A stretch of 64,000 bases of DNA from Deltaproteobacteria bacterium (GTDB taxonomy: Bacteria > Desulfobacterota > Desulfomonilia > UBA1062): positions 92,302 through 156,301 of the forward strand of contig JAHDOV010000003.1 of assembly GCA_018434685.1 (NCBI GenBank), read 5' to 3'. The notes under the pieces were generated by a model that was not told the DNA's origin, made no database searches, and worked only from the letters and a program-made list of their open reading frames with translations. Numbering within the stretch: position 1 is the first letter of the stretch; every line of letters starts with the position of its first letter. Below, piece after piece: positions 1 to 64,000 of the stretch. A program made the position numbers and the translations under genes.

Positions 1-1
1 G

Positions 2-454
2 AAAGATGGCTTCAGGGCATTGCAGGAAGAGTTCGAACGGCTCAAGAAACATGAACGGCCGCAGATCATCATGGCAATTGAAGAGGCGCGCGGGCATGGA
101 GACCTTTCAGAGAATGCAGAGTACATCTATGCAAAGGAACGACAGGCCCTGATAGAAACCAGGATACAGGACCTGGAATACAAGCTGGGAACAGCGGAGA
201 TCATAGACACCGCCCAGCTCCCGGGAAACAGGATTGTCTTCGGTTCACAGTTCATCCTCTCCAATATGGATACCGATGACGAGATTGTCTACCAGATCGT
301 CGGCATAGACGAGTCGGATATCTCGCTGGGGAAGATTTCCATCGAGTCTCCCATGGCCAAGGCCCTGATCGGCAAGGGTCCGGGCGACGAAATAGTGGTG
401 AACACCCCGAACGGGAAGAGAGAATACGAGGTCCTGGAGATCATCTCGCAATAG
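2..454 (+). CDS. greA: Transcription elongation factor GreA (5' end cut by window)
   Basis: GreA binds in the secondary channel of RNA polymerase and stimulates cleavage of backtracked RNA. The reading frame is open from base 2, so the true start lies outside the window and roughly the first ten residues are missing. The N-terminal coiled coil is clear, with ERPQI followed by EARGHGDLSENAEY, the family signature that carries the acidic tip. The C-terminal FKBP-like domain ends in the typical GKREYEVLEI. The reported TTG at 20 is not the start, because residues in the family pattern continue upstream of it. Confidence is high. Confidence 0.95.
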   Translation, partial: KDGFRALQEEFERLKKHERPQIIMAIEEARGHGDLSENAEYIYAKERQALIETRIQDLEYKLGTAEIIDTAQLPGNRIVFGSQFILSNMDTDDEIVYQIVGIDESDISLGKISIESPMAKALIGKGPGDEIVVNTPNGKREYEVLEIISQ

Positions 455-633
455 TATCCCGAGGTTGTCAGGTTTTCCCTGCCATCCAAAAGCTGAACGA
501 GCAGATCCGGTGCCGGAGGTGTGCCCGCCGTGGGCAGGCCGTTGCCGTGCGGTGGTATCCCATTGAAAGAACAGCAGGATAATCTGCAAACGCAGGCTTG
601 ACTTATGCCGCAACATTCCATAAGGTGCGCACT

Positions 634-1341
634 ATGAACTGGGAAGCGATTGTAAAAGCATATCCCGACGATGCGGAAGGTGTCGCACAGACCCGGGCGA
701 TTTATGAGCTGCTTGCGGCGTCAGTCTCTGCGATGGAAATTCCGAAGCTCGAGAGCTCTGCCGGAAAAGAAGAGATCCTCGCGTGTGTTCCCCGCTCCCT
801 CCTCGCAGAGATCTGCCGGGAGGGATGGGTGCAGGTGTTCGCGGCCGAGCCGGAGCTTGATCTGGAACGCGCCATAGACGCATTCCTCAGTGATGATGCC
901 CTGCCCGATCTGCCGGACGAATACCGCGTCCTGCTGACCATGTTCATCCAGCCTGCAGTTACCCTCTACATGAACGCCCTGCGGCAGCACAATGCCGAGC
1001 TGGTGCCTGTTGCGACGAGCTCCGGCAGCTGTCCGTTCTGCCGGGTGTACCCGAGGATCGCCTTTGACTCCGAGACCACGAGGCGGCTGAGCTGCCTGCT
1101 CTGTGGCCATGAGTGGGAGATTGCGCGCATCAAATGTCCGTGCTGCGGCAACGGCGACTTTGAAACGCTCGGATACTTCGAGGCAGAGGGCATCGAGGGG
1201 GTGCGGGTATATTTCTGCAACATCTGCAAGCATTACCTCAAGGTCATCGACACACGCACCCGCCAGGCATACGATGCGGGTACAGAGGATATTATCACCC
1301 TCGCCCTGGACGGCCTCGCAGAACAGGAAGGGTATCGGTAG
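634..1341 (+). CDS. fdhE: FdhE-like formate dehydrogenase accessory protein
   Basis: FdhE proteins bind iron through CxxC motifs and are needed for activity of exported formate dehydrogenases, themselves Tat substrates. The C-terminal half carries four such motifs in family order: CPFC, CLLC with HEWE, CPCC and CNIC, the last followed by KHYLKVIDT. The N-terminal half is the helical variable part. I chose the ATG at 634 because AAGGTG stands 6 bases upstream; the in-frame TTG at 598 would add 12 residues unlike the family. The protein is shorter (235 aa) than E. coli FdhE (about 309 aa). The tat genes lie convergently just downstream, which fits functionally. No formate dehydrogenase genes are in the window. 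Confidence 0.85.
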   Translation: MNWEAIVKAYPDDAEGVAQTRAIYELLAASVSAMEIPKLESSAGKEEILACVPRSLLAEICREGWVQVFAAEPELDLERAIDAFLSDDALPDLPDEYRVLLTMFIQPAVTLYMNALRQHNAELVPVATSSGSCPFCRVYPRIAFDSETTRRLSCLLCGHEWEIARIKCPCCGNGDFETLGYFEAEGIEGVRVYFCNICKHYLKVIDTRTRQAYDAGTEDIITLALDGLAEQEGYR

Positions 1342-1377
1342 CCCTCTTTTTTTCTCAGAACCCGGTGGATCCCTCAA

Positions 1378-2115
1378 CTAGGCCGGGGTGTCCTTGTCTT
1401 TTTTCCTGCGGACCAGATAGGTGACCCAGATACTGATCTCGTAGAGTATGAGCAGCGGGATGGCGAGCAGGAACTGGCTGATGACGTCCGGCGGGGTGAG
1501 TATGGCTGCCAGGACAAACACGATGAGGATGGCGTACTTCCGCTGTTTTCTCAGGACGGTATGGTTTGCGATGCCCATCTTTGCCAGAAAATACATGACC
1601 ACGGGCAGCTCAAAGGTGATGCCGAAGGCGAACAGCAGCCTCATGGCAAAGCCCAGGTACTGGTTCATGGAGGGCAGTGCCGAGATCCTGTCTGTGGAGA
1701 ACCCGAGGAAGAACTTGAACCCCAGGGGGAAGACCACGTAGAAGGCAAAGGAGATTCCCATGAAGAAGAATAACGAGGCCACGAGCACGAAGGGGAGGAC
1801 GTAGCGCCGCTCGTTTTCGTAGAGTCCGGGCATCACGAATTTCCAGATCTGGTAGAAGATCACCGGGGCTGACAGGAGCAGCCCGGCAAAAAAGGAGACC
1901 TTCAGGTAGGTGAAGAAGGCCTCGGGCAGCGAGGTGTAGATGAGCTGGCCGTCTTCGGGCATCACCCTGATCAGGGGCGATACGAGGAAGTTGAAGATCT
2001 TCTCGGAAAAGGTATAGGTCGCGAGAAAACCGACACCTATGGCGACCACGCACTTGACGAGTCTCCACCGCAATTCTTCCAGGTGGTCGGTTATCGGGAG
2101 CTTTTCCTCTTCCAA
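1378..2115 (-). CDS. tatC: Sec-independent protein translocase TatC
   Basis: TatC is the six-helix membrane receptor for twin-arginine signal peptides. The start shows the conserved cytoplasmic segment PITDHLEELRWRL, and six hydrophobic helices follow, with the family stretch PLGFKFF and a conserved FAFGITFELPV near helix four. The length of 245 aa is normal. The start codon is TTG at 2115, five bases after the stop of tatA/B, so translation is probably coupled. A Tat substrate, the DUF362 protein, is encoded at 40.2-41.4 kb. Confidence 0.95.
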   Translation of the reverse strand: MEEEKLPITDHLEELRWRLVKCVVAIGVGFLATYTFSEKIFNFLVSPLIRVMPEDGQLIYTSLPEAFFTYLKVSFFAGLLLSAPVIFYQIWKFVMPGLYENERRYVLPFVLVASLFFFMGISFAFYVVFPLGFKFFLGFSTDRISALPSMNQYLGFAMRLLFAFGITFELPVVMYFLAKMGIANHTVLRKQRKYAILIVFVLAAILTPPDVISQFLLAIPLLILYEISIWVTYLVRRKKDKDTPA

Positions 2116-2120
2116 GCGGG

Positions 2121-2447
2121 CTATACCTCTATCTCATCAGGATTGTACGAGGTGGTTTTTTCCGATGCCTTCTTGTCGGGATCTTCGTCCTTGTTTTCAG
2201 GCTCTTTCTGCTCGGGTGCCGGTTCCTGGTCTGCCGGCTGCTTCTCGTCGGTTTTTTCCTGCTGAGGTTCTGGCGAATTGAGATCGGATACCTGGTCGAT
2301 CTCCTTTTTGAGGTCGTTCGTGGCCCGCTGAAAATCGCCCATGGCCCTGCCCAGGGATTTGGCTATCTCAGGGAGTTTCCTCGGCCCCAGTATGATCAGG
2401 GCAAGGACCAGTATGATTATGAGTTCCTGTCCACCTATTCCAAACAT
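2121..2447 (-). CDS. TatA/TatB-family translocase subunit
   Basis: This is a single-helix component of the twin-arginine translocase. The N-terminus MFGIGGQELIIILVLALIIL is the membrane helix, followed by the hinge GPRKLPEIAKSLGRAM and an amphipathic helix. The remaining 50 residues are a highly charged Glu/Lys/Pro tail. The MF.IG..EL start and the length (108 aa) point towards TatB, while KLPEIAKSLG also fits TatA, so I leave the symbol empty. It is transcribed with tatC, five bases downstream, and stands divergent from lpxC. Confidence 0.9.
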   Translation of the reverse strand: MFGIGGQELIIILVLALIILGPRKLPEIAKSLGRAMGDFQRATNDLKKEIDQVSDLNSPEPQQEKTDEKQPADQEPAPEQKEPENKDEDPDKKASEKTTSYNPDEIEV

Positions 2448-2551
2448 GGAATGACCTTATATGTGTTTTTCTGGTGGGTGTCAAATCAAAGCGCATAGGG
2501 GAGTTTTACCATTTGACTAATAGCATGTTGTTTCATAATCTAGTTCCTACG

Positions 2552-3364
2552 ATGAGACGAACGACCGTTGCACAGGACCTTGTCATCAGGGGGACCGGCA
2601 TACACAGGGGAGGGCAGATCGAGCTGCACCTGCATCCCGGCGATGCCGGGATCGTCTTCATACAGGGCGGAACGAGGATTGCGGCTGTCCCGGACAATGT
2701 CGTGGATACCCGGCTCAATACCACGCTCGGTGCCGACGGGGCGAGGATAGCCACCGTGGAGCATCTCATGTCGGCCTTCTACGGACTCGGTGTCACCGAC
2801 TGCGAGGTCGCGGTCACCGGCGACGAGATGCCGGCCATGGACGGGTCTGCCCTGGAGTTTGTCACCCGCATCCGGGATGCGGGCCTCAAAGAGCTTGGCG
2901 GCGAGGTGCCTGAGATCGTGATCCGTGAGGCCGTGCGCGTGGAACAGGGTGACGCGTGGGTGGAGGTGGTGCCGGGGGAGTTCAGCGTTGCCTATGAGAT
3001 CGATTTTACCGAAGAGGCCATCGGCTCCCAGCGGTTCAGCTTCACCGGCAGGGAGTATGCGGCGCAGATCGCACCCGCGCGGACCTTCGGCCTGCTCAGG
3101 GATGTGGAGATGATGCGCTCCCTGGGGCTTGCGCTCGGAGGAGGGCTCCACAACGCGGTGGTGGTGGACGGCTCAGAGGTGCTCAACCCCGAAGGCCTGA
3201 GGTTTGCCGACGAGTTTGTGCGGCACAAGATCCTGGATATCCTCGGCGACCTCTGGACCCTGGGCGCACCGCTCAAGGGACAGGTCAGGGCTCACAAGGC
3301 CAATCACCGGCTCCACATAGAACTCGCCCGGAAGATCTGCGAGCTGCCCGGAGTGCGGGGATGA
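2552..3364 (+). CDS. lpxC: UDP-3-O-acyl-N-acetylglucosamine deacetylase LpxC
   Basis: LpxC is the zinc hydrolase that makes the committed step of lipid A synthesis in the cytoplasm. The Zn-ligand helix is in ATVEHLMSAFYGLGV, the DGSA loop follows, then HNAVVVD, the second Zn site FVRHKILDILGDL and the C-terminal catalytic histidine in KANHRLHIELARK. I chose ATG at 2552 because the conserved domain (MRRTTVAQDLVIRGTGIHRG) begins exactly there. There is no good Shine-Dalgarno at either candidate start. The stop overlaps the ATG of the histidine kinase gene, so the genes are coupled. Its presence shows an LPS-bearing outer membrane. Confidence 0.95.
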   Translation: MRRTTVAQDLVIRGTGIHRGGQIELHLHPGDAGIVFIQGGTRIAAVPDNVVDTRLNTTLGADGARIATVEHLMSAFYGLGVTDCEVAVTGDEMPAMDGSALEFVTRIRDAGLKELGGEVPEIVIREAVRVEQGDAWVEVVPGEFSVAYEIDFTEEAIGSQRFSFTGREYAAQIAPARTFGLLRDVEMMRSLGLALGGGLHNAVVVDGSEVLNPEGLRFADEFVRHKILDILGDLWTLGAPLKGQVRAHKANHRLHIELARKICELPGVRG

Positions 3365-5550
3365 GGCAGGGGATGACGAAACGGAAAAAAGAGCTCATCA
3401 TCATCGGCATCATCATCGCCCTGATCTCCCTGCTCAGCGTGGCGAGGACGAACATCGGCAGCATAAACATGCCGCCGCCGAGCAATATCGTGATCTTTAC
3501 CCTGATCAGCCTCAATGTCGTCCTGCTCATCCTGGTCATCTTCCTGGTGACCCGCAACATTGCAAAGCTCATCCTGGAGAGAAAGCGCGGGGTGCTCGGC
3601 ACACGGCTGCGCACCAAGCTCGTGGCGGCCTTCGTTACCCTGACCATCATCCCCACCATGGTGCTGTTCTTCACGAGCATCCTGTTCCTGAACCGGAGCA
3701 TGGAGGGCTGGCTCTCCTCCGAGGTGGAAACCGCCATCGAGGAATCGATGAATGTGGCGAACATCTACTACAAGGAGGCCTCGGCGGATGCCATCCACTA
3801 CGCGAGCTCCATATCGAACGAGATAACCCAGAGGAGGCTGCTCAAGGAGGAAAACCTGGCGATCCTCCAGTCGCTGCTCCAGGAGAAGATGGCCCTGTTC
3901 AGGCTCTCGGCCGTGGAGATCTTTTCCGCCCAGGGGGAAGAGCTCGTCAAGATCATCTCCCCGGAGATCGGCATCACGAGCATGCCGAGCCCGGAATCCG
4001 GCCTGGTCCAATCCGCCATGGAAGGCAAGACCATGTCCATCGTCGTGGGCACGGGCACGGCCGACATCATCGAGGGCATCGTGCCCATCAAGTCATCCTT
4101 CAACCCCAAGGATGTCGTGGGCGTGCTCGTTGTCGACTACTACATACCGGAAAGCCTCTCCGGCAGGATGGGGATCATCAAGTCGTCGTTTGCCGACTAC
4201 ATCCAGAGTCTCCGGCTCAAGGGCCCCATCAAGACCAACTACATCATCATCCTCACCTCGGTGACGCTGCTGGTGATCTTCTCCGCGATATGGTTCGGGC
4301 TCAATATCTCCAAGGGGCTCATCAATCCCATCGAGAAGCTCGTGGAGGGAACCCAGCGGATCTCCAGGGGCGACCTTGGGTTCTACATCGACGTGCAGTC
4401 CAACGACGAACTCGGCATTCTCGTCCAGGACTTCAATGCCATGGTCTACGACCTCACCGAGTCGCGCCGGCACCTCGAGAGTGCCTATAACGAGCTCGCC
4501 TACCGCAACCGGTACATCGAGACGGTGTTGAACAACATCTCCACCGGCGTCATCACGGTCAACAGCGACGACTGCATCACCATGATCAATCCCGCTGCCC
4601 AGAACATGTTTGCCATCACCGAGGAATCGGTCATCGGCAAAGATTTCCCCGAGATCCTCCAGGAGTCGCAGATCCCCATGGTGAGCGAGCTGGTGGAGGC
4701 GCTCATGAAATCGAGGGGGACCTCCACCCAGCGGCAGATAACCGTATCGGTGGAGGGCAAGCGGCTCGCGCTCATGGGGCATGCCTCGCTCCTGTACGAC
4801 GACAACAACGAGCACATGGGCATGGTGGTGGTGTTCGACGACCTCACCCAGCTCCAGAAGATGGAGCGCATGGCGGCGTGGCGGGAGGTCGCCCGGCGCA
4901 TCGCCCACGAGGTGAAGAATCCGCTCACCCCCATACAGCTCTCGGCACAGCGGCTGCGGAGGCGGTACCTCGAGAACCTCGGGGATGACGGCCAGGTATT
5001 CGACGAATGCACCCGGGTCATCATCAACGAGGTGGACGAGATGAAGCGGCTGGTCAACGAGTTCTCCGCCTTTGCGAAGATGCCGTCGTCCATGCCCATG
5101 CCGGACAACCTCAATCAGGTGGTCTCCGATGCGGTGACGCTCTACCGGCAGGCCCACTCACAGATCGAATATGTCGTGGAGCTCGATGCCACGCTCCCGG
5201 TCGTGGAGATCGACAGCGCCCAGATCAGCAGGGCCATCGGCAATCTCCTGGAGAATGCAACCACCGCGGTGCTGGAGGCAGCCAATTCGCTCAAGAGGGT
5301 GACCATCAGGACCAGCTACGACCCGGACGTCCACATCGCCACGCTCGATATCGCGGATACGGGCGAGGGGATACCGTCGAAGGTAAAGGAACGGCTGTTC
5401 GAGCCGTATTTCTCAACGAAAAAGAGCGGGACCGGCCTGGGGCTGGTCATCGTCAACAGGATCATTGCCGACCATAACGGTTTTATCCGTGTCAGGGACA
5501 ACAAGCCCACGGGCACGGTGTTCAGCATCGAGCTTCCCGTAAAGGAGTAA
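3361..5550 (+). CDS. ntrY: NtrY-type membrane sensor histidine kinase
   Basis: This is a 729-residue sensor kinase partnered with the sigma-54 activator directly downstream. Three hydrophobic helices lie near residues 10-30, 45-65 and 85-110. They are followed by an extracytoplasmic sensing segment, a fourth helix near 285-310, a HAMP domain, a PAS domain (about 380-490), the HisKA domain with its phosphorylatable His in RRIAHEVKNPLTPIQLS, and an HATPase domain with NLLENATTAV, DTGEGIP and GTGLGLVIV. The KNPLTPIQLSAQRLRR stretch is typical of NtrY. The GGAG at 3350 supports ATG 3361, which overlaps the lpxC stop. The input signal cannot be read from sequence. Confidence 0.9.
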   Translation: MRQGMTKRKKELIIIGIIIALISLLSVARTNIGSINMPPPSNIVIFTLISLNVVLLILVIFLVTRNIAKLILERKRGVLGTRLRTKLVAAFVTLTIIPTMVLFFTSILFLNRSMEGWLSSEVETAIEESMNVANIYYKEASADAIHYASSISNEITQRRLLKEENLAILQSLLQEKMALFRLSAVEIFSAQGEELVKIISPEIGITSMPSPESGLVQSAMEGKTMSIVVGTGTADIIEGIVPIKSSFNPKDVVGVLVVDYYIPESLSGRMGIIKSSFADYIQSLRLKGPIKTNYIIILTSVTLLVIFSAIWFGLNISKGLINPIEKLVEGTQRISRGDLGFYIDVQSNDELGILVQDFNAMVYDLTESRRHLESAYNELAYRNRYIETVLNNISTGVITVNSDDCITMINPAAQNMFAITEESVIGKDFPEILQESQIPMVSELVEALMKSRGTSTQRQITVSVEGKRLALMGHASLLYDDNNEHMGMVVVFDDLTQLQKMERMAAWREVARRIAHEVKNPLTPIQLSAQRLRRRYLENLGDDGQVFDECTRVIINEVDEMKRLVNEFSAFAKMPSSMPMPDNLNQVVSDAVTLYRQAHSQIEYVVELDATLPVVEIDSAQISRAIGNLLENATTAVLEAANSLKRVTIRTSYDPDVHIATLDIADTGEGIPSKVKERLFEPYFSTKKSGTGLGLVIVNRIIADHNGFIRVRDNKPTGTVFSIELPVKE

Positions 5551-5553
5551 TTC

Positions 5554-6906
5554 ATGAAGCACACCATTCTTATTGTAGATGACGAGGAAAACATTCGGTT
5601 CTCCCTCAAGGGCGGGCTCGAAGACGAAGGGTATAACACGATTCTCGCCGGCAGCGGCGAAGAGGCGCTCAAGCTGGTGGAAAAGCAGGATGTGGACCTC
5701 ATACTCCTGGATATCTGGATGCCCGGCAGAGACGGTCTCCAGATCCTCGAGGAGCTCAAGAACAACGGCTCGACGGTCCCGGTCATCATCATGACCGGCC
5801 ACGGCTCCATCGACAACGCGGTGCGGGCAACGAGGCTGGGCGCGCTGGACTTCATCGAGAAACCCCTCGACCTCAACAAGATCATCATCACGCTGAACAA
5901 CACGCTCCTCCTGAAGGCCCTGGAGGAGGAGAATGCCCTGCTGCGCAAGAAGACGGAGAAGGACGACGAGATGATCGGCAATTCTCCGGCCATAAGAAAG
6001 CTCAAGGAGCAGATCGACATGGCTGCCCCGTCCGATGCGTGGGTGCTCATCCTCGGGGAGAACGGCACCGGCAAGGAGCTGGTGGCCCGCAGGCTCCACA
6101 AGAAGAGCGCGCGGGAGAAGGGCCCCTTCGTGGAGGTCAACTGCGCGGCCATCCCGGAAGAGCTCATCGAGAGCGAGCTCTTCGGCCATGAAAAGGGTGC
6201 CTTTACCGGCGCCACCGAGCGCAAGCGCGGCAAGTTCGACCTGGCGCACTACGGCACGCTGTTCCTCGATGAGATCGGCGACATGAGCATGCCCACCCAG
6301 GCCAAGATCCTGCGCATTCCCCAGGAACAGCGCTTCGAGCGGGTGCGCGGTTCCCAGACCATACAGGTCAACGTCCGCGTCCTCACCGCCACGAACAAGG
6401 ATCTGGAAAAGGAGATCGGTGAGGGCAGGTTCCGGCAGGACCTCTACTACCGGCTCAACGTCATCCCCATCAACGTGCCCCGGCTCATCGAGCGCAAAGA
6501 GGATATCCCCGAGCTTGCCGAGCACTTCCTCAAGCTGTTCTCCCCCTTGAAGGGCGGGATGAAGAAGAACATCACCGACGGCGCCATCAAGAAACTCATG
6601 CAGCACGACTGGCCGGGCAATGTCCGCGAGCTCAAAAACATCATCGAACGGCTCGTGATCATGACCCCCGGGGATACGATCACGGCCGACGACATCCTGC
6701 CGCTGGGCACCCGCTCGTCTTCGGAGATCGACAAGCTCCTGAGCTTCGAGCAGCTCAAGGACGCCAGGGCGGAGTTCGAGAAGATATTCATAGAGAACAA
6801 GCTGAGACAGTGCGGGTTCAACATTTCCAAAACAGCCGATGTCATCGGCGTCGAGCGGAGCAACCTGCACCGCAAGATCAAGGGCCTGGGTATCGATGTC
6901 GGATGA
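5554..6906 (+). CDS. ntrX: NtrX-type sigma-54-dependent response regulator
   Basis: This activator of sigma-54 promoters is the likely target of the kinase three bases upstream. It has a receiver domain (1-120) with the phospho-acceptor in LILLDIWMPG and the Lys in FIEKPLD. The AAA+ domain has Walker A GENGTGKE, the sigma-54 contact loop GAFTGA and Walker B TLFLDEIGD. It ends with a Fis-type HTH in FNISKTADVIGVERSNLHRK. The RBS AAGGAG ends 7 bases before the ATG. A 511-residue antisense frame across the gene is a GC-rich shadow. Its place after lpxC suggests control of envelope or nitrogen/redox genes, which is inference. Confidence 0.93.
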   Translation: MKHTILIVDDEENIRFSLKGGLEDEGYNTILAGSGEEALKLVEKQDVDLILLDIWMPGRDGLQILEELKNNGSTVPVIIMTGHGSIDNAVRATRLGALDFIEKPLDLNKIIITLNNTLLLKALEEENALLRKKTEKDDEMIGNSPAIRKLKEQIDMAAPSDAWVLILGENGTGKELVARRLHKKSAREKGPFVEVNCAAIPEELIESELFGHEKGAFTGATERKRGKFDLAHYGTLFLDEIGDMSMPTQAKILRIPQEQRFERVRGSQTIQVNVRVLTATNKDLEKEIGEGRFRQDLYYRLNVIPINVPRLIERKEDIPELAEHFLKLFSPLKGGMKKNITDGAIKKLMQHDWPGNVRELKNIIERLVIMTPGDTITADDILPLGTRSSSEIDKLLSFEQLKDARAEFEKIFIENKLRQCGFNISKTADVIGVERSNLHRKIKGLGIDVG

Positions 6907-8452
6907 GACCGGATCAGTCAGGAAAGACCCCGGAGGGAAGCTCAACATTGCACTCGTCTACCCGAACACCTACTGGGTGGGGATGTCCAACCTCGGCGTC
7001 CACGCCATGTACCGTGCCTTCAACGACCACCCCGGCATCTGCTGCGAGCGGTTTTTCCTGGACCATGAAAAATCCATAGAATCCGGCCGGTCCCTGCAGG
7101 ACTTCCACATCGTCGCCTTCAGCGTCTCCTACGAGCTCGACTGGATCTACCTCGTGCAGATCCTCCAGAAGAGCCGGATACCCGTCAGGGCCGCCGAACG
7201 CCGGGGCGCCCCGGTGGTCATGGCCGGCGGCTCCGCCATGACCATGAACCCCGAACCGGTTGCCGATGCCCTGGACATCTGCTTTCTCGGAGAGGGTGAG
7301 CACCTGGCCGAGCGTCTCTCGAATGCCTTCGAGGCAGGCACCGACTACGAGGGCGTGCTTGACCGCCTCCAGGAGGTGCCCGGCATCTACCTGCCCTCGA
7401 GGACCTTTCCGGTGCATAGGGGGGATGCCATAGAGGAGTTCGCCGGGCCCGGGCCCGTGCTCTCGGTGATCGACCCCATCATCGATCCCGGCTACACGAC
7501 AGTGGTCACAAAGGACACGGTCTTCGGCGACATGTTCCTCATCGAGACGGCCCGCGGCTGTCCCTACCGGTGCCGGTTCTGCACGGCCCGGGAGATCTAC
7601 TCGCCCTTCAGGCCGGTGGCCATCGAATATCTCACGGGCCTGCTGGACCGGGCCCAGGCCACGGGCAAGAAGATCGGCCTCGTGAGCACCTCGCTCAACA
7701 ACCACCCCGAGGCGATCAGGCTCTTTCAGGAGATCGACCGGCGCGGCCTGAAGATCGCCCCGCCTTCGCTGCGTCTCGGGATGATCAGCCCGGAGCTGCT
7801 CGACCTGCTCAGGGATTCCAGGGTGGGCGGCGTCACCCTCGCCCCGGAGACAGGGTCCGAGGGGCTGCGCACCGCCATCGGCAAGGGCATCCCCACCGAT
7901 ACCATCCTCGAGGATGTCCATGCGCTCGTCTCCCACGGGATCAGGGACCTGAAGCTCTACTTCATGGTGGGGCTTCCCGGAGAGGAGAGCACTGATATCG
8001 ATGACATCGTGGACCTGGTCAAGCGGGTCCGCCAGAGCTTCATCCATGTCTCGAAGGGCAACCGCAGGATCGGGACGATCTCGGTGAGCATCAACACCAT
8101 GGTGCCCAAGCCGCACACGGCCTATGAGCGCAGCGCCATGGTGACCGTGGCCGAAGCCAGGGCACGCATCAAGAAGATCGCCAGGGCGCTCAAGGGCCAG
8201 AGCAATGTCACGGTGGGCTTCGAAGGACCGAAGTGGGCCTATCTCCAGGCAATCCTCTCCCGGGGTGACCGCCGGGTGCTCGAGGTGATCGAGGAGATGG
8301 CGCAGACAGAGTCAGACTCATGGCAGGAGATCTTGAAACAGTGGCCGCGCAACCCCGACTATTATGCACTCAGGCACCGGTCCGCAGACGAGATCCTGCC
8401 GTGGTCGTTTTACACGACCTGCGCCCGGGAGGCCGGGCGCATAATCAGGTGA
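6896..8452 (+). CDS. B12-binding-type radical SAM protein of unknown function
   Basis: The 518-residue protein starts at ATG 6896, inside the last codons of ntrX; a longer frame from 6839 only reads through ntrX in another frame. Residues 15-150 resemble a cobalamin-binding-type Rossmann fold (NIALVYPNTYWVGMSNLG, then MAGGSAMTMNPEP). The radical SAM core has the cluster motif in ARGCPYRCRFCTARE near residue 220, giving CxxxCxxC. Similar domains occur in the TIGR03960 group, often beside a second domain that is absent here. The substrate is unknown. Overlap with ntrX and the 4-base gap to radC make it part of the lpxC operon. Confidence 0.85.
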   Translation: MSDETGSVRKDPGGKLNIALVYPNTYWVGMSNLGVHAMYRAFNDHPGICCERFFLDHEKSIESGRSLQDFHIVAFSVSYELDWIYLVQILQKSRIPVRAAERRGAPVVMAGGSAMTMNPEPVADALDICFLGEGEHLAERLSNAFEAGTDYEGVLDRLQEVPGIYLPSRTFPVHRGDAIEEFAGPGPVLSVIDPIIDPGYTTVVTKDTVFGDMFLIETARGCPYRCRFCTAREIYSPFRPVAIEYLTGLLDRAQATGKKIGLVSTSLNNHPEAIRLFQEIDRRGLKIAPPSLRLGMISPELLDLLRDSRVGGVTLAPETGSEGLRTAIGKGIPTDTILEDVHALVSHGIRDLKLYFMVGLPGEESTDIDDIVDLVKRVRQSFIHVSKGNRRIGTISVSINTMVPKPHTAYERSAMVTVAEARARIKKIARALKGQSNVTVGFEGPKWAYLQAILSRGDRRVLEVIEEMAQTESDSWQEILKQWPRNPDYYALRHRSADEILPWSFYTTCAREAGRIIR

Positions 8453-8456
8453 GGGT

Positions 8457-9140
8457 ATGAATGAAAAGACACTCGACTATCACGGTCACCGGAAACGGCT
8501 GAAGGAGCGGTTCAACGCCGCGGGACGGAAGGCGCTCCACGACTACGAGCTCCTGGAGCTGCTCCTGGCATACGCCATCCCGAGGAGGGACACGAAGCCC
8601 CTGGCCAAGGAGCTCATCCGGCAGCTCGGCTCGTTCCCCCGGGTCCTCGACGGCGATCGCGACGAGCTGGAGGCCGTCTCCGGCGTGGGCGAACAGGCAG
8701 GCACGCTCATCCGGCTCGTCAAGGCGTGCATGAACCAGTACCTGGAGCCGGGCGAGCGCGCCGGCACCAAGCTGGACTCCCCCGAGGCCGTGCTCGACTA
8801 CGTGCGCCTCGAGATCGGCAACAAGAACACCGAATACTTCATGCTGCTGTGCCTGAACGCGGCGGGCAAGGTTGTGCACACCGACCTCATGTCAAAGGGC
8901 ACGGTGAACATGGCCCACGTGTACCCGCGGGAGATCCTCAAGACCGCGCTCATCAAGAACGCCTCGGCGCTCATCCTCGTGCACAATCACCCCTCGGGGA
9001 CGCTCAACCCCTCCACCCACGACGAGAAGCTCACCCGGACGCTCACCGAGATGAGCGAGCACCTGGGGATCTCGGTGCACGACCACATCATCGTGACCAA
9101 GGACAGTGCGTACAGCATGAAGATGGGGAAATGCCTATGA
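8457..9140 (+). CDS. radC: RadC-family JAB/MPN-domain protein
   Basis: The 227-residue protein has an N-terminal helical and HhH part (LLELLLAYAIPRRD, VSGVGEQAG) and a C-terminal JAB1/MPN-like metalloprotease domain. The domain carries the metal motif HNHPSGTLNPSTHDEKLT and an upstream glutamate in YPREILK. RadC was long called a DNA repair protein, but its role is unsettled. It is the last gene of the lpxC operon and sits at the boundary with the accessory region that follows. Confidence 0.92.
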   Translation: MNEKTLDYHGHRKRLKERFNAAGRKALHDYELLELLLAYAIPRRDTKPLAKELIRQLGSFPRVLDGDRDELEAVSGVGEQAGTLIRLVKACMNQYLEPGERAGTKLDSPEAVLDYVRLEIGNKNTEYFMLLCLNAAGKVVHTDLMSKGTVNMAHVYPREILKTALIKNASALILVHNHPSGTLNPSTHDEKLTRTLTEMSEHLGISVHDHIIVTKDSAYSMKMGKCL

Positions 9141-9249
9141 ATTCATGTACTTTCATTGCTTGCCCAAAGACAATTCGGCAGGGATAGCCGAATTGGACGA
9201 CCGAACGGTCGCCCGCAGGGCGAAGGCAATGGATGGCCTGAATCAAAGT
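9141..9249. other. Intergenic stretch after radC with an insertion in the repeat's left end
   Basis: After radC the sequence TTGCCCAAAGAC resembles the left end of the second repeat copy (GTGCCCAAAGAAAC at about 11517). Here about 75 bases rich in short GC palindromes (for example GACCGAACGGTC at 9200-9211) separate it from the conserved body of the repeat. No gene is supported. Confidence 0.5.
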
Positions 9250-9503
9250 ACCAAAGAAAGGGCACCCCACGAAGCCGCCTGCCTCTGGCAGGTACGCTCA
9301 TTCGCACAGGAAAAACCCGCTCGCAATTAAACTCGCGCAGCCTTGCTGCGCTCAGACAAAATTACTCGTTTTTCGGATTTTCCCTGCACTCCTTCGCCGG
9401 CCTCAAGGGGACCCGTTTTGGTTTGGTGCCGAGATAGCCGGTTTGGATTTCGAATAGTTCCCCTCAGTCATTCAATAATAAAGATTCGACCCCTCACGAC
9501 CTA
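9250..9503. repeat. 254-bp direct repeat, left copy
   Basis: The segment runs from ACCAAAGAAAGGGCACC to CACGACCTA and recurs in the same orientation and at the same length at 11532-11785. By eye the copies differ at about a dozen positions (roughly 95% identity). It contains GC-rich palindromic parts (GCCTGCCTCTGGCAGG) and no credible coding frame. The two copies flank the Fic gene and the small HTH gene. Similar CAAAGAAAGGGCACC elements are common intergenic repeats in proteobacteria. Confidence 0.85.
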
Positions 9504-9556
9504 CACAAAAAGCTGTAAAGCGCCGGTAAAGGACACGTCTGTGATTTGTACTACAG

Positions 9557-10711
9557 CTAGGTACCTTCATTCAGGATTTTGATATATTCGGAATATGAGA
9601 AAATTCGGCTACGTTTTTGCCCTGTTATTTCTCTTAGTAATCCAATGCCTGCAAGATTTTTTACAACTGTGTTGATCGTAGGTATGGATAATCCCGAAAT
9701 ATTTGCAATCGTGGTTACGGATACGATGGGCTTCTGTTGAAGCACATGGTGGACACGCAGTGCTGATCCGGAGATCTTTCCCAAGTCTGCAATGCGTTTG
9801 CGGTCTCGTTCAAACATGGCAATAAGATCTTGTGCAGTCGATACCGCCTGGGTGGCAGTTTTCGTTACTCCGGCAAGAAAAAAGGCAATCCAAGCTTCCC
9901 ATTCACCGTTGGTGCGTACTGACTGGAGAAGATCATAATATTCCTGTCGCTGGGTTTTGAAGTAGAGGCTCAGGTACAGGAGCGGCTGACTGAGAACACC
10001 TTCCGTGCACAGCAGTAATGTTATCAGCAGGCGACCAATTCTGCCGTTGCCGTCCAGGAAGGGGTGGATGGTTTCAAATTGTACATGAGCTAAAGCCGCC
10101 TTGAACAGAACCGGAAAGCGCGATGGTTGATCATGAAGGAATTTTTCAAGGTTGCTCATGCATAGTGCGACCTCATCAGGAGGAGGAGGTACATACAAGG
10201 CATTCCCAGGTCTTGACCCACCTATCCAGTTTTGCGATCTTCTGAATTCACCAGGATTCTTCGAATTGCCTCTACCTGATTGTAATAGGACTTCATGAAT
10301 TTCTTTGATGAGGCGATTGCTTAAAGGGAATCCTTCACGGATACGAGACAGCCCGTGGTTCATGGCGGCAACATAATTGGAAACCTCTGTCACATCATCA
10401 ACCGGAATGCCCAGGTTATAGGCGTTCTCATGGGCCAGTAAATCAGACAGGGAAGATTGCGTACCTTCGATCTGAGATGAGAGAACAGCTTCTTTGCGGA
10501 CATACATGTATAAAAAGAGATCGATATCCGGAAGAAGTGTGGAGATGCTGTCAAGTCTCCCTAAAGCAAGAAGCGCATGTTCCATTGCTTCCTGGAGGCT
10601 ATCATCAATAACAAGAGGGGGATTGGGTGGAAGCGGATTGGGGATAAAGGCGTTACAGGTTTCTCCGCCCACTGTTGAAATCGTTCTATATTCCCCTATG
10701 GTTCTATTCAT
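9557..10711 (-). CDS. Fic-family protein with C-terminal winged helix
   Basis: Fic proteins transfer AMP or other nucleotide moieties onto target hydroxyls. The catalytic motif is canonical, HPFLDGNGRIGR (His as base, Asn and Arg for the phosphates). The N-terminal Fic_N region holds SSQIEG, which fits the (S/T)xxxE(G/N) inhibitory helix, so this would be a self-inhibited class II enzyme. The C-terminal 80 residues (VTTIANISGLSIPTINTVVKNL) look like a winged helix, common in chromosomal Fic regulators. The stop is 54 bases from the left 254-bp repeat. The promoter region is filled with TTAATTAAAG palindromes, suggesting autoregulation through that winged helix. Target proteins are unknown. 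Confidence 0.92.
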   Translation of the reverse strand: MNRTIGEYRTISTVGGETCNAFIPNPLPPNPPLVIDDSLQEAMEHALLALGRLDSISTLLPDIDLFLYMYVRKEAVLSSQIEGTQSSLSDLLAHENAYNLGIPVDDVTEVSNYVAAMNHGLSRIREGFPLSNRLIKEIHEVLLQSGRGNSKNPGEFRRSQNWIGGSRPGNALYVPPPPDEVALCMSNLEKFLHDQPSRFPVLFKAALAHVQFETIHPFLDGNGRIGRLLITLLLCTEGVLSQPLLYLSLYFKTQRQEYYDLLQSVRTNGEWEAWIAFFLAGVTKTATQAVSTAQDLIAMFERDRKRIADLGKISGSALRVHHVLQQKPIVSVTTIANISGLSIPTINTVVKNLAGIGLLREITGQKRSRIFSYSEYIKILNEGT

Positions 10712-10718
10712 GGAGTGT

Positions 10719-10791
10719 CCTTAGTTAAAGAACTTTAATTAGTGATTCTTTTAATTAAAGTTGGTGCCTAATCTTTAATTAAGGATAGTAT
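10719..10791. promoter_or_regulatory. Operator cluster 1 upstream of fic
   Basis: Immediately before the fic ATG stands an imperfect palindrome (CCTTAGTTAAAG, AA, CTTTAATTAG; 10719-10742). A wider pair of half-sites follows (TTTAATTAAAG and CTTTAATTAAGG) around GGTGCC. The order of elements is repeated at 10922-10985. Position over the fic 5' end suggests repression, probably by Fic itself or the HTH protein nearby. Confidence 0.6.
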
Positions 10792-10921
10792 CAAAAATTG
10801 TAGTTGTCAAGAAGAGCCTTGAGATATGAAACATTAGACATATTCTTCCCGTCTGGTTCAGTGCCGGGTTATTCCGTTAGGAGATCTGAATTCTTTTGAA
10901 ATGGAACAGACTATGAATCGT

Positions 10922-10985
10922 CCTTAATTAAAGAACTTTAATTAAGGAATTTGATAATTAAACTTGAGGCCTTATCATTAATTAA
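10922..10985. promoter_or_regulatory. Operator cluster 2, duplicated palindrome
   Basis: Positions 10922-10947 form a palindrome with perfect 12-bp arms (CCTTAATTAAAG and its complement) around AA. It is followed by degenerate AATTAAA and TTAATTAAT half-sites around GAGGCCT. This matches cluster 1 element for element about 203 bases away, so it is a duplicated operator lying between the divergent fic and HTH genes. Confidence 0.65.
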
Positions 10986-11043
10986 TTTGCTATGTTCATT
11001 CCTTTTCTTACACAATATATTTTTCTATCCGAAGCATGTTTTA

Positions 11044-11076
11044 TTGACATAATGTACCATTAATGGTGCTTAAATA
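11044..11076 (+). promoter_or_regulatory. Promoter and 12-bp palindromic operator of the HTH gene
   Basis: TTGACA at 11044-11049 is a good -35 box. A perfect 12-bp palindrome, ACCATTAATGGT, occupies 11056-11067 in the spacer, and an AT-rich -10 candidate (TTAAATA) ends near 11076, although the spacing (20-21) is long. The position is what one expects for an antitoxin-type autorepressor binding its own promoter. Confidence 0.5.
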
Positions 11077-11097
11077 TTGTGATGGAAGGAACGTACT

Positions 11098-11403
11098 ATG
11101 GCAAAGCATGAAGATATTGAACTCAAAGAAAAACACATAGGTTCTTCGTTTGACGATTTTCTCAAAGAGGAAGGCATCTATGATGAAGTAGTGGTAGCCG
11201 CCACAAAAAAAGCCCTGGCCTTCAAGCTGCAACAGCTCATGAAGGAAATGAACATTTCAAAAGCAGCACTTGCACGGCAGATGAATACCAGCCGCAGTGC
11301 CTTAGACCGGCTGCTTGATCCGACAAATACCTCTGTCACGTTGCAATCGATTGGCAAAGCGGCTTCTGTTCTCGGGAAAAGGGTTGTAGTTGATATTCTC
11401 TAA
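11098..11403 (+). CDS. Small HTH (XRE/antitoxin-like) regulator
   Basis: The 101-residue protein has a charged N-terminus (FDDFLKEEGIYDEV) and a C-terminal HTH, LMKEMNISKAALARQMNTSRSALDRLL, followed by a short strand. This layout is seen in HigA2-like antitoxins and single-domain XRE regulators. GGAAGGA 7 bases before the ATG supports the start. No RelE/HigB-type toxin lies next to it, so it is either a solitary antitoxin-like regulator or works with the divergent Fic protein. The palindrome in its promoter suggests autoregulation. It is the last gene before the right 254-bp repeat. Confidence 0.8.
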   Translation: MAKHEDIELKEKHIGSSFDDFLKEEGIYDEVVVAATKKALAFKLQQLMKEMNISKAALARQMNTSRSALDRLLDPTNTSVTLQSIGKAASVLGKRVVVDIL

Positions 11404-11531
11404 CGGGATTTGGCATTTAGTGGACATTTTATTCCGGTAAGAAAGGGATTAAATCACCTGGTACTTATAAACGTTAGCCCGTCCCTGATTTCCCATCTAT
11501 GTTCATTTCTTTGCGTGCCCAAAGAAACGGA

Positions 11532-11785
11532 ACCAAAGAAAGGGCACCCCACGAAGCCGCCTGCCTCTGGCAGGTGCGCTCAGTCGCACAGGGAAAATCC
11601 GCTCGCAATTAAACTCGCGCAGCCTTGCTGCGCTCAGACAAAATTGCTCGTTTTCCGGATTTTCCCTGCACTCCTTCGCCGGCTTCAAGGGGACTCCGTT
11701 TGGTTTGGTGCCGAGATAGTTTGTTTGGATTTCGAATAGTTCCCCTCAGTCATTCAATAATAAAGATTCGACCCCTCACGACCTA
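11532..11785. repeat. 254-bp direct repeat, right copy
   Basis: This is the second copy of the element at 9250-9503, same length and direction. Apparent open frames through it are also present in the left copy and show no protein-like pattern. It marks the right edge of the Fic-HTH segment. Confidence 0.85.
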
Positions 11786-11899
11786 GTTTAGATCCCATTG
11801 TAGGGTTCATGGCGCATACAGTATCATTTTTAAGTAAAGATAACTTGACAAATAAAGGATAAAAAGGGTAGTAATTAGTCGGTTCAGGGGGGTGAGCAG

Positions 11900-13018
11900 A
11901 TGGAGTGGGTCGGCTCTCGCATAAAGATTCTTTCCAAGGAAAAGGGGGTCCCCTTAACCCGGATTGCCAAAGACCTTCAAGTGTCAAGACAGACGATGAA
12001 CGACTGGGTAAAGGGGCAGGTCCCCAAGGGAACCCATCTCATAGGATTGTGCAAGATCTTCAACGTATCGCCCGACTATTTTTTTCAGGAAGAATCTGTC
12101 TCTCCCATATCCATTCCTCTCCACCGGACACGGGGACGTGCTAAACTGAATACAACCATGGAGCACAATGCCATGGTCCTGGCGAAAGAATACGAGGGTC
12201 TTTTCAGATTTGCCCCGTCCCCGGGCCTGGTGCCGGTTTTCCGCGGTGAGCACGATATAGAGACCGCCGGATCTCTGGCACAAGCTCTGCGGGCAAGGGT
12301 ACAGGTGGAAGCGAATAAGCCCATGGATTATGAAAAGGCTTTTGCTTTGCTTGCCAAACTCAATATTGTCTGCATCTTCAGGAACTTCCCAGCACACATA
12401 AAGGGGTATGCATTCTACTGCCGCATCCACAAGCATCGGGTCATATTCGTCAATACCGCTACAAGTGTGTTGGATCTGATATTCGCACTCCTCCATGAGA
12501 CCGTACATGCTGTGCGTGATGAAGAGGGATATGCTGTGTATGACAGTGAAGAAGAAGCCTTTTGTGATATAGCGGCAGGGCTCACGCAATATCAGGATAC
12601 CTATGTGGAAATGGTGTTTAACACCATCAAGGATAAGCCGGACGGTCAGCAGGTTAGCGTCCTCAAGAAATATTCAGGTACATACTGCCATTCGATTTAC
12701 GGTATCTATTCCCAGATCAAGTCAAGACATCCTGATTTCAATTTGAAGACAGGTGGTGCAGACACAAATCTGAAAAAGGATTTTCTTACAATCGGCGAGA
12801 TTCTCTTCAAGAGCGAAGAACCTGCAGCATATATAATGAATCTGAAAGAACTCAGCCCACTCTTTTTTGATATCGTATCAAAACAGATCGATAACCCTTC
12901 GACCAGAAAATTCGGGGAGTGGCTTGGCCTTGAGAGCTCCCTTGATGCGCAACAGGTACGTACTGCATGGCGGGAGCTTTTGGAGCATAGCGCAAGCCGG
13001 CATGCATATACTATGTGA
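11900..13018 (+). CDS. HTH-ImmA/IrrE metallopeptidase
   Basis: The 372-residue protein joins an N-terminal XRE-type HTH (VPLTRIAKDLQVSRQTMNDWVKGQ, residues 17-40) to an ImmA/IrrE-type zinc peptidase domain with the HExxH motif in LLHETVHAVRDEE. In known systems such peptidases cut a repressor or antitoxin when a stress or phage signal arrives. A C-terminal helical segment of 130 residues follows. A strong GGGGGTGAG site precedes the ATG. The next gene, a PIN-domain protein, overlaps its last 17 bases, so the two are translated as a pair. HTH-ImmA plus PIN pairs are predicted toxin-antitoxin-like modules; which partner restrains the other is inference. Confidence 0.88.
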   Translation: MEWVGSRIKILSKEKGVPLTRIAKDLQVSRQTMNDWVKGQVPKGTHLIGLCKIFNVSPDYFFQEESVSPISIPLHRTRGRAKLNTTMEHNAMVLAKEYEGLFRFAPSPGLVPVFRGEHDIETAGSLAQALRARVQVEANKPMDYEKAFALLAKLNIVCIFRNFPAHIKGYAFYCRIHKHRVIFVNTATSVLDLIFALLHETVHAVRDEEGYAVYDSEEEAFCDIAAGLTQYQDTYVEMVFNTIKDKPDGQQVSVLKKYSGTYCHSIYGIYSQIKSRHPDFNLKTGGADTNLKKDFLTIGEILFKSEEPAAYIMNLKELSPLFFDIVSKQIDNPSTRKFGEWLGLESSLDAQQVRTAWRELLEHSASRHAYTM

Positions 13019-13583
13019 TACGTCATCCATTCTCCTGCTCATCCGGATTGCCCCGGACATGTTTATCGATGAACGCTATCAATGCTGTACCATTCAACCG
13101 GTCAGGGACGAGATCTTCCGGACACAGAAGTTCAAATCGAAATATCCCTGGCGCGATAAATATAAGAACAAGATCAGATGCCTATCTCCTGAGGCACTTC
13201 AGAAAGCGGAAATACAATTTTACCAGGATGCAATTTATCGATTGAATGATTTCGGCACAATAAATACCTATACAGGAAAGATCTTCAGCCTCAGCCGCGT
13301 TGATATTCTATTTCTCGCCTGTGCCCTGGCTCATGGCTTTTCAATTACCACCGGGGACCAGGGGATCAAAGACTTTGCAGCACAGCAATTTGCCGGCATA
13401 TTCTCCGGCAATGTCTCTGCGCTGGAGCTCATTAACATATGGCTGGAAAAGAAACTCATTCATTGGGATGAGAAGCTCCATGAATTTCTTTCCGATTGGG
13501 GAAAACAAAACGAACATGCACAGCCTGAGGAGCAGAAGCAGAGATTTGAACGATTAACCGGCATGGACTATCCGGGGAGCTGA
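13002..13583 (+). CDS. PIN-domain (DUF4411-like) protein, putative RNase toxin
   Basis: The 193-residue product starts at ATG 13002, inside the end of the peptidase gene; the longer frame from 12867 only shadows that gene. PIN nuclease acidic residues can be placed: Asp6 in LCDTSS, Glu37, Asp101 in SRVDILFLA and Asp119 in TTGDQGIKDFA, the usual four-acid set for Mg-dependent RNA cleavage. Overall it resembles the DUF4411 branch of PIN proteins, often found after HTH-ImmA genes. The ribosome-binding site is weak, so expression probably depends on coupling to the upstream gene. Confidence 0.78.
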   Translation: MHILCDTSSILLLIRIAPDMFIDERYQCCTIQPVRDEIFRTQKFKSKYPWRDKYKNKIRCLSPEALQKAEIQFYQDAIYRLNDFGTINTYTGKIFSLSRVDILFLACALAHGFSITTGDQGIKDFAAQQFAGIFSGNVSALELINIWLEKKLIHWDEKLHEFLSDWGKQNEHAQPEEQKQRFERLTGMDYPGS

Positions 13584-13895
13584 TCCGGGCAGGGGGGGGG
13601 GTCGAGATGTCAGGCAGAAGGGTAAAGACAACAGAAACAACTGAAAAGATAGAACCGCAGAAGGCGCCGAGTACGCAGAGGTTATTGACCTTTTCTCCAA
13701 TCGGGAGACGGCGATTGGAGAAAAACAACCTGTCTGTAAAAGTTCCCTGGACTTTATCTTGTTTTTTTCTATTTTTTTCCTTCTGCCTGGGCTCTTGAGA
13801 TCACATGCTCGTTCTGCCTAGGTTATTGGTCTGTCTTAACCAACTGCCTTCTGCCTTGGGTCTTGTGCCCAACGTCACGTAAATTAGGCATTAAT
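13584..13895. other. Gene-free stretch with a 13-bp inverted repeat
   Basis: No coding frame is convincing. A perfect 13-bp inverted repeat (TTTTCTCCAATCG at 13691-13703 and its complement at 13712-13724, 8-base loop) could end the ImmA-PIN transcript. It lacks a U run, so I do not call it a Rho-independent terminator. C/T-rich runs such as CTTCTGCCTGGG and CTTCTGCCTTGGG repeat around 13780-13860. Confidence 0.5.
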
Positions 13896-13924
13896 TTGAC
13901 AAGCAATTATGGGGGGCGTAAGAT
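13896..13924 (+). promoter_or_regulatory. Predicted sigma-70 promoter for the SIR2 transcript
   Basis: TTGACA (13896-13901), a 17-base spacer and TAAGAT (13919-13924) form a good promoter. It would give a leader of about 100 bases to the small frame at 14031 and about 290 bases to the SIR2 gene. Confidence 0.55.
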
Positions 13925-14030
13925 ACACATGTTTACCTGGGAATATTCAAGCATCGAATGAAATGAAACAGGTGTTTTCTGAGGTTTAAAAAATGGGGAG
14001 GGTTGAAAAATCAATCATGTCACACGTCCG

Positions 14031-14222
14031 ATGAATGATGATGGTTGGATTCTGAAAAATGGTTCTGTCAAATTTATCTGCCAAGCATTTCTGAAAAAGA
14101 GAGATCGTGGGGAGATGAAATTCTTGATTCAAGACCTGCCCCAGGATACATTGACGTTCATTTCAAATATACATATACTCACTATGGAAAAAGTACGATC
14201 TTTTTTTAACTTGGGCCTGTAA
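14031..14222 (+). CDS. Possible small leader protein before the SIR2 gene
   Basis: This 63-codon frame ends one base before the SIR2 ATG, a spacing typical of translational coupling, and the SIR2 gene itself has no clear Shine-Dalgarno. The peptide is Lys/Phe-rich with no recognisable domain, and its own RBS is poor. It could be a genuine small partner, a coupling leader, or chance. I do not assign a function. Confidence 0.3.
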   Translation: MNDDGWILKNGSVKFICQAFLKKRDRGEMKFLIQDLPQDTLTFISNIHILTMEKVRSFFNLGL

Positions 14223-14223
14223 A

Positions 14224-17200
14224 ATGAGATTTGTTGCCACCGGACCATCAATTCCTGATGACCTTCTTGTTGCAAGAGATGAGGGGCGAGTCGTCTTTAT
14301 TTGTGGTGCGGGGGTATCTCGGGCTCGCGCCAACCTGCCCGATTTCAACCAATTGACACGACACGTTATCGAAACATTAGGTGTTACCGCTCATGATCCC
14401 GCACAAAAACTCCTCAATGCTGCTGAACAATTCGATAGAATCTCGGGAACGGCCGGGATCATATCTGCCGACAGAGTATTTGGACTCCTAGAGAGAGACT
14501 TTTCCGTAAGAGATATTGAACAAGCTGTTGCAAAGGCTCTTAAGCCGGTTGAAACGCCAGATCTTTCTGCCCACCGGATCATGCTTGATTTGGCAAGATT
14601 ACCGGACAATCGAGTCAGAATTGTTACGACAAACTTCGATCTCCTTTTCGAAGCGTGTGATCAAACATTACAATGTTGTCGTCCTCCTCGCTTGCCGGAT
14701 CCCCTACGCGATGACGAATTTGAGGGGATCATTCATTTGCACGGCCGCGTGGATGGCATGTATCAAAATGCCGAAGGCGATGGTTTTGTCCTCTCCAGTG
14801 CAGGTTTTGGACGTGCTTACCTCGCCGAAGGATGGGCAACTTCTTTTATCAGATCAATTATAGATCAATATATTGTTGTTTTTGTAGGGTATGCTGCCGA
14901 TGATCCTCCTGTGTATTACCTGCTGGAAGCGCTGAACAGCTATAAAAAGTCTTTAGCAGGTGTGTATGCCTTTCAAGCCGGCGACGCGGGAGATGCTGAA
15001 GCCAAATGGAGGCATAAGGGTGCATATCCAATTGCCTATGACGAAGCAGACAACCATAAGACCCTTTGGGATACCCTCTCAGCGTGGGCGGAAAGGGCTA
15101 GAGACCAGAATGCCTGGTTCGAAAAAATCATTACTATGTCGCGTAAAGGTCCTGAAACGCTCTCACCCCAAGAAAGAGGCCAAGTCGCTCACATTGTTTC
15201 CACACCTGAAGGTGCAAAAAGGTTCGCCAACGGGGAGGATCCACCACCTGCCGAATGGTTGTGCGCTTTTGATCCCACCATCCGTTACATGACTCCAGGT
15301 AAACTGAATATTTATTCTGCGGATGGGCAGTATTTTGATCCTTTTTATGATGCATACGGACTGGACGAAGATACGCTGCCACCCAGGCTCGAACCACGGG
15401 ATCACTTTGCCAAAAGGGATCTCCCCTTCGGTGAATGGGATGCTTTTGCACTCAACAAGTCGGATATCAAGAACCTCCAAGACGATCATTATGTTGCACT
15501 ACGGGGACACTGGGCGATAAATGTGCCCCGATTACCTTCACGTCTGGAGCAATTGAGCACATGGATAAGCAAGATTTGTCATCAACCGGCTGCCGCATGG
15601 TGGGCTGCCGGACAAACGGGTGTGCATCATTCGCTTCAAGATCTAATCCGGTCACAATTGGTGAAATATGATAAGGACACCTGCCCTGCAGAGGTTTACA
15701 AAGCCTGGCACTTTATTCTTGAAGTATGGCGGGTCCGACAACGGGATGAAGACCTCGATTGGCATCAGTTGAAAACTTTTATCGATCGGAATGGATGGAC
15801 AAATGACACAATCAAAGAATTTGCTTTGATCAGACGGCCCTATCTCAATATTGATGAGAGCCCTCGATGGAGTGGCCCAAAACCACCCACTGCAAAAGAG
15901 GAGATTCAGTGCAACGAGATGGTTAGCGTGGGTGTTAAATATCCTATGCCTTTTGGTGATGCCGAAATTCCAGATAACTTTATCTTGGCCGCTGTCCGAG
16001 AATTCCGCAACAATTTAGAGCATGCGGTCTATCTTGAGCAGGAAATTGGTGGATATGGTTTGCACCACCTTTCGCCGATTGAACCGGACAAAAGTGTCAA
16101 GGGCGACGCTTATGAAAGAAACCATGGCATATCAAGTAGTTTGCTCTATTACGTTAAGCTCTTTAAAAGGCTCATCGAAAAAGATCCACAAGTTGCCAAA
16201 CAGGAATATTTAGCTTGGTGGAATGATGAAGAGACAGTATTTGACCTTTTGAGGATCTGGATCGCTGGCGAGCCACGCATCCTTAGTGGAAAGGAAGCAG
16301 GCGAATTGCTCATTCGGCTGAGTATGCAGTCGTTTTGGGAGCACCGTCATCAGCGGGATTTGCTACTCATCTTGGAAAAGCGATGGAATGATTTTCCAAA
16401 GACAACGAGAACACGCCTTGAACGACGACTGAAGCAAGGGCCATTGCCCTGGGAATCAGAAAAAAAGAAAGAATACATAGATAGACGGGCTTGGACAATA
16501 TTGAACTGGCTTCATTGGTTGGCCGAGCATGGCTGCAAGTTTAGCTTTGATCTAAATAAAATAAGCGAAAAACTCCGGAAACAAGCGCCCGAGTGGCAAC
16601 GGCAGTATGCGGCAAAGGCAGCCGATTCCCTGGAAGGCCGAGGCGGATTCATTGAGAGGGAAACAGAGTATTCTTCGGTTCTTAGCGAACCCCCGGAGAC
16701 GATTCTTCAAAAGGCCAGGGAATTCAGTGGCACAGATTTCGATAGACTTATGGAGAATGACCCCTTTGCCGGATTGTCGGCCGAGAGACCGGACCTTGCC
16801 CTTGCCGCGCTTGTCAGTAACGCCGGCTGCAATGATTATCCTGAATGGGCATGGCGGACATTCCTATACGCAGAGGCACGAAAAAATGATCCTTCGGACT
16901 TTTCGGTGCAGATTGGAAACAATATTTTGAAAATGTCGGATGATGTAATCTGCGGCATGATTTCACCTGTTTCAGAATGGCTCTTAAATTCCAGCAAAGG
17001 CTTTTTTGCTACGCAGCATGAGCGATTCTGGCAGATCTGGGAACGGTTAATTGCCGTCATTAAATCCAAGCCACAAAGTGCACACTCAAACATTGTACGG
17101 CAGAAGAACGATCCTGATTTTGCAATGGAGGGCCTTAATGCACCGGTCGGCAAGCTTGCCCAAGCATTGATGAATGATCCGGCGATAAATAATTTAGGCA

Positions 17201-18045
17201 AGAAGAAAAGCCTGCCGTCGTTTTGGAAGAAACGCGTCGATGAATTGTTACATTTGGAGGGAAACCTGCACAGGCAAGCCCTTGTCATGTTTACATACCA
17301 TCTTGAAAGGTTCTATGTGAAAGACCCTCGCTGGACTCGGGCGAACCTGATTTCCTTTTTGGATAGCGATGCCGACGATCAAAAGGCCTTCTGGTCGGGA
17401 TTCTTTTGGAATCCACAAGTCTATTATAAACTGTTCGAAGTGCTGAAACCTTACTTGGTACGTCTCATCTTCGACAGAACAATGGAGAAACAGGGCCATC
17501 TAAATGCCTTATCGGGTATTCTTCTAGCCTATTGGTGGAATATGATCCCAAAGACGGGTGAACGGTTTATCACCAATACGGAAATGAGAGATATCCTGCT
17601 CCAGGCTGATGACAATTTTCGAGTTCAAATCTTATGGCAAACCAAAAGATTTCTTAAAGGGAAGAAAGTAGAAAGGTCAAATCTATCGACATTCCTTAAG
17701 GAAGTATGGCCAAGACATAAAAAGGCAAAGAGTTCTCGGGTTTCTACTGCCCTTTGTGAACTGGCATTCACAGATGCCGAGACCTTCGGAAGCTTTGCCG
17801 ACATCATCCTCCCTCTGGTATCTAAGGTTGATAGCCATGGTTTATTCTTATACAAACTTGATGATTCCAAAATTGTTGACCTGTTCCCGGAAAAAGTTCT
17901 TACGCTTCTATGTGCGGTCTTACCTGACAAAACACCTGAATGGCCCTATGGGATAGGAAATACGCTTAAACGGATTGGCGAAGTGGAGCCAGCTCTTTTG
18001 AAAGACAAAAAATTGATTGAATTGAGAAAACGCTTGGTTTCTTGA
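14224..18045 (+). CDS. Large SIR2-domain protein, probable NAD-consuming defence effector
   Basis: The 1273-residue protein begins with a SIR2-type NAD-binding domain: GAGVS at 28-32, TTNFD at 134-138 with the catalytic Asn136, HLHG at 170-173 with the catalytic His172, and VFVGYAADDP near 222. Such domains in bacterial defence proteins destroy NAD+ on phage sensing. The remaining 980 residues are Trp-rich, mostly helical, without nuclease or P-loop motifs that I can see, and form the probable sensor part. The overall architecture resembles defence-associated sirtuins; a DUF4020-type C-terminus is possible but not confirmed. GC is visibly lower than in the lpxC operon. It stands alone on its own promoter, downstream of the ImmA-PIN pair. 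Confidence 0.85.
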   Translation: MRFVATGPSIPDDLLVARDEGRVVFICGAGVSRARANLPDFNQLTRHVIETLGVTAHDPAQKLLNAAEQFDRISGTAGIISADRVFGLLERDFSVRDIEQAVAKALKPVETPDLSAHRIMLDLARLPDNRVRIVTTNFDLLFEACDQTLQCCRPPRLPDPLRDDEFEGIIHLHGRVDGMYQNAEGDGFVLSSAGFGRAYLAEGWATSFIRSIIDQYIVVFVGYAADDPPVYYLLEALNSYKKSLAGVYAFQAGDAGDAEAKWRHKGAYPIAYDEADNHKTLWDTLSAWAERARDQNAWFEKIITMSRKGPETLSPQERGQVAHIVSTPEGAKRFANGEDPPPAEWLCAFDPTIRYMTPGKLNIYSADGQYFDPFYDAYGLDEDTLPPRLEPRDHFAKRDLPFGEWDAFALNKSDIKNLQDDHYVALRGHWAINVPRLPSRLEQLSTWISKICHQPAAAWWAAGQTGVHHSLQDLIRSQLVKYDKDTCPAEVYKAWHFILEVWRVRQRDEDLDWHQLKTFIDRNGWTNDTIKEFALIRRPYLNIDESPRWSGPKPPTAKEEIQCNEMVSVGVKYPMPFGDAEIPDNFILAAVREFRNNLEHAVYLEQEIGGYGLHHLSPIEPDKSVKGDAYERNHGISSSLLYYVKLFKRLIEKDPQVAKQEYLAWWNDEETVFDLLRIWIAGEPRILSGKEAGELLIRLSMQSFWEHRHQRDLLLILEKRWNDFPKTTRTRLERRLKQGPLPWESEKKKEYIDRRAWTILNWLHWLAEHGCKFSFDLNKISEKLRKQAPEWQRQYAAKAADSLEGRGGFIERETEYSSVLSEPPETILQKAREFSGTDFDRLMENDPFAGLSAERPDLALAALVSNAGCNDYPEWAWRTFLYAEARKNDPSDFSVQIGNNILKMSDDVICGMISPVSEWLLNSSKGFFATQHERFWQIWERLIAVIKSKPQSAHSNIVRQKNDPDFAMEGLNAPVGKLAQALMNDPAINNLGKKKSLPSFWKKRVDELLHLEGNLHRQALVMFTYHLERFYVKDPRWTRANLISFLDSDADDQKAFWSGFFWNPQVYYKLFEVLKPYLVRLIFDRTMEKQGHLNALSGILLAYWWNMIPKTGERFITNTEMRDILLQADDNFRVQILWQTKRFLKGKKVERSNLSTFLKEVWPRHKKAKSSRVSTALCELAFTDAETFGSFADIILPLVSKVDSHGLFLYKLDDSKIVDLFPEKVLTLLCAVLPDKTPEWPYGIGNTLKRIGEVEPALLKDKKLIELRKRLVS

Positions 18046-18078
18046 TAGCCTGAAGCCCTTAGGGAAAATTGGAAAATT

Positions 18079-18184
18079 GGGGGTCGGACCAAGATAACTC
18101 TCTGTAATCCTGAGAAATAAACCTAAAAAAGGGGCCTATTTTGCCCTTAGAAGCCCCATTTCGGTATCAAAAAGGGTGTTCTAA
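18079..18184. repeat. Dispersed GGGGTC-type intergenic repeat, copy A
   Basis: This 106-bp element begins GGGGTCGGACCAAGATAA, continues with TGTAATCCTG and AAATAAACCT, and ends CAAAAAGGGTGTTCTAA. A second copy of nearly the same length is at 18468-18572, and partial copies are at 33580, 46754, 47126 and 52758. It is noncoding. Confidence 0.7.
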
Positions 18185-18467
18185 GTAGAGGAGGGGTCAC
18201 AATAATCAACATTATCCAGCAAGAGAGCAAGGGCTCGACCCCTTAATACCTAAAACCTTAAGTTAAAGACTCGGAGAACAGCGGCTGAATTGATTGGAGC
18301 CTGGATTCCCTCATGCGAGGGAATGACGATGTACCGGGCATAGAGCGCTGATGAAACATAGCGGTCGAATGTTTAACCTGAGTGTCTAGGGTCAGATCTT
18401 GCATTATAACATTTTCATCATCCCTTCTTATTAATATGGCATTACAAGACCTGCTTACAAGATAATT
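18185..18467. other. Gene-free stretch with a REP-like hairpin
   Basis: The only structured element is ATTCCCTC, ATGC, GAGGGAAT at 18305-18324, an 8-bp perfect hairpin set in the TGGATTCCC...GGGAATGACG context common to intergenic palindromic repeats of proteobacteria. No gene is supported. Confidence 0.55.
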
Positions 18468-18572
18468 GGGGTCGAACCAAGATAAGCACATGTAATTCTG
18501 GAAAATAAACCTGATAAAAGTTCCAAAAATACCCTTAGAAACACCATTTTAGGCCAAAAAAAGTTGTTCTAA
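18468..18572. repeat. Dispersed GGGGTC-type intergenic repeat, copy B
   Basis: Second, 105-bp copy of the element at 18079-18184: GGGGTCGAACCAAGATAA, TGTAATTCTG, AAATAAACCT, CCTTAGAA, AAAGTTGTTCTAA in the same order. Confidence 0.7.
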
Positions 18573-18593
18573 TCTTTTCAACGAAGGAATCGG

Positions 18594-18617
18594 GGACGGA
18601 TTAACACGAATCCGTCC
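18594..18617. repeat. 9-bp inverted repeat
   Basis: GGACGGATT and its exact complement are separated by AACACG. It lies just past the stop of an unassigned minus-strand open frame (18624-18794) and may be an end of a decayed element. Confidence 0.45.
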
Positions 18618-18756
18618 TCCGTTCTACCCAAGCTCATCGTCAGGCGCGCAGTTCCCCCTCATGCCCATGTTGACCTCGAAAAGCTTGTCGCAAGGCATGA
18701 AAGCACCTGTTTCCGGAACAAAAATATCAGCTGCTCGGCGTGGCGACTGTCTCGAT

Positions 18757-19074
18757 TTATAACCCGACAGCCCGAAAAGTTGATTTTCCCTCTACCCTGA
18801 TGCTTGGTCTGATCAATTCCAATGTTTCCGGGCTCATTCCTTTAACCATACGCAAGTCATCAACTGTGGAAAACGGACCATTGGTTTGTCTGAAAGACAC
18901 GATATTTTTTGCAGTTGCCTCATCCAGGTCGGGCAACATCTGCAATTCTTCAACACTTGCACTGTTTATGTTGAGAAACCCGATTGTTTTTATATCCTGA
19001 GCTGCATTGGAAAGACTGAACAATGCAAGCAAAATAACCATCACGCCTGTTATCGTTAATGCTGTTCTTTCCAT
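18757..19074 (-). CDS. Exported ComEA-like helix-hairpin-helix protein
   Basis: The protein has an N-terminal signal peptide or anchor (TALTITGVMVILLALFSLSNA) followed by a double HhH DNA-binding domain, FLNINSASVEELQMLPDLDEATAKNIV and FSTVDDLRMVKGMSPETLELI. ComEA-type proteins bind incoming DNA in the periplasm during natural uptake. GGAAGG 6 bases before the ATG at 19074 fixes the start; the longer frame to 19119 lacks one. It is a single gene without other competence genes nearby, so a role in transformation is only possible. Confidence 0.82.
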   Translation of the reverse strand: MERTALTITGVMVILLALFSLSNAAQDIKTIGFLNINSASVEELQMLPDLDEATAKNIVSFRQTNGPFSTVDDLRMVKGMSPETLELIRPSIRVEGKSTFRAVGL

Positions 19075-19119
19075 GATTACCTTCCTTGATATGGGTTTAT
19101 GCACTTCGGTGGAAATCAT

Positions 19120-19492
19120 CTGTTTGATTCAACGAATCATTCCACCCCCTGATCGTTACCGGCTCTGCTCACCCCCTTTGTTTTGTTGTATCCAGGACAG
19201 ATGCTCTTGATAGGTGCTGCATACAAGATGCAAGGAATTAAACGGTTTACATGGGATCAACACAAGTAATGAAAGTTAATACCACTGACGAAGTTAAAGA
19301 CTACTGAAGAATAGTACTGCGGAACGAGTCAAAGTCAATAGCCGGACATGCGATTAATCTTAATGGGGAAACGTTTGAATGGATACACAGGAAAGAGAGG
19401 ACATCCGTGAAATATTGACATTTGAGGGGAGTGAAGGAATCTGTTTTTCCGGTGCCCGGTGCCTCTATAATAGAGCGGGTCTTGTTCCATAG
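19120..19492. other. Gene-free stretch between the HhH gene and the glycosidase gene
   Basis: Both neighbours are on the minus strand. I see no protein-like frame, no clear promoter and no terminator with a U run. A short phrase, ATACCACTGAC.AAGTT, recurs at about 28700. Confidence 0.4.
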
Positions 19493-21742
19493 TCACGACG
19501 AACTCTTCCGGGAAATCACGACTGAACTTTCCTGAGGCCCCGGGGTGACCGGGTCGTAGCCGGGCAGGTGTACCACGATGCCTTCCGGCTTTTTTCTCCA
19601 GATCCCCTCCCACCTCACCTCGATCTCTTCTGCAGAGGGTATGACGGAAACCGATACATCACCGAACGAGGTCGGTCCGGGGCCGAAGGTGATGGGCTCA
19701 TTGCCGGCAAGCCATTCAGGGAGGATCCCTGAGGCGAGAAAGAGACGGTTGTCCTCTTCCCGGACCATCAGGTTGCGTATCATGATTACCCACTCCGCTG
19801 CGGCCCATATGTGGTTTCCGTCGCCCATGCATCCCCCGAGGGTGAGCGGGTGTACGGCCTCGGGCCACTGACCTGTGGGTGATGCGAGTTCTGCCACAGT
19901 TTTCAGCAGGTCTATGAACCGCGGATCCCCCGCCCTGAGGTATACCTGGGCAATGTGCAGGGTGAGGTAGGGATTGATGCCGGAGTGAATGATGTCCTGG
20001 AAGAATCCGCCGCGGACCAGACAGTTGTTGCCCAGAAAATCCGCCGTATCGAGGAGGCGCTCGTCCTGCGCAGGGAAGAGCTGCAGCGGATAGCCCGCGG
20101 CGAGTGAGCCCACTGCCCCGGAATCCATCCGGCGGTAGGGGCTTGCCGGCATCCCCCGTCTCCCGGTAAGCTTCGAGACCTCGGCAAGACACGACTCGAC
20201 AGCAGCGAGGAAACGTGCAGCCTCCTGAGAGAATTCCTCTGCCCTGCGGTTCTCCCCCAGCATATTCAGAAGGTCCGCTGCGGCATGCAGCCCGGCAATC
20301 CCCCAGAAGTCGTCCCAGAAATAGTAGTCATTGGGCCCCAGGTGCTCGGCACTGAAACCGGCAGGCAGCAGCCCCGCGTGAAGAACCGCCGGTTTTTGGG
20401 CAAGACGTTTGTTCTTGATCCAGGCTCCGCCGCGGCGTATGGCATCCTTCCACTGCGGCTTCGGGGACGTTCCCGTGAGATCGCAGTAGCGTTTCATGAT
20501 CCACAACGCCTCGCCGTTGGAATCCCACTCTCCCTCCTGGGAGAGGAAAAAACCCGAGCGGGTCTGCCTGTCCGGGAAGCTGTCGATCACCCGCAGGGCC
20601 CTCCCGGTAAGGCCGGCACACAGGAGCGCATGGAGGATGAAGCATGCATCCCTGAACCAGAAGCGTTTGTAGGTGTATGGCCCGGGGTACATGTCTTCCC
20701 CTGGCGAATGGAGGATGAGCATTCTCAGTGCCGAATCGTAGAGCGACTGGAACAGTCTGTCGGGCAGGTGCACGCGGGCCGTTCCGGCAAGGGCTGCTTT
20801 CCAGGATCCCCGGGAGGGGGAAGACGATTCCTTCCGGCCGAGGGGGATTCGGATCTGCACCGTGTTTTCCTCCGTGCATTTCATCCGGAACAGTGCGGCA
20901 GCAGTGGCCATGCCCACCGGGCACTGGATTCCTTCCCGCAGATCCTTTCCGGACAGGAGGGTGTGAACATCTCCCCTCTTGTAGTCGGAAAAAAGGGATC
21001 TCTCGGGCCGGCGATCAAAGAGGACCTCCTGCCGTCTGTTTATCCTCCATCCCGCACCACCTTGAAGTGATCTGATATCGCTTATGAAACTCACCCCTTC
21101 TGGGTTGTACGGCCTCGCGGACACCACGATCCATGCGTCTGTCATGCAGTGCGCGCTCAGGGTAAGGGTGCAGTCCAGGGAGGAGTCGTGCTCAAGGACT
21201 TCAGCGCGGGAGATGAGCTCCGAACCGTCGTCGATGCTGCGGGTTACAACAGCCACCGACCCCTTGATGTCCAGGTGCTGATCGACAGAGGGCAGTTTCG
21301 ATGGAATGAGCCTGTGGCCGTCTTCCCTGACGAGCCAGACGTCAAGAGACCAGCTGTCCCAGAACGGGGTGATCAGTCCCCTCGGGTCTACAATGGGGAG
21401 GAAATCATGATCAGGGATGCCGATGGCGGTCCAGTTGCGATGGGTAAGGTTGACGTGGGTAATGGAGAACGAGCGCGGGATGAATGAGGCATCCAGGGGA
21501 TTGTACTGGCGCTCGACCCAGTAGGGCCATATCCAGTCGAGATTGTGCTGGATGGCATTGGTGTTGAGAAGTCCCCGGGCATGGAAGACCAGGCCTGCCC
21601 GGAGGAGTTCGATGGGTTTCTTGATATCCATGGGCTGGGCAAAGGATTCCAGCCGGAACAGGATCTTCACCGGGTCGACAAACCCATGGGACCGTGCGAC
21701 ATAGCTCACGATCCATTTCCAGGGGAACCATCGAAGCCACAT
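19493..21742 (-). CDS. Six-hairpin glycosidase-like protein (GH15 or debranching type)
   Basis: The 749-residue protein has an N-terminal beta-rich part of about 300 residues and a C-terminal (alpha/alpha)6 domain. Family features are YKRFWFRDACFILHALL (the WxRD substrate region), then GEWDSNGEALWIMKRYCDLTG and NDYYFWDDFWGIAGLHAA with an acidic pair. Glucoamylase-like and amylo-1,6-glucosidase enzymes of glycogen or oligosaccharide breakdown share this fold. There is no signal peptide, so it should be cytoplasmic. GGGAGGGG before the ATG is a strong RBS. A small open frame ends 12 bases upstream on the same strand. Exact substrate unknown. Confidence 0.75.
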   Translation of the reverse strand: MWLRWFPWKWIVSYVARSHGFVDPVKILFRLESFAQPMDIKKPIELLRAGLVFHARGLLNTNAIQHNLDWIWPYWVERQYNPLDASFIPRSFSITHVNLTHRNWTAIGIPDHDFLPIVDPRGLITPFWDSWSLDVWLVREDGHRLIPSKLPSVDQHLDIKGSVAVVTRSIDDGSELISRAEVLEHDSSLDCTLTLSAHCMTDAWIVVSARPYNPEGVSFISDIRSLQGGAGWRINRRQEVLFDRRPERSLFSDYKRGDVHTLLSGKDLREGIQCPVGMATAAALFRMKCTEENTVQIRIPLGRKESSSPSRGSWKAALAGTARVHLPDRLFQSLYDSALRMLILHSPGEDMYPGPYTYKRFWFRDACFILHALLCAGLTGRALRVIDSFPDRQTRSGFFLSQEGEWDSNGEALWIMKRYCDLTGTSPKPQWKDAIRRGGAWIKNKRLAQKPAVLHAGLLPAGFSAEHLGPNDYYFWDDFWGIAGLHAAADLLNMLGENRRAEEFSQEAARFLAAVESCLAEVSKLTGRRGMPASPYRRMDSGAVGSLAAGYPLQLFPAQDERLLDTADFLGNNCLVRGGFFQDIIHSGINPYLTLHIAQVYLRAGDPRFIDLLKTVAELASPTGQWPEAVHPLTLGGCMGDGNHIWAAAEWVIMIRNLMVREEDNRLFLASGILPEWLAGNEPITFGPGPTSFGDVSVSVIPSAEEIEVRWEGIWRKKPEGIVVHLPGYDPVTPGPQESSVVISRKSSS

Positions 21743-21754
21743 AGCCCCTCCCTC

Positions 21755-22096
21755 CTAGGGTATAGTAATACCTCCGTGGCCGTGGTCAACCTGCAGGGGT
21801 GGTGCCTGGTGAATTTTCCCGGCTGAAGAAAAGGGGACGTAATAAGCTCCTCCTGACAGCGGGTTGTCCGGCGACATATCCTTATATAAGGAGGGAGGTT
21901 TTTCCATCGTATAGGAAGCTGCCGGTATTTTCTTCACTTCGAGCAGCTTTCTCCTCCGGTCTCCTCGTCTCGGCCGTGCATGGACACCGCCCCATGTCCT
22001 GTTCCGTCTTTGGGGTTTCTCCATGTATTCGATTCTGAGAATAGCTCTTGTCAAAGCCGCGATGATCTGGTGTTTATCTGACAATACACAGTGCAA
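21755..22096 (-). CDS. Possible small hypothetical protein upstream of the glycosidase
   Basis: A 113-codon minus-strand frame with a TTG start ends 12 bases before the glycosidase start, leaving just room for that gene's RBS. The C-terminal half (SLYKDMSPDNPLSGGAYYVP) looks protein-like, but I recognise no domain and the N-terminal half is Arg-rich. It could be a real leader gene or chance. Confidence 0.25.
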   Translation of the reverse strand: MHCVLSDKHQIIAALTRAILRIEYMEKPQRRNRTWGGVHARPRRGDRRRKLLEVKKIPAASYTMEKPPSLYKDMSPDNPLSGGAYYVPFSSAGKIHQAPPLQVDHGHGGITIP

Positions 22097-22120
22097 GTTT
22101 GATGTCAGAGGGGGGGTATC

Positions 22121-23005
22121 ATGATCGAACGGGAAGACATTCGGTTCTTGTCACATGGCCAGAAGTGCAGCGGCTGGTTTTACCGGGCTTCAACGAAAGA
22201 GAATTCCCGGTGCATTGTCCTTGCGCACGGCTTCTGCGGGGTCAAGGAGATGCGTCTGGACTGCTATGCCGAGGCCTTTGCCGAGGCCGGTTACAGTGCC
22301 CTTGTCTTCGACTACCGGCATTTTGGCGGCAGCGATGGTGAGCCCAGGCAGATACTCGACATAAAAAAACAGCACCAGGACTGGCATGCAGCCATAAGGT
22401 TCGCGAGGGAGCTTCCGGGAATAGATCCGAAAAAGATTGTCCTGTGGGGCACCTCGTTCAGCGGAGGGCACGTTGTTCCTGTTGCAGTCAAGGACGGCGG
22501 GATCGCTGCGGTCATATCCCAGGCGCCGCACCTGAATGGCCTTGCCACCGCGATGGCAAACGGACCGGTTCAGAACCTGCGGCTGGGTTCTGCTGCCTGG
22601 CGTGATGTCTTCAGGATGATCCTCGGGCGCAGCCCCTACTATGTCCCTGCTGCAGGCAGGCCCGGCGAGCTCGCGGCCATGACAGCCCCGGATGCCCTGG
22701 AAGGGGTCAAGAGGCTCTATCCCGAAGGATTCGAGCCCAATGAGAATGTTGCGGCCAGGATCTTCCTGTCGGTAGGGCTCTACTCCCCGGGTCGTCTGGC
22801 GGCGAAAATGAACATGCCCTGGCTGGTTCAGGCAGCGGCCCATGACCTGACCACGCCGGTGGGCCCGGCAATCAAGGCGGTGATGAAGGCCCCGAAAAGC
22901 CAGCTCATCATCTACAAGTGCGGGCACTTCGACGTGTATGTCGAGCCTCGTTTCAATCAGACCATTGGCGACCAGATAACGTTTCTCAATAACTGCATGC
23001 AATGA
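22121..23005 (+). CDS. Alpha/beta hydrolase
   Basis: The 294-residue enzyme has the hydrolase fold of the serine aminopeptidase/dienelactone hydrolase type. The oxyanion segment is VLAHGFCGVKEMRLD, the nucleophile elbow GTSFSGGH, the acid probably in AAAHDLTTP, and the histidine in KCGHFDVY. There is no signal peptide. A purine-rich AGAGGGGGGG stands before the ATG. The substrate cannot be read. The DUF3795 gene follows 15 bases later, so the two are probably one transcript. Confidence 0.85.
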   Translation: MIEREDIRFLSHGQKCSGWFYRASTKENSRCIVLAHGFCGVKEMRLDCYAEAFAEAGYSALVFDYRHFGGSDGEPRQILDIKKQHQDWHAAIRFARELPGIDPKKIVLWGTSFSGGHVVPVAVKDGGIAAVISQAPHLNGLATAMANGPVQNLRLGSAAWRDVFRMILGRSPYYVPAAGRPGELAAMTAPDALEGVKRLYPEGFEPNENVAARIFLSVGLYSPGRLAAKMNMPWLVQAAAHDLTTPVGPAIKAVMKAPKSQLIIYKCGHFDVYVEPRFNQTIGDQITFLNNCMQ

Positions 23006-23020
23006 AGAGGAGGCATGTTT

Positions 23021-23458
23021 ATGAGTACAAATCAAAGGATCGATCTGGTTGCGCCTTGTGGTATTGATTGCGGAACATGTGAACTTTACCTGTGCAAGGA
23101 CAATGGAAAATTGTTGGAGTACCTGTTGTCGAAAGGCATCCCGCGCGATAAATTACCCTGTGCCGGCTGCCGCACCAACCAGGGGAACTGCCCGGTCATC
23201 GGCAGCCCATGTGCAACCTATGCCTGCGTCGTCGGGAAAGAGGTCGAATTTTGTTTTCAGTGCAATGAATTTCCCTGCCCGAAGCTGAATCCGTCTGCCG
23301 ACAGGGCCGGCGTCCTGCCGCATAACATGAAGGTGTTCAATCTGTGCACCATTCAAAGAAAGGGTGTCGAAGGCTTCGTTGAAATATCGACCGAGATCAA
23401 GGGCAGGTATTACAAGGGAACAATGGAAATTGGCAAGGGTCCTCGAATAGTGGAATGA
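23021..23458 (+). CDS. DUF3795 cysteine-rich protein
   Basis: The protein opens with LVAPCGIDCGTCELYLC, the DUF3795 signature, and carries further cysteine pairs (CAGCRTNQGNC, CATYAC, CFQCNEFPCP), suggesting a metal or Fe-S site. These proteins are common in anaerobes and have no firm function. ATG 23021 is chosen over 23015 because GAGGAGG ends 7 bases before it and only 1 base before the other. Confidence 0.85.
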   Translation: MSTNQRIDLVAPCGIDCGTCELYLCKDNGKLLEYLLSKGIPRDKLPCAGCRTNQGNCPVIGSPCATYACVVGKEVEFCFQCNEFPCPKLNPSADRAGVLPHNMKVFNLCTIQRKGVEGFVEISTEIKGRYYKGTMEIGKGPRIVE

Positions 23459-23851
23459 TTCTGGAGCGCATAGACCATTGGGGAGGAAAGCATCCGAGAC
23501 GTCTATAAAGTTATAAAAATGTAATCGTTAATTAAAACATGGAATGGGGGTCGCAAAGGCTCGGGGTCTTGATTCGAGAAGTTCTCATGCCCGAGCAAAA
23601 GATTACATCCATAAAAATATAAAGATGTACTGGTTACAGAGAAAGAATAGTATGCTGTTACGTGTGTGCCCTTGACCTCGCTTGATTTATGCGTTTTATT
23701 GACTGCGGCTATGAAAGATAAGGGGAGTAAAAGGATAGAAGGAAACAAGGACGAAAAGATGGCGGGGCCGTATCAGAAAGCCGGCACATGATAACCTGCC
23801 GTATCGGAAGAAACCGATGTGCTCCTCCAGGAAAATCACGAAAGAAAATCC
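23459..23851. other. Gene-free stretch before topB
   Basis: The sequence is AT-rich around 23510-23700 and contains no protein-like frame that I can support; opposite-strand frames are shadows or low-complexity. No clear promoter stands out. Confidence 0.4.
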
Positions 23852-26128
23852 ATGACCCGTATCATCATCAGTGAAAAACCGAGCATGGGCCGTGCCATCG
23901 CAGCGGCTCTGGGCATTCAGGGATCGGGGCGCAGCTTCATCCAGGGCTCTGATGTCATCGTCACGTGGTGTGTGGGGCACCTGGTGCAGGCCCTCGGTCC
24001 TGAAGGATACGACCCCGGGCTCAAATCGTGGCGGCTGGATACGGTGCCTTTTTTCCCTGAACCGTTTTGTTACTCGCCCATCGAGGCCACCAGGGATCAA
24101 TACGAGGTGGTGGCAAAACTCATGACCCGTGACGATGTGGTGGATGTCGTGAACGCCACCGACGCGGGTCGCGAAGGCGAGCTCATTTTTGATCTGGTGT
24201 ATCGCTTGTCGGGCTGCACCAAGCCGGTACTAAGGTTCTGGACTTCGAGCCTCACGGATGACGCCATCCGGGAGGCCTATGCCCGGATGAAGCCGGGCGA
24301 GGCTTACAACGGCCTGCGTGATGCGGCGCGCAGCCGGCAGGAGTCGGATTGGCTGGTCGGCATCAACTGCACACGAGCCCAGACGCTTGTCATGCGCCGA
24401 TCAGGAGGAGAAGGGGTTTATTCCATCGGCCGCGTACAGACACCGACTCTGGCGCTCCTTGTAAATCGCGAGCTGGAAATCACGGACTTCGTTCCGAAGG
24501 AGTTCTGGACCTTGTGGGCTACGTTTGACGCCACGGGTGGTACGTACAGAGGCAAGTGGTTCCACAAGGTGGAGGGGAAGGATCAGGATCGGTTCGAGAG
24601 GGAAGAGGACGCAAAGGCCCTCGCGAACAGGCTATCCGGTCTGCCCGGCACCGTTGCATCCGTCACCTCGAAGACGGAAAAGAAAAAGCCCGAGCTCCTG
24701 TACGACCTTACCAATCTCCAGAAAGAGGCGAACAAGCGCTTCGGGTTCACGGCAGAGCACACCCTGGAAGTGGCGCAGGACCTCTATGAATCCAAGCTCA
24801 TCAGCTACCCGCGCACCAATTCCAGGTATTTGACTGAAAGCGACGCGCAGAAGTCCGCGGGTTGGATCAAGGCCATCGCCCAGGGACAGCTTGCTCAGCT
24901 GCAGCCCTTTATCGGGGAGCTTCGGGAGCGCTGGCCCGTGAAGCTCGACAAGCGCTTTGTGAACGACAAGGAGGTGGAAGATCATTCAGCGCTGGTGCCT
25001 ACGGAGAACCCCGCAAAGAATCTCCAGGGTGACCGGCTGAATATCTACGAGCTGATCGCGCGCCGCTTCCTGGCGGCGTACTTTCCCGAACGCATCGAAG
25101 GCAAGACCACCATCATCACGAAGATCGGCAAGGAGACATTCAAGACCGCGGGCACGGTGGTGAAGGAATTGGGATGGTCCGCTGTCGACCCGTCCCATGG
25201 CCGGGAGAAAAAAGAAAAGGCCAAGGTAAAGAGCCCCGACGAGGACGAGACCGGAGAGAACGAGGATACAGGCCTGCTGCCTCCGGTCGTTAAGGAAGAA
25301 GCCGTCGAAACGAAGGAGCTCGTTCCCAAGGCAGGCAAGACCTCGCCCCCCAAGCGCATGACCGAAGGGGATCTGCTGGGCGTTATGCAGAGCGCGGGTA
25401 AAGAACTTGACGATGAGGAGCTCAAGGGCGCCATGAAGGACTGCGGCCTGGGCACACCCGCCACCCGGGCCAACATCATTGAAACGCTGCTGAAGCGCGG
25501 GTTTGTCGAACGCACACGCAATATCCTGCAGCCGACGGCCAAGGGGATCGAGCTGGTCCAATCCATCCGGGCCGAGACCCTGAAAAGCGCCCAGATGACC
25601 GGCGAATGGGAGGCGCGTCTGGAGAGAATCCGCCGGGGCGAGGCCCGGCGGGATGAGTTCATGAGCGGCATCCGGACCTTCGTAACGGAACTGGTAGATC
25701 AGATCAAACAGCATGCACCCCAAGGCGGCCGTCGCATGTTCGGCCCGGTGGTGGGAACCTGCCCGAAGTGTGGATCGAACCTGCATCTGCGGGACTGGCA
25801 AGGTCGTTACTACGTAAAGTGCGCCGCTTCCACAGATCGCGAATGCAAGGTATCCTTTGATTCGAATGCCGAAGGCAAACCCCTGGAGATTTGTCGATTC
25901 TGCCAGGGACCGGTCCGAACCACCCGCAACAATGGAAAGGTCTGCGCTCTATGCAACAAGTGGCAGACAGAAAAAGAAGCAGATCCCCGCACCCCCAAAC
26001 CCATCGCGTGCAAAACCTGCGGGCAGCCCATGGACGTGATCCCGTCGACACGAAAGGGTCAGTGGTTCTACCGGTGCCGGGAGTGCGACACGATCCAGGA
26101 GGCGAAGCCCACCGAACCTTTGGGTTGA
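23852..26128 (+). CDS. topB: DNA topoisomerase III
   Basis: This type IA topoisomerase cuts one strand through a tyrosyl intermediate and resolves replication or recombination intermediates. The Toprim domain is intact (IIISEKPSMGRAIA, DAGREGELIF). The active Tyr is in KLISYPRTNSRYL near residue 318, and VYSIGRVQTPTLALLV is typical. A charged linker (about 450-510) precedes the last core segment. The C-terminus carries cysteine ribbons (CPKC, CRFC/CALC, CKTC/CREC). ATG 23852 begins the conserved start MTRIIISEKPS. No conjugation genes are nearby, so it looks chromosomal. Confidence 0.93.
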   Translation: MTRIIISEKPSMGRAIAAALGIQGSGRSFIQGSDVIVTWCVGHLVQALGPEGYDPGLKSWRLDTVPFFPEPFCYSPIEATRDQYEVVAKLMTRDDVVDVVNATDAGREGELIFDLVYRLSGCTKPVLRFWTSSLTDDAIREAYARMKPGEAYNGLRDAARSRQESDWLVGINCTRAQTLVMRRSGGEGVYSIGRVQTPTLALLVNRELEITDFVPKEFWTLWATFDATGGTYRGKWFHKVEGKDQDRFEREEDAKALANRLSGLPGTVASVTSKTEKKKPELLYDLTNLQKEANKRFGFTAEHTLEVAQDLYESKLISYPRTNSRYLTESDAQKSAGWIKAIAQGQLAQLQPFIGELRERWPVKLDKRFVNDKEVEDHSALVPTENPAKNLQGDRLNIYELIARRFLAAYFPERIEGKTTIITKIGKETFKTAGTVVKELGWSAVDPSHGREKKEKAKVKSPDEDETGENEDTGLLPPVVKEEAVETKELVPKAGKTSPPKRMTEGDLLGVMQSAGKELDDEELKGAMKDCGLGTPATRANIIETLLKRGFVERTRNILQPTAKGIELVQSIRAETLKSAQMTGEWEARLERIRRGEARRDEFMSGIRTFVTELVDQIKQHAPQGGRRMFGPVVGTCPKCGSNLHLRDWQGRYYVKCAASTDRECKVSFDSNAEGKPLEICRFCQGPVRTTRNNGKVCALCNKWQTEKEADPRTPKPIACKTCGQPMDVIPSTRKGQWFYRCRECDTIQEAKPTEPLG

Positions 26129-26253
26129 TGCCGATAGCGCTATGAGAAGTAGAATTGGGGGCACAATCCGGCTTGCAGGAAAACCCTGATCGCACTATAG
26201 ATAAGTGACAGGTGAATCACCATGAGCCGTGAGGCTGGAGGAAAACCATAGTA

Positions 26254-26463
26254 ATGATTGAAGAACGTCTGGTGGAAATAGAAACGAAGATCGCATTTCA
26301 GGAACAGACCATCATGGACCTCAATGATGTGGTTTACGAACAGCAGAAGGAGATCCAGAGGCTCGGCTCGATCTGTGATGCCCTGATGAAAAATATCAAT
26401 AAAATCTCTGAGCTCTCCCCGGAGAGCACTGCTCCGGCACATGAAAGGCCGCCCCACTATTGA
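26254..26463 (+). CDS. slyX: SlyX-family protein
   Basis: The 69-residue coiled-coil protein matches SlyX: EIETKIAFQEQTIMDLNDVVYEQQKEIQRL and the conserved C-terminal PPHY. Its role is unknown; deletion phenotypes in E. coli are mild. The gene stands alone between topB and a convergent cytochrome gene. Confidence 0.9.
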   Translation: MIEERLVEIETKIAFQEQTIMDLNDVVYEQQKEIQRLGSICDALMKNINKISELSPESTAPAHERPPHY

Positions 26464-26666
26464 CAGTAGTGAAACCGGTGTCAGAGCAGGTTTTATGTGC
26501 ATGAAATGTAGAATCCACGTCAACGGCCGTGATACAGTAACCACTCTAAACGATAGGCAGACAGGGGAGATTCATGAATTATTGACATCTAAACACCGAG
26601 CCTTTCAGAACAGCCATGGTGCCCATATCAAATGTCGCAATCTCACGGATGACCCACGGCTTCCAT
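26464..26666. other. Convergent intergenic stretch
   Basis: The 3' ends of slyX and the cytochrome gene meet across this stretch. I see no gene and no strong hairpin. Confidence 0.35.
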
Positions 26667-27125
26667 CTAGGGGGCTACGTCCGCCCGCTGATGGCAGGCC
26701 AGGCACAGAGTATTCGGCCATCCCTCATGGCTGGAGGGCGCAGGCCTTATCGTGCTGTCCACCGTATGACAGGCAACGCAGTTATCCCACCCCTTGCCGC
26801 TATGGGGTGTGAGTGGCACTTTTCGGGCATCTTCACGAGGAAGATCCGCCGATGGGGCCGTTGTGGACTCGACCACGGAAAGGTGGCACTGTGTGCAACT
26901 CTCGTTGCTCCATCCCAAGTGGTTTACAGGATAAGGAAGCGAGCCCCTGATCCCGTGGCAGGAATCGCACTGCTCGAGTCCCTCGACAGCATGGGGAGTG
27001 GGCATCGATTTCTTGATCGAAGCGGACAGCGTTGCGGGAGACTGTATGAGTGCGAATATGCCCGTTACAACAAGAATAAGGAAGCCTACAACGAGTGCCA
27101 GCTGTGTTGAATATAATTCCCTCAT
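26667..27125 (-). CDS. Membrane-anchored tetrahaem c-type cytochrome
   Basis: An uncleaved N-terminal helix (STQLALVVGFLILVVTGIFAL) precedes about 110 exported residues with four CxxCH haem sites: CDSCH, CTQCH, CVACH and CLACH. His residues before each (HAVEG, NHLGW, HSGKGW, HEGW) could be distal ligands, as in NapC/NrfH or cytochrome c7-like modules. The gene begins 21 bases after the flavocytochrome stop on the same strand, so the two very likely form an electron-transfer pair across the membrane. Its terminal partner is unknown. Confidence 0.88.
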   Translation of the reverse strand: MRELYSTQLALVVGFLILVVTGIFALIQSPATLSASIKKSMPTPHAVEGLEQCDSCHGIRGSLPYPVNHLGWSNESCTQCHLSVVESTTAPSADLPREDARKVPLTPHSGKGWDNCVACHTVDSTIRPAPSSHEGWPNTLCLACHQRADVAP

Positions 27126-27146
27126 GTCAATCTCCTGGTAGGTATA

Positions 27147-28463
27147 CTAGACAAAGTTGAAGCTCTCGGAATTTACCCGTTCCATGGGCAAGCCCAGCTT
27201 ATCCAGAGCCTTTTTGACCGCTGTCTGCATGGGCTGCGGTCCGCAGACGTAGTATTCATAATCATACCTGTGTTCCGAAAGGTTGCGTGACAGGACTTCA
27301 GCCGTTATGTACCCCTTTTCTCCCTCCCATCCTTCGGGTGCATCCTCTATGACGTAGACAACCTGCAGGTTGAGACTGGCCTTCATGTTCTCTATTTCCT
27401 CGCGAAAAGTTGCATCCTCCCAGGTCTTAGCGCCATAGAAAAGCGTGACTGGTCGCCGGTCGGATCTGTCGTTCATGGTTCTGAGCATGCTCATGATCGG
27501 GGTAATGCCTACACCTCCCGCAATACACACATAGCCCTGCGACCTCTGCCGGTCTATGCTGAATGTGCCGTACGGGCCGTCGATGTAGGCGCGAGTGCCA
27601 GGCAGTATCCCGCCGATCTGAGAGGTGAAGTCACCCAGTTCCTTGATGGTTATCGCGGGCCGTTCCGGATGCATTGCGCTTGAAGAAAAGGAGAAGGGAT
27701 GCTCCCTTACGGCAAAGGGTGACTTCTCTAAGATCAGCCAGGCAAACTGCCCCGGCCTGAAATTCATGCCGTCATGTCCTTCGGGCGTGAACTCTAATGT
27801 CCATGAATCACCGCGCTCTTTAACCACCTCTCTGACAGTATAAGGCCGCCGGAGCATTAACAGAGGCTTCAGTATGCGGATATAGGCCAGCCCCAGGATC
27901 CATGCCGCCACCATAAAGATCCAGAGCCATCTCTTAAGAGGCTCATGCACATAGTAACTCACCCCCACGATATGAATCGTCGAGAGAGCCACCGCAATAA
28001 CCGATGTGTAACTGTGGATAATACTCCAGTGCTCGTATTTCATGCCAAGATTGAGGCGATACAGGGACGTGACGATAATGACCGCAAAGGCAAGAAGGCT
28101 TAAGAACCCGACATTAATCCACCATGGAGAAGAGAGGGGGTTCAAAAAGACGAGCGTTACCGGGGTGGAGATGAATATAATCACAGGATGGAGCAGAATG
28201 AACAAGAAGGCGATCAGAGAGACGAGACGGTGAAAATGATATACCACATCGATGCCGTAGGGAGAGGTGATACTCTTGAAACGGCCGGTCAGAAAGAACT
28301 GCCATCCCAGCATCGACATGCCGAGAAAACCAAGCCCGACCGAGAATTCCCTCCAGAATCCCCTGCCCGGGGGAGTGTCGCCAATGAGCAGAACAAACAG
28401 GGGTGCAACACTGACAGTGAAATAGATGCCTATCCAGAAAGCTCCATAGAGAAATAACCTCAT
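27147..28463 (-). CDS. Ferric-reductase-type membrane flavocytochrome b
   Basis: The 438-residue protein has six N-terminal membrane helices with paired histidines (FHRLV, LLHPVI, IIHSY, STIHIVG) for two b haems, as in ferric reductase/NADPH oxidase proteins. A cytoplasmic ferredoxin-reductase module follows: the FAD site in REHPFSFSSS and the NAD(P)-binding CIAGGVGITPIMSML and YVCGPQPMQTAV. It should pass electrons from NAD(P)H across the membrane, plausibly to the tetrahaem cytochrome encoded next. Confidence 0.88.
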   Translation of the reverse strand: MRLFLYGAFWIGIYFTVSVAPLFVLLIGDTPPGRGFWREFSVGLGFLGMSMLGWQFFLTGRFKSITSPYGIDVVYHFHRLVSLIAFLFILLHPVIIFISTPVTLVFLNPLSSPWWINVGFLSLLAFAVIIVTSLYRLNLGMKYEHWSIIHSYTSVIAVALSTIHIVGVSYYVHEPLKRWLWIFMVAAWILGLAYIRILKPLLMLRRPYTVREVVKERGDSWTLEFTPEGHDGMNFRPGQFAWLILEKSPFAVREHPFSFSSSAMHPERPAITIKELGDFTSQIGGILPGTRAYIDGPYGTFSIDRQRSQGYVCIAGGVGITPIMSMLRTMNDRSDRRPVTLFYGAKTWEDATFREEIENMKASLNLQVVYVIEDAPEGWEGEKGYITAEVLSRNLSEHRYDYEYYVCGPQPMQTAVKKALDKLGLPMERVNSESFNFV

Positions 28464-28823
28464 AGATGACTCTTCCCCCCAGCTTCAACTCGGTGTGTCT
28501 TGCCGATGGCAAGTTCATCTCATCCAATAATATAGTAGCGGATTTTCCCGTGATGTCAAAAAGATTGTAGACCGTCCTGGAGCACCAGAATAGGTAATGA
28601 GTGTAGCCAATTATAAATAAAAAGACCACAGGAGTGTCTCCTGTGGGCCTGCTGCATATTCTACGGGACACCGCATGGTATGAAGGGGACAGGGGTAGAA
28701 ATACCACTGACCAAGTTGTATTGTATCAAGGGAACGATAGAATAATCATTCCTTACCCTCTGCTGCAGGGGAAAATGTCAGGGATGCTCCCTTGAGCGCT
28801 GAGGATAGAAAGGAGAATGATGG
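28464..28823. other. Divergent intergenic stretch with a minus-strand terminator hairpin
   Basis: This region separates the flavocytochrome operon from the P-type ATPase. Apart from the hairpin at 28616-28648 I see no supported gene. Confidence 0.5.
28616..28648 (-). terminator. Rho-independent terminator-like hairpin, minus strand
   Basis: Read on the minus strand, CCACAGGAG and CTCCTGTGG pair around ACA, followed by a U run (TCTTTTTATTTAT). It lies about 150 bases before the flavocytochrome ATG on the same strand, so it may attenuate that operon or end an unseen small transcript. A nearly identical hairpin precedes the ABC-F gene at 50474-50505. Confidence 0.6.
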
Positions 28824-31577
28824 ATGATGACTGATAAAAAGGCTCACGTAGCGTTGAAGAATCCACACTCTCTGTCGGCTGACGACGTTCTCGAGGGATT
28901 GAACTCCAGCCCGGAGGGTCTTTCTATAAGTGAAGCCGAAAGGCGGCTTGGGGAACATGGCCCGAATCGCCTGCCGGAAGCGAAGAAGGGAGGGCTTTTA
29001 AAACGCTTTTTCAAGCACTTTCACGATCTGCTCATCTACATCCTCGTTGCTGCAGCGGTCATCACAGCCTCGCTCGGCCATTGGATCGATACCGGCGTAA
29101 TCCTCGCCGTGGTCATTGTAAATGCCATGATCGGGTTCATCCAGGAGGGCAAGGCTGAACAGGCTCTCGCGAGCCTCCGGAAGATGCTTTCCCTTCATGC
29201 CCAGGCTCGGCGTGACGGCGAATGGAAGGAAATCGAGGCCGATGAGCTCGTTCCTGGAGACATAGTGCGCTTGCGATCCGGCAATCGCGTACCCGCCGAT
29301 ATGCGGCTCGTTGAAGCCATAAACCTTCGCATCGAGGAGTCGGCACTTACAGGAGAATCCGTACCCGCCCAGAAGAAGCCCGATCTTGTCGCTGCCGAAG
29401 CCGGTGTGGGTGACCGGCACAGCATGGTCTATTCGGGCACGATCGTCGCGGCAGGCAGAGGCGTCGGCGTGGTGACCGCCACCGGCCCGGCCACCGAACT
29501 GGGTCGCATCAACAGGATGATCTCGGAGGTGGAAACACTGGCCACCCCCCTCACCCGGCAGATGAACCGCTTCAGTAAAATTCTCTCGATCGTTATTGTC
29601 GGCTTGGCGGGGGTGATGTGGTTCGTCGGCTGGCTGTTCCACGACTTCAGCATTGCCGAGCTGTTTCTTGCGGCCATAGGATTTGCGGTTGCGGCCATTC
29701 CGGAAGGACTTCCGGCGATTCTCACCATTACGCTCGCCCTTGGCGTTCAGAGCATGGCACTGCGCAATGCAATAACTCGCAGGCTCAATGCTGTCGAGAC
29801 GCTGGGATCCGTCACCACCATCTGCTCCGATAAGACCGGAACCCTCACGCTCAACGAGATGACCGTTCAACAGGTGCTTACGCGGGTCGGGAAGTACGAG
29901 GTAGAAGGAAAGGGCTATGCGCCCGAAGGAAAGATTACCCGGAAAGAAAAAGAAGCCTCTCTAGAAGGGCATGCCGATCTATACGAGCTTGTCGAGATCA
30001 TGGCGGTGTGTAACGACTCGGATGTTGCCCAGGAGGACGGCCAATGGAAAGTCACCGGCGAGCCTACGGAAGGCGCCCTTCGTACCCTTGCGAGAAAGGC
30101 CAGGTTTGATGATAAGAACCATGAAAGGGTAGCCGTGATTCCCTTCGAATCAGAGAATCAGTTCATGGCTACCCTCAACCGTATCCCCGGCGGTGGTGCA
30201 CGGGTGCTGCTCAAGGGAGCACCGGATCGACTCCTGGATCATTGCCGGAAAGAGCGGGGCACGGAAGGTTCCATCCGGGCGCTCGATCGCACCTTCTGGG
30301 AGAAGCAGATTGAAGAGCTCGGCGATAAGGGCCTGCGCCTCCTGGCAGGTGCCATGCGCGAGGTGGATGCGGACAAGAGAGATCTGCAGATTGAGGACCT
30401 GCGACAGGATATGGTCTTCGTCGGCCTCGTGGGCATCATCGACCCGCCTCGGCCCGAAGCCATTGAGGCCATCAAGGCATGTCATAGTGCCGGCATCCGT
30501 GTGAAGATGATCACCGGCGACCACGCAGGCACGGCCAAGGCAATCGGCATGGAGATGGGCATAGGCGGCGGCGAGCTTGCAGTGACCGGGGCCGAAATCG
30601 AAAAGGCCTCCGACGAAGACCTCCGCCGTATTGTTAAGGACATAGATATTTTCGCCAGGACCAGTCCCGAGCACAAACTGCGTCTGGTGAAGGCTCTGCA
30701 GGCCAACGGCCATGTCGTGGCCATGACCGGTGATGGCGTTAACGATGCCCCGGCTCTCAAACGCGCCGATGTGGGTGTGGCGATGGGCATAAAAGGTTCC
30801 GAAGCCACGAAGGAAGCTGCCGACATCGTACTCGCGGACGACAACTTCACATCCATCGAGCGGGCTGTAGAGGAAGGCCGCACCATCTATGACAACCTGC
30901 GCAAAGCAATCCTGTTCATTCTGCCCACCAATGGCTCAGAGGCCCTGGTCATTCTTGCCGCCGTTGTCTTCGGTATGATCCTGCCGCTGACACCTGTGCA
31001 AATCCTGTGGGTCAACATGGTTACCGCCGTAACGCTTGCGCTGGCCCTGGCCTTTGAACCGGCAGAGCCCGGGGTGATGAGCCGCCCGCCCCGTAAGCCG
31101 GGCACGCCAATACTTGGCGGCATATTCCTGTGGCGCATTGGTTTTGTGTCGCTCTTGATCGGCGGTGCAACCATTGGCGTGTTCCTGATCGAAAGACATA
31201 TCGGCCTTCCGCTGGAACTCTCGCGCACCCTGGCTGTGAATACGCTTGTATGCGGTCAGGTATTCTATCTCTTCAACAGCCGCTATCTGCATGAGTCGAG
31301 CCTTTGGGTCAAACGGATCTTCGCCAACCGCATCGTGTGGCCGGCGGTCGGAGTACTGGCCGTGCTGCAGCTGGCGTTTGTCTATGCCCCTTTCATGCAG
31401 CGCTGGTTTGGAACAGCCGGCCTTGAACCGCGCCACTGGATCATTCCGCTGGGTATCGGGGCCACAGTATTTCTGCTGGTCGAAGCGGAGAAGGCAGTGA
31501 CCCGCCGTTTTCTGCTCCCGTCGCCTCAACAGAGCGGGAAGCGGAACGCGGCTATGGTGACAGGCCTTGGTAAATGA
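28824..31577 (+). CDS. P-type cation ATPase (P2 type, Ca2+-ATPase-like)
   Basis: The 917-residue pump has an N-terminal cation-ATPase domain (LGEHGPNRLPEAKKG). The actuator loop is in ALTGESVPA (TGES), the membrane motif in AAIPEGLPAILTITLALGVQ (PEGLP), the phosphorylated Asp in CSDKTGTLTLNEMT, and the hinge in MTGDGVNDAPALKRADVGVAM. The C-terminal region holds the final helices. This pattern fits the SERCA/PMCA-like group exporting Ca2+ or Mn2+; ion choice is inference. AGGAG stands 8 bases before ATG 28824, with an alternative ATG at 28827. Confidence 0.92.
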   Translation: MMTDKKAHVALKNPHSLSADDVLEGLNSSPEGLSISEAERRLGEHGPNRLPEAKKGGLLKRFFKHFHDLLIYILVAAAVITASLGHWIDTGVILAVVIVNAMIGFIQEGKAEQALASLRKMLSLHAQARRDGEWKEIEADELVPGDIVRLRSGNRVPADMRLVEAINLRIEESALTGESVPAQKKPDLVAAEAGVGDRHSMVYSGTIVAAGRGVGVVTATGPATELGRINRMISEVETLATPLTRQMNRFSKILSIVIVGLAGVMWFVGWLFHDFSIAELFLAAIGFAVAAIPEGLPAILTITLALGVQSMALRNAITRRLNAVETLGSVTTICSDKTGTLTLNEMTVQQVLTRVGKYEVEGKGYAPEGKITRKEKEASLEGHADLYELVEIMAVCNDSDVAQEDGQWKVTGEPTEGALRTLARKARFDDKNHERVAVIPFESENQFMATLNRIPGGGARVLLKGAPDRLLDHCRKERGTEGSIRALDRTFWEKQIEELGDKGLRLLAGAMREVDADKRDLQIEDLRQDMVFVGLVGIIDPPRPEAIEAIKACHSAGIRVKMITGDHAGTAKAIGMEMGIGGGELAVTGAEIEKASDEDLRRIVKDIDIFARTSPEHKLRLVKALQANGHVVAMTGDGVNDAPALKRADVGVAMGIKGSEATKEAADIVLADDNFTSIERAVEEGRTIYDNLRKAILFILPTNGSEALVILAAVVFGMILPLTPVQILWVNMVTAVTLALALAFEPAEPGVMSRPPRKPGTPILGGIFLWRIGFVSLLIGGATIGVFLIERHIGLPLELSRTLAVNTLVCGQVFYLFNSRYLHESSLWVKRIFANRIVWPAVGVLAVLQLAFVYAPFMQRWFGTAGLEPRHWIIPLGIGATVFLLVEAEKAVTRRFLLPSPQQSGKRNAAMVTGLGK

Positions 31578-31716
31578 CAATTTCTCGTGGAAAAGTTCAG
31601 CTATCAGATCAGGGCAGAAGCAGTTCCGTACAATTTTCCTGCAGATGATATTGGGGGCATCCGGAATGAAGATCCGCCCGGACAGCCCTGAAGATCATAT
31701 CGGTCTCGCCCCAGGC

Positions 31717-32163
31717 TCAGTCGTAATCCCGGCGGGTGGCCTCGTCAGCCAGGGTCGGCGCTATCCGCGGCTTCCAGGCCGGGGCATTCCATGTCCCGAG
31801 GCGGGTGTGCATGTCCAGATACTTCTGCGGGATGGGGTGGGTGCCCACCACGACCCTGATCCCGTAGCGTGCTTCGAGAAAAGCCCGGAAGGCGTCGATT
31901 CGCGGGCAGGGTGGGTAGCCCACTACCAGGCCTGTGGCCAGGTGAACGACCTCGGCCCCGTTTCTCACCATCTCGTCGGCGGCATACTCAATATTCCCGC
32001 CCGGGCACCCGTCACAGGTGGTGTACCCCACCAGCTCCAGCTCGCCGGTGTAGATGCTGAAGGCCCCTTCCCTGTTCTTCAGTGCGCGCAGGCACTTCCC
32101 GCCGGCACAGCGGCGATAGCGGTCACAGATGATGATGCCGATCTTTGTGGCTGACTTGGTCAT
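31717..32163 (-). CDS. CGGC-domain cysteine-rich protein
   Basis: The 148-residue protein resembles the CGGC domain family: IGIIICDRYRRCAGGKC, TTCDGCPGGN and a C-terminal GTHPIPQKY. The cysteines suggest metal or Fe-S binding, and the family is frequent in anaerobes with no proven role. It stands alone, convergent to the P-type ATPase. Confidence 0.8.
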   Translation of the reverse strand: MTKSATKIGIIICDRYRRCAGGKCLRALKNREGAFSIYTGELELVGYTTCDGCPGGNIEYAADEMVRNGAEVVHLATGLVVGYPPCPRIDAFRAFLEARYGIRVVVGTHPIPQKYLDMHTRLGTWNAPAWKPRIAPTLADEATRRDYD

Positions 32164-32534
32164 CGCATATCCTTTCTTCGATATTTCTGCAGCGACTCTC
32201 GTTATTGCCGGAAAACCGGCGACGGCCTGTCACAGGGGCCGTCCTCGTGTATCCATGAGTATACCGCTTTGGGGATAGCTCTGGAAACACTTTTTTCTCC
32301 GTCCGCGCTCACGTGCCGTCCACTGTCCGGCAGGACCATGGAATCGGGGGAAACAGGGGGTGTCCATGAATTGTTGAGATCTGCTCTGCCGCCTAATATG
32401 CTTGACTATACATTGCCGGAGGTATAAATTTTTACTCTCAGCGCTGTAATTACCTCAAGGATATCAATGTATTAAAACCTGTCTGTATATGGTGCAGCGT
32501 ATGCTGCCAGTTTGATATTGCAAGGGGGTAACAT
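32164..32534. other. Intergenic stretch before the acyl-CoA synthetase pseudogene
   Basis: A short inverted repeat, GACGGCC and GGGCCGTC, occurs at about 32220-32242. Otherwise I see nothing beyond the RBS (AAGGGGGT) of the pseudogene. Confidence 0.4.
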
Positions 32535-33575
32535 ATGAAACATGAGCGCTTCTGGCGACAGTCCTACGATCCCGGCCTGACAGACCTTGACCCAAAAGAA
32601 TGGGAAACGAGTTATGTCGATGCGGTCAAGGAAACGTTTCAAACATATCCAAACAATACGGCCTTTGCCTTCATGGGCGTGGAGATCAGCTTTGCCGAAT
32701 TCAATCGCTATACCAACTGCTTTGCCCACATGCTGATATCTCACGGATTTCAAAAAGGCGACGTGGTGGGGATCAATCTCCCCAATATCCCTGAATACGT
32801 CATTGTCTGACTGGGCACCCTGAGGGCCGGCTGTGTGGTCGCAGGTATATCGCCGCTGCTTTCTACTGAAGAGATGGAATATCAGCTCAAGGATTCAGAC
32901 GCCCGGGGCCTGGTGACTCTGGATGCCATCTTTGCCGGGAGGCTCGTGAGCATTGCTTCCAACCTGCCGGACCTTAAGCTTGTGGTTGCAGCGAGTGTGG
33001 GTGGCTTTCTGCCGGGGATAAAACGATTCCTGGGGGAGCTGTTGAAGAAGATCCCCCGGGGCAGAGTTGTGCCGCTTGAAGGCAAAACAGTCTACCTCTT
33101 CAAAGAGGTCATTGATCCAAAAAGATCCTCATCCCCAATCCCCGGGACACCGACCACATCTGCAGTGAAATTGCCAAGTATAAACCGAACTTCCTGGTGA
33201 ATGTGCCCTCCCTGTACCAGATATTGATAGCCAACCCGAAATTCAAGACCCTCGATCTCTCAAACCTTGAAGGTGGAGGATGTATTGATCGCGCACCCGG
33301 CAATTGAAAGCATCGCCCTGGTCGGTCTGCCTAATCCTGATCGGCCGGGTTCCGAACTGCTGAAGGCCTTCATGACCATAACCCCGGGATACGATCATGG
33401 AGGAGATGAGGATGCACTGAAGGCCGATATTCTCAAAATGGCCACGGAGAAACTCGTCCCTTACGAGGTGCCGAAGATGATCGAAATCCGCAACGAACTC
33501 CCGCTCACGAGTGTGGGAAAGATTGACAAGAAGGCCCTCCGGGCGGAGGTGCAGCAGGTAGAGCCGGGGTTGTAA
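32535..33575 (+). pseudogene. Decayed AMP-forming long-chain acyl-CoA synthetase
   Basis: The reading frame starts normally (SYVDAVKETFQTYPNNTAFAFMG) but meets an in-frame TGA at 32808. The next codons resume the family pattern in the same frame (LGTLRAGCVVAGISPLL). After about 33115 the homology moves to another frame (DTDHICSEIAKYKPNFLV), so about 120 residues with the AMP-binding P-loop are missing. A second jump at about 33265 removes another 130 or so and leads into the C-terminal part KVEDVLIAHPAIES and SVGKIDKKALR. An intact enzyme would be about 550 aa. It cannot make a working product; three independent lesions indicate old decay. Confidence 0.88.
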
Positions 33576-33579
33576 AAAC

Positions 33580-33615
33580 GGGGTCTGGCCAGGATAACAC
33601 TCTGTAATCCTGCGG
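33580..33615. repeat. Dispersed GGGGTC-type repeat, partial copy C
   Basis: GGGGTCTGGCCAGGATAA and TCTGTAATCCTG match the left end of copy A at 18079. It lies directly after the acyl-CoA synthetase pseudogene. Confidence 0.55.
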
Positions 33616-33621
33616 TTTTTA

Positions 33622-36600
33622 CTAGGGCATGGAGCTCAGGGTTGCGGCCTGTTCGGCATAATACCGTTTCTTGTCGGCATACATGATGTCGTCGGCTACC
33701 TTGACGACGTCTTCCGGATCGTATTCATCGGAGCTGGCCAGGCCGATACTGATGCGGATCGGGACAGGGATGCTTATCCCTGAGGAATTCTTGACAATCA
33801 CCTGGAGGTCTTTTCCCCTCTCACGGATCCTTTTCAGAAGAATCTCTGCCTGAACCCGGTTTGTGGAGGGCATGAGCACGGAAAATTCATCCCCGCCGAC
33901 ACGTGATACAATATCCGTCTCCCTGCAGACGGACTTCAACAACTCAGCCACCGTGACTATTGCCGAATCACCCTCACTGTGGCCGTATGTGTCATTAATC
34001 TGCTTGAGCCCGTTGACATCGACAGCCATTACGGAAAACCATATATTCCTGAACTGCCTGGAATGCCTGATGGCCTTTTTCAGTTCCCGGTCCAGGAATG
34101 TGCGGTTGTAAATGCCGGTCAATCCATCCGTGCTCGCCAGCCTCTCCAGATGAATGAGCAGGAGCCTGTTCTGGACCACGGCAGAGATCTGGGCGATGAA
34201 GAGGTCAATTGTCTCGCTCGAAGGCCCGCCAATGTCCTTTCCGTTCAGGATTATGTACCCTGCCGTCTTATTGCCCCTTCCCCGGAGCGGGAAGACGTTC
34301 CACCCTGATGCCGTCGAGCTTTCATCCCCATGATTCCCGATATGCTCCATCTCCCGCTTGAGCACGGCATCGATATCGGGCTGTGCCATAACACCCCTGG
34401 TATCCAGGATGACCTTTTGCTGGGCACTTGACAGACCCACGAAGGCGCTTGCTTCGAGCAGTCCCCGGTTGGGGCCTTCCAGAATTATTGCGCCACGCAG
34501 ATCAGGAAACAGGCTCTTCAACTGTGCAAGGGTATAACCGAAGAGTTCTTCCAGGCCTTTCATGTTGTGTATCCCGGAACTGGTCTCTAAAAGCACCTCG
34601 GAGATCCTTTTCTGCCGCTCAATGAACGTGTTGCGTTCGATGATCTGTTTTTCCTTGATCATGGCTTCTGTGAGGGCTTCATTCAGGTCCATGGTGCGGA
34701 CATCGACCTCGTGCTCGAGGTCCTCCAGGAGTTGGGCGTTTTCTACATGGGGCCCCAGAAAGAGGCTCATATTGGTGAGGATCTCGGCCTCCTGTGCGGT
34801 ATAGCGCGAGCCATCGACCTTTCCTCCGATAAAAAACACGGCTGCGAGACGGTCATGGGCAAACACGGGCAGGATAATCTCCGCATCCTTGAGCGAGAGG
34901 AAATCCACTCCCTTGAACAGGTCACCAGCGCCTGTCCTGGAGAGCATTTTCCGGGTCAATAATCCCCGGGTTCCGGACAAAAGCTCTATGAGGCCGTTGT
35001 TCTTCTCCAGGACAATGGATACATCTCCGTCTTGATGGTTTTCGTGCTTTCCGAAAAGGCCCGCCGCCCTGTCATTGATGGTTGTCCATCCTGTAAAGAA
35101 TTCACCTTGCCGTGCATGGAAAACCGACGCACAGGAAAGGGTATCGAACACATCGAAGATCCAGGACCTCACCATGGCATGAAGCTCGTCGAGGTGTTTG
35201 ATATGTGACAGGCTTGCAGTGAATTCCCGGTATCTGTCATTCAGTACATCCGAGGTCTTCCGGATGAACAGGTTCAGCACGGAATTCCACACGCTGCGCA
35301 GCGGTGCATAGAGTAACGCTATCAGGAGGATGCCCCCAGGGAGAGCTGCGGTCTTGTCATGAAATACCAGCAGGGGTACAAGCCCTATCCCCATAAGCAA
35401 TGCAACCAGGCCGGTCCAGAACAGCATAGCCCTGACATACTGCAGGGCTATGCCCAGATTGAACTTGAACAGGCTGTAGGCAAGGAAAATGAGTGGGATG
35501 AAGATGAAGTTGCCCAGCGGGTATATCTCGGATCCATAAATCGCAGGGGTATTGGTCAGGCTCAGTGATGAGAGGATGAGAAAGGCGATCAATACATTTC
35601 TGAGAACCCTTTTCTGGTTTGACTCTTCCCTCTTGAATGTAGAAAAGAGGAGAAATATCGAATACAAGAGTGCTGAAAGCCACAGCGTGCTCATGATGTC
35701 ATAGAGCAGCGCCTTCTTTGCGAAGAACCCCCAGTAGTAGGTGAACATGCCCTGAAAATACCAGCTTGTCTGCGTCAGAGGTGCCATCACAAGGCCGATG
35801 AGGTATGCCAGGTATACGAGCCACCACTGGTTTTTCTTTCCGGTTATGAGAAAAATCAGGTGGAGGTTGGCGCCCAGCATGATGAGCGCGAGGAAGAAAT
35901 GATCAATCCGCGATATCATCAATGCGGTAGCCATATCGGGCACAATACCCACGAGCAGTATGTCCAGATTCAGGGAGGCATAGCAGAAACAGATGAGGCT
36001 GAACGTGAGGGATTCGGTCCGGTTCTTTTCCATACCAAGGACAAAGAGCGAGAGGAAAACGGCACTGATGAAGGAAAGCAGGGGCGGTATGCCGTAGGGG
36101 ATAACACGTGATACGATAAAGTCGATACGGTACTCCCGGAGCAGGAGACAGATCAGGAGGGCTGCCAGACAGTAGATGACGAGCAGTATTATGCGCAGGA
36201 TCCTCGAGAGGAGTTGCCTTTTCATATAGGTATTGATGCGAGGCCTGTCCTGGTAGAAGATGCCGCAGGCAGTGATGATCAAGGGGATGAATGCGAAGCT
36301 CAAGGGGGCGTATGCAGGCTCAAGGAACACATCGAGCACCACAGCGGAAAGCAGGAGTGCGGTACCGGCGGTGACGGTTGTAACAGTGCGCGAACACCGT
36401 TGTTCGTCTGCGGCGGGTCTGTGCGAAGACAGGCCTGAGAACACTGATGAAAGCCCAGCGCACAGAGCGATCCAGCCCGCAGCAGATTCAACTGTATCCC
36501 CTGCGAAGAAGGAAAGTGCGACCATACAGGCCATTGCAGCATAGAGGACCATTATGGAAAGGATGACTCCTCTGCCCGTGCGCACAGCATGAAGAAGGTG

Positions 36601-36867
36601 CCCGGCAAGGGGAAAGACAAAGAACGACAGGGCCGTGAAGAAGAAGGGGATCTCTATGGCGGACCCGTGGTTCGCCAGGATTGCGCCGACAATCCTCGGC
36701 AGGATGCCCAGGGAGACGAGGATACCGGTAACGGCAAAAATTCCCACTTCCCGGCGTGAGATTCCCCTTCCTGCCGCAAAGAGCACTATGATGATTCCGG
36801 CCAGGAACGTAATAAGCGCCGGCATCATACATAAAGCGGATATGTCAAAAGCCTCAGTCACCCTCAA
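33622..36867 (-). CDS. Very large membrane GAF-GGDEF diguanylate cyclase
   Basis: The 1081-residue protein has about 13-15 hydrophobic helices in the first 490 residues. A GAF-like region (about 520-700), a coiled coil (HEVDVRTMDLNEALTEAMIK), a second GAF region (730-880) and a C-terminal GGDEF domain follow. The active motif is intact, RVGGDEFSVLMPS, and RETD five residues before it is the product-inhibition site. It should make cyclic di-GMP in response to a membrane or small-molecule signal. The start codon is TTG 36867, supported by GAAGGGA 5 bases upstream; ATG 36828 is an alternative. No EAL domain is present. Confidence 0.9.
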   Translation of the reverse strand: MRVTEAFDISALCMMPALITFLAGIIIVLFAAGRGISRREVGIFAVTGILVSLGILPRIVGAILANHGSAIEIPFFFTALSFFVFPLAGHLLHAVRTGRGVILSIMVLYAAMACMVALSFFAGDTVESAAGWIALCAGLSSVFSGLSSHRPAADEQRCSRTVTTVTAGTALLLSAVVLDVFLEPAYAPLSFAFIPLIITACGIFYQDRPRINTYMKRQLLSRILRIILLVIYCLAALLICLLLREYRIDFIVSRVIPYGIPPLLSFISAVFLSLFVLGMEKNRTESLTFSLICFCYASLNLDILLVGIVPDMATALMISRIDHFFLALIMLGANLHLIFLITGKKNQWWLVYLAYLIGLVMAPLTQTSWYFQGMFTYYWGFFAKKALLYDIMSTLWLSALLYSIFLLFSTFKREESNQKRVLRNVLIAFLILSSLSLTNTPAIYGSEIYPLGNFIFIPLIFLAYSLFKFNLGIALQYVRAMLFWTGLVALLMGIGLVPLLVFHDKTAALPGGILLIALLYAPLRSVWNSVLNLFIRKTSDVLNDRYREFTASLSHIKHLDELHAMVRSWIFDVFDTLSCASVFHARQGEFFTGWTTINDRAAGLFGKHENHQDGDVSIVLEKNNGLIELLSGTRGLLTRKMLSRTGAGDLFKGVDFLSLKDAEIILPVFAHDRLAAVFFIGGKVDGSRYTAQEAEILTNMSLFLGPHVENAQLLEDLEHEVDVRTMDLNEALTEAMIKEKQIIERNTFIERQKRISEVLLETSSGIHNMKGLEELFGYTLAQLKSLFPDLRGAIILEGPNRGLLEASAFVGLSSAQQKVILDTRGVMAQPDIDAVLKREMEHIGNHGDESSTASGWNVFPLRGRGNKTAGYIILNGKDIGGPSSETIDLFIAQISAVVQNRLLLIHLERLASTDGLTGIYNRTFLDRELKKAIRHSRQFRNIWFSVMAVDVNGLKQINDTYGHSEGDSAIVTVAELLKSVCRETDIVSRVGGDEFSVLMPSTNRVQAEILLKRIRERGKDLQVIVKNSSGISIPVPIRISIGLASSDEYDPEDVVKVADDIMYADKKRYYAEQAATLSSMP

Positions 36868-37167
36868 ATTTTCCCTTCATACCATTGGATGCAACCAGGT
36901 ATTGGTTGCGATCACCGCACTTATTATCGGTTTTTAATACCTCTTTATTGAATGTTGTAATCCCCGATGGCATGTTGGGCTTGAACCTCGGACGTTGTGC
37001 CAGTTTTTACCCCCCCTTTGTACCGGGATCTGCTGTGCCGGGTAGACAACAAGTGCGGTTGCCCGAGCGGGCATAGTGAGATCCATGCAGATCATGCAGC
37101 AAAGGAGGTGCCTGTCAGGTTCTCCTGCCGTTGCATGGTAACGGTTTTGTGGGTGCAGGTATTGAGC
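36868..37167. other. Gene-free stretch between the diguanylate cyclase and the QueG-like operon
   Basis: Both neighbours read on the minus strand. The phrase TTGAACCTCGGAC here (about 36980) recurs at about 52908. I see no gene or clear terminator. Confidence 0.4.
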
Positions 37168-38061
37168 TTATTCCGTAGAGCCTGATTTCTGCGGCGTAAG
37201 GTTTTTCGGCCGAATCTTTTTCCACCGCTCACCTGCCGGGCAGGCTCGCATGCATTCAATGCAGAAATCCACGTCGGTAATGTATGTCTGGCCGCTTTCA
37301 ACGAGAAGATCCCGCTTTTTCATATGCTGGCGCAGCATCCTGATATATGCAGGCCATTCCCGCAACCTGGCAGGCGGCAGGCGTTTGAAACCGAGTGACC
37401 AGTAGACAAAACATGGATCCACAGCATAGCCATCCGGTGTCAAAGCCCCTGCAGGGCAGGCATCCACGCACCTGTTGCAGCCGGTACACAGATCGAAATC
37501 CTGCCTTGAATCCGGCTCGAGAGGCGCCTCGGTGACGATGGCGCACAACCGCTGGTGCGGCCCGAACTGGGGTGTCAGGAGCAGGTTGTTTCTGCCGATC
37601 TCTCCCATGCCGCAGCTTACGGCCGCATGTTTGAAGGAGAGAAATCCCACCGTGCGGGTCTGGCGAAATTTTCCCCCGGTCTCAGGATCATGTTTAAAAA
37701 TCTCGACTGGTTTGTCCGCTGAAATCGGAAGGGTCAGGTAGCCTTTGCGCTCGAGCATGCGTCCGATCTTTTCAGCGGTTGCATCGAGCAGCCGGGAGGT
37801 CTGCATTTTGCTGCGGGTCCAGAGCATGATGTCGGGGGCGTATACAGATCCCAGTGTGTGCGCTACCGCCATTACGATCACGCTTTTGGCAGAGGGCATC
37901 AAATCCGTGGCCGGCCGGGGCGGATACGCTAACATGAGATTCTTCGCATCCGCGATTCCCACCAGGTCTATTCCCTCGGCGAGTATCAGTTCTTTGATCG
38001 CGCGTGCATCGATCTCAACAGGTTCGATGGTTTCCGTTTTTTCGGACTCAGGGCTTGTCAT
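37168..38061 (-). CDS. QueG-like 4Fe-4S protein 3 of the operon
   Basis: The 297-residue protein resembles epoxyqueuosine reductase/reductive dehalogenase-type proteins. It has a substrate-domain segment LILAEGIDLVGIAD and an AAVSCGMGEIGRNNLLLTPQFGP stretch typical of the cobalamin-binding core. Two ferredoxin sites follow, CTGCNRCVDACP and CIECMRACP. ATG 38061 is chosen because GGAGGAG stands 7 bases before it; it overlaps the end of the preceding gene by 14 bases. It lacks the C-terminal HEAT repeats of true QueG. Function unknown; cobalamin use is inference. Confidence 0.85.
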   Translation of the reverse strand: MTSPESEKTETIEPVEIDARAIKELILAEGIDLVGIADAKNLMLAYPPRPATDLMPSAKSVIVMAVAHTLGSVYAPDIMLWTRSKMQTSRLLDATAEKIGRMLERKGYLTLPISADKPVEIFKHDPETGGKFRQTRTVGFLSFKHAAVSCGMGEIGRNNLLLTPQFGPHQRLCAIVTEAPLEPDSRQDFDLCTGCNRCVDACPAGALTPDGYAVDPCFVYWSLGFKRLPPARLREWPAYIRMLRQHMKKRDLLVESGQTYITDVDFCIECMRACPAGERWKKIRPKNLTPQKSGSTE

Positions 38062-39094
38062 TTTTGTCTCCTCCAGCCTGTAACGGTTTGGGGATTCCGG
38101 ATTCACACGGCACACCAGTGGCGCAAAGACCGCACCCATAGATGAAGAGATGATAATTTTTATTGCAGTACTTCAGGGACCTGGCGACTTTCTGATAACA
38201 GGCTTCCTTGTCGTGGGCATGTTCTGCGGTGATTGCATCCACGGGACAGCGCATGGCGCATTGTAGGCATTTCCGCCCCTGGTAGTGCAGACAGTAGGCA
38301 TGAATATCGTCCGGCCGTGTGCGATTTGGGGCAAGCTGTACGTTCACCACAAAGCTGCCGAGCCGGTGCGCGCACCCTTTTTCCGTGATGAGAAAATCCT
38401 GCATGCCGAACGTGCCGAGCCCCGCGGCATAGGCGATGTGCCGGTGAGACCACGGGGAGGCCCAGCCGACTTTCGGGTATCGCTTCTTGTTGAACATCGG
38501 GGTCACATCCGGGGATATGGCCAGAATCCCCCGTTCCATGAGATCGGCAACAATCTCACGCACAATCCTCTGGCTGAAGATTTCACCGAGAAGACGGGTC
38601 TGCGCCCATCGCTCAGCCGGCCAGTCTGTCTGGAGGGCATTGTCGTTTTTCGTGTTGCGGGTAATGGGCATCACAAAGGAAACCACGCTCAAGTCCTTGG
38701 GATCAGGGGGGGTAACCCCGTTGTTTTCCGCCTGCCATTTCATGATCTCCCACGGGGTAAAATGATGCGGGCCGATGATTTCTTTAAATTGATCGAAAAT
38801 CGGATCATCTCCGCGAACAAAACCCACCAGGGGTTTCTCGAAGATCGGTTCATTATAAAACGGGTATTCCATGGCATTTTCCGGATGACCTGCGATTTTG
38901 TCGGTGATGGTTCTTATAAACCATTCTTCATCCGGCACAGGGATCTGAGCGTCCGGTCGAACGTTTGAGTTCAACTCCGGCTGTCCGGGGAAAAACATCC
39001 CCCGCATCTCGCCGATGGCGTTTTTCATCCCCTCGATATCCGACAGAAATGAAAGCCGGCGATAGCGCTCCTTCATTCTTGTGCGATTCCCCAT
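38048..39094 (-). CDS. QueG/reductive dehalogenase-like 4Fe-4S protein 2
   Basis: The 348-residue protein has a long N-terminal part (PFYNEPIFEKPLVGFVRGDDPIF) seen in reductive-dehalogenase-like proteins. A core with HIAYAAGLGTFGMQDFLITEKGCAHRLGS and a ferredoxin segment follow, with CLHYQGRKCLQCAMRCP and CGLCATGVPC; the cysteine spacing is atypical for a standard 2x[4Fe-4S] module. There is no Tat signal, so it is probably cytoplasmic. GGAGG 5 bases before ATG 39094 fixes the start. It is cotranscribed with the other two paralogues. Confidence 0.82.
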   Translation of the reverse strand: MGNRTRMKERYRRLSFLSDIEGMKNAIGEMRGMFFPGQPELNSNVRPDAQIPVPDEEWFIRTITDKIAGHPENAMEYPFYNEPIFEKPLVGFVRGDDPIFDQFKEIIGPHHFTPWEIMKWQAENNGVTPPDPKDLSVVSFVMPITRNTKNDNALQTDWPAERWAQTRLLGEIFSQRIVREIVADLMERGILAISPDVTPMFNKKRYPKVGWASPWSHRHIAYAAGLGTFGMQDFLITEKGCAHRLGSFVVNVQLAPNRTRPDDIHAYCLHYQGRKCLQCAMRCPVDAITAEHAHDKEACYQKVARSLKYCNKNYHLFIYGCGLCATGVPCESGIPKPLQAGGDKNDKP

Positions 39095-39127
39095 ACTGCC
39101 TCCGGTCTTCAACCTGGTTTTTATAAG

Positions 39128-40168
39128 TTAGGTTGTTTCGTACAAGGCCCGTCTCTGAGGCGGCAGGCCTTGCATCCGCTCTTTGCCCTCCTGTGGCGAT
39201 ACGGCTTGAAGGGAACCGTCTTCGTTCTGGACCACCACGCCGCTTTCTTTGAGCATTTCATAGCGTCTATTGCGCTCCTGTTTCTGAGGGTGGCAGATCA
39301 ACTGGCAGTTGCCGCAGGTTAAAAACATCTTGTATGGCGAGAGCGAGTGATAATAACCGCCTCCCATATCAGGCCAGTGACTGTACGTGGCCAGGGCGTT
39401 CATCAGGGCGGGCATAAATTCCTCATCTTTTTCCGGAATGGGGAAACGGCCCGGCGACCAGGTGGACCACGTTCCGGACGGATGCAGGCCGGTGAACCCG
39501 CCGCATACATATTCGCACCTCAGGTAGCTCTTGCGTTTCGAATAGGTGAAATCCATTCCCCCGAGCGTCACGGTTGTTTTCTCATCCTTGTCCATGGTTC
39601 CTGAAGGGCACGATGCCATGCACAAGCGGCATTGATCGCAATAGCAATCTTTCGGCGGCAGCGGGTCGGTGGGCCGGAAATCCGCCGTGGTAACGACCGC
39701 TCCCAGGATGATTGCCGCGCCATGCCTGGGCGTGATGACGTTGCCGGACAGGCCAAAGGAACCGACGCCGGAGCGAACCGCCAGGTAACGCTGTGAAATA
39801 TCCGGCATCATGTCCAGCAGCCCGCCGGGGGTATCCGAGCGATAATAATTATTGGCGATAACAGGGACGGATTTAAATCCTTTCATTTCGATAAAACCGG
39901 CCAGATTCAGGGCCGCACCGCTGGCGAGATTGTTGATTTCGATGTTATTGCGCTCATGGGGCATGCGGTCTTTTTTGGATAAATAGAGCTCGATCGCCTG
40001 CGGATCGAGCGCATAGGCAAAACTGACGGCAGACCTGGCCCCGGGGAGCACCCGCGTGATATCCGCTGACTCGGGTCCTCCGGAGAGCGTTTCAGTTGTG
40101 GCGATACCGACAGCGCAGGCCCCGCCCAGCGTTACCTGATCCAAAACAATCTTTCGCAAGTTTTCCAT
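39128..40168 (-). CDS. QueG-like 4Fe-4S protein 1 of the operon
   Basis: The 346-residue protein belongs to the same superfamily as its two downstream neighbours. The core segment is VRSGVGSFGLSGNVITPRHGAA, followed by CDQCRLCMASCP and CGNCQLICHP for two 4Fe-4S clusters. AAGGAG precedes ATG 40168. The gap to the next gene is 33 bases. The three paralogues are well diverged, so they probably have distinct tasks rather than being recent copies. No substrate can be inferred safely. Confidence 0.83.
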   Translation of the reverse strand: MENLRKIVLDQVTLGGACAVGIATTETLSGGPESADITRVLPGARSAVSFAYALDPQAIELYLSKKDRMPHERNNIEINNLASGAALNLAGFIEMKGFKSVPVIANNYYRSDTPGGLLDMMPDISQRYLAVRSGVGSFGLSGNVITPRHGAAIILGAVVTTADFRPTDPLPPKDCYCDQCRLCMASCPSGTMDKDEKTTVTLGGMDFTYSKRKSYLRCEYVCGGFTGLHPSGTWSTWSPGRFPIPEKDEEFMPALMNALATYSHWPDMGGGYYHSLSPYKMFLTCGNCQLICHPQKQERNRRYEMLKESGVVVQNEDGSLQAVSPQEGKERMQGLPPQRRALYETT

Positions 40169-40201
40169 GGTGTTCTCCTTGACCTGAACGATCCTTTTCT
40201 A

Positions 40202-41422
40202 TCACCCGGCCGGTGCAATTTTGCCGTTGATATAATCTGTCATAATTTCAGATCCCGCCGGCGCATTTACCTGTTCCCACGCGATAGCGGCAGGACGCCC
40301 GCCCTTTCTTTTCATAACATTCATGATAGATGGATGTGCGTAGATGCTTCCGGGAATGAACAACGGGATCTTGGGAGTCTGATGATAGTCGACGTCGTTC
40401 CATGTATACCAGACGAATCCCTTGTTGATGAACGATCGTATTTTGGTCAACCGGCCGGTGATGCCGACGTCAAGATAACCAGTTTCAACCTCCCGGTTGT
40501 ATAAGAGCCAGGCATAGGAAAGCGCCTCGTGGCTGAACAGATCACCGGATGAAATAATTAACCCTTGGCCGGGTGCAGTGACCTGGCCATTATCCGGGCC
40601 GAACGTGGAGAGTACCTTTCTTCCGGATGACACCACAAGGCGCAATCGTGATGAGATGGCCGGTATCTGGTTGATCTCTTCGTACATGGCATAAAACGAT
40701 TCCCCGCCTTGGTGAAAAGCCTTTCTGCTGTCCTGTCTCAAAAAGCCCACAGAGATTTTCATACCGGAGGTGATATCGCCCATTATATGAGAACTTACCC
40801 GGGCTAGATAAATGATATGGTCTGCCTCGGTGACGGCCGAGGTGACCCATACGGGTTCTTTCCAGTGGTGCGATCCTGCAGGATATACCGGCATAAACGC
40901 ATCATAGCCCTGTTCTTCAAAAAATACGGCCTCAGCGTTGTTCTGCGTAATGACATCAAAAAGCCCCGCCTGTTTACAGCACGCTCGGGATGACCCTTTC
41001 TGCCCGTGCTTTGACCAGAGAACACTCTCCACGCCGCTGGAATCGCCCGCCATAATCCGGCCGGCTCCCTTTTCCCGTAACAGCCGTATCATAAAATTCA
41101 ATGCCCACGGATCGCTGGTGGCCGGGAACGGATTGCCTGAATTGACGGCAAGCTTGATGAACACGGAATCCCCCCTGGACAGCCAGGAGAAATCCGTAGA
41201 AGCCTCTATGGTTTTCTTGAAAACAGCATAGGCACCGGCATGTTCACCCTTTGGGATCCATGCACTTGCCACATGGGGAGTCCAGGTTTGTGCGACAGGC
41301 ATCTCCCCAAGCTCGGCCTCCGCGGTTTTCATGCTGTGGGCGCACGCCGGCAGAACCGCAGCGCAGGCGGCAGCACCGGTAAATTTCAAGAACTCCCTTC
41401 GTGACCAGTGATTTTCCGACAT
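40202..41422 (-). CDS. Tat-exported DUF362 protein
   Basis: The N-terminus has a twin-arginine signal, SRREFLKFTGAAACAAVLPAC, with a cysteine that could make it a lipoprotein. The body is a DUF362 domain (DSVFIKLAVNSGNPFPATSDP, GAGRIMAGDSSGV). DUF362 proteins of anaerobes are often found with ferredoxin modules and have no proven reaction. AGGAG 7 bases upstream supports ATG 41422. The TatC encoded at 1.4-2.1 kb would serve its export. It places one step of this operon outside the cytoplasmic membrane. Confidence 0.87.
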   Translation of the reverse strand: MSENHWSRREFLKFTGAAACAAVLPACAHSMKTAEAELGEMPVAQTWTPHVASAWIPKGEHAGAYAVFKKTIEASTDFSWLSRGDSVFIKLAVNSGNPFPATSDPWALNFMIRLLREKGAGRIMAGDSSGVESVLWSKHGQKGSSRACCKQAGLFDVITQNNAEAVFFEEQGYDAFMPVYPAGSHHWKEPVWVTSAVTEADHIIYLARVSSHIMGDITSGMKISVGFLRQDSRKAFHQGGESFYAMYEEINQIPAISSRLRLVVSSGRKVLSTFGPDNGQVTAPGQGLIISSGDLFSHEALSYAWLLYNREVETGYLDVGITGRLTKIRSFINKGFVWYTWNDVDYHQTPKIPLFIPGSIYAHPSIMNVMKRKGGRPAAIAWEQVNAPAGSEIMTDYINGKIAPAG

Positions 41423-41495
41423 GGTTTTACTCCTGGGATAACTTTAAACAGTTATTCCCTTCAATCATTTCAGGAAAGGGAAAGTGCTGTTACGG

Positions 41496-42329
41496 TTACT
41501 TGGGATACCTTTCCCTGATCTTATTTTTCAAGAACGTAAATCCGGGCGTTATGGATTCGGTCAGCCCCATGGGCAGCAGGGTTTTTACTGGCTGAGAGAT
41601 GTTCATGCCACCGCCGGACTTGAAGAGGTTCTCGATAACCACGGACAAGTGAGAAGCCGGGAGTCCCACGGCAAGTTCATCCTGGCTGATGCCTGCAAAG
41701 GCCCTGTCTCCCATACCGGGAATGACCACCTGCGGCCGGCCGGTGATAAATGGTATCAGGCCGCCTTTAAAACAGCTTTCCCCAAAGCCTTCAAATGTTG
41801 AAAGTACAGGCGTTGTGTAATCAAAGCACAGAGCCTGAATCAGATGATTGATGTGGGTGCCGTCGCCGAAGATCATGATCGAATGCGGCTCCATGATGGC
41901 CTGATGGAGCGGAGAGCAGACAAAGCCCATGTATTCCTGCATCTTCTGCAGCGTCTTTTCGCCGTCCGGGCCGGCAAACAGGCCCTTGAAAAAATTAAAC
42001 CGGTTCTGCTCGGCTGCCCGGTCCTTGTGCCATCCCTGCTGCACCTGGCTTTCAATGAGATCCTCATCGGAAACATCCACCCATTTATGGAAGGCGGAAG
42101 CCGGCACACAGAAATTGTCATCGGAGGTCATGGCCACATGCCAGCCATGGCGGCGTGCATAGGTGAATGCCTGGCACAAACTCCATTTCTGCCCCATGGT
42201 CGATGGCCGGATTGCCTGCCCCGGTATGTCATCCATTGTTTTGATGTAGGTGATCCCCACCGGCCAGGTCGGGAGATGCAGTCTATGGTAGAGTTCTTCG
42301 CCGGCGTTCCTGATTTGTTCTAAGTTCAT
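41496..42329 (-). CDS. DUF169-family protein, first gene of the TetR-governed operon
   Basis: The 277-residue protein matches DUF169: PVGITYIKTMDDIPG at the start, then SLCQAFTYARRHGW with the conserved cysteine, CVPASAFH, and the glycine-rich VIPGMGDRAFAGISQDELAVGLPASHL. DUF169 proteins occur in anaerobes beside C1 and corrinoid enzymes, but the reaction is unknown. It is the promoter-proximal gene; GAGAGGG precedes ATG 42329. The promoter and operators lie within 120 bases upstream, shared with the divergent tetR. Confidence 0.86.
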   Translation of the reverse strand: MNLEQIRNAGEELYHRLHLPTWPVGITYIKTMDDIPGQAIRPSTMGQKWSLCQAFTYARRHGWHVAMTSDDNFCVPASAFHKWVDVSDEDLIESQVQQGWHKDRAAEQNRFNFFKGLFAGPDGEKTLQKMQEYMGFVCSPLHQAIMEPHSIMIFGDGTHINHLIQALCFDYTTPVLSTFEGFGESCFKGGLIPFITGRPQVVIPGMGDRAFAGISQDELAVGLPASHLSVVIENLFKSGGGMNISQPVKTLLPMGLTESITPGFTFLKNKIRERYPK

Positions 42330-42382
42330 AGTGTCCCTCTCATGACAAACAGCCTGATTGCTGAAAGCGCATACAATTCATA

Positions 42383-42462
42383 TTTATCGATCGTTAAAAA
42401 CGATAAAGAGTCAAAGGCTGTCTGTCAAGAAATATTTAACGACCGTTAAAACCTGCTTGACA
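42383..42462. promoter_or_regulatory. Divergent promoters with two TetR-type operators
   Basis: Minus strand: TTGACA (plus 42423-42428), 17-base spacer, TATCGT (plus 42400-42405) drives the DUF169 operon. Operator 1 is ATCGTT-AAA-AACGAT at 42390-42404, set over that -10 box inside a wider TTTATCG/CGATAAA repeat (42383-42407). Operator 2 is TTTAACG-AC-CGTTAAA at 42435-42450. Plus strand: TTGACA at 42457-42462 with 17 bases to CATGAT could serve tetR. Shared AACG/CGTT half-sites suggest a single repressor controls both directions. Confidence 0.72.
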
Positions 42463-42493
42463 GAACACCCCGCAATGATCATGATCCTCTATC

Positions 42494-43180
42494 ATGATGA
42501 GCTCTCCGAAAACAGAAGCCCCCAGAAAGAGGGCATCTTTTCAAAAAAAAGAAGGGCCGCAGAAACAACTGACCCGTGAAAAAATTCTTGAAGCGGCGAC
42601 ACAGGTCTTTGCCGACTATCCGTACTATACCGCCAGCATCCGGATGATCGGAAAGGCGGCCAAGATCGATCACCCGCTGATTAATTATTATTTCCCCACC
42701 AAGGCGGCCCTTTTTGAAGAAGTTCTCAAGCGGGTGACCGAACAGTATTATGTGGCCAACATTTCATGGTTCGAGGGCCTGAGAGAATTAGGCCCGGAAA
42801 AGGGTCTTTCTCTGTATATCGACCGTTTTCTGGATTTTGCCCTGCAGCACCCCAGGGCCTTCCGCATCATTACGCTCAACCTGGTTTCGGCTGAAGAAAC
42901 AGAAATCATTCCCGGTTATCAGCAGATCCAGGATTTCTTCGCCAGGACAACGCATACCTTTAGGCAGGCGATCCCCTTGAGCGGTTCGAAGCAGGACATT
43001 GAAATGTTAACCACCAGTTTCAACACGCTGGCCATTAATTACCTCGGCGCAAGCACCTACTATGCAGGCATTTTGGGGATGGAGCCGGGGAGCCGTCAAT
43101 ATATGCAGTGGGTGAAGGATTCATTGATCTACATGATCCTGCCAAGATTGAAACAGCTGCTCGGCGGAACTGCTCAGTAG
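42494..43180 (+). CDS. TetR-family repressor, probable regulator of the DUF169 operon
   Basis: The 228-residue protein has a TetR HTH: REKILEAATQVFADYPYYTASIRMIGKAAKIDHPLINYYFPTK, residues about 30-75, and a ligand-binding helical domain after it. It is divergent from the DUF169-DUF362-QueG-like operon and shares a 164-base regulatory gap with palindromic operators. There is no good RBS before ATG 42494 and the predicted promoter would start transcription almost at the ATG, so translation may be leaderless or begin at a later Met. The last 41 codons are repeated at 45961-46083. Confidence 0.87.
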   Translation: MMSSPKTEAPRKRASFQKKEGPQKQLTREKILEAATQVFADYPYYTASIRMIGKAAKIDHPLINYYFPTKAALFEEVLKRVTEQYYVANISWFEGLRELGPEKGLSLYIDRFLDFALQHPRAFRIITLNLVSAEETEIIPGYQQIQDFFARTTHTFRQAIPLSGSKQDIEMLTTSFNTLAINYLGASTYYAGILGMEPGSRQYMQWVKDSLIYMILPRLKQLLGGTAQ

Positions 43181-43190
43181 TTCATTTTAC

Positions 43191-45518
43191 TTAGATTCCT
43201 TTTTTATATTGGGCGTTGGTTGAGGGATGAATACTGTGCCGGAGTTTTTCTTTTGAATCCGGATCTCCATGGAGAAGGTTTTCAAAAAGCTTTATTATTC
43301 GGGATTTATCCGTCGCTACGGTAGTTTCGGTTGTTATATCCCTTAAATCAATCAAAAACCCCGAGAAAGTATCCGGTAAATCAGTAACAATATCAGTATT
43401 CAAGAAATTATGATTATTGTAGAGACAAGGATAGTTCCCCTTTGTTTTTTCAATAAAAAGAGAAACGTTGTTTAAATTTGTAATGGATGAAGATTTATTG
43501 CACGTTTCAAGACAGTCCTCATCAATGCTGTTTTTATCGCACCCGATAACCTGATGAAACAGACATTGCCTGCTGCTGAGAAGCAAACCGGGATGATAGA
43601 TACTATAATACAGCTTGAAATTCTCAGGAGTGATAATTCTTTGTATCTGATATTTGTTGAGTTCGTTTGAAATAAATGAGCCAGAGCAGTTAAAGTTTTC
43701 TTTTAAACATAAAAGACTGAAAGAATTGACAATATTGAGACAGGGCCCTGCTATCCAGGGGATTCCTTTTTTATAGGCTTCATACGCTATCCCGGTATTG
43801 TTTGTTACAATACGCTCCGGCTGCACCTGCTGCAGAAATTTCACCGCAGCTCTGTAGTTTTCTCCTAGTAAAACAGCGGGGAACCAGGGAATTAATTTTT
43901 TGTTTTTTAAAAAAAGATCAATGAACTCACAACAGTCATTTTTAAAACAACCGGGAAGTTGAAAAAAGATATCTGCAGAGGTCTCATCACACAAGTACAA
44001 ATCATTCTTAGAGGATATTAACACTGCAAGAGTGGGTTTAATGTTTACCGCAGGTTGTTTTTTTAAGAAGGGAACTTCAATCGGGTCAACAAATTCTTTT
44101 GAACCATTCAAAAAGTACAACAGCTTTTTTTTAATGGAAGAGAGTTCTTTAAAAGAGATGAAAAGATCACTCTCAAGATCTTCCAATTCCAGATGCTCAA
44201 TGTGGTATTCCGTCGTATTCAAGGCTTTCAGTCTTCCAAATAATACATCGTAATTCAGGCACTCGGCCGTGCTTTTCCTGGTTTTTTGGGAAAGATCTTT
44301 GCTGCCTGGAGGTGGTGTTTCTCTCTCACCTCCTTGGTCCGGGGTGTATGTGCCGGCATGCACGAGATTATTTTTTGAGAGTATAATAAATGAAGTGTCC
44401 GGCGTTGTTACAGATACTTTTAAAGGCGTATCGATCCTCCCTGAAATGCGTATTGTTAAAGGAACCTTAGCGATGCTTAAGTGGTTGATTTTATGTTTAA
44501 CCGCAGTTGTAATTTCATCTTTTTCCTCATAGAGGTCTCTCTGGTCCTCTTCCCTTTTATTATTCGTAGAATACGTATTGATGTCGGAAAGATGCTGAAT
44601 TGAATTATCCCGGGGATTATCAATAAACATATCTTTATTGATATCTCCCCTCAGATAGGCATTTGAAAAATCCCGGTTAAACACCTTATAAAGGTCACTA
44701 CCCTCATTATTGAGGCTGTTATGCTGATAAAAACTCGTGAGTTGTTTTTTCCAGCAACCTACCACGGTATATACATAATCAAAATTCTTAATTCTTCCTT
44801 CGATCTTTATGGAGGCAACCCCTGCATCACATAGTTCCCTCAGATCAGAATATGCTGAATTATCTTTGAGGTTAAGGGGATAATTTTTGCCTTGCCGGGT
44901 AATGAGATATCTATCTCTGCATGGTTGACTGCACTTGCCGCGATTTCCCGACGTGCCTTTCAGAAAAGAACTTAAATAACAAATGCCGGAAAAAGAGATA
45001 CAGTAGGAACCGTGGACAAATACTTCAGTTGAGATATTATGTTGTTGTGCAACCAGCGTTAACGCTTTTATCTCGGAGATATTTAACTCTCTTGAGAGGG
45101 TAACCCGGGCAGCACTCAGTTTATGTAAAAAATGAATCTGGCCTTCATTATGTGTATTAAGCTGAGTAGATGCATGCAGTATAAAACCTTTAAAATAGTT
45201 GGATAACAGATAAAGCAACCCTAAATCCTGAACAATTATGGCGTCGATCCCGGTATTAATGAGCTTGTTCAGCAGACTTACAAGGTAGGGAAATTCACTT
45301 TGCGCAATAAGGATATTGAGGGTGAGAAAAACTTTGCAAGTATTTCTATGAGCGAGATGAACAATCCCAGGTAAATCTTCAAGAGCTATATTCGTTGCCC
45401 GGTTTCTCGCATTGAATTTATTCAGCCCGCAGTATACAGCATCGGCCCCTGCTATAATTGCAGCTTTTATAGAATCGATATCGCCGCCTGGTGCGAGTAA
45501 TTCAATTTGATTTTTCAT
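43191..45518 (-). CDS. U32-family protein (RlhA/collagenase-like), AT-rich
   Basis: The 775-residue protein begins with the U32 pattern IELLAPGGDIDSIKAAIIAGADAVYCG. It continues with EVFVHGSYCISFSGICYLSS and SGNRGKCSQPCRDRY, the cysteine set that binds an Fe-S cluster in tRNA/rRNA-hydroxylating U32 proteins. C-terminal cysteines (QVIGCDKN, DCLETC, YPCLYN) form a second region. It is longer than RlhA (about 650 aa). Base composition is strikingly AT-rich compared with both neighbours, suggesting transfer from elsewhere. ATG 45518 opens the conserved part; 45554 is an alternative. RBS is weak. Confidence 0.82.
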   Translation of the reverse strand: MKNQIELLAPGGDIDSIKAAIIAGADAVYCGLNKFNARNRATNIALEDLPGIVHLAHRNTCKVFLTLNILIAQSEFPYLVSLLNKLINTGIDAIIVQDLGLLYLLSNYFKGFILHASTQLNTHNEGQIHFLHKLSAARVTLSRELNISEIKALTLVAQQHNISTEVFVHGSYCISFSGICYLSSFLKGTSGNRGKCSQPCRDRYLITRQGKNYPLNLKDNSAYSDLRELCDAGVASIKIEGRIKNFDYVYTVVGCWKKQLTSFYQHNSLNNEGSDLYKVFNRDFSNAYLRGDINKDMFIDNPRDNSIQHLSDINTYSTNNKREEDQRDLYEEKDEITTAVKHKINHLSIAKVPLTIRISGRIDTPLKVSVTTPDTSFIILSKNNLVHAGTYTPDQGGERETPPPGSKDLSQKTRKSTAECLNYDVLFGRLKALNTTEYHIEHLELEDLESDLFISFKELSSIKKKLLYFLNGSKEFVDPIEVPFLKKQPAVNIKPTLAVLISSKNDLYLCDETSADIFFQLPGCFKNDCCEFIDLFLKNKKLIPWFPAVLLGENYRAAVKFLQQVQPERIVTNNTGIAYEAYKKGIPWIAGPCLNIVNSFSLLCLKENFNCSGSFISNELNKYQIQRIITPENFKLYYSIYHPGLLLSSRQCLFHQVIGCDKNSIDEDCLETCNKSSSITNLNNVSLFIEKTKGNYPCLYNNHNFLNTDIVTDLPDTFSGFLIDLRDITTETTVATDKSRIIKLFENLLHGDPDSKEKLRHSIHPSTNAQYKKGI

Positions 45519-45617
45519 AGGGCGTTGTTGCAACCTAGTTGAAATCGGTAACAAAGAAAACGTGTTTCTAAAATATCAGAGATTTTTCATTAATGATGAA
45601 ATTCTGGGTTTATAATA

Positions 45618-45673
45618 AAACCGGGGCCAGAGTAGGTTTTTCCTGTTGAAAAAACCTACTCTGGCCCCGGTTT
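45618..45673. repeat. 24-bp perfect inverted repeat (RAYT-associated hairpin)
   Basis: The arms at 45618-45641 and 45650-45673 are exact complements, with an 8-base loop. Each arm contains CCGGGGCCAGAGTAGG. It lies at the broken end of a RAYT transposase remnant and resembles the paired REP (BIME) elements that such transposases process. Confidence 0.85.
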
Positions 45674-45729
45674 CCCCTTGGGGGTTGCAGCTATGGCAGG
45701 CCGTTGCGGTAGCAGGCTGTGGGGTGCTG

Positions 45730-45866
45730 GTTCGAGCCACCTCTCCCAAACGCGATACAAAACAAGACCTGTCTATATCGTCTTTGACTATATCTCTCTT
45801 CTCTATCCCTCGAATTATTACATGGTGCAGGGTTCCCGGGGAATCCAATCTCGCATGTCTTGGCAT
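45730..45866 (-). pseudogene. REP-associated tyrosine transposase (RAYT) remnant
   Basis: The first 45 residues match RAYT/IS200-like TnpA_REP proteins: MPRHARLDSPGTLHHVIIRG, then EKRDIVKDDIDRSCFVSRLGE. The homology then breaks, and the catalytic HUH and Tyr parts are missing; the frame runs on into the hairpin at 45618-45673. A complete gene would need another 150-250 codons. Confidence 0.78.
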
Positions 45867-45960
45867 TGCTTAAGACTCCATACTCCCTTTCATTTTCCTT
45901 ATTTCCCTGACAAAATAATACGGTGAGTTCAGCTAGTCAACAACGTCCCCTTCTTATTCA

Positions 45961-46083
45961 TACTATGCAGGCATCCTGGGGATGAAGCCGGGGAGCCGTC
46001 AATACAGGGAGTGGGTGAAGGATTCATTGATCTACATGATCCTGCCGAGATTGAAACAGCTGCTCGGCGGAACTGCATCGTAA
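45961..46083 (+). pseudogene. Detached 3' end of a second tetR copy
   Basis: These 123 bases match tetR 43058-43180 base for base at most positions, including frame and stop. They encode YYAGILGMKPGSRQYREWVK and onwards to QLLGGTAS, against ...EPGSRQYMQWVK and QLLGGTAQ in the intact gene. The differences fall mainly at third codon positions or make conservative changes. There is no upstream part, so it is a fragment of a paralogue or of a duplicated target. Confidence 0.85.
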
Positions 46084-46227
46084 CAGCGTTGTTCAGCCCT
46101 TGAAGTAGACGACAGAGATTTGTTAACAACCACTTGATTTTATGGAGAAAATAAACTAGAACCCTCTCATTGGAATAGGGGAACGGAATAGTTACTTACT
46201 GTATGCAGCTGAGAAGGGAAGTGCACC

Positions 46228-46749
46228 ATGAGAATAGTCTCTAAGATAAACAGCGGGCTTCTTTTGGCCTGCACAATGGTTGCCCTTGTTATTACCTTTA
46301 CTTCATCGCCTGTTTTTGGGATTCCTATCGCCGATGCCGGCGGTCCTTATACCATCGACGTTGGTCAGGATTTATGGCTGGATGGTTCACGATCGTATGT
46401 GACGGATGCTGATAAAGGAAACTCTATAACGAAATATGTGTGGGCCTTTGAATTCATGGCGATCCCGTTTGCACAAGGCGCGACTCCAACCCTGACCTAC
46501 CAGCAGGTAGTGGATGCGATTGAGGGCTACTACCAGAGAGCTATTCTCTTGGACTCCTATAACGTGTTCAATCTGTGGGTAGAAGATTCGACCGGCCGTA
46601 CAGCAAATGAAACAACCACGGTGATGATACGCTCTCAAGCCACACCCGTACCTGTGCCGGAGCCCTCTACAATGGCTCTTCTCGGGGCTGGATTGCTCTG
46701 TGTTGCAGGGGCCAGAAGGATAAGACGTTCCTTCTTATCAGGGAATTAA
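46228..46749 (+). CDS. PEP-CTERM sorted surface protein
   Basis: The 173-residue protein has a signal peptide (SGLLLACTMVALVITFTSSPVFG), a PKD/Ig-like middle (ADAGGPYTIDVGQDLWLDGS) and a classical PEP-CTERM tail: VPEPST, a hydrophobic helix and a basic end ARRIRRS. Such tails are recognised by an exosortase, usually for export with exopolysaccharide. No exosortase gene is in the window. GAAGGGA before the ATG supports the start. Confidence 0.9.
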   Translation: MRIVSKINSGLLLACTMVALVITFTSSPVFGIPIADAGGPYTIDVGQDLWLDGSRSYVTDADKGNSITKYVWAFEFMAIPFAQGATPTLTYQQVVDAIEGYYQRAILLDSYNVFNLWVEDSTGRTANETTTVMIRSQATPVPVPEPSTMALLGAGLLCVAGARRIRRSFLSGN

Positions 46750-47169
46750 GATTGGGGTCGTACCAGGATAAGCGTCAGAACTCCTTGAAAATGACCCTGG
46801 GGAAAGGGCCTGTCTAACAGGCATGGCCAGCTGGCCACAATGAAGCATGGAAAAGTGTCCGGTTTACTGAATATACCTGCCTGAATGTTTGCAGGTTTTT
46901 ATTCTGTTTCTGTGTAGAGGGATTCAGGCTGTAGATGCCCTGAAAGAAATGCCCTTGGGGTGCTGAAGGCTGTTAGGTCTATGATCCAACTCCCTGCCTT
47001 CTATCCCCTGATCTCTGGATTCCGGCTTTTTTTCTGTCTCATCGTCTTTTTCTAACAGTCTAAACGCCTACAGTCTAAAAGACTAAGACATCGGGTTGTC
47101 TCCTGGATTCTATATTCATATAAACCCTTAAAAGCCCCATGCCGGCACCAAAAGGGTGAGCGCGACCCC
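46750..47169. other. Gene-free stretch with partial dispersed repeats
   Basis: Contains GGGGTCGTACCAGGATAAGC at 46754-46773 (left end of the dispersed repeat) and AAAAGCCCCATGCCGGCACC at 47130-47149 with CAAAAGGGTG after it (right half). Between them I see only short runs such as GTCTAAACGCC/AGTCTAAAAGAC and no gene. Confidence 0.55.
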
Positions 47170-48609
47170 TTACTCATCTCTGGCGATGGACCTCTGGAAC
47201 CGGTAAAACCCCATGATCGCAGCATAGGCCCTCAGTGCCCTCTCCGGGGTCGGATACACGGGGATGTCATTATCGTATAGCGGCAGGAGCACGTCCTCAT
47301 CCTGGATAAACCCCGGGTAGGCAATGGATATGATATGTTTGTCGCAGTGTTTTCTGATCCGGATAAGGCCCTCTACATACTGCTTATTCAGGTCAAGGCT
47401 CACGCCTCCGCCCAGGATGATAATGGCGTCTACGTTCGGATCTTCTGAGAGGATATCAAGGGAATCGAGATAGTAGCGCACATCAAAGGAAGCGCCGAGC
47501 CCCACGTCCACGGGATTGGTCTTGGCCGTACCTGTGGCCGGCAAAAGTTCCTCGAGCCTTTGTACCGAGGCATCTCTGAGCGTGGCTAAAGTCAATCCGT
47601 TCATTTCAACGGCATCGGCTGCCGAGACTGCCGGGCCGCCGGGACCGGAGATGATTGCAACCCTGCCGTGTCCTTTGAGGGGGAGGTGGTAGAATCCCAT
47701 GACCACATCCAGCATCTCCTCGATATTGGTGACCTCGATAATGCCGAACTGGCGGAACAGGGCCTTCCAGATATGGTGCTGCCCGGCCAGCGAGCCGGTA
47801 TGGGAGGCAGCCGCCTTTTTTCCGGCATCTGTCCGGCCCACCTTCCACATGATGATCGGTTTCTTCCCTGCGGTTTCATGCAGGGTTGTAATGAATCTCC
47901 GCATGTCCGTTATCCCTTCGCAATAGGAACACACGACCCGCGCATCATCGTCGGCCATCACCCATTCGAGCAGTTCCGGAAACCCCACGTCACAGCTGTT
48001 GCCGCAGCTGGCAGCATGACTGAAAAAGAGCCTCTTGGAAGAGCACATGTTGATGAAGAGGTTCATCAGGGAGCCGCTCTGGGTGAGAAAGGCGATCTTT
48101 CCGGACTCCTTGGGCATGAACGGAAACGGTGCCAGACCCGATGATGGGGAATAGATGCCCATGCAATTGGGGCCTACAATCCTGAACCCCCCTCTGTGTG
48201 CTATCTCGCGCATACGCGTCTCGTCCTGTCTGCCTCCGGTGGGGTCTGTCTCGGAAAACCCCGAGGTGTATATGATCACGACCTTCACCTTTTTCCGGGC
48301 ACAGTCTTCCAGGACATCAAGGACGGTCTCTTTCGGGGACATGACAATCACCAGGTCAACGGCATCCGGGATAGCCATGAGCCCGGGATATGCCCTCAGA
48401 CCGTCCACCTCCTTCGCATCGGGATGGACAGGGTAGATAGGGCCCTCAAACCCGAGATCCAGCAATCCCATCAGAAACACTTTGCCCGGCTTCAATCCCC
48501 GCGGTATGCCGACAAGGGCAATGGAAGCAGGATGAAACAGTACCTGAAGATCCTGTTCAGGCCTTGAAACATCCTTAAGAGATGAGTCTGCATGTTCGGT
48601 AGTATTCAT
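47170..48609 (-). CDS. ADP-forming acyl-CoA synthetase alpha subunit-like protein
   Basis: The 479-residue protein has the CoA-binding Rossmann domain (ASIALVGIPRGLKPGKVFL), a ligase-CoA domain (GPNCMGIYSPSSGLAP, AFLTQSGSLMNLF) and the phosphohistidine loop KKAAASHTGSLAG of the succinyl-CoA synthetase superfamily. These enzymes make ATP from acyl-CoA, or the reverse. The beta (ATP-grasp) subunit is not adjacent, so it must be encoded elsewhere, or this subunit works with another partner. AAGGAGG precedes ATG 48609 at a somewhat long distance. Confidence 0.85.
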   Translation of the reverse strand: MNTTEHADSSLKDVSRPEQDLQVLFHPASIALVGIPRGLKPGKVFLMGLLDLGFEGPIYPVHPDAKEVDGLRAYPGLMAIPDAVDLVIVMSPKETVLDVLEDCARKKVKVVIIYTSGFSETDPTGGRQDETRMREIAHRGGFRIVGPNCMGIYSPSSGLAPFPFMPKESGKIAFLTQSGSLMNLFINMCSSKRLFFSHAASCGNSCDVGFPELLEWVMADDDARVVCSYCEGITDMRRFITTLHETAGKKPIIMWKVGRTDAGKKAAASHTGSLAGQHHIWKALFRQFGIIEVTNIEEMLDVVMGFYHLPLKGHGRVAIISGPGGPAVSAADAVEMNGLTLATLRDASVQRLEELLPATGTAKTNPVDVGLGASFDVRYYLDSLDILSEDPNVDAIIILGGGVSLDLNKQYVEGLIRIRKHCDKHIISIAYPGFIQDEDVLLPLYDNDIPVYPTPERALRAYAAIMGFYRFQRSIARDE

Positions 48610-48757
48610 AGGGCACGCCCCTCCTTATAAAAAACACAGCATGGTAAGAAACCACACAACACGTCCCCATGTTACAGAACTTGCTCATGGTTTTCAATAC
48701 AATTGGGATGAGATCCTGGCAAGGCCGCTGCAGGAAAAAAATGGAAGTAAACAAAAA

Positions 48758-48790
48758 AAGCACCTCATGATTACAGAGTACGAGGTGCTT
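48758..48790 (-). terminator. Rho-independent terminator of the ABC-F gene
   Basis: Read on the minus strand, AAGCACCTC pairs with GAGGTGCTT across a 15-base loop and is followed by TTTTTTTG. It lies 40 bases past the ABC-F stop. Confidence 0.75.
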
Positions 48791-48829
48791 ACTTACATCG
48801 TAGAAACAATATGCCTTGAAGCTGGGTAG

Positions 48830-50455
48830 TTACGCGGCCTTCCGGATCAAGGCTTCCCTGGTTTGAGCAACTTCCGTGCTCTCAATGTACTCGTCGAACG
48901 TCATGAGCCGATCGATGACGCCGCCTGGGGTGATCTCGATAATCCGGTTTGCCACGGTATTGACAAACTCGTGGTCATGAGAGGTGAAAAGGATCACCTC
49001 CTCGAAGTTGAGCAGGCTGTCATTCAGGGACGTGATCGATTCCAGGTCGAGGTGGTTGGTGGGTTCATCGAGAATCAGGACATTGGACTGAGAAAGCATC
49101 ATCCTCGAGAGCATGCAGCGGACCCGTTCCCCACCGGAGAGCACGCTTACCTTTTTCATGGCTTCATCCCCGGAAAAGAGCATGCGTCCCAGGAAGGCCC
49201 GGGCAAAACTCTCGCCCTCCGTGGGGGGCGAGAACTGCAGGAGCCACTCGACAAGGGTCTTGTTGCTGGTGAAATAGGCGCTGTGTTCCTTGGGAAAATA
49301 GGAGTGGGTGATGGTGACGCCCCAGGAGAACGTACCGCTGTCCGGTTGCATCTCCCCGGCCAGGATCTGGAACAGGGTGGTCTTGGCAAGGCTGTTGTTG
49401 CCCATAAAGGCGATCTTATCCCCGTTCCTGACGGTAAAGCTTACATTGTCCAGTACCTTCTCGCCATCAATGGTCTTGGTGAGTCCTGCCACTTCCAGGA
49501 TCACCTTGCCGCAGGGCCGTTCCGCCTTGAAGCTGATAAACGGGTATTTTCTTGACGATACCGGCATGTCCTCGATGGTGAGCTTCTCCAGGAGTTTCTT
49601 TCGAGAAGTGGCCTGTTTCGATTTGGAGGCATTGGAACTGAACCGGCGGATAAAGGCCTTCAATTCATCGGCCCGTTCGGTGACCTTCTTGTTGTCCGAC
49701 TGTTTCTGTCTCAGCTTGAGCTGGCTGGCCTGGTACCAGAAATCATAGTTGCCCATGTAGACCGAGATCTTGCCGAAATCAATGTCTGCCATGTGGGTGC
49801 ACACCTGGTTCATGAAATGACGGTCGTGTGATACCACGATGACCGTATTCTCAAACCTGTGGAGAAACTCCTCGAGCCAGGCAATGGACTTGATGTCGAG
49901 ATTGTTGGTAGGCTCGTCCAGGAGCAGGATGTCCGGGTTTCCGAACAGGGCCTGCGCAAGGAGCACCCGCACTTTATCGCCGCCCTCGAGATCCCTCATC
50001 TTCTTGAGGTGCATCTCTTCGGGAATCCCCAGGCTGTTCAAGAGAACCGCGGCTTCCGTATCAGCATCATAGCCGTTCATCTCTCCGAATTCGGTCTCGA
50101 GCTCACCTGCCTTGATCCCGTCTTCTTCGGAAAAATCCGGCTTGGCATAGAGTGCATCCCTCTCTGCCATAATCCTGTACAATTTTTCATGGCCCATGAT
50201 CACCGTGTTTAAAACAACCTCTTCGTCAAAGGCAAAGTGATCCTGCCGCAACACCGCAATCCGCTCTCCCGGTCCCACTGAGACGGTACCCGAGTCCGGT
50301 TCGAGATCGCCGGAAAGGATCTTCAGGAAGGTGGACTTTCCTGCCCCGTTGGCGCCGATGAGCCCGTAGCAGTTGTCCGGGGAAAACTTTATATTGACAT
50401 CTTTAAACAAAATCCTCTTGCCGTAGGAGAGGGTGACGTTGGTTGCACAAATCAT
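48830..50455 (-). CDS. ABC-F ATPase, YbiT-like
   Basis: The 541-residue protein has two ABC cassettes and no membrane part. Walker A is GLIGANGAGKST in the first cassette and an altered FMGNNSLAKTT in the second. Signatures are LEGGDKVR and LSGGERVR, each followed by LLLDEPTNNLDI or LILDEPTNHLDLE. A linker (about 240-310) separates them. Members bind the ribosomal E site and rescue or regulate stalled ribosomes; some give antibiotic tolerance. AAGGA before ATG 50455 fixes the start; the frame upstream to 50548 runs through a terminator and is leader. The second Walker A reads LAKTT where GKTT or GKST is usual, so that ATP site may differ. Confidence 0.9.
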   Translation of the reverse strand: MICATNVTLSYGKRILFKDVNIKFSPDNCYGLIGANGAGKSTFLKILSGDLEPDSGTVSVGPGERIAVLRQDHFAFDEEVVLNTVIMGHEKLYRIMAERDALYAKPDFSEEDGIKAGELETEFGEMNGYDADTEAAVLLNSLGIPEEMHLKKMRDLEGGDKVRVLLAQALFGNPDILLLDEPTNNLDIKSIAWLEEFLHRFENTVIVVSHDRHFMNQVCTHMADIDFGKISVYMGNYDFWYQASQLKLRQKQSDNKKVTERADELKAFIRRFSSNASKSKQATSRKKLLEKLTIEDMPVSSRKYPFISFKAERPCGKVILEVAGLTKTIDGEKVLDNVSFTVRNGDKIAFMGNNSLAKTTLFQILAGEMQPDSGTFSWGVTITHSYFPKEHSAYFTSNKTLVEWLLQFSPPTEGESFARAFLGRMLFSGDEAMKKVSVLSGGERVRCMLSRMMLSQSNVLILDEPTNHLDLESITSLNDSLLNFEEVILFTSHDHEFVNTVANRIIEITPGGVIDRLMTFDEYIESTEVAQTREALIRKAA

Positions 50456-50473
50456 GGTTATCCTTTTCCTTAA

Positions 50474-50505
50474 ATAAAAAGACCACAGGAGTGGCTCCTG
50501 CGGTC
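50474..50505 (-). terminator. Leader terminator (attenuator) just upstream of the ABC-F gene
   Basis: On the minus strand GACCGCAGGAG and CTCCTGTGGTC form an 11-bp stem (one G-U pair) around CCA, followed at once by TTTTTATTT. It ends about 19 bases before the ABC-F ATG, so transcription must read through it for expression. This layout is that of a conditional attenuator, known upstream of several ribosome-protecting ABC-F genes. Confidence 0.75.
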
Positions 50506-50639
50506 CCTGCATAGAGGGCCGTCGTAGCATTTTTCTAGGTGAAAGCAAATCTTATTTTGCTCAGCCTCCATGAAATAAAATAATGGGGCCTCGCAGTATG
50601 CCTTTTCGGACATTGCGCATCTGAGAAGACGGTTCCGGG

Positions 50640-50770
50640 TTTGTCATCTCTTTGCCAGGGGTTATCGAGCCGTGAGTTTCGGGGACATGACGGATGAGGT
50701 GATTCAGAAGTACATGGAAGAGCAGGACGGCGAATCGGTAATTAATAAAAGTCGATATCAAATCCTAGAA
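50640..50770 (+). pseudogene. IS200-type transposase C-terminal remnant
   Basis: The frame reads LFARGYRAVSFGDMTDEVIQ followed by KYMEEQDGE, which matches the C-terminal helix of IS200/IS605-like TnpA proteins (RGYF.RS...VTDE.I..YIEEQ). The upstream part is lost or shifted in frame. It is only the last 40 or so residues. Confidence 0.55.
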
Positions 50771-51153
50771 AGACCATTGACCCAGGCACTTCTTTTATTT
50801 ATTATCATTACGTATTTCTTGCAGGCTGGCCTCAGCTGGAACGCTCGACCAATCGACGTCACAGCAGCCATCCCGCATGCTCAACACGGGTTTATACATG
50901 AGGAGAATTGTATGCGGGTGACTGCCATTCCTTTGTTTCACCCCTCCCGGTTTGTGGCTCTACCGGGCCACGGCGATCTTATCTCCGATCATCCACACAT
51001 CAGCCTCTCTGGCGAAGAAAACCCGCACTGTGGGCTTATGGACGCCGTCAACCCGGCCCGCGGAGCGAACGCCACATCAGGAATCCAGGGGTTGCCGCCA
51101 CTTGTTCGAAGTCAGGTGGTGTCCCCTCAATTACATTCAGCAGGAGGAAAAGT
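50771..51153. other. Leader region of the surface repeat protein
   Basis: No supported gene; open frames here are continuations of the transposase remnant or N-terminal read-in to the next gene. The RBS AGGAGG at 51142-51147 serves the next gene. Confidence 0.4.
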
Positions 51154-52659
51154 ATGAGAATCAGCAACACAAGAAAAACGTTGTCCGGAAACTGTTGTCA
51201 GGGCAAACCATGGCTTCTTGCCGCGGTGTTCATCTGCGCCTGCCTGCTCCTTCCGCAGGCGGGCTTCGCGGCCTGGAGCGATGACCCCATCGCCGTATTT
51301 GTAGGCGAGGGTGATCAGTGTCGTCCCCAGGTCGTCTATGACGGGTCGGGCGGCTATTATGTGACTTGGCAGGATCATGAGGCCGAGGGCGTGTTCGCTC
51401 AGCACTATGACGTCAACGGCGATGCCACGTGGGAGAGCCCTATCCAGGTCGGCGGCGGGAGCCAGTATCACCAGCAGGAAGCGGTGGCGGACGGCAACGG
51501 CGGGATCCTGGTGGCATGGGATGACGACAGGGATTACTACACCTATGTCCAGCGCATCGACGTGGACGGCAACCTGGCCTGGGGTGAAGGCGGCGTGGCC
51601 GTCATCAACGAAGAAGAGCCTTGGATAGCCTCCGACGGGGAGGGCGGGGCCATCGTCATGTCGTATTACGAGGTTGTCAACAAGGTTGCCTCCGACGGCA
51701 GCCTTCCCTGGGCCGATGCGGACAACCCGCTGGAATACAGCACATCATCATCGGCCACGAAGATTGTCTCCGACGGCGCAGGCGGGGCGATCCTCCTGTG
51801 GGATGAATACGACCTCTTCTCCGGCATCGCGCTCCAGCGGATCGACGCGGAAGGAGACTTCGTGTGGAACGAGGGCGAGCCGCTGCAACTGAGTGCCGAG
51901 GGAAGTTCCCCGAGCTGCCCCCGGCTGATCCCCGACAATGGCGGCGCTATCGTTGTCTGGGAGGATTCGAGTAGCGGCTACAAGGTGATGGCCCAGAAGA
52001 TCGACGCCGACGGACAGATCCAGTGGACCGAAGGCGGAGAGGAAGTCGCCACGGGGACAAATCTTGGTTACTGTGAACCGGCCTCGGACGGGGCTGGCGG
52101 CGCCTTCATAACCTGGTGCGACTGGGACACTGATACCATCTATGCCCAGTACATCGACGCGAACGGAGACATCGTCTGGGACGACCCGGTAGCCATGAGC
52201 CCGGAGGGCGATCTGTATGACGTCGTGCAGCATCCGCGCCGTACTGTTGAGGACGGGCTCGGCGGGTTCATCACGGCCTGGTGCAATAACGACGATGAAG
52301 CCAAGGCCCAGCGGTGCGACGCGACAGGTGCCGTGCTCTGGACAACGGCCGGCGTTGTGCTCGCCACCGGCGAGTCCATCTCTTACGAGCCCAAGCTGGC
52401 CTCAAACGGGCAGGGCGGCGCGGTGGCCGTGTGGGTCGATTATCTTGACGGCACCTATAGGGATATCTTCATGCAGGGTGTCAGCGCCGAGGGTGTCGTG
52501 GGCGACCCGGGCTACACCCCGCCTTCCAGCTCGAGCTCCGGCGACGACGGCTTTTGCTTCGTGGGTGCGGTCTCTGCGGCCGCACCCGGCGGGATGGCCG
52601 GCATGCTCCTGCTTCTGATCACAGGGGCGGGCTGGCTCTCGCTGGCACGCAGGCGGTAA
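51154..52659 (+). CDS. Secreted beta-propeller-like repeat protein with C-terminal sorting tail
   Basis: The 501-residue protein has a signal peptide (LLAAVFICACLLLPQAGFA). At least seven degenerate repeats of about 55 residues follow, each with a W.. core and GGA or GGI turns (SDGAGGAILLW, PDNGGAIVVWED, SDGAGGAFITWCD, SNGQGGAVAVWVD), suggesting a beta-propeller. The C-terminus has a serine-rich linker, DDGFCFVG with a single Cys, a hydrophobic helix and ARRR, the pattern of cysteine-containing CTERM sorting signals. It is probably surface-attached. AGGAGG fixes ATG 51154. The ligand is unknown. Confidence 0.75.
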   Translation: MRISNTRKTLSGNCCQGKPWLLAAVFICACLLLPQAGFAAWSDDPIAVFVGEGDQCRPQVVYDGSGGYYVTWQDHEAEGVFAQHYDVNGDATWESPIQVGGGSQYHQQEAVADGNGGILVAWDDDRDYYTYVQRIDVDGNLAWGEGGVAVINEEEPWIASDGEGGAIVMSYYEVVNKVASDGSLPWADADNPLEYSTSSSATKIVSDGAGGAILLWDEYDLFSGIALQRIDAEGDFVWNEGEPLQLSAEGSSPSCPRLIPDNGGAIVVWEDSSSGYKVMAQKIDADGQIQWTEGGEEVATGTNLGYCEPASDGAGGAFITWCDWDTDTIYAQYIDANGDIVWDDPVAMSPEGDLYDVVQHPRRTVEDGLGGFITAWCNNDDEAKAQRCDATGAVLWTTAGVVLATGESISYEPKLASNGQGGAVAVWVDYLDGTYRDIFMQGVSAEGVVGDPGYTPPSSSSSGDDGFCFVGAVSAAAPGGMAGMLLLLITGAGWLSLARRR

Positions 52660-52969
52660 GGCCTTCACACACCACCCGGACCGGGGTCAGAGGCGACTCC
52701 GGTCCGGGCAATTCCGTTGGAACTTTCAGGACCCCCCCCTCAAACCCGAACCAAGTATGGGGACCAAGGCAATTATATGTAATGAAATAGATTGTCCCCT
52801 GGAAAAGGACCACTTTAACCCTTGGAAGGCCATCACGGCATCAAAAAGGTTGTTCTAAGAAATTCTCTGCGAAAAATAGATCGGGCCCAAAAGGCGCTCC
52901 CATACCTTGAACCTCGGACCTTACATCTGTTTTTGTGGCCCCTTTTTCAGGTTGGAGACCTATCCCGCT
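52660..52969. other. Gene-free stretch with dispersed repeat copy F
   Basis: GACCGGGGTCAGAGGCGACTCCGGTC (26 bases, 52679-52704) forms a small stem that could end the surface-protein transcript. Positions 52758-52858 match the dispersed repeat (TGTAAT, CCTTGGAAGGCCAT, TCAAAAAGGTTGTTCTAA). No gene. Confidence 0.5.
52758..52858. repeat. Dispersed GGGGTC-type intergenic repeat, diverged copy F
   Basis: The order of conserved words is that of copies A and B: ATGGGGACCAAGG, TGTAAT, GGAAAAGGACC, ACCCTTGGAAGGCCAT and CAAAAAGGTTGTTCTAA. It is the most diverged full-length copy in the window. Confidence 0.5.
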
Positions 52970-53200
52970 CTATTTATAGAGAATAAGGAATTCTTCAAGA
53001 CTCATCCCTGCATTCTCGATGAGCTTACGGAGCAATCCCTGCTTGATGGATTTTCCTTTATGAACCGGAATGGTAAGAATACTTGAATGTCCCCCCTTTG
53101 ATAGAATGATGTGGCTGCCAGTCTGCCGTGCAACTTGCCAACCGGCTCTTTCAAAGGTTTTGACAACCCGGAGGGGCTTCAGGTTGTACAATCCGCTCAT
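52970..53200 (-). CDS. hicA: HicA-type mRNA interferase toxin
   Basis: The 76-residue protein matches HicA: LKPLRVVKTFERAGWQVARQTGSHIIL, with the catalytic His in GSHIIL, then IPVHKGKSIKQGLLRKLIENAGMSLEEF. HicA cleaves translated mRNA. Its ATG overlaps the TGA of the upstream antitoxin gene by four bases. It is full length with the catalytic residue intact. Confidence 0.92.
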   Translation of the reverse strand: MSGLYNLKPLRVVKTFERAGWQVARQTGSHIILSKGGHSSILTIPVHKGKSIKQGLLRKLIENAGMSLEEFLILYK

Positions 53201-53829
53201 GAGGCCTTTTTGCCGGATTCCTTATGAGGCATGAGCTGCAAGCATCCCTCGATGGCATCCTTGATCATTTCAAGGGCTTCTTCAATTGTATCACCCTGAG
53301 AAGCACAGCCAGGAATAGAGGGACATTCGATCCAGTAACCCCCGTCTTCCGTATCGGTATGAAGAACAACTGAATAAGTGTGTCGTTTTGCGTTGACCGT
53401 GTATGTTTTCTCATCGTGCAGATGGTTGACCTCGCCCTTCAATTCCTCGATCAGATTCCCCAGGGCGACGGCAAAGACGAGTTGTCCATTGCGCAGGGTG
53501 TCTAAGATTTCAGAGCTTTTCCGCGTGAGGACGAAAATGGTGTTTCCGTCTGTCAGGAATCTGAGATCTGCAAGGGGTTTTTCAATATCAGGCATATTCT
53601 TTCTTAAATAGATAAGGGATTTCCTCATTTTCTGCAGGGTGATGCCGTTATCTTTAAGGTTCTTGGCCACCTTCATCTGGATCAGATCGGTAAAAGAATA
53701 TAACCGGGTGCTGCCAGAACCGGCAGCCTCGTGAACAGAAGGTTTGATGAAATGGGTTTTGTCCCAGTAATCAATCTGCCTTTTTGTCAACCCGACTATA
53801 GCGCTTGCAGTTTTTGTATTGAAGTACAT
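53197..53829 (-). CDS. MerR-HicB fusion antitoxin
   Basis: One uninterrupted frame of 210 codons joins a MerR-type HTH (NTKTASAIVGLTKRQIDYWD, residues 4-75), a linker domain (LADLRFLTDGNTIFVL) and a C-terminal HicB fold (YSVVLHTDTEDGGYWIECPS, then GCASQGDTIEEALEMIKDAI). The usual C-terminal DNA-binding domain of HicB is absent, so the MerR part must do that work. GGAGGG 8 bases upstream supports ATG 53829; Mets at 53835 and 53844 are less well placed. It precedes hicA with a four-base overlap. It should neutralise HicA and repress the operon through the inverted repeat upstream. Confidence 0.88.
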   Translation of the reverse strand: MYFNTKTASAIVGLTKRQIDYWDKTHFIKPSVHEAAGSGSTRLYSFTDLIQMKVAKNLKDNGITLQKMRKSLIYLRKNMPDIEKPLADLRFLTDGNTIFVLTRKSSEILDTLRNGQLVFAVALGNLIEELKGEVNHLHDEKTYTVNAKRHTYSVVLHTDTEDGGYWIECPSIPGCASQGDTIEEALEMIKDAIEGCLQLMPHKESGKKAS

Positions 53830-53843
53830 TGCCATACCCTCCA

Positions 53844-53900
53844 TGGCTTTATAAAAACAACAATGTATTTATAAAGCCACTAATTAACAGTTGTCAAGAT
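53844..53900 (-). promoter_or_regulatory. Promoter with 12-bp inverted-repeat operator for MerR-HicB/HicA
   Basis: TGGCTTTATAAA (53844-53855) and its exact complement (53868-53879) stand 12 bases apart. On the minus strand TTGACA lies at about 53895-53900, with TTATAA 17 bases later inside the operator, so binding would cover the -10 box. A long dyad at the promoter is typical for MerR-type binding. Confidence 0.7.
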
Positions 53901-54065
53901 ACTTATTTGCTGGACCCCGGTGTGACCTTATCAAAGAGTTGTGACAGGCGGTTCCTTCTCCCTGAACAGGTTGTAACTCAGGGAGGTGCCACGAAGGCCG
54001 TTGCCGGATGTGGACTGGCTTTGGCGGCTCGTGTTAATCCCCCCTGAGTGCTTGACCGCCTGGAT

Positions 54066-55055
54066 TTAAAAATTTATCCCCACACTGGCAAGGCCGATGA
54101 TCGTCTGGCTGTCGAAGAAATCGATATTGGCATCTGAGCCGACATAGCCTGCCCCGGCGCTGGCGAAGAGACGTTCCACCCCGAAGAGATTCAGGCGCAT
54201 CACCTGGGCAAAGGTGGTGATTCCGGACTCCTGGCGGGTCTTGTCAAAGAGCGGGTGGGTCTTTTGATACTGGTGGTGAAAGCCTGACACCAGGCCGATG
54301 AGCACCCATGGAGGCCGGACACGTTGCACCTGCACCCCCAGTTTGATGCCGTGATAGCTGTTGCTGCGGCCCTCGATGTCGCCGTAGGTGCAGCTCAATT
54401 CAGGGCTGAGGCTGACGTCCGGCTCAAGAGGCAGGGTGTACTTGACCCCCAATTCGTGGATCCAGCCGGTGCGTTTGAGATCGTCATCAAGATCGCCGAT
54501 CTCGTCGTCTTCGATGTCGATACGGCCGATGTTGTAGGTTACCTCCCAGGGGGTGCCGGCAACCTCCTGCAATTGGACGCGCAGACCATAGGCATCCACA
54601 TCGGTTTTAACGCGGGCACTGCCTGTCTGATAGGGATTCTTCCAGACCTCCTGGATGGGCAGCCACGTCACGGCCACATCGAGTGTGCCGGCATCCATGG
54701 GTCGGCTCACCCCTGCGGCCAGGGCAAACCCCTCGCCGATCTCCAGCGGGTTGCCGGCATAGACGGCGGTGCCGCCTTCAAACTGGTAGCGCAGGTACAT
54801 GGATGCCAGCCCCGAGATCACCTCGTGTGTGTCGGCCGGTCCGTCAAGACTGTCGGTGCTGCGGTTGTCGCCCTCGGTGGACAACTGGCTGTCGGTCTGC
54901 ACAAAAAAGGCGCCGCCCTGCAGCCTTCCTGAGAAACCCGGTTCTGAGCCGTCAGGACCCTGGGCGTGAGCTGACAGCGATGTGGCAACGAAGAGAACGG
55001 CTGATGTGGCGATGAACAGGGCGGCATGAAGCAGCCTTTGCACGATGTGTTTCAT
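54066..55055 (-). CDS. Outer-membrane beta-barrel protein (DUF2860-like)
   Basis: The 329-residue protein has a signal peptide (LLHAALFIATSAVLFVATSLSAHA) and then alternating beta strands with Gly/aromatic patterns. It opens with GFSGRLQGGAFFVQTDSQL and ends in Phe (LASVGINF), the outer-membrane insertion signature. The start resembles the DUF2860 family of putative porin-like proteins. AGGAG 8 bases before ATG 55055 supports the start. It follows the CPBP protease on the same strand, 63 bases on. Confidence 0.7.
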   Translation of the reverse strand: MKHIVQRLLHAALFIATSAVLFVATSLSAHAQGPDGSEPGFSGRLQGGAFFVQTDSQLSTEGDNRSTDSLDGPADTHEVISGLASMYLRYQFEGGTAVYAGNPLEIGEGFALAAGVSRPMDAGTLDVAVTWLPIQEVWKNPYQTGSARVKTDVDAYGLRVQLQEVAGTPWEVTYNIGRIDIEDDEIGDLDDDLKRTGWIHELGVKYTLPLEPDVSLSPELSCTYGDIEGRSNSYHGIKLGVQVQRVRPPWVLIGLVSGFHHQYQKTHPLFDKTRQESGITTFAQVMRLNLFGVERLFASAGAGYVGSDANIDFFDSQTIIGLASVGINF

Positions 55056-55118
55056 GGGGTGTGTCTCCTTTTTATTTTTGCTCAATAAAGGGTTATACGT
55101 AGTTCTTTGATCGATTCA

Positions 55119-55952
55119 TCAGTGAGTTCTCACGGCAAGGTGTTCCCTTGAAAAAAACATTTCTTTGTCGTGCGCAATGATCGTAGCGGCAACAGCCATG
55201 AGGAGCACTGTCTGAATGCATTTTGTAATCTGAGTCATTTCCAGGAGCTCCTGAGAGATATTGATGATGAAGTGAAAGAGGATCGCGGCGATGACGCTCT
55301 TTCTGTTTTTTATGCAGATCCAGCTGATGATGACTCCCATAGGAATGATGCCGACATAAAAGTTGACGGCAAACCAGATATTCTCATGGAAAACAGTATA
55401 CTGGTAGGAGTCTTTGACAAAGATGAGTGGAACGTGCCAGAGCGACCAGAGCACGCTGAACACTATCGATGCCGTAAGGAAGGTGTACCTGGCCTGCAGG
55501 CTGTCAAAGGCATACCCCCTCCAGCCAAGCTCCTCGAAACTTGCGGCAAACAACAGGAGGAGCAGCACCGGGACGAAGCCTGATGAGAACGAGAAGCCGT
55601 GGGCAAGCTGCAGCTGCGCGGTCGATTCTCCGAAAAGGAGAGAAATGAGGATAGAGGCCAGAACAGACAGCGGCATCAGAAAAATAAACACCGGCAGCGT
55701 TTTCGGCTCCATGAGTGTGAGATTGAAAAGCCGGTTCACAAAATCCCTCTTCAGGGCTGGATCTTTTGAGGTAAAGATCATGGCGAGCGAGATAAGAAAC
55801 GGAGCCATGAGCCCGGGCAGCATCAGGGTCATGTAGAGTCCGCGGTCATCATCCTGGAAACTTGCATACGCCCCTGCAGACCACAGGGCGAACGTCGTAA
55901 GAAACGTCATGGAAAAATAGAAGAGTGGTTTGTAGCTGTAGTTTGAGATCAT
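55119..55952 (-). CDS. CPBP-family intramembrane metalloprotease
   Basis: The 277-residue protein has eight or so membrane helices and the CPBP/Abi motifs: EELGWRG (the EExxxR type), then SVLWSLWHVPL with a ligand His and LFHFIINISQ with the last His. Members process prenylated peptides or confer bacteriocin immunity. GAGGAAG before the Met near 55952 fits the RBS. TetR lies immediately upstream on the same strand, so it probably regulates this pair. Confidence 0.87.
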   Translation of the reverse strand: MISNYSYKPLFYFSMTFLTTFALWSAGAYASFQDDDRGLYMTLMLPGLMAPFLISLAMIFTSKDPALKRDFVNRLFNLTLMEPKTLPVFIFLMPLSVLASILISLLFGESTAQLQLAHGFSFSSGFVPVLLLLLFAASFEELGWRGYAFDSLQARYTFLTASIVFSVLWSLWHVPLIFVKDSYQYTVFHENIWFAVNFYVGIIPMGVIISWICIKNRKSVIAAILFHFIINISQELLEMTQITKCIQTVLLMAVAATIIAHDKEMFFSREHLAVRTH

Positions 55953-55993
55953 GGCTTCCTCGTAATGGTCATGTCGTGGCGTGGTTGGCATAT

Positions 55994-56617
55994 TTATTCA
56001 GCAAGAAAGCTGAACGACCCTTTGGGTGCGTGTAATTGGGCCTCTACCAGGGAGGGAAATGCCTTCATCCGCCGGGCAAGCTCTGTCTCGCTCCAGGGGT
56101 AGAACCCCACATCAGTCAGGAACTGGATGCCTGCCAGCATAAATTCAGCACATTCAAGGGGATGGTCTGTCTTGAATACGCCCTGGTCGCACCCTTCTTC
56201 AATGACAGCAGCGAAAATAGGGGCAAGTTTTATCAGGTAGCGTCCGAGCTGTCGTGTGTGCATGAGGGTGTTCCCCGGGTGGTGAAGATTTACCAGGAGT
56301 TGCTCATGTTCTTCGGCCATCGTGTCCGTCGTTACAAGAACCCGGATCTTTTCAAGCGCAGTGAGGTTGCGACACTGGCTGCTCTTCATCAACTGCTCTT
56401 TCCGCCGGAGCTCTTCATCAACAAGATCCTCTACGACGGCTTCAAGCAGGTCCTCTTTCGATGAAAAGTAATGGTAGATGGTCCCTTTCGCTATGTTGAG
56501 CGTGTCCATCAACTCCTGCATGGTGGTTCTGTCGTACTCTTTTGTCTGAAAGAGTCCCCGTGCTGCCTGAATAATCTCTTTTCGCCGTATATCAGGCTTC
56601 TTTGTGGTTCTTGCCAT
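55994..56617 (-). CDS. TetR-family repressor of the CPBP operon
   Basis: The 207-residue protein has an N-terminal TetR HTH (RKEIIQAARGLFQTKEYDRTTMQELMDTLNIAKGTIYHYFSSKEDLLE) and a helical effector domain. It starts the operon with the CPBP and probably the outer-membrane gene. A palindrome upstream (56663-56677) is a likely operator. The effector ligand is unknown. Confidence 0.9.
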   Translation of the reverse strand: MARTTKKPDIRRKEIIQAARGLFQTKEYDRTTMQELMDTLNIAKGTIYHYFSSKEDLLEAVVEDLVDEELRRKEQLMKSSQCRNLTALEKIRVLVTTDTMAEEHEQLLVNLHHPGNTLMHTRQLGRYLIKLAPIFAAVIEEGCDQGVFKTDHPLECAEFMLAGIQFLTDVGFYPWSETELARRMKAFPSLVEAQLHAPKGSFSFLAE

Positions 56618-56662
56618 TTCGTTTCCCCTTTTCCTGCACGAGTAAAAAGCAGTTTAAATAAC

Positions 56663-56677
56663 GACCGACCGACGGTC
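56663..56677. promoter_or_regulatory. Predicted TetR operator
   Basis: GACCG-ACCGA-CGGTC is palindromic in its arms and lies about 45 bases before the tetR ATG, in a wider ATTGACCGTCGGTCGGTCG context on the minus strand. Confidence 0.5.
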
Positions 56678-56899
56678 AATAAACGAACTATCGGAGGAGG
56701 CCGGGTTTGTCAATGAAAAAAACAAACCCGTTACAACAATCGAGGAAGGGGGGCGGGCCGTGCGTCTGCCGTTTCGGGAATACGCTGACTGTATATGGCC
56801 AGGCAGGTACGATGGGAATGCGAGAGAACTCTCCCTATTACTGCCGAATATCACGCGCACCCCTTGAAGGAGCTTTATTCCTATGCTTATATAGCTGGG

Positions 56900-57326
56900 G
56901 TTCAGGGAATCTGCGCTCTGGGAACTGCAGTTCATTCACCATAAGATCTACCTTTCAAATGCACCATCAGAGGTGGATAATTTCGAGATAACCCATGGAT
57001 TCAACATCATCACCATCAACCGAGTCTTTGAAAAAACATGGTTCGACCTCCGCGTGGGTGCAGGCCTTGTTGCGGCACATACAGAGTCGACGGTGCGCAG
57101 CCTGGAGAAAAATGGCCACGGGGGTTCCTTGTACGCGGGTTATCGGCTGACCGGTCCGGCAATCATCGCCGGCGCAGGCAGGAGCTTTGCAGTATCAAAG
57201 CACCTGTTCATAGCTGCAGAAGCACAGCTCTCGGCTGCATGGGCCCGTGTCCCTGTTGCGGATGGAAACGCGAACGCGCCGAACATTGCCCTGCACGGAC
57301 TGCTGGGCCTCGGATATCTGTTCTGA
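56900..57326 (+). pseudogene. Truncated outer-membrane barrel protein
   Basis: The frame after a TAG near 56893 encodes WELQFIHHKIYLSNAPSEVD followed by FEITHGFNIITINR, and ends GLLGLGYLF. These are barrel-like strands with a C-terminal aromatic residue, typical of an outer-membrane protein of about 200-250 aa. There is no signal peptide and no proper start; the first half appears lost or shifted. An alternative is a GTG start at 56973 giving a 117-residue fragment. Confidence 0.55.
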
Positions 57327-57575
57327 TGGGCGAGGCGGGGTCTGTATCGGTGACAATCTTGTTGCACAGTCATGTCGACAGCCCTGAACCTCATGCATTT
57401 TTCCCGTGCCAGTGCCTGTCGTTGTTGATCACCTAAACTCCTGCTCCGGTAAAAGACCTCGATGCGTGCTCGGGCTTGTGTGAAACAGCGGGATCAACAG
57501 TGCTATCCATTTTGCACTCGGCGGCAAAATAGGTTATAAACACTGCAGGTTGATATTGTCTCTCATAAGGAATGT

Positions 57576-58805
57576 ATGAAAATTCTCCACACCTCCGACT
57601 GGCACATTGGCCGCACCTTGTACGGCCGCAGGCGATACGCGGAATTCGAGGCCTTCCTGGGCTGGCTTGCCGAGCTCATCGAGGCTGAAGATATCGAGGT
57701 GGTGCTTGTGGCAGGTGACGTGTTCGACAACAGTACTCCCAGCAACTATGCTCAGGGGCTCTACTACCGGTTTTTGTGCCGCGTGGCGGCCTTGCCGGAC
57801 CGCCATGTGGTGGTGACGGCCGGGAATCATGACTCGCCGTCTTTCCTGAACGCGCCCCGGGAGCTCCTGAAGTTTCTGAATGTCCATGTGGTGGGGAGTG
57901 CAGCCGAGGCCCTCGAGAATGAAGCGATCGTGATTGCCGGGCAGGATAAGACTCCCCGGCTCATCGTCTGCGCCGTACCCTATCTCCGGGACCGCGACAT
58001 CCGCACGGCCGAGGCCGGTGAGAGCGTCGAGGACAAGGAGCGCAAGATCATCGAGGGGATCAGGACCCACTACCGCCTGGTGTGCGAGGCGGCTGTGCAG
58101 AAGCGCGCCACGCTGGACAGCCCTGTCCCGATCGTGGCCATGGGGCATCTCTTCACGTCAGGCGGGCAGACCGTTGACGGCGACGGGGTGCGCGAACTGT
58201 ATATCGGCTCCCTGGCGCAGGTCAGAACGGACGTGTTTCCCGAATCCATCGACTACCTGGCCCTGGGGCATCTCCATGTGCCGCAGCGGGTGGGCGGTTC
58301 TGACTTCATACGCTATAGCGGCTCTCCTTTGCCCATGGGCTTTGGGGAGGCACATCAGGAAAAGGGCGTGCTTCTCGTGGAGTTCACGGATGACACACCC
58401 CTGGTAACAAATGTTCCCGTACCCAGGTTCCAGGAGCTCAAGACCCTGCGGGGAGATTGGCACACCATTGCCGGTGATATCGAGGGCCTGAAGAAAGAAG
58501 GAAGCACTGCCTGGCTGGAGATTGTCTACGAGGGTGGCGAGATTGCCGGGAGTCTGCGCGAGCAGCTGGACGAGGCCATAGAGGGGACCGGTTTGGAGAT
58601 CCTCCGGGTCAAAAACAACCGGGTGCTGGAACTGGCCATGAAAGGCATGGAGAGCGGGGAAACGCTCGACGACCTGGATGTGATCGACGTGTTCAAACGC
58701 TGCCTCGAGTCGCACGAAGTGCCCGAGGATCAGCACCCTGCGCTTGAGAGCGCATACCGGGAAGTCATCGGGTCCCTGCATGAAGCAGACCCCATGGAGC
58801 AGTAG
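57576..58805 (+). CDS. sbcD: SbcD exonuclease subunit
   Basis: The 409-residue Mre11-type nuclease opens with ILHTSDWHIGRTLYGRRR and has the metal motifs GDVFDN, GNHDSP, GHLF and GHLHVPQ, so all phosphoesterase residues are present. With SbcC it opens hairpins and processes blocked DNA ends. Normal length. AAGGAA precedes the ATG. sbcC starts 11 bases after its stop. Confidence 0.95.
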   Translation: MKILHTSDWHIGRTLYGRRRYAEFEAFLGWLAELIEAEDIEVVLVAGDVFDNSTPSNYAQGLYYRFLCRVAALPDRHVVVTAGNHDSPSFLNAPRELLKFLNVHVVGSAAEALENEAIVIAGQDKTPRLIVCAVPYLRDRDIRTAEAGESVEDKERKIIEGIRTHYRLVCEAAVQKRATLDSPVPIVAMGHLFTSGGQTVDGDGVRELYIGSLAQVRTDVFPESIDYLALGHLHVPQRVGGSDFIRYSGSPLPMGFGEAHQEKGVLLVEFTDDTPLVTNVPVPRFQELKTLRGDWHTIAGDIEGLKKEGSTAWLEIVYEGGEIAGSLREQLDEAIEGTGLEILRVKNNRVLELAMKGMESGETLDDLDVIDVFKRCLESHEVPEDQHPALESAYREVIGSLHEADPMEQ

Positions 58806-58816
58806 GAGAACAAGGC

Positions 58817-61800
58817 ATGAGGATACTCGGTGTCCGGTTCAAGAACCTCAATTCGCTCATGGGCGAATGGCATATCGATTTCACCCACCCGGAGTACTCG
58901 TCCGACGGCATATTCGCCATCACCGGTCCCACGGGCTCGGGAAAGACGACCATCCTGGATGCAGTCTGCCTCGGGCTCTACGGCAGGACACCCCGCCTGG
59001 ACAAGGTGACTAAAAGCAGCAACGAGATCATGTCGCGCCAGAGCGGCGAATGCTTTGCCGAGGTCACCTTCGAGACGGGCAAGGGCCGGTATCGTTGCCA
59101 CTGGAGCCAGCACCGGGCCAGGAAAAAGCCCGAGGGCGAGCTGCAGCCGGCACGGCATGAGGTTGCCGATGCCGAAAGCGGGACAGTCCTGGAATCGAGG
59201 ATACTCCAGGTTGCAGGGTTTATCGAAGAGACAACCGGCATGGATTTCGATCGCTTCACGCGGTCCATGTTGCTGGCGCAGGGCGGATTCGCGGCGTTTC
59301 TGCAGGCCTCTCCGGATGCGCGGGCTCCCATCCTCGAGCAGATCACCGGCACGGAGATCTATAGCCTGATATCCATGAAGGTTCACGAGCGCCGGTCTCT
59401 CGAGCGGGACAAGCTCGAGCTGCTGCTGGCAGAACTCAAGGGCACCCGGGTGATGAGCGCTGAGGAGGAAAAGGAGCTGCGGGCAGGCTTAAAGGATACG
59501 CAGGCGCATGAAGCGGAACTGGGCGCCTGCCTCGTTGGCCTCAATAAGGCTGCTGCCTGGCTTGAAACCATGGCTGCCCTGGAAAAGGAAATCAGCGTAC
59601 TGGATACACAGCAGGGAGATCTTGAGAAACGCCTGGCAGTGTTCGAACCGCACAGAATACGGCTGGAAAGATCGCGCAGGGCCCTCGGGCTCGAAGGGGA
59701 TTACCGGGGCGTGGCGGGTCTGCGCGACCTGCAGACCAAGGAGACAGGGGAGCTTCAGGGTGCCTTGGCTGCCCAGCCGCTCAAGGACAAGGCCTGTGAA
59801 GCTTCTTTGGCCAAGAGAAAGGCTGCTGGGGCAGACCTGGATGAGGCACGGGAAAGACAGCGCTGTGAAGCAGGAGTCATAAAAAAGGTCCGCGACATAG
59901 ACGCCAGACTGGACGAACAGAAAAAGCAGATCGAAGAAAGGGATAAGTCCATAGCAGGTATCGAGAAGCAGGTGGCGGCCTACAAGGTGAATATCGAAAC
60001 GGCCTCCCGGGCCCTGCAGAAAGCAGAGGTCAGTCTGAAGGCCGTGCACGACTACCAGGCAGAGCACGCTTGCGACACCGCGCTCTTGACAGACCTGGCT
60101 GCAATCGGCAGGGGTTTTGCGGCACTTAGCGACCTGGAGGCCAGATATGTCGCGGCAGGAAAAGAGTGTGCCGCCTCAGCCGGGGAAACAGAGTCTGCCG
60201 CTGCTGCGTGCACAAAATCAGCGCGTGATCATGAGCAGGCCCAAACGGGATTCGACAAGGCCCAGCATGACCTTGCCGCGCTGGCTGATGAGGCAGGCCT
60301 CATCCTGAAAGGGCGCGACATTACGCACTGGCGCCAGGAGGCCGACGGCATGAAGGAACGTGAGGGCCACCTGAGACAGACCGGAGAAATCATTGAACGC
60401 AGTGAAAGGACCTCTTCGGAGCTGGGCGGCCTGAAAACAGGCCTTGAATCGTTAAGGGCCGGCCATGAGAAACTCTCCGCTGAGATAAAAACCTGCGCGG
60501 ACAAGAAGATGCTTCTTGAGGGGACTGTTGCAGCCATGGAAACACAGGTGGGTCTCCTGGGCCGTATCCGGGACCTCGAGGACGAGAGGAAGCGGCTTGT
60601 AGACGGCAAACCATGCCCGCTGTGCGGCGCTGTCGATCACCCCTATGCACAGGGCAATATCCCTGAACTGGACAAGGCGGAAACACAGTTGATGGAAGCC
60701 AGGGCAGGGTTTAAACAGGTTTCTGCGAAGCTGGGCAAGCTGGAAACCGAACAAGCCAGGGACCTGGCGGAAATCCGGCATACTGAAAAAGACAGGGATG
60801 AAAAAAAGTCTGCGCTGGACGCCGATGAGGCACAATGCACGGCCAACATGCTGAAACTGCATATCGAGGGCGGCCCTGAAGAGCGAGCCGGGAAAGTCCG
60901 TGATGAGATTGCTCAGATCCGGGCGAAGATCGCTGAAATAGGCGGCATTATTGCTGCCGCCGAAGAAATGACCCGCAAGGAAAAGGTTGCACGGGGGAAT
61001 CTTGAAGATTCAAGGAGGCTCCTGGAGAGCTCAGGCAGGGCACTGCAGGAGGCCAGGCATAGAGTCGATACGGCCGGTCGTGAGCATGCGCGGCTGGCAA
61101 GAGTGCTCGAGGCCCTGACAGAAGAGGTGGACACGGCCCGTGCAGCTGCTCTCAAAGATGTTGAACCCTTTGGGATCAGAAAGGTTCCCTCCGCCGGACT
61201 CCCAGCCGTGCTGAAAGACCTGACTGCCCGCAGGGACGCGTGGCAGGCCAAGCTCGATGAAAAGGCCGGCCTCGAAAAGAAGATCCAGGACATCAAAGCC
61301 GGGATAAATCAGGAGGAAGCCCTGCTGGAAAAACTCGAGCACGATCTAAAGGTGCACTGCAGGGATCGAGACGATCTGGTTGAGCAGCATGAGTCCCTGG
61401 GCGCTGCGCGTCGCGGATTGTATGGCGAGAAGAACACTGACCAGGAGGAGAAACGCCTGGCTGACACAGTGGATCTGGCGAATAAGACATTTGATGAAGC
61501 ACGCGAAGCACATGCCCGGATGGAGAACGAGCTCAACTCCCTGAAAGAGAAGATAGGCGCCCTGGAAGAAAAGACACGCAGCCGCTCAAAAGAGCTCTCG
61601 CAGGCCGAACAGAAGCTGAGAGAAAGGATCGCGAAGGCCGGGTTCGAAGATGAGAGCGACTATGTGTCCGCGTGCCTGAGCGAAGAAGAGCGGGAACGGC
61701 TCTCTCGGCAGGAAATGGCCCTGATGAAAGAGATGACCGAGCTGGAGGCCCGCAGTAAGGATAAGGCCGAAGCGCTCGCAGCGGAGCGTGAAAAGCACCT

Positions 61801-62488
61801 GACGGATCAGACCCTGGAGAATATCAGGGAAGGGATCAGCACCGGCGAATCTGACCTGAAACAGATAAGGCTCGAAATCGGCGGCATGCTCAAGAGCCTG
61901 ATGGAAAACGAGAAACTCCATGAAAGGCAGCAGGAGCGAATCAGGAACATCGATGCTCAAAAGATCGAATGTGCCCGCTGGGATAACCTGCATCAACTCA
62001 TCGGTTCGGCTGACGGCAAGAAATTTCGTAACTTTGCACAGGGCCTGACGTTTGAGATGATGACCATGCATGCCAATCGTCAGCTCGGGAAGATGACGGA
62101 CCGCTACCTGCTCATACGCGACGCAGCGCAGCCGCTGGAGCTCAATGTGATCGACAACTATCAGGCGGGAGAGATCCGCTCCACCAAGAACCTTTCCGGC
62201 GGCGAAAGTTTCATCGTAAGCCTTGCACTGGCCCTGGGCCTTTCCCAGATGGCAAGCCGCAAGGTGCGCGTCGACTCGCTCTTCCTCGATGAGGGATTCG
62301 GGACCCTCGATGAGGATGCACTCGAAACAGCCCTGGAGACCCTGGCTGGGCTCAGGCAGGACGGCAAGCTGATCGGTGTCATATCGCATGTCACGGCACT
62401 GAAGGAGCGCATCGGCACACAAATACAGGTAACCCCTGAAACAGGCGGCCGGAGCACCCTTGCCGGACCGGGATGCCGGAGGCTGTAG
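58817..62488 (+). CDS. sbcC: SbcC ATPase subunit
   Basis: The 1223-residue Rad50-type ATPase has Walker A in GPTGSGKTTILDAVC, long coiled coils from about 170 to 1040, the zinc hook CPLCGAVDHPYA near residue 600, and C-terminal LSGGESFIVSLALALGLSQ (about 1127) with Walker B and D-loop in SLFLDEGFGTLDED. Complete, and coupled to sbcD. It bridges DNA ends and drives the SbcD nuclease. Confidence 0.95.
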   Translation: MRILGVRFKNLNSLMGEWHIDFTHPEYSSDGIFAITGPTGSGKTTILDAVCLGLYGRTPRLDKVTKSSNEIMSRQSGECFAEVTFETGKGRYRCHWSQHRARKKPEGELQPARHEVADAESGTVLESRILQVAGFIEETTGMDFDRFTRSMLLAQGGFAAFLQASPDARAPILEQITGTEIYSLISMKVHERRSLERDKLELLLAELKGTRVMSAEEEKELRAGLKDTQAHEAELGACLVGLNKAAAWLETMAALEKEISVLDTQQGDLEKRLAVFEPHRIRLERSRRALGLEGDYRGVAGLRDLQTKETGELQGALAAQPLKDKACEASLAKRKAAGADLDEARERQRCEAGVIKKVRDIDARLDEQKKQIEERDKSIAGIEKQVAAYKVNIETASRALQKAEVSLKAVHDYQAEHACDTALLTDLAAIGRGFAALSDLEARYVAAGKECAASAGETESAAAACTKSARDHEQAQTGFDKAQHDLAALADEAGLILKGRDITHWRQEADGMKEREGHLRQTGEIIERSERTSSELGGLKTGLESLRAGHEKLSAEIKTCADKKMLLEGTVAAMETQVGLLGRIRDLEDERKRLVDGKPCPLCGAVDHPYAQGNIPELDKAETQLMEARAGFKQVSAKLGKLETEQARDLAEIRHTEKDRDEKKSALDADEAQCTANMLKLHIEGGPEERAGKVRDEIAQIRAKIAEIGGIIAAAEEMTRKEKVARGNLEDSRRLLESSGRALQEARHRVDTAGREHARLARVLEALTEEVDTARAAALKDVEPFGIRKVPSAGLPAVLKDLTARRDAWQAKLDEKAGLEKKIQDIKAGINQEEALLEKLEHDLKVHCRDRDDLVEQHESLGAARRGLYGEKNTDQEEKRLADTVDLANKTFDEAREAHARMENELNSLKEKIGALEEKTRSRSKELSQAEQKLRERIAKAGFEDESDYVSACLSEEERERLSRQEMALMKEMTELEARSKDKAEALAAEREKHLTDQTLENIREGISTGESDLKQIRLEIGGMLKSLMENEKLHERQQERIRNIDAQKIECARWDNLHQLIGSADGKKFRNFAQGLTFEMMTMHANRQLGKMTDRYLLIRDAAQPLELNVIDNYQAGEIRSTKNLSGGESFIVSLALALGLSQMASRKVRVDSLFLDEGFGTLDEDALETALETLAGLRQDGKLIGVISHVTALKERIGTQIQVTPETGGRSTLAGPGCRRL

Positions 62489-62880
62489 GCCGGATCCCGG
62501 CAACAATGAAGCATGCTGCCTGCGAACCGCAGTTCTCTTCGGGCTCAGGGCGAGTGAGAAAACCGGATCTTCCAGTAAGCGATGATCGCTCAGGGCAATA
62601 ACCCCTCGATGCCCTGTTCTCTAGGAGCGGCAATTCATAGCAGAACCATACTGTGGGAGAAGCAGGATCTTCTTGGTTTCTTAACATCTTAACGATTTGA
62701 GGACGTTGTCTTTTCCCCGAGGTTGGTGCCTCGTGCCCAGCGCCTTTAAGCACCCGCACCGATACTGCTCGCCTGTGCATGAATACCTCCCGCATATTAA
62801 TTAAGAAGACGTGAACAGCTCTGTTCACGGGCATGCCTGACGGTTATCTTTCACAAAATACAACCTTGATAAAAAAATTC
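62489..62880. other. Gene-free stretch after sbcC
   Basis: GCCGGATCCCGGC near 62488-62500 is a short palindrome without a U run. Downstream I see no coding frame of convincing composition. Confidence 0.4.
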
Positions 62881-62940
62881 TTGACACCGGAAGAACTTTT
62901 AGGCATATGCATAATGTGCAATAAACAATCACAATGTGCA
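62881..62940 (+). promoter_or_regulatory. Promoter and direct-repeat operator of the IclR gene
   Basis: TTGACA at 62881-62886 is followed by CATATG 17 bases on, or an extended TGCATAAT at 62908-62915. The words AATGTGCA at 62913-62920 and 62933-62940 form a direct repeat right before the gene, a plausible IclR autoregulation site. Confidence 0.5.
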
Positions 62941-62952
62941 TAAGGGGATACG

Positions 62953-63738
62953 ATGCAGAGCATTAAATCCGTCGAGAAAGCCGTTGATATCATGTCCTGC
63001 TTCACGATCGAAACCCCCGCCCTCACCGTTACCGAGATCAGCTTTCTCACGGGCTTCAACCAGAGCACCGTCTCCCGCATCCTGGCAACCCTGGAAAAAA
63101 AGAAGTGCATGGAGCGCAGCACACCCGGGGGCAAGTACAAGCTCGGAGTGAAGTTCCACCAGTGGAAGAGCATCCTTTCGCAGGAGAAGAGCCTCGCCGA
63201 TCTGGCACGACCGGTCATGGAAAAACTGAGAGACCTCTGCGGAGAGGAAGTCTCCCTGTATGTCCTCAGTGAAGGAAACAGGATCTGTGTCGAGGCGGTC
63301 AAGAGCCGGTATGGTATTGCCAGGGTTACGCAGGTGGGAAAGACCCTCCCGCTCCATTGCGGTGCCTCCGGGAAGGTTCTCCTTGCCTACCTGCCTGAAA
63401 AAGAACGACGGGACATCATCTGCACGAAACCCCTGGAAAAGTACACCCCGAAGACCATCACCGATCCGGCTGAGCTCGAGGCCGATCTTGAGAAGATCCG
63501 TAGTGCCGGTTATGCCATCAGCCTCGAGGAGCGGGAGGCAGGGACGTATTCGGTGGTGGCCCCGGTCCTGACGAAAAAGGAAAAAATAATCGCGAGCCTT
63601 TCGATCTGCGGACCGCTGTTCCGTCTTTCGAATGACCAGCTCGAGAAAAATATAGCAGCCGCACAGGATGCAGCTGCGGAGATTTCCCAGGCACTGGGAA
63701 GATCTGAGAGGGAGGAAGGAAGGCCGCAATGGTCGTGA
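62953..63738 (+). CDS. IclR-family regulator of the following TRAP genes
   Basis: The 261-residue regulator has the N-terminal winged HTH (LTVTEISFLTGFNQSTVSRILATLEKK) and the C-terminal IclR effector domain (LPLHCGASGKVLLAYLPE, ISLEEREAGTYSVVAPVL). It stands before a TRAP permease gene, suggesting it senses the organic acid that the carrier takes up; the substrate is unknown. Confidence 0.92.
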   Translation: MQSIKSVEKAVDIMSCFTIETPALTVTEISFLTGFNQSTVSRILATLEKKKCMERSTPGGKYKLGVKFHQWKSILSQEKSLADLARPVMEKLRDLCGEEVSLYVLSEGNRICVEAVKSRYGIARVTQVGKTLPLHCGASGKVLLAYLPEKERRDIICTKPLEKYTPKTITDPAELEADLEKIRSAGYAISLEEREAGTYSVVAPVLTKKEKIIASLSICGPLFRLSNDQLEKNIAAAQDAAAEISQALGRSEREEGRPQWS

Positions 63739-63913
63739 ATCCCTGTGTCGGTTCAAGCAGGAAACTGCAGAGATTGCTGCTTCGGGAATTCCCGAAGAAT
63801 TCTCGTCTCGATTCCACGAATGGTTCTGACGGAGGAGTCAAGGCAGCGGTCCTGCCCGCCATAAAAGATCTTCTGCAGCCAAAGACAACCCGGAACTTTA
63901 GGAGGAATGATTC

Positions 63914-64000
63914 ATGTCCATAGCCTTACTAGCCCTGATTGTCACTTTTGTCATCCTACTGCTGATCGGATTTCCGATTGCATTCAACCTCATCCTCAGC
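63914..64000 (+). CDS. TRAP transporter large permease (DctM-like), 3' end cut by window
   Basis: The visible 29 codons begin MSIALLALIVTFVILLLIGF and continue PIAFNL, the pattern of the first helix of DctM-type TRAP large permeases. GGAGG stands 8 bases before the ATG. The gene continues past the window. No DctQ small subunit precedes it in the 175-base gap. Confidence 0.7.
   Translation, partial: MSIALLALIVTFVILLLIGFPIAFNLILS

Follow-up and report, generated by a model that had tools for sequence, protein, structure and literature searches.

A putative TetR-controlled operon encoding DUF169, an exported DUF362 protein and three divergent Fe-S proteins of the QueG/RdhA fold

Three two-cluster Fe-S proteins, designated Q1, Q2 and Q3, are encoded together with a DUF169 and a DUF362 protein in the window (the whole 64,000-nucleotide stretch that was analyzed), which was taken from a 4.29-Mb genome assembled in 58 contigs and 99% complete. 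By sequence comparison, Q1-Q3 are members of the class III B12 superfamily through their nitroreductase/B12 fold, and tetR, DUF169, DUF362, Q3, Q2 and Q1 form one operon plus one divergent TetR gene. There is good evidence, at the level of conserved operator-like sites, for a local TetR regulon, and the operon probably serves a new anaerobic reduction pathway.

Gene organization

Five minus-strand genes in the order DUF169, DUF362, Q3, Q2 and Q1 (37168-42329) share a control region with tetR, which is divergent on the plus strand (42494-43180; PF00440, E = 3e-12) and encodes the putative repressor. The first operon gene (41496-42329, minus strand) encodes a DUF169 protein (COG2043; PF02596, E = 1e-36, 127 bits versus a gathering cut-off of 27), in which Cys74 and Cys186 are invariant across 8 homologues. 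The second (40202-41422, minus strand) encodes a DUF362 protein (PF04015, E = 7e-23, 82.2 bits versus a gathering cut-off of 24) with a lipobox-like LPAC and a predicted Tat signal (SRREFLK; TIGR01409, 22.7 bits, cut-off 16.7), consistent with the single exported component that had been read from the letters alone. Sequence searches returned no solved structures for DUF169 or DUF362; DUF169 turns up in a Desulfovibrio nitrate-fitness screen (PMC4001038). Q3 (346 aa, 39128-40168), Q2 (348 aa, 38048-39094) and Q1 (297 aa, 37168-38061), all on the minus strand, are dicluster Fe-S proteins of the QueG/RdhA fold.

Open reading frames and Pfam matches put the six genes where the sequence-only reading had placed them, except that the starts of Q2 and Q1 were corrected to the ATG codons at 39094 and 38061, which are the best starts. 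A good ribosome-binding site precedes each of these two and every other minus-strand gene of the operon. The Q2 and Q1 reading frames share 14 bp, and gaps of 73, 33 and 33 bp separate the other neighbors. The operon contains no transporter, ligase or RdhA gene, and no cobalamin riboswitch or other Rfam RNA was found within the window at gathering scores.

On one side of the operon lies a gene for a GGDEF protein (33622-36867) and on the other a gene for a U32 peptidase (43191-45554); neither protein suggests itself as a partner. The GC content of the operon is close to that of the surroundings apart from the AT-rich U32 stretch. That stretch (43191-46000), which carries the peptidase gene and adjoins the operon, has a GC content of 0.39-0.43 versus 0.53 overall. 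Beyond it, a small secreted protein (46228-46749) ends in VPEPSTMALLGAGLLCVAGARRIRR, a PEP-CTERM-type sorting signal. Elsewhere in the window, a topoisomerase gene (23819-26128), compared with seven genomes drawn from its genus, family or phylum, is only 25-29% identical to the best match and is possibly a copy of mobile-element type; it proved useless as a baseline for identity, being itself highly diverged.

Control region

Two palindromes resembling TTTAACGAYCGTTAAA lie 52 bp apart between tetR and the operon. Putative operator 1, TTTATCGATCGTTAAA (42383-42398), lies just downstream of the -10 box of the operon promoter, and putative operator 2, TTTAACGACCGTTAAA (42435-42450), lies between the two -35 boxes. 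Both are kept in G346, a genome of another family that has only the phylum in common with the source genome, where the tetR-DUF169 gap contains TTTTAACGATCGTTAAAA, the counterpart of operator 1, and TTTTAACGACCGTTAAAA, likewise 52 bp apart. Sigma-70-like promoters adjoin the palindromes on both strands: a putative operon promoter, TTGACA-17-TATCGT (42400-42428, minus strand; 10/12 matches), and a putative tetR promoter, TTGACA-17-CATGAT (42457-42485, plus strand), both of them consensus matches only, in a region whose total promoter count is at chance level (7 versus 6.1).

When the genome was scanned with the palindrome pattern allowing at most one mismatch, two sites were found in 4.29 Mb, both in the control region; the reversed control pattern gave 0 matches, and about 0.1 were expected from base composition. 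The encoded regulator has a TetR_N DNA-binding domain and operator-like palindromes at its own promoter, as predicted for a TetR-family repressor, and TetR would bind at the two palindromes. We regard the regulon as local because sites of one class mark orthologous promoters in distant genomes and are absent elsewhere. Both parts of the earlier proposal, a single control region with two palindromic operators common to tetR and the operon and a TetR-type local regulon, agree with the uniqueness of these sites in the genome and their retention with the same spacing in G346. A single operator copy with one mismatch was also found in G098, between nitronate-monooxygenase (NMO) and SDR genes, in a cluster that has Q3 and a 57% identical TetR.

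Family and fold of Q1, Q2 and Q3

The three proteins are 21-26% identical to one another and fall into separate clades, which ruled out a recent tandem duplication of one gene. Their best named models were TIGR00276 (QueG; Q1 47.1, Q2 29.5 and Q3 44.9 bits versus a curated cut-off of 200) and TIGR02486 (RDH; Q1 45.7, Q2 20.3 and Q3 26.1 bits versus a cut-off of 160), all well under cut-off. No match to PF13486 (Dehalogenase domain) was found in Q1-Q3 or in the source genome, and a Pfam scan of the three detected no HEAT repeats, in keeping with the earlier description of them as lacking both these repeats and Tat signals.

Structure databases were searched with profiles built from orthologues. 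The Q1 profile matched PceA (8q4h, E = 6e-22 over 133 residues) and QueG (5d08, E = 1e-21), the Q2 profile matched 8q4h (E = 4e-9), and the Q3 profile matched QueG (5d6s, E = 4e-7). AlphaFold (AF2) models were of moderate quality (pTM 0.58 for Q3 and 0.59 for Q1), the N-terminal core being better and the Fe-S half poor. The Q3 model gave Z = 14.4 to NpRdhA and 13.9 to QueG, and the Q1 model 12.7 and 12.5, respectively; the top PDB matches of both were all RdhA or QueG, followed by CblC/CblD (Z ~8) and nitroreductases (Z 6-7). A nitroreductase-type cofactor fold is thus predicted from models for Q3 and Q1, and from the profile alone (E = 4e-9) for Q2. The eight cysteines of the two [4Fe-4S] clusters are kept in Q1, Q2 and Q3, the last Cys of Q2 being offset by one alignment column.

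Phylogeny

A tree of 42 sequences resolved three separate clades, one of Q3 (100/100), one of Q1 orthologues (100/99) and one that unites Q2 and shorter relatives of it (100/99), all of which stood apart from RdhA (100/100) and QueG; the deeper order was unresolved, with some long branches. Profiles, fold matches and these clades bear out the assignment of Q1-Q3 to the QueG/RdhA superfamily as three diverged proteins, and the phylogenetic check that had been suggested placed them in no known clade. Assignment of Q1-Q3 as bona fide QueG or RdhA was ruled out by score, motif and phylogeny.

The window Q2 and Q1 are sisters of the G346 copies, to the exclusion of genomes of their own family and, for Q1, of their own genus as well; this position suggests either horizontal transfer or differential loss. 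For Q3, the nearest relative (84% identity) comes from a Desulfobacterales genome, so the host too is probably a bacterium of this sulfate-reducer type. Proteins related to Q2 at roughly 33-46% identity are widespread in the phylum (109 of 345 genomes), so the short Q2 form would have a wide role of its own.

Relatives in viral and plasmid collections were almost absent; a viral contig (IMGVR_UViG_3300025789_000289; L188:3761-4585) encodes a QueG-like two-cluster Fe-S protein. The sole full-length QueG-like gene of the source genome (L174:1486-2607, on contig C48) scored 157 bits versus the cut-off of 200 and has no DYH motif, which makes a part in queuosine synthesis doubtful.

The catalytic tyrosine position

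The tyrosine above the corrin is Tyr101 in QueG and Tyr246 in PceA (PMC4646009). In an alignment made via RdhA and Q1-relative rows, Q1 has Ser at this position, Q2 has Glu and Q3 has Asn, the last two residues being less sure at such low identity; the mapping rests on RdhA, as the E. coli QueG row was out of register in that helix. The Tyr is kept in the distant Q1 relatives L097, L098 and L155. Neither the QueG DYH motif nor its catalytic Asp is present in Q1, Q2 or Q3 in the alignment. Class III B12 enzymes have no sequence motif for cobalamin binding (PMC4646009). That the pathway is corrinoid-dependent, as had been suggested, is a possibility that the fold raises, while the catalytic Tyr of the class is missing from all three proteins.

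Linkage and co-occurrence in other genomes

The closest counterpart of the operon is the G346 cluster, in which TetR is 77%, DUF169 81%, Q2 83% and Q1 83% identical and the Q3 homologue (Q3') 52% identical, tetR occupying the same place as in the window. The cluster has no DUF362; it has AOR, HypA and HypB genes between DUF169 and Q3', and two ferredoxins of ~360 aa with two C-terminal 4Fe-4S motifs. Smaller subsets are linked in other genomes: DUF362, Q3 and Q1 in G071 (L040), Q3 and Q1 in G034, DUF362 and Q3 in G104 (L144), Q2 and Q1 in G022 and G015 (the G015 pair, L045, being found by tblastn), and a DUF169-family gene adjoining Q1 in G012. TetR-Q3 linkage also recurs outside the source genome, and at six further loci Q3 accompanies a ferredoxin-nitroreductase, in most cases together with a MarR gene and short relatives of Q2. 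Just upstream of the 84% identical Q3, a DUF169 remnant comprising residues 154-191 only (L039:1861-1977) appears to be what a deletion left of this operon.

Among 345 genomes of the phylum, 7 carry Q1 and 12 carry Q2, with both present in 5 (p = 4e-7); DUF169 has 8 carriers, 4 of which also have Q2 (p = 6e-5). Kinship is ignored in both p values. The linkage of the five genes elsewhere, which had been proposed as a check, holds for subsets, and the exact set with DUF362 was found in the source genome only.

That there is no single pathway, xenobiotic-type genes having accumulated and been horizontally shuffled so that TetR controls a chance set, would fit the widely varying gene content around each Q gene, the affinity of Q1 and Q2 to a genome of another family and the lone remnant in L039, but is quite improbable given that TetR, DUF169, Q2, Q1 and the operator pair stay together in two families at 77-83% identity and that several gene pairings recur independently.

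Neighboring genes and possible substrate

Genes beside relatives of the operon genes include sulfatases (L142, L143 and L144), DUF1329 (L142, L143 and L205), an MMPL exporter (L039 and L205), NMO and SDR (L143), and 2-hydroxyacyl-CoA-dehydratase-type genes (L146). Two loci of G098 have relatives of reductive dehalogenases. At L142:9234-15499 (contig C96), DUF169 lies near a cytosolic member of the RDH family (above cut-off at 219 bits), a GST, a 38% identical TetR and DUF1329. At L205:6979-16701 (contig C93), a 467-aa Q3 homologue is followed by two RdhA-type genes with Tat signals, accompanied by small RdhB-like membrane genes, and by a Tat ferredoxin of the type found beside Q2 and Q3, with DUF1329, phosphotriesterase and MMPL genes adjoining; this locus is a possible organohalide cluster.

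Circumstantially, these neighbors would fit the anaerobic processing of a hydrophobic compound that may be halogenated or sulfated. The substrate inference is weak because the catabolic genes flanking relatives vary greatly, and circumstantial because the window operon has no such genes and its genome no PF13486 match.

Proposed mechanism and alternatives

Our preferred reading, advanced tentatively, is of an effector-inducible reductive operon in which release of TetR by a ligand is followed by reduction by B12-fold two-cluster proteins. TetR bound to both operators would block the operon until released by a small organic molecule. This ligand would probably be hydrophobic, of an aromatic, polycyclic or steroid-like kind, and might carry halogen or sulfate groups. 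Q1, Q2 and Q3 would be cytoplasmic low-potential two-cluster carriers with a flat cofactor, for which a base-off corrinoid is most likely and a flavin possible. At least one of them would reduce the compound or its CoA ester, or feed such a reduction. The reaction would be other than ordinary reductive dehalogenation or epoxide reduction, because the proton-giving Tyr of RdhA and QueG is replaced. DUF169 would probably be a partner in the cytoplasm and DUF362 one at the envelope. Counting against this reading are the loss of the catalytic Tyr in all three proteins and the absence of transporter, ligase and RdhA genes from the operon and of a cobalamin riboswitch from the window. The more specific claim, that Q1-Q3 represent three new B12-and-Fe-S (class III) enzyme classes without the proton-donating Tyr, and that, jointly with the DUF169 and DUF362 proteins, they serve an inducible anaerobic pathway in which the key reducing step differs from both dehalogenation and epoxide reduction, is at present rather doubtful.

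Loss of the catalytic Tyr could also be read as the mark of proteins that have no organic substrate and serve instead in the reductive activation or loading of an enzyme with a metal cofactor (corrinoid, tungsten AOR or nickel), DUF169 and HypA/HypB/AOR being clients or helpers. The position of the AOR, HypA and HypB genes in G346 and the appearance of MMACHC/CblD-type B12 chaperones as the next fold matches would suit such a role; the window operon and the other linked clusters lack all three of these genes, and three mutually distant members would be needless for an activator, and we consider it unlikely.

The core is of the nitroreductase fold, and relatives of Q3 and Q1 adjoin ferredoxin-nitroreductases, NMO and MarR/TetR genes, as they might in an operon that responds to a toxic aromatic and serves detoxification or redox stress. 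In such an operon the Q proteins would bind flavin rather than B12 and work like Fe-S-fed nitro/quinone reductases. We give this little credence, as class III B12 enzymes scored Z 12-14 versus 6-7 for nitroreductases, and the two-cluster part has the B12-class arrangement.

The inducible reductive operon, if it is one, would place three clearly separated new class III clades within one inducible unit. Its regulator and operators would be usable to find the inducer, hence the substrate, and it would open a first way to the function of DUF169 and of an exported DUF362.

Comparison with known systems

No description of the gene set, nor of a reaction for DUF169, was found in the open literature searched, in line with the earlier statement that no described system has exactly these genes. 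DUF362 shares a Pfam clan, CL0471, with the nickel-pincer enzyme LarA (DUF2088) (PMC11770544), but its weak match to NPN group 22 (20.8 bits versus a cut-off of 400) ruled out a LarA-type nickel-pincer isomerase. The ferredoxin-nitroreductases beside Q3 in MarR-type clusters (L139 and kin) share with the Q proteins a nitroreductase fold, 4Fe-4S clusters and neighborhoods, but differ in having an N-terminal ferredoxin and an ordinary nitroreductase domain. The B12-processing proteins CblC and CblD (3som, 5cuz) have the cofactor-binding fold in common with the Q3 and Q1 models (Z ~8) but, unlike Q1-Q3, are eukaryotic trafficking proteins without Fe-S clusters.

QueG (5d08, 5d6s; TIGR00276) has the same core and cluster pattern as Q1-Q3, whereas the latter score 29-47 bits against its cut-off of 200 and have no DYH motif, catalytic Asp or HEAT tail. 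In RdhA (PceA 8q4h/4uqu, NpRdhA 4ras), as in Q1-Q3, a ferredoxin part with eight cysteines and two [4Fe-4S] clusters comes after a B12/nitroreductase-type core; Q1-Q3, in contrast, are shorter, far under the RDH cut-off, without Tat signal, PF13486 or RdhB, and with the Tyr replaced. Two kinds of reaction, dehalogenation and epoxyqueuosine reduction, have been assigned to class III B12 proteins, and further undiscovered members are expected (PMC4646009). The superfamily is already known by its fold; new, as judged from these comparisons, would be clades that fail the tests of both named families, in a new operon.
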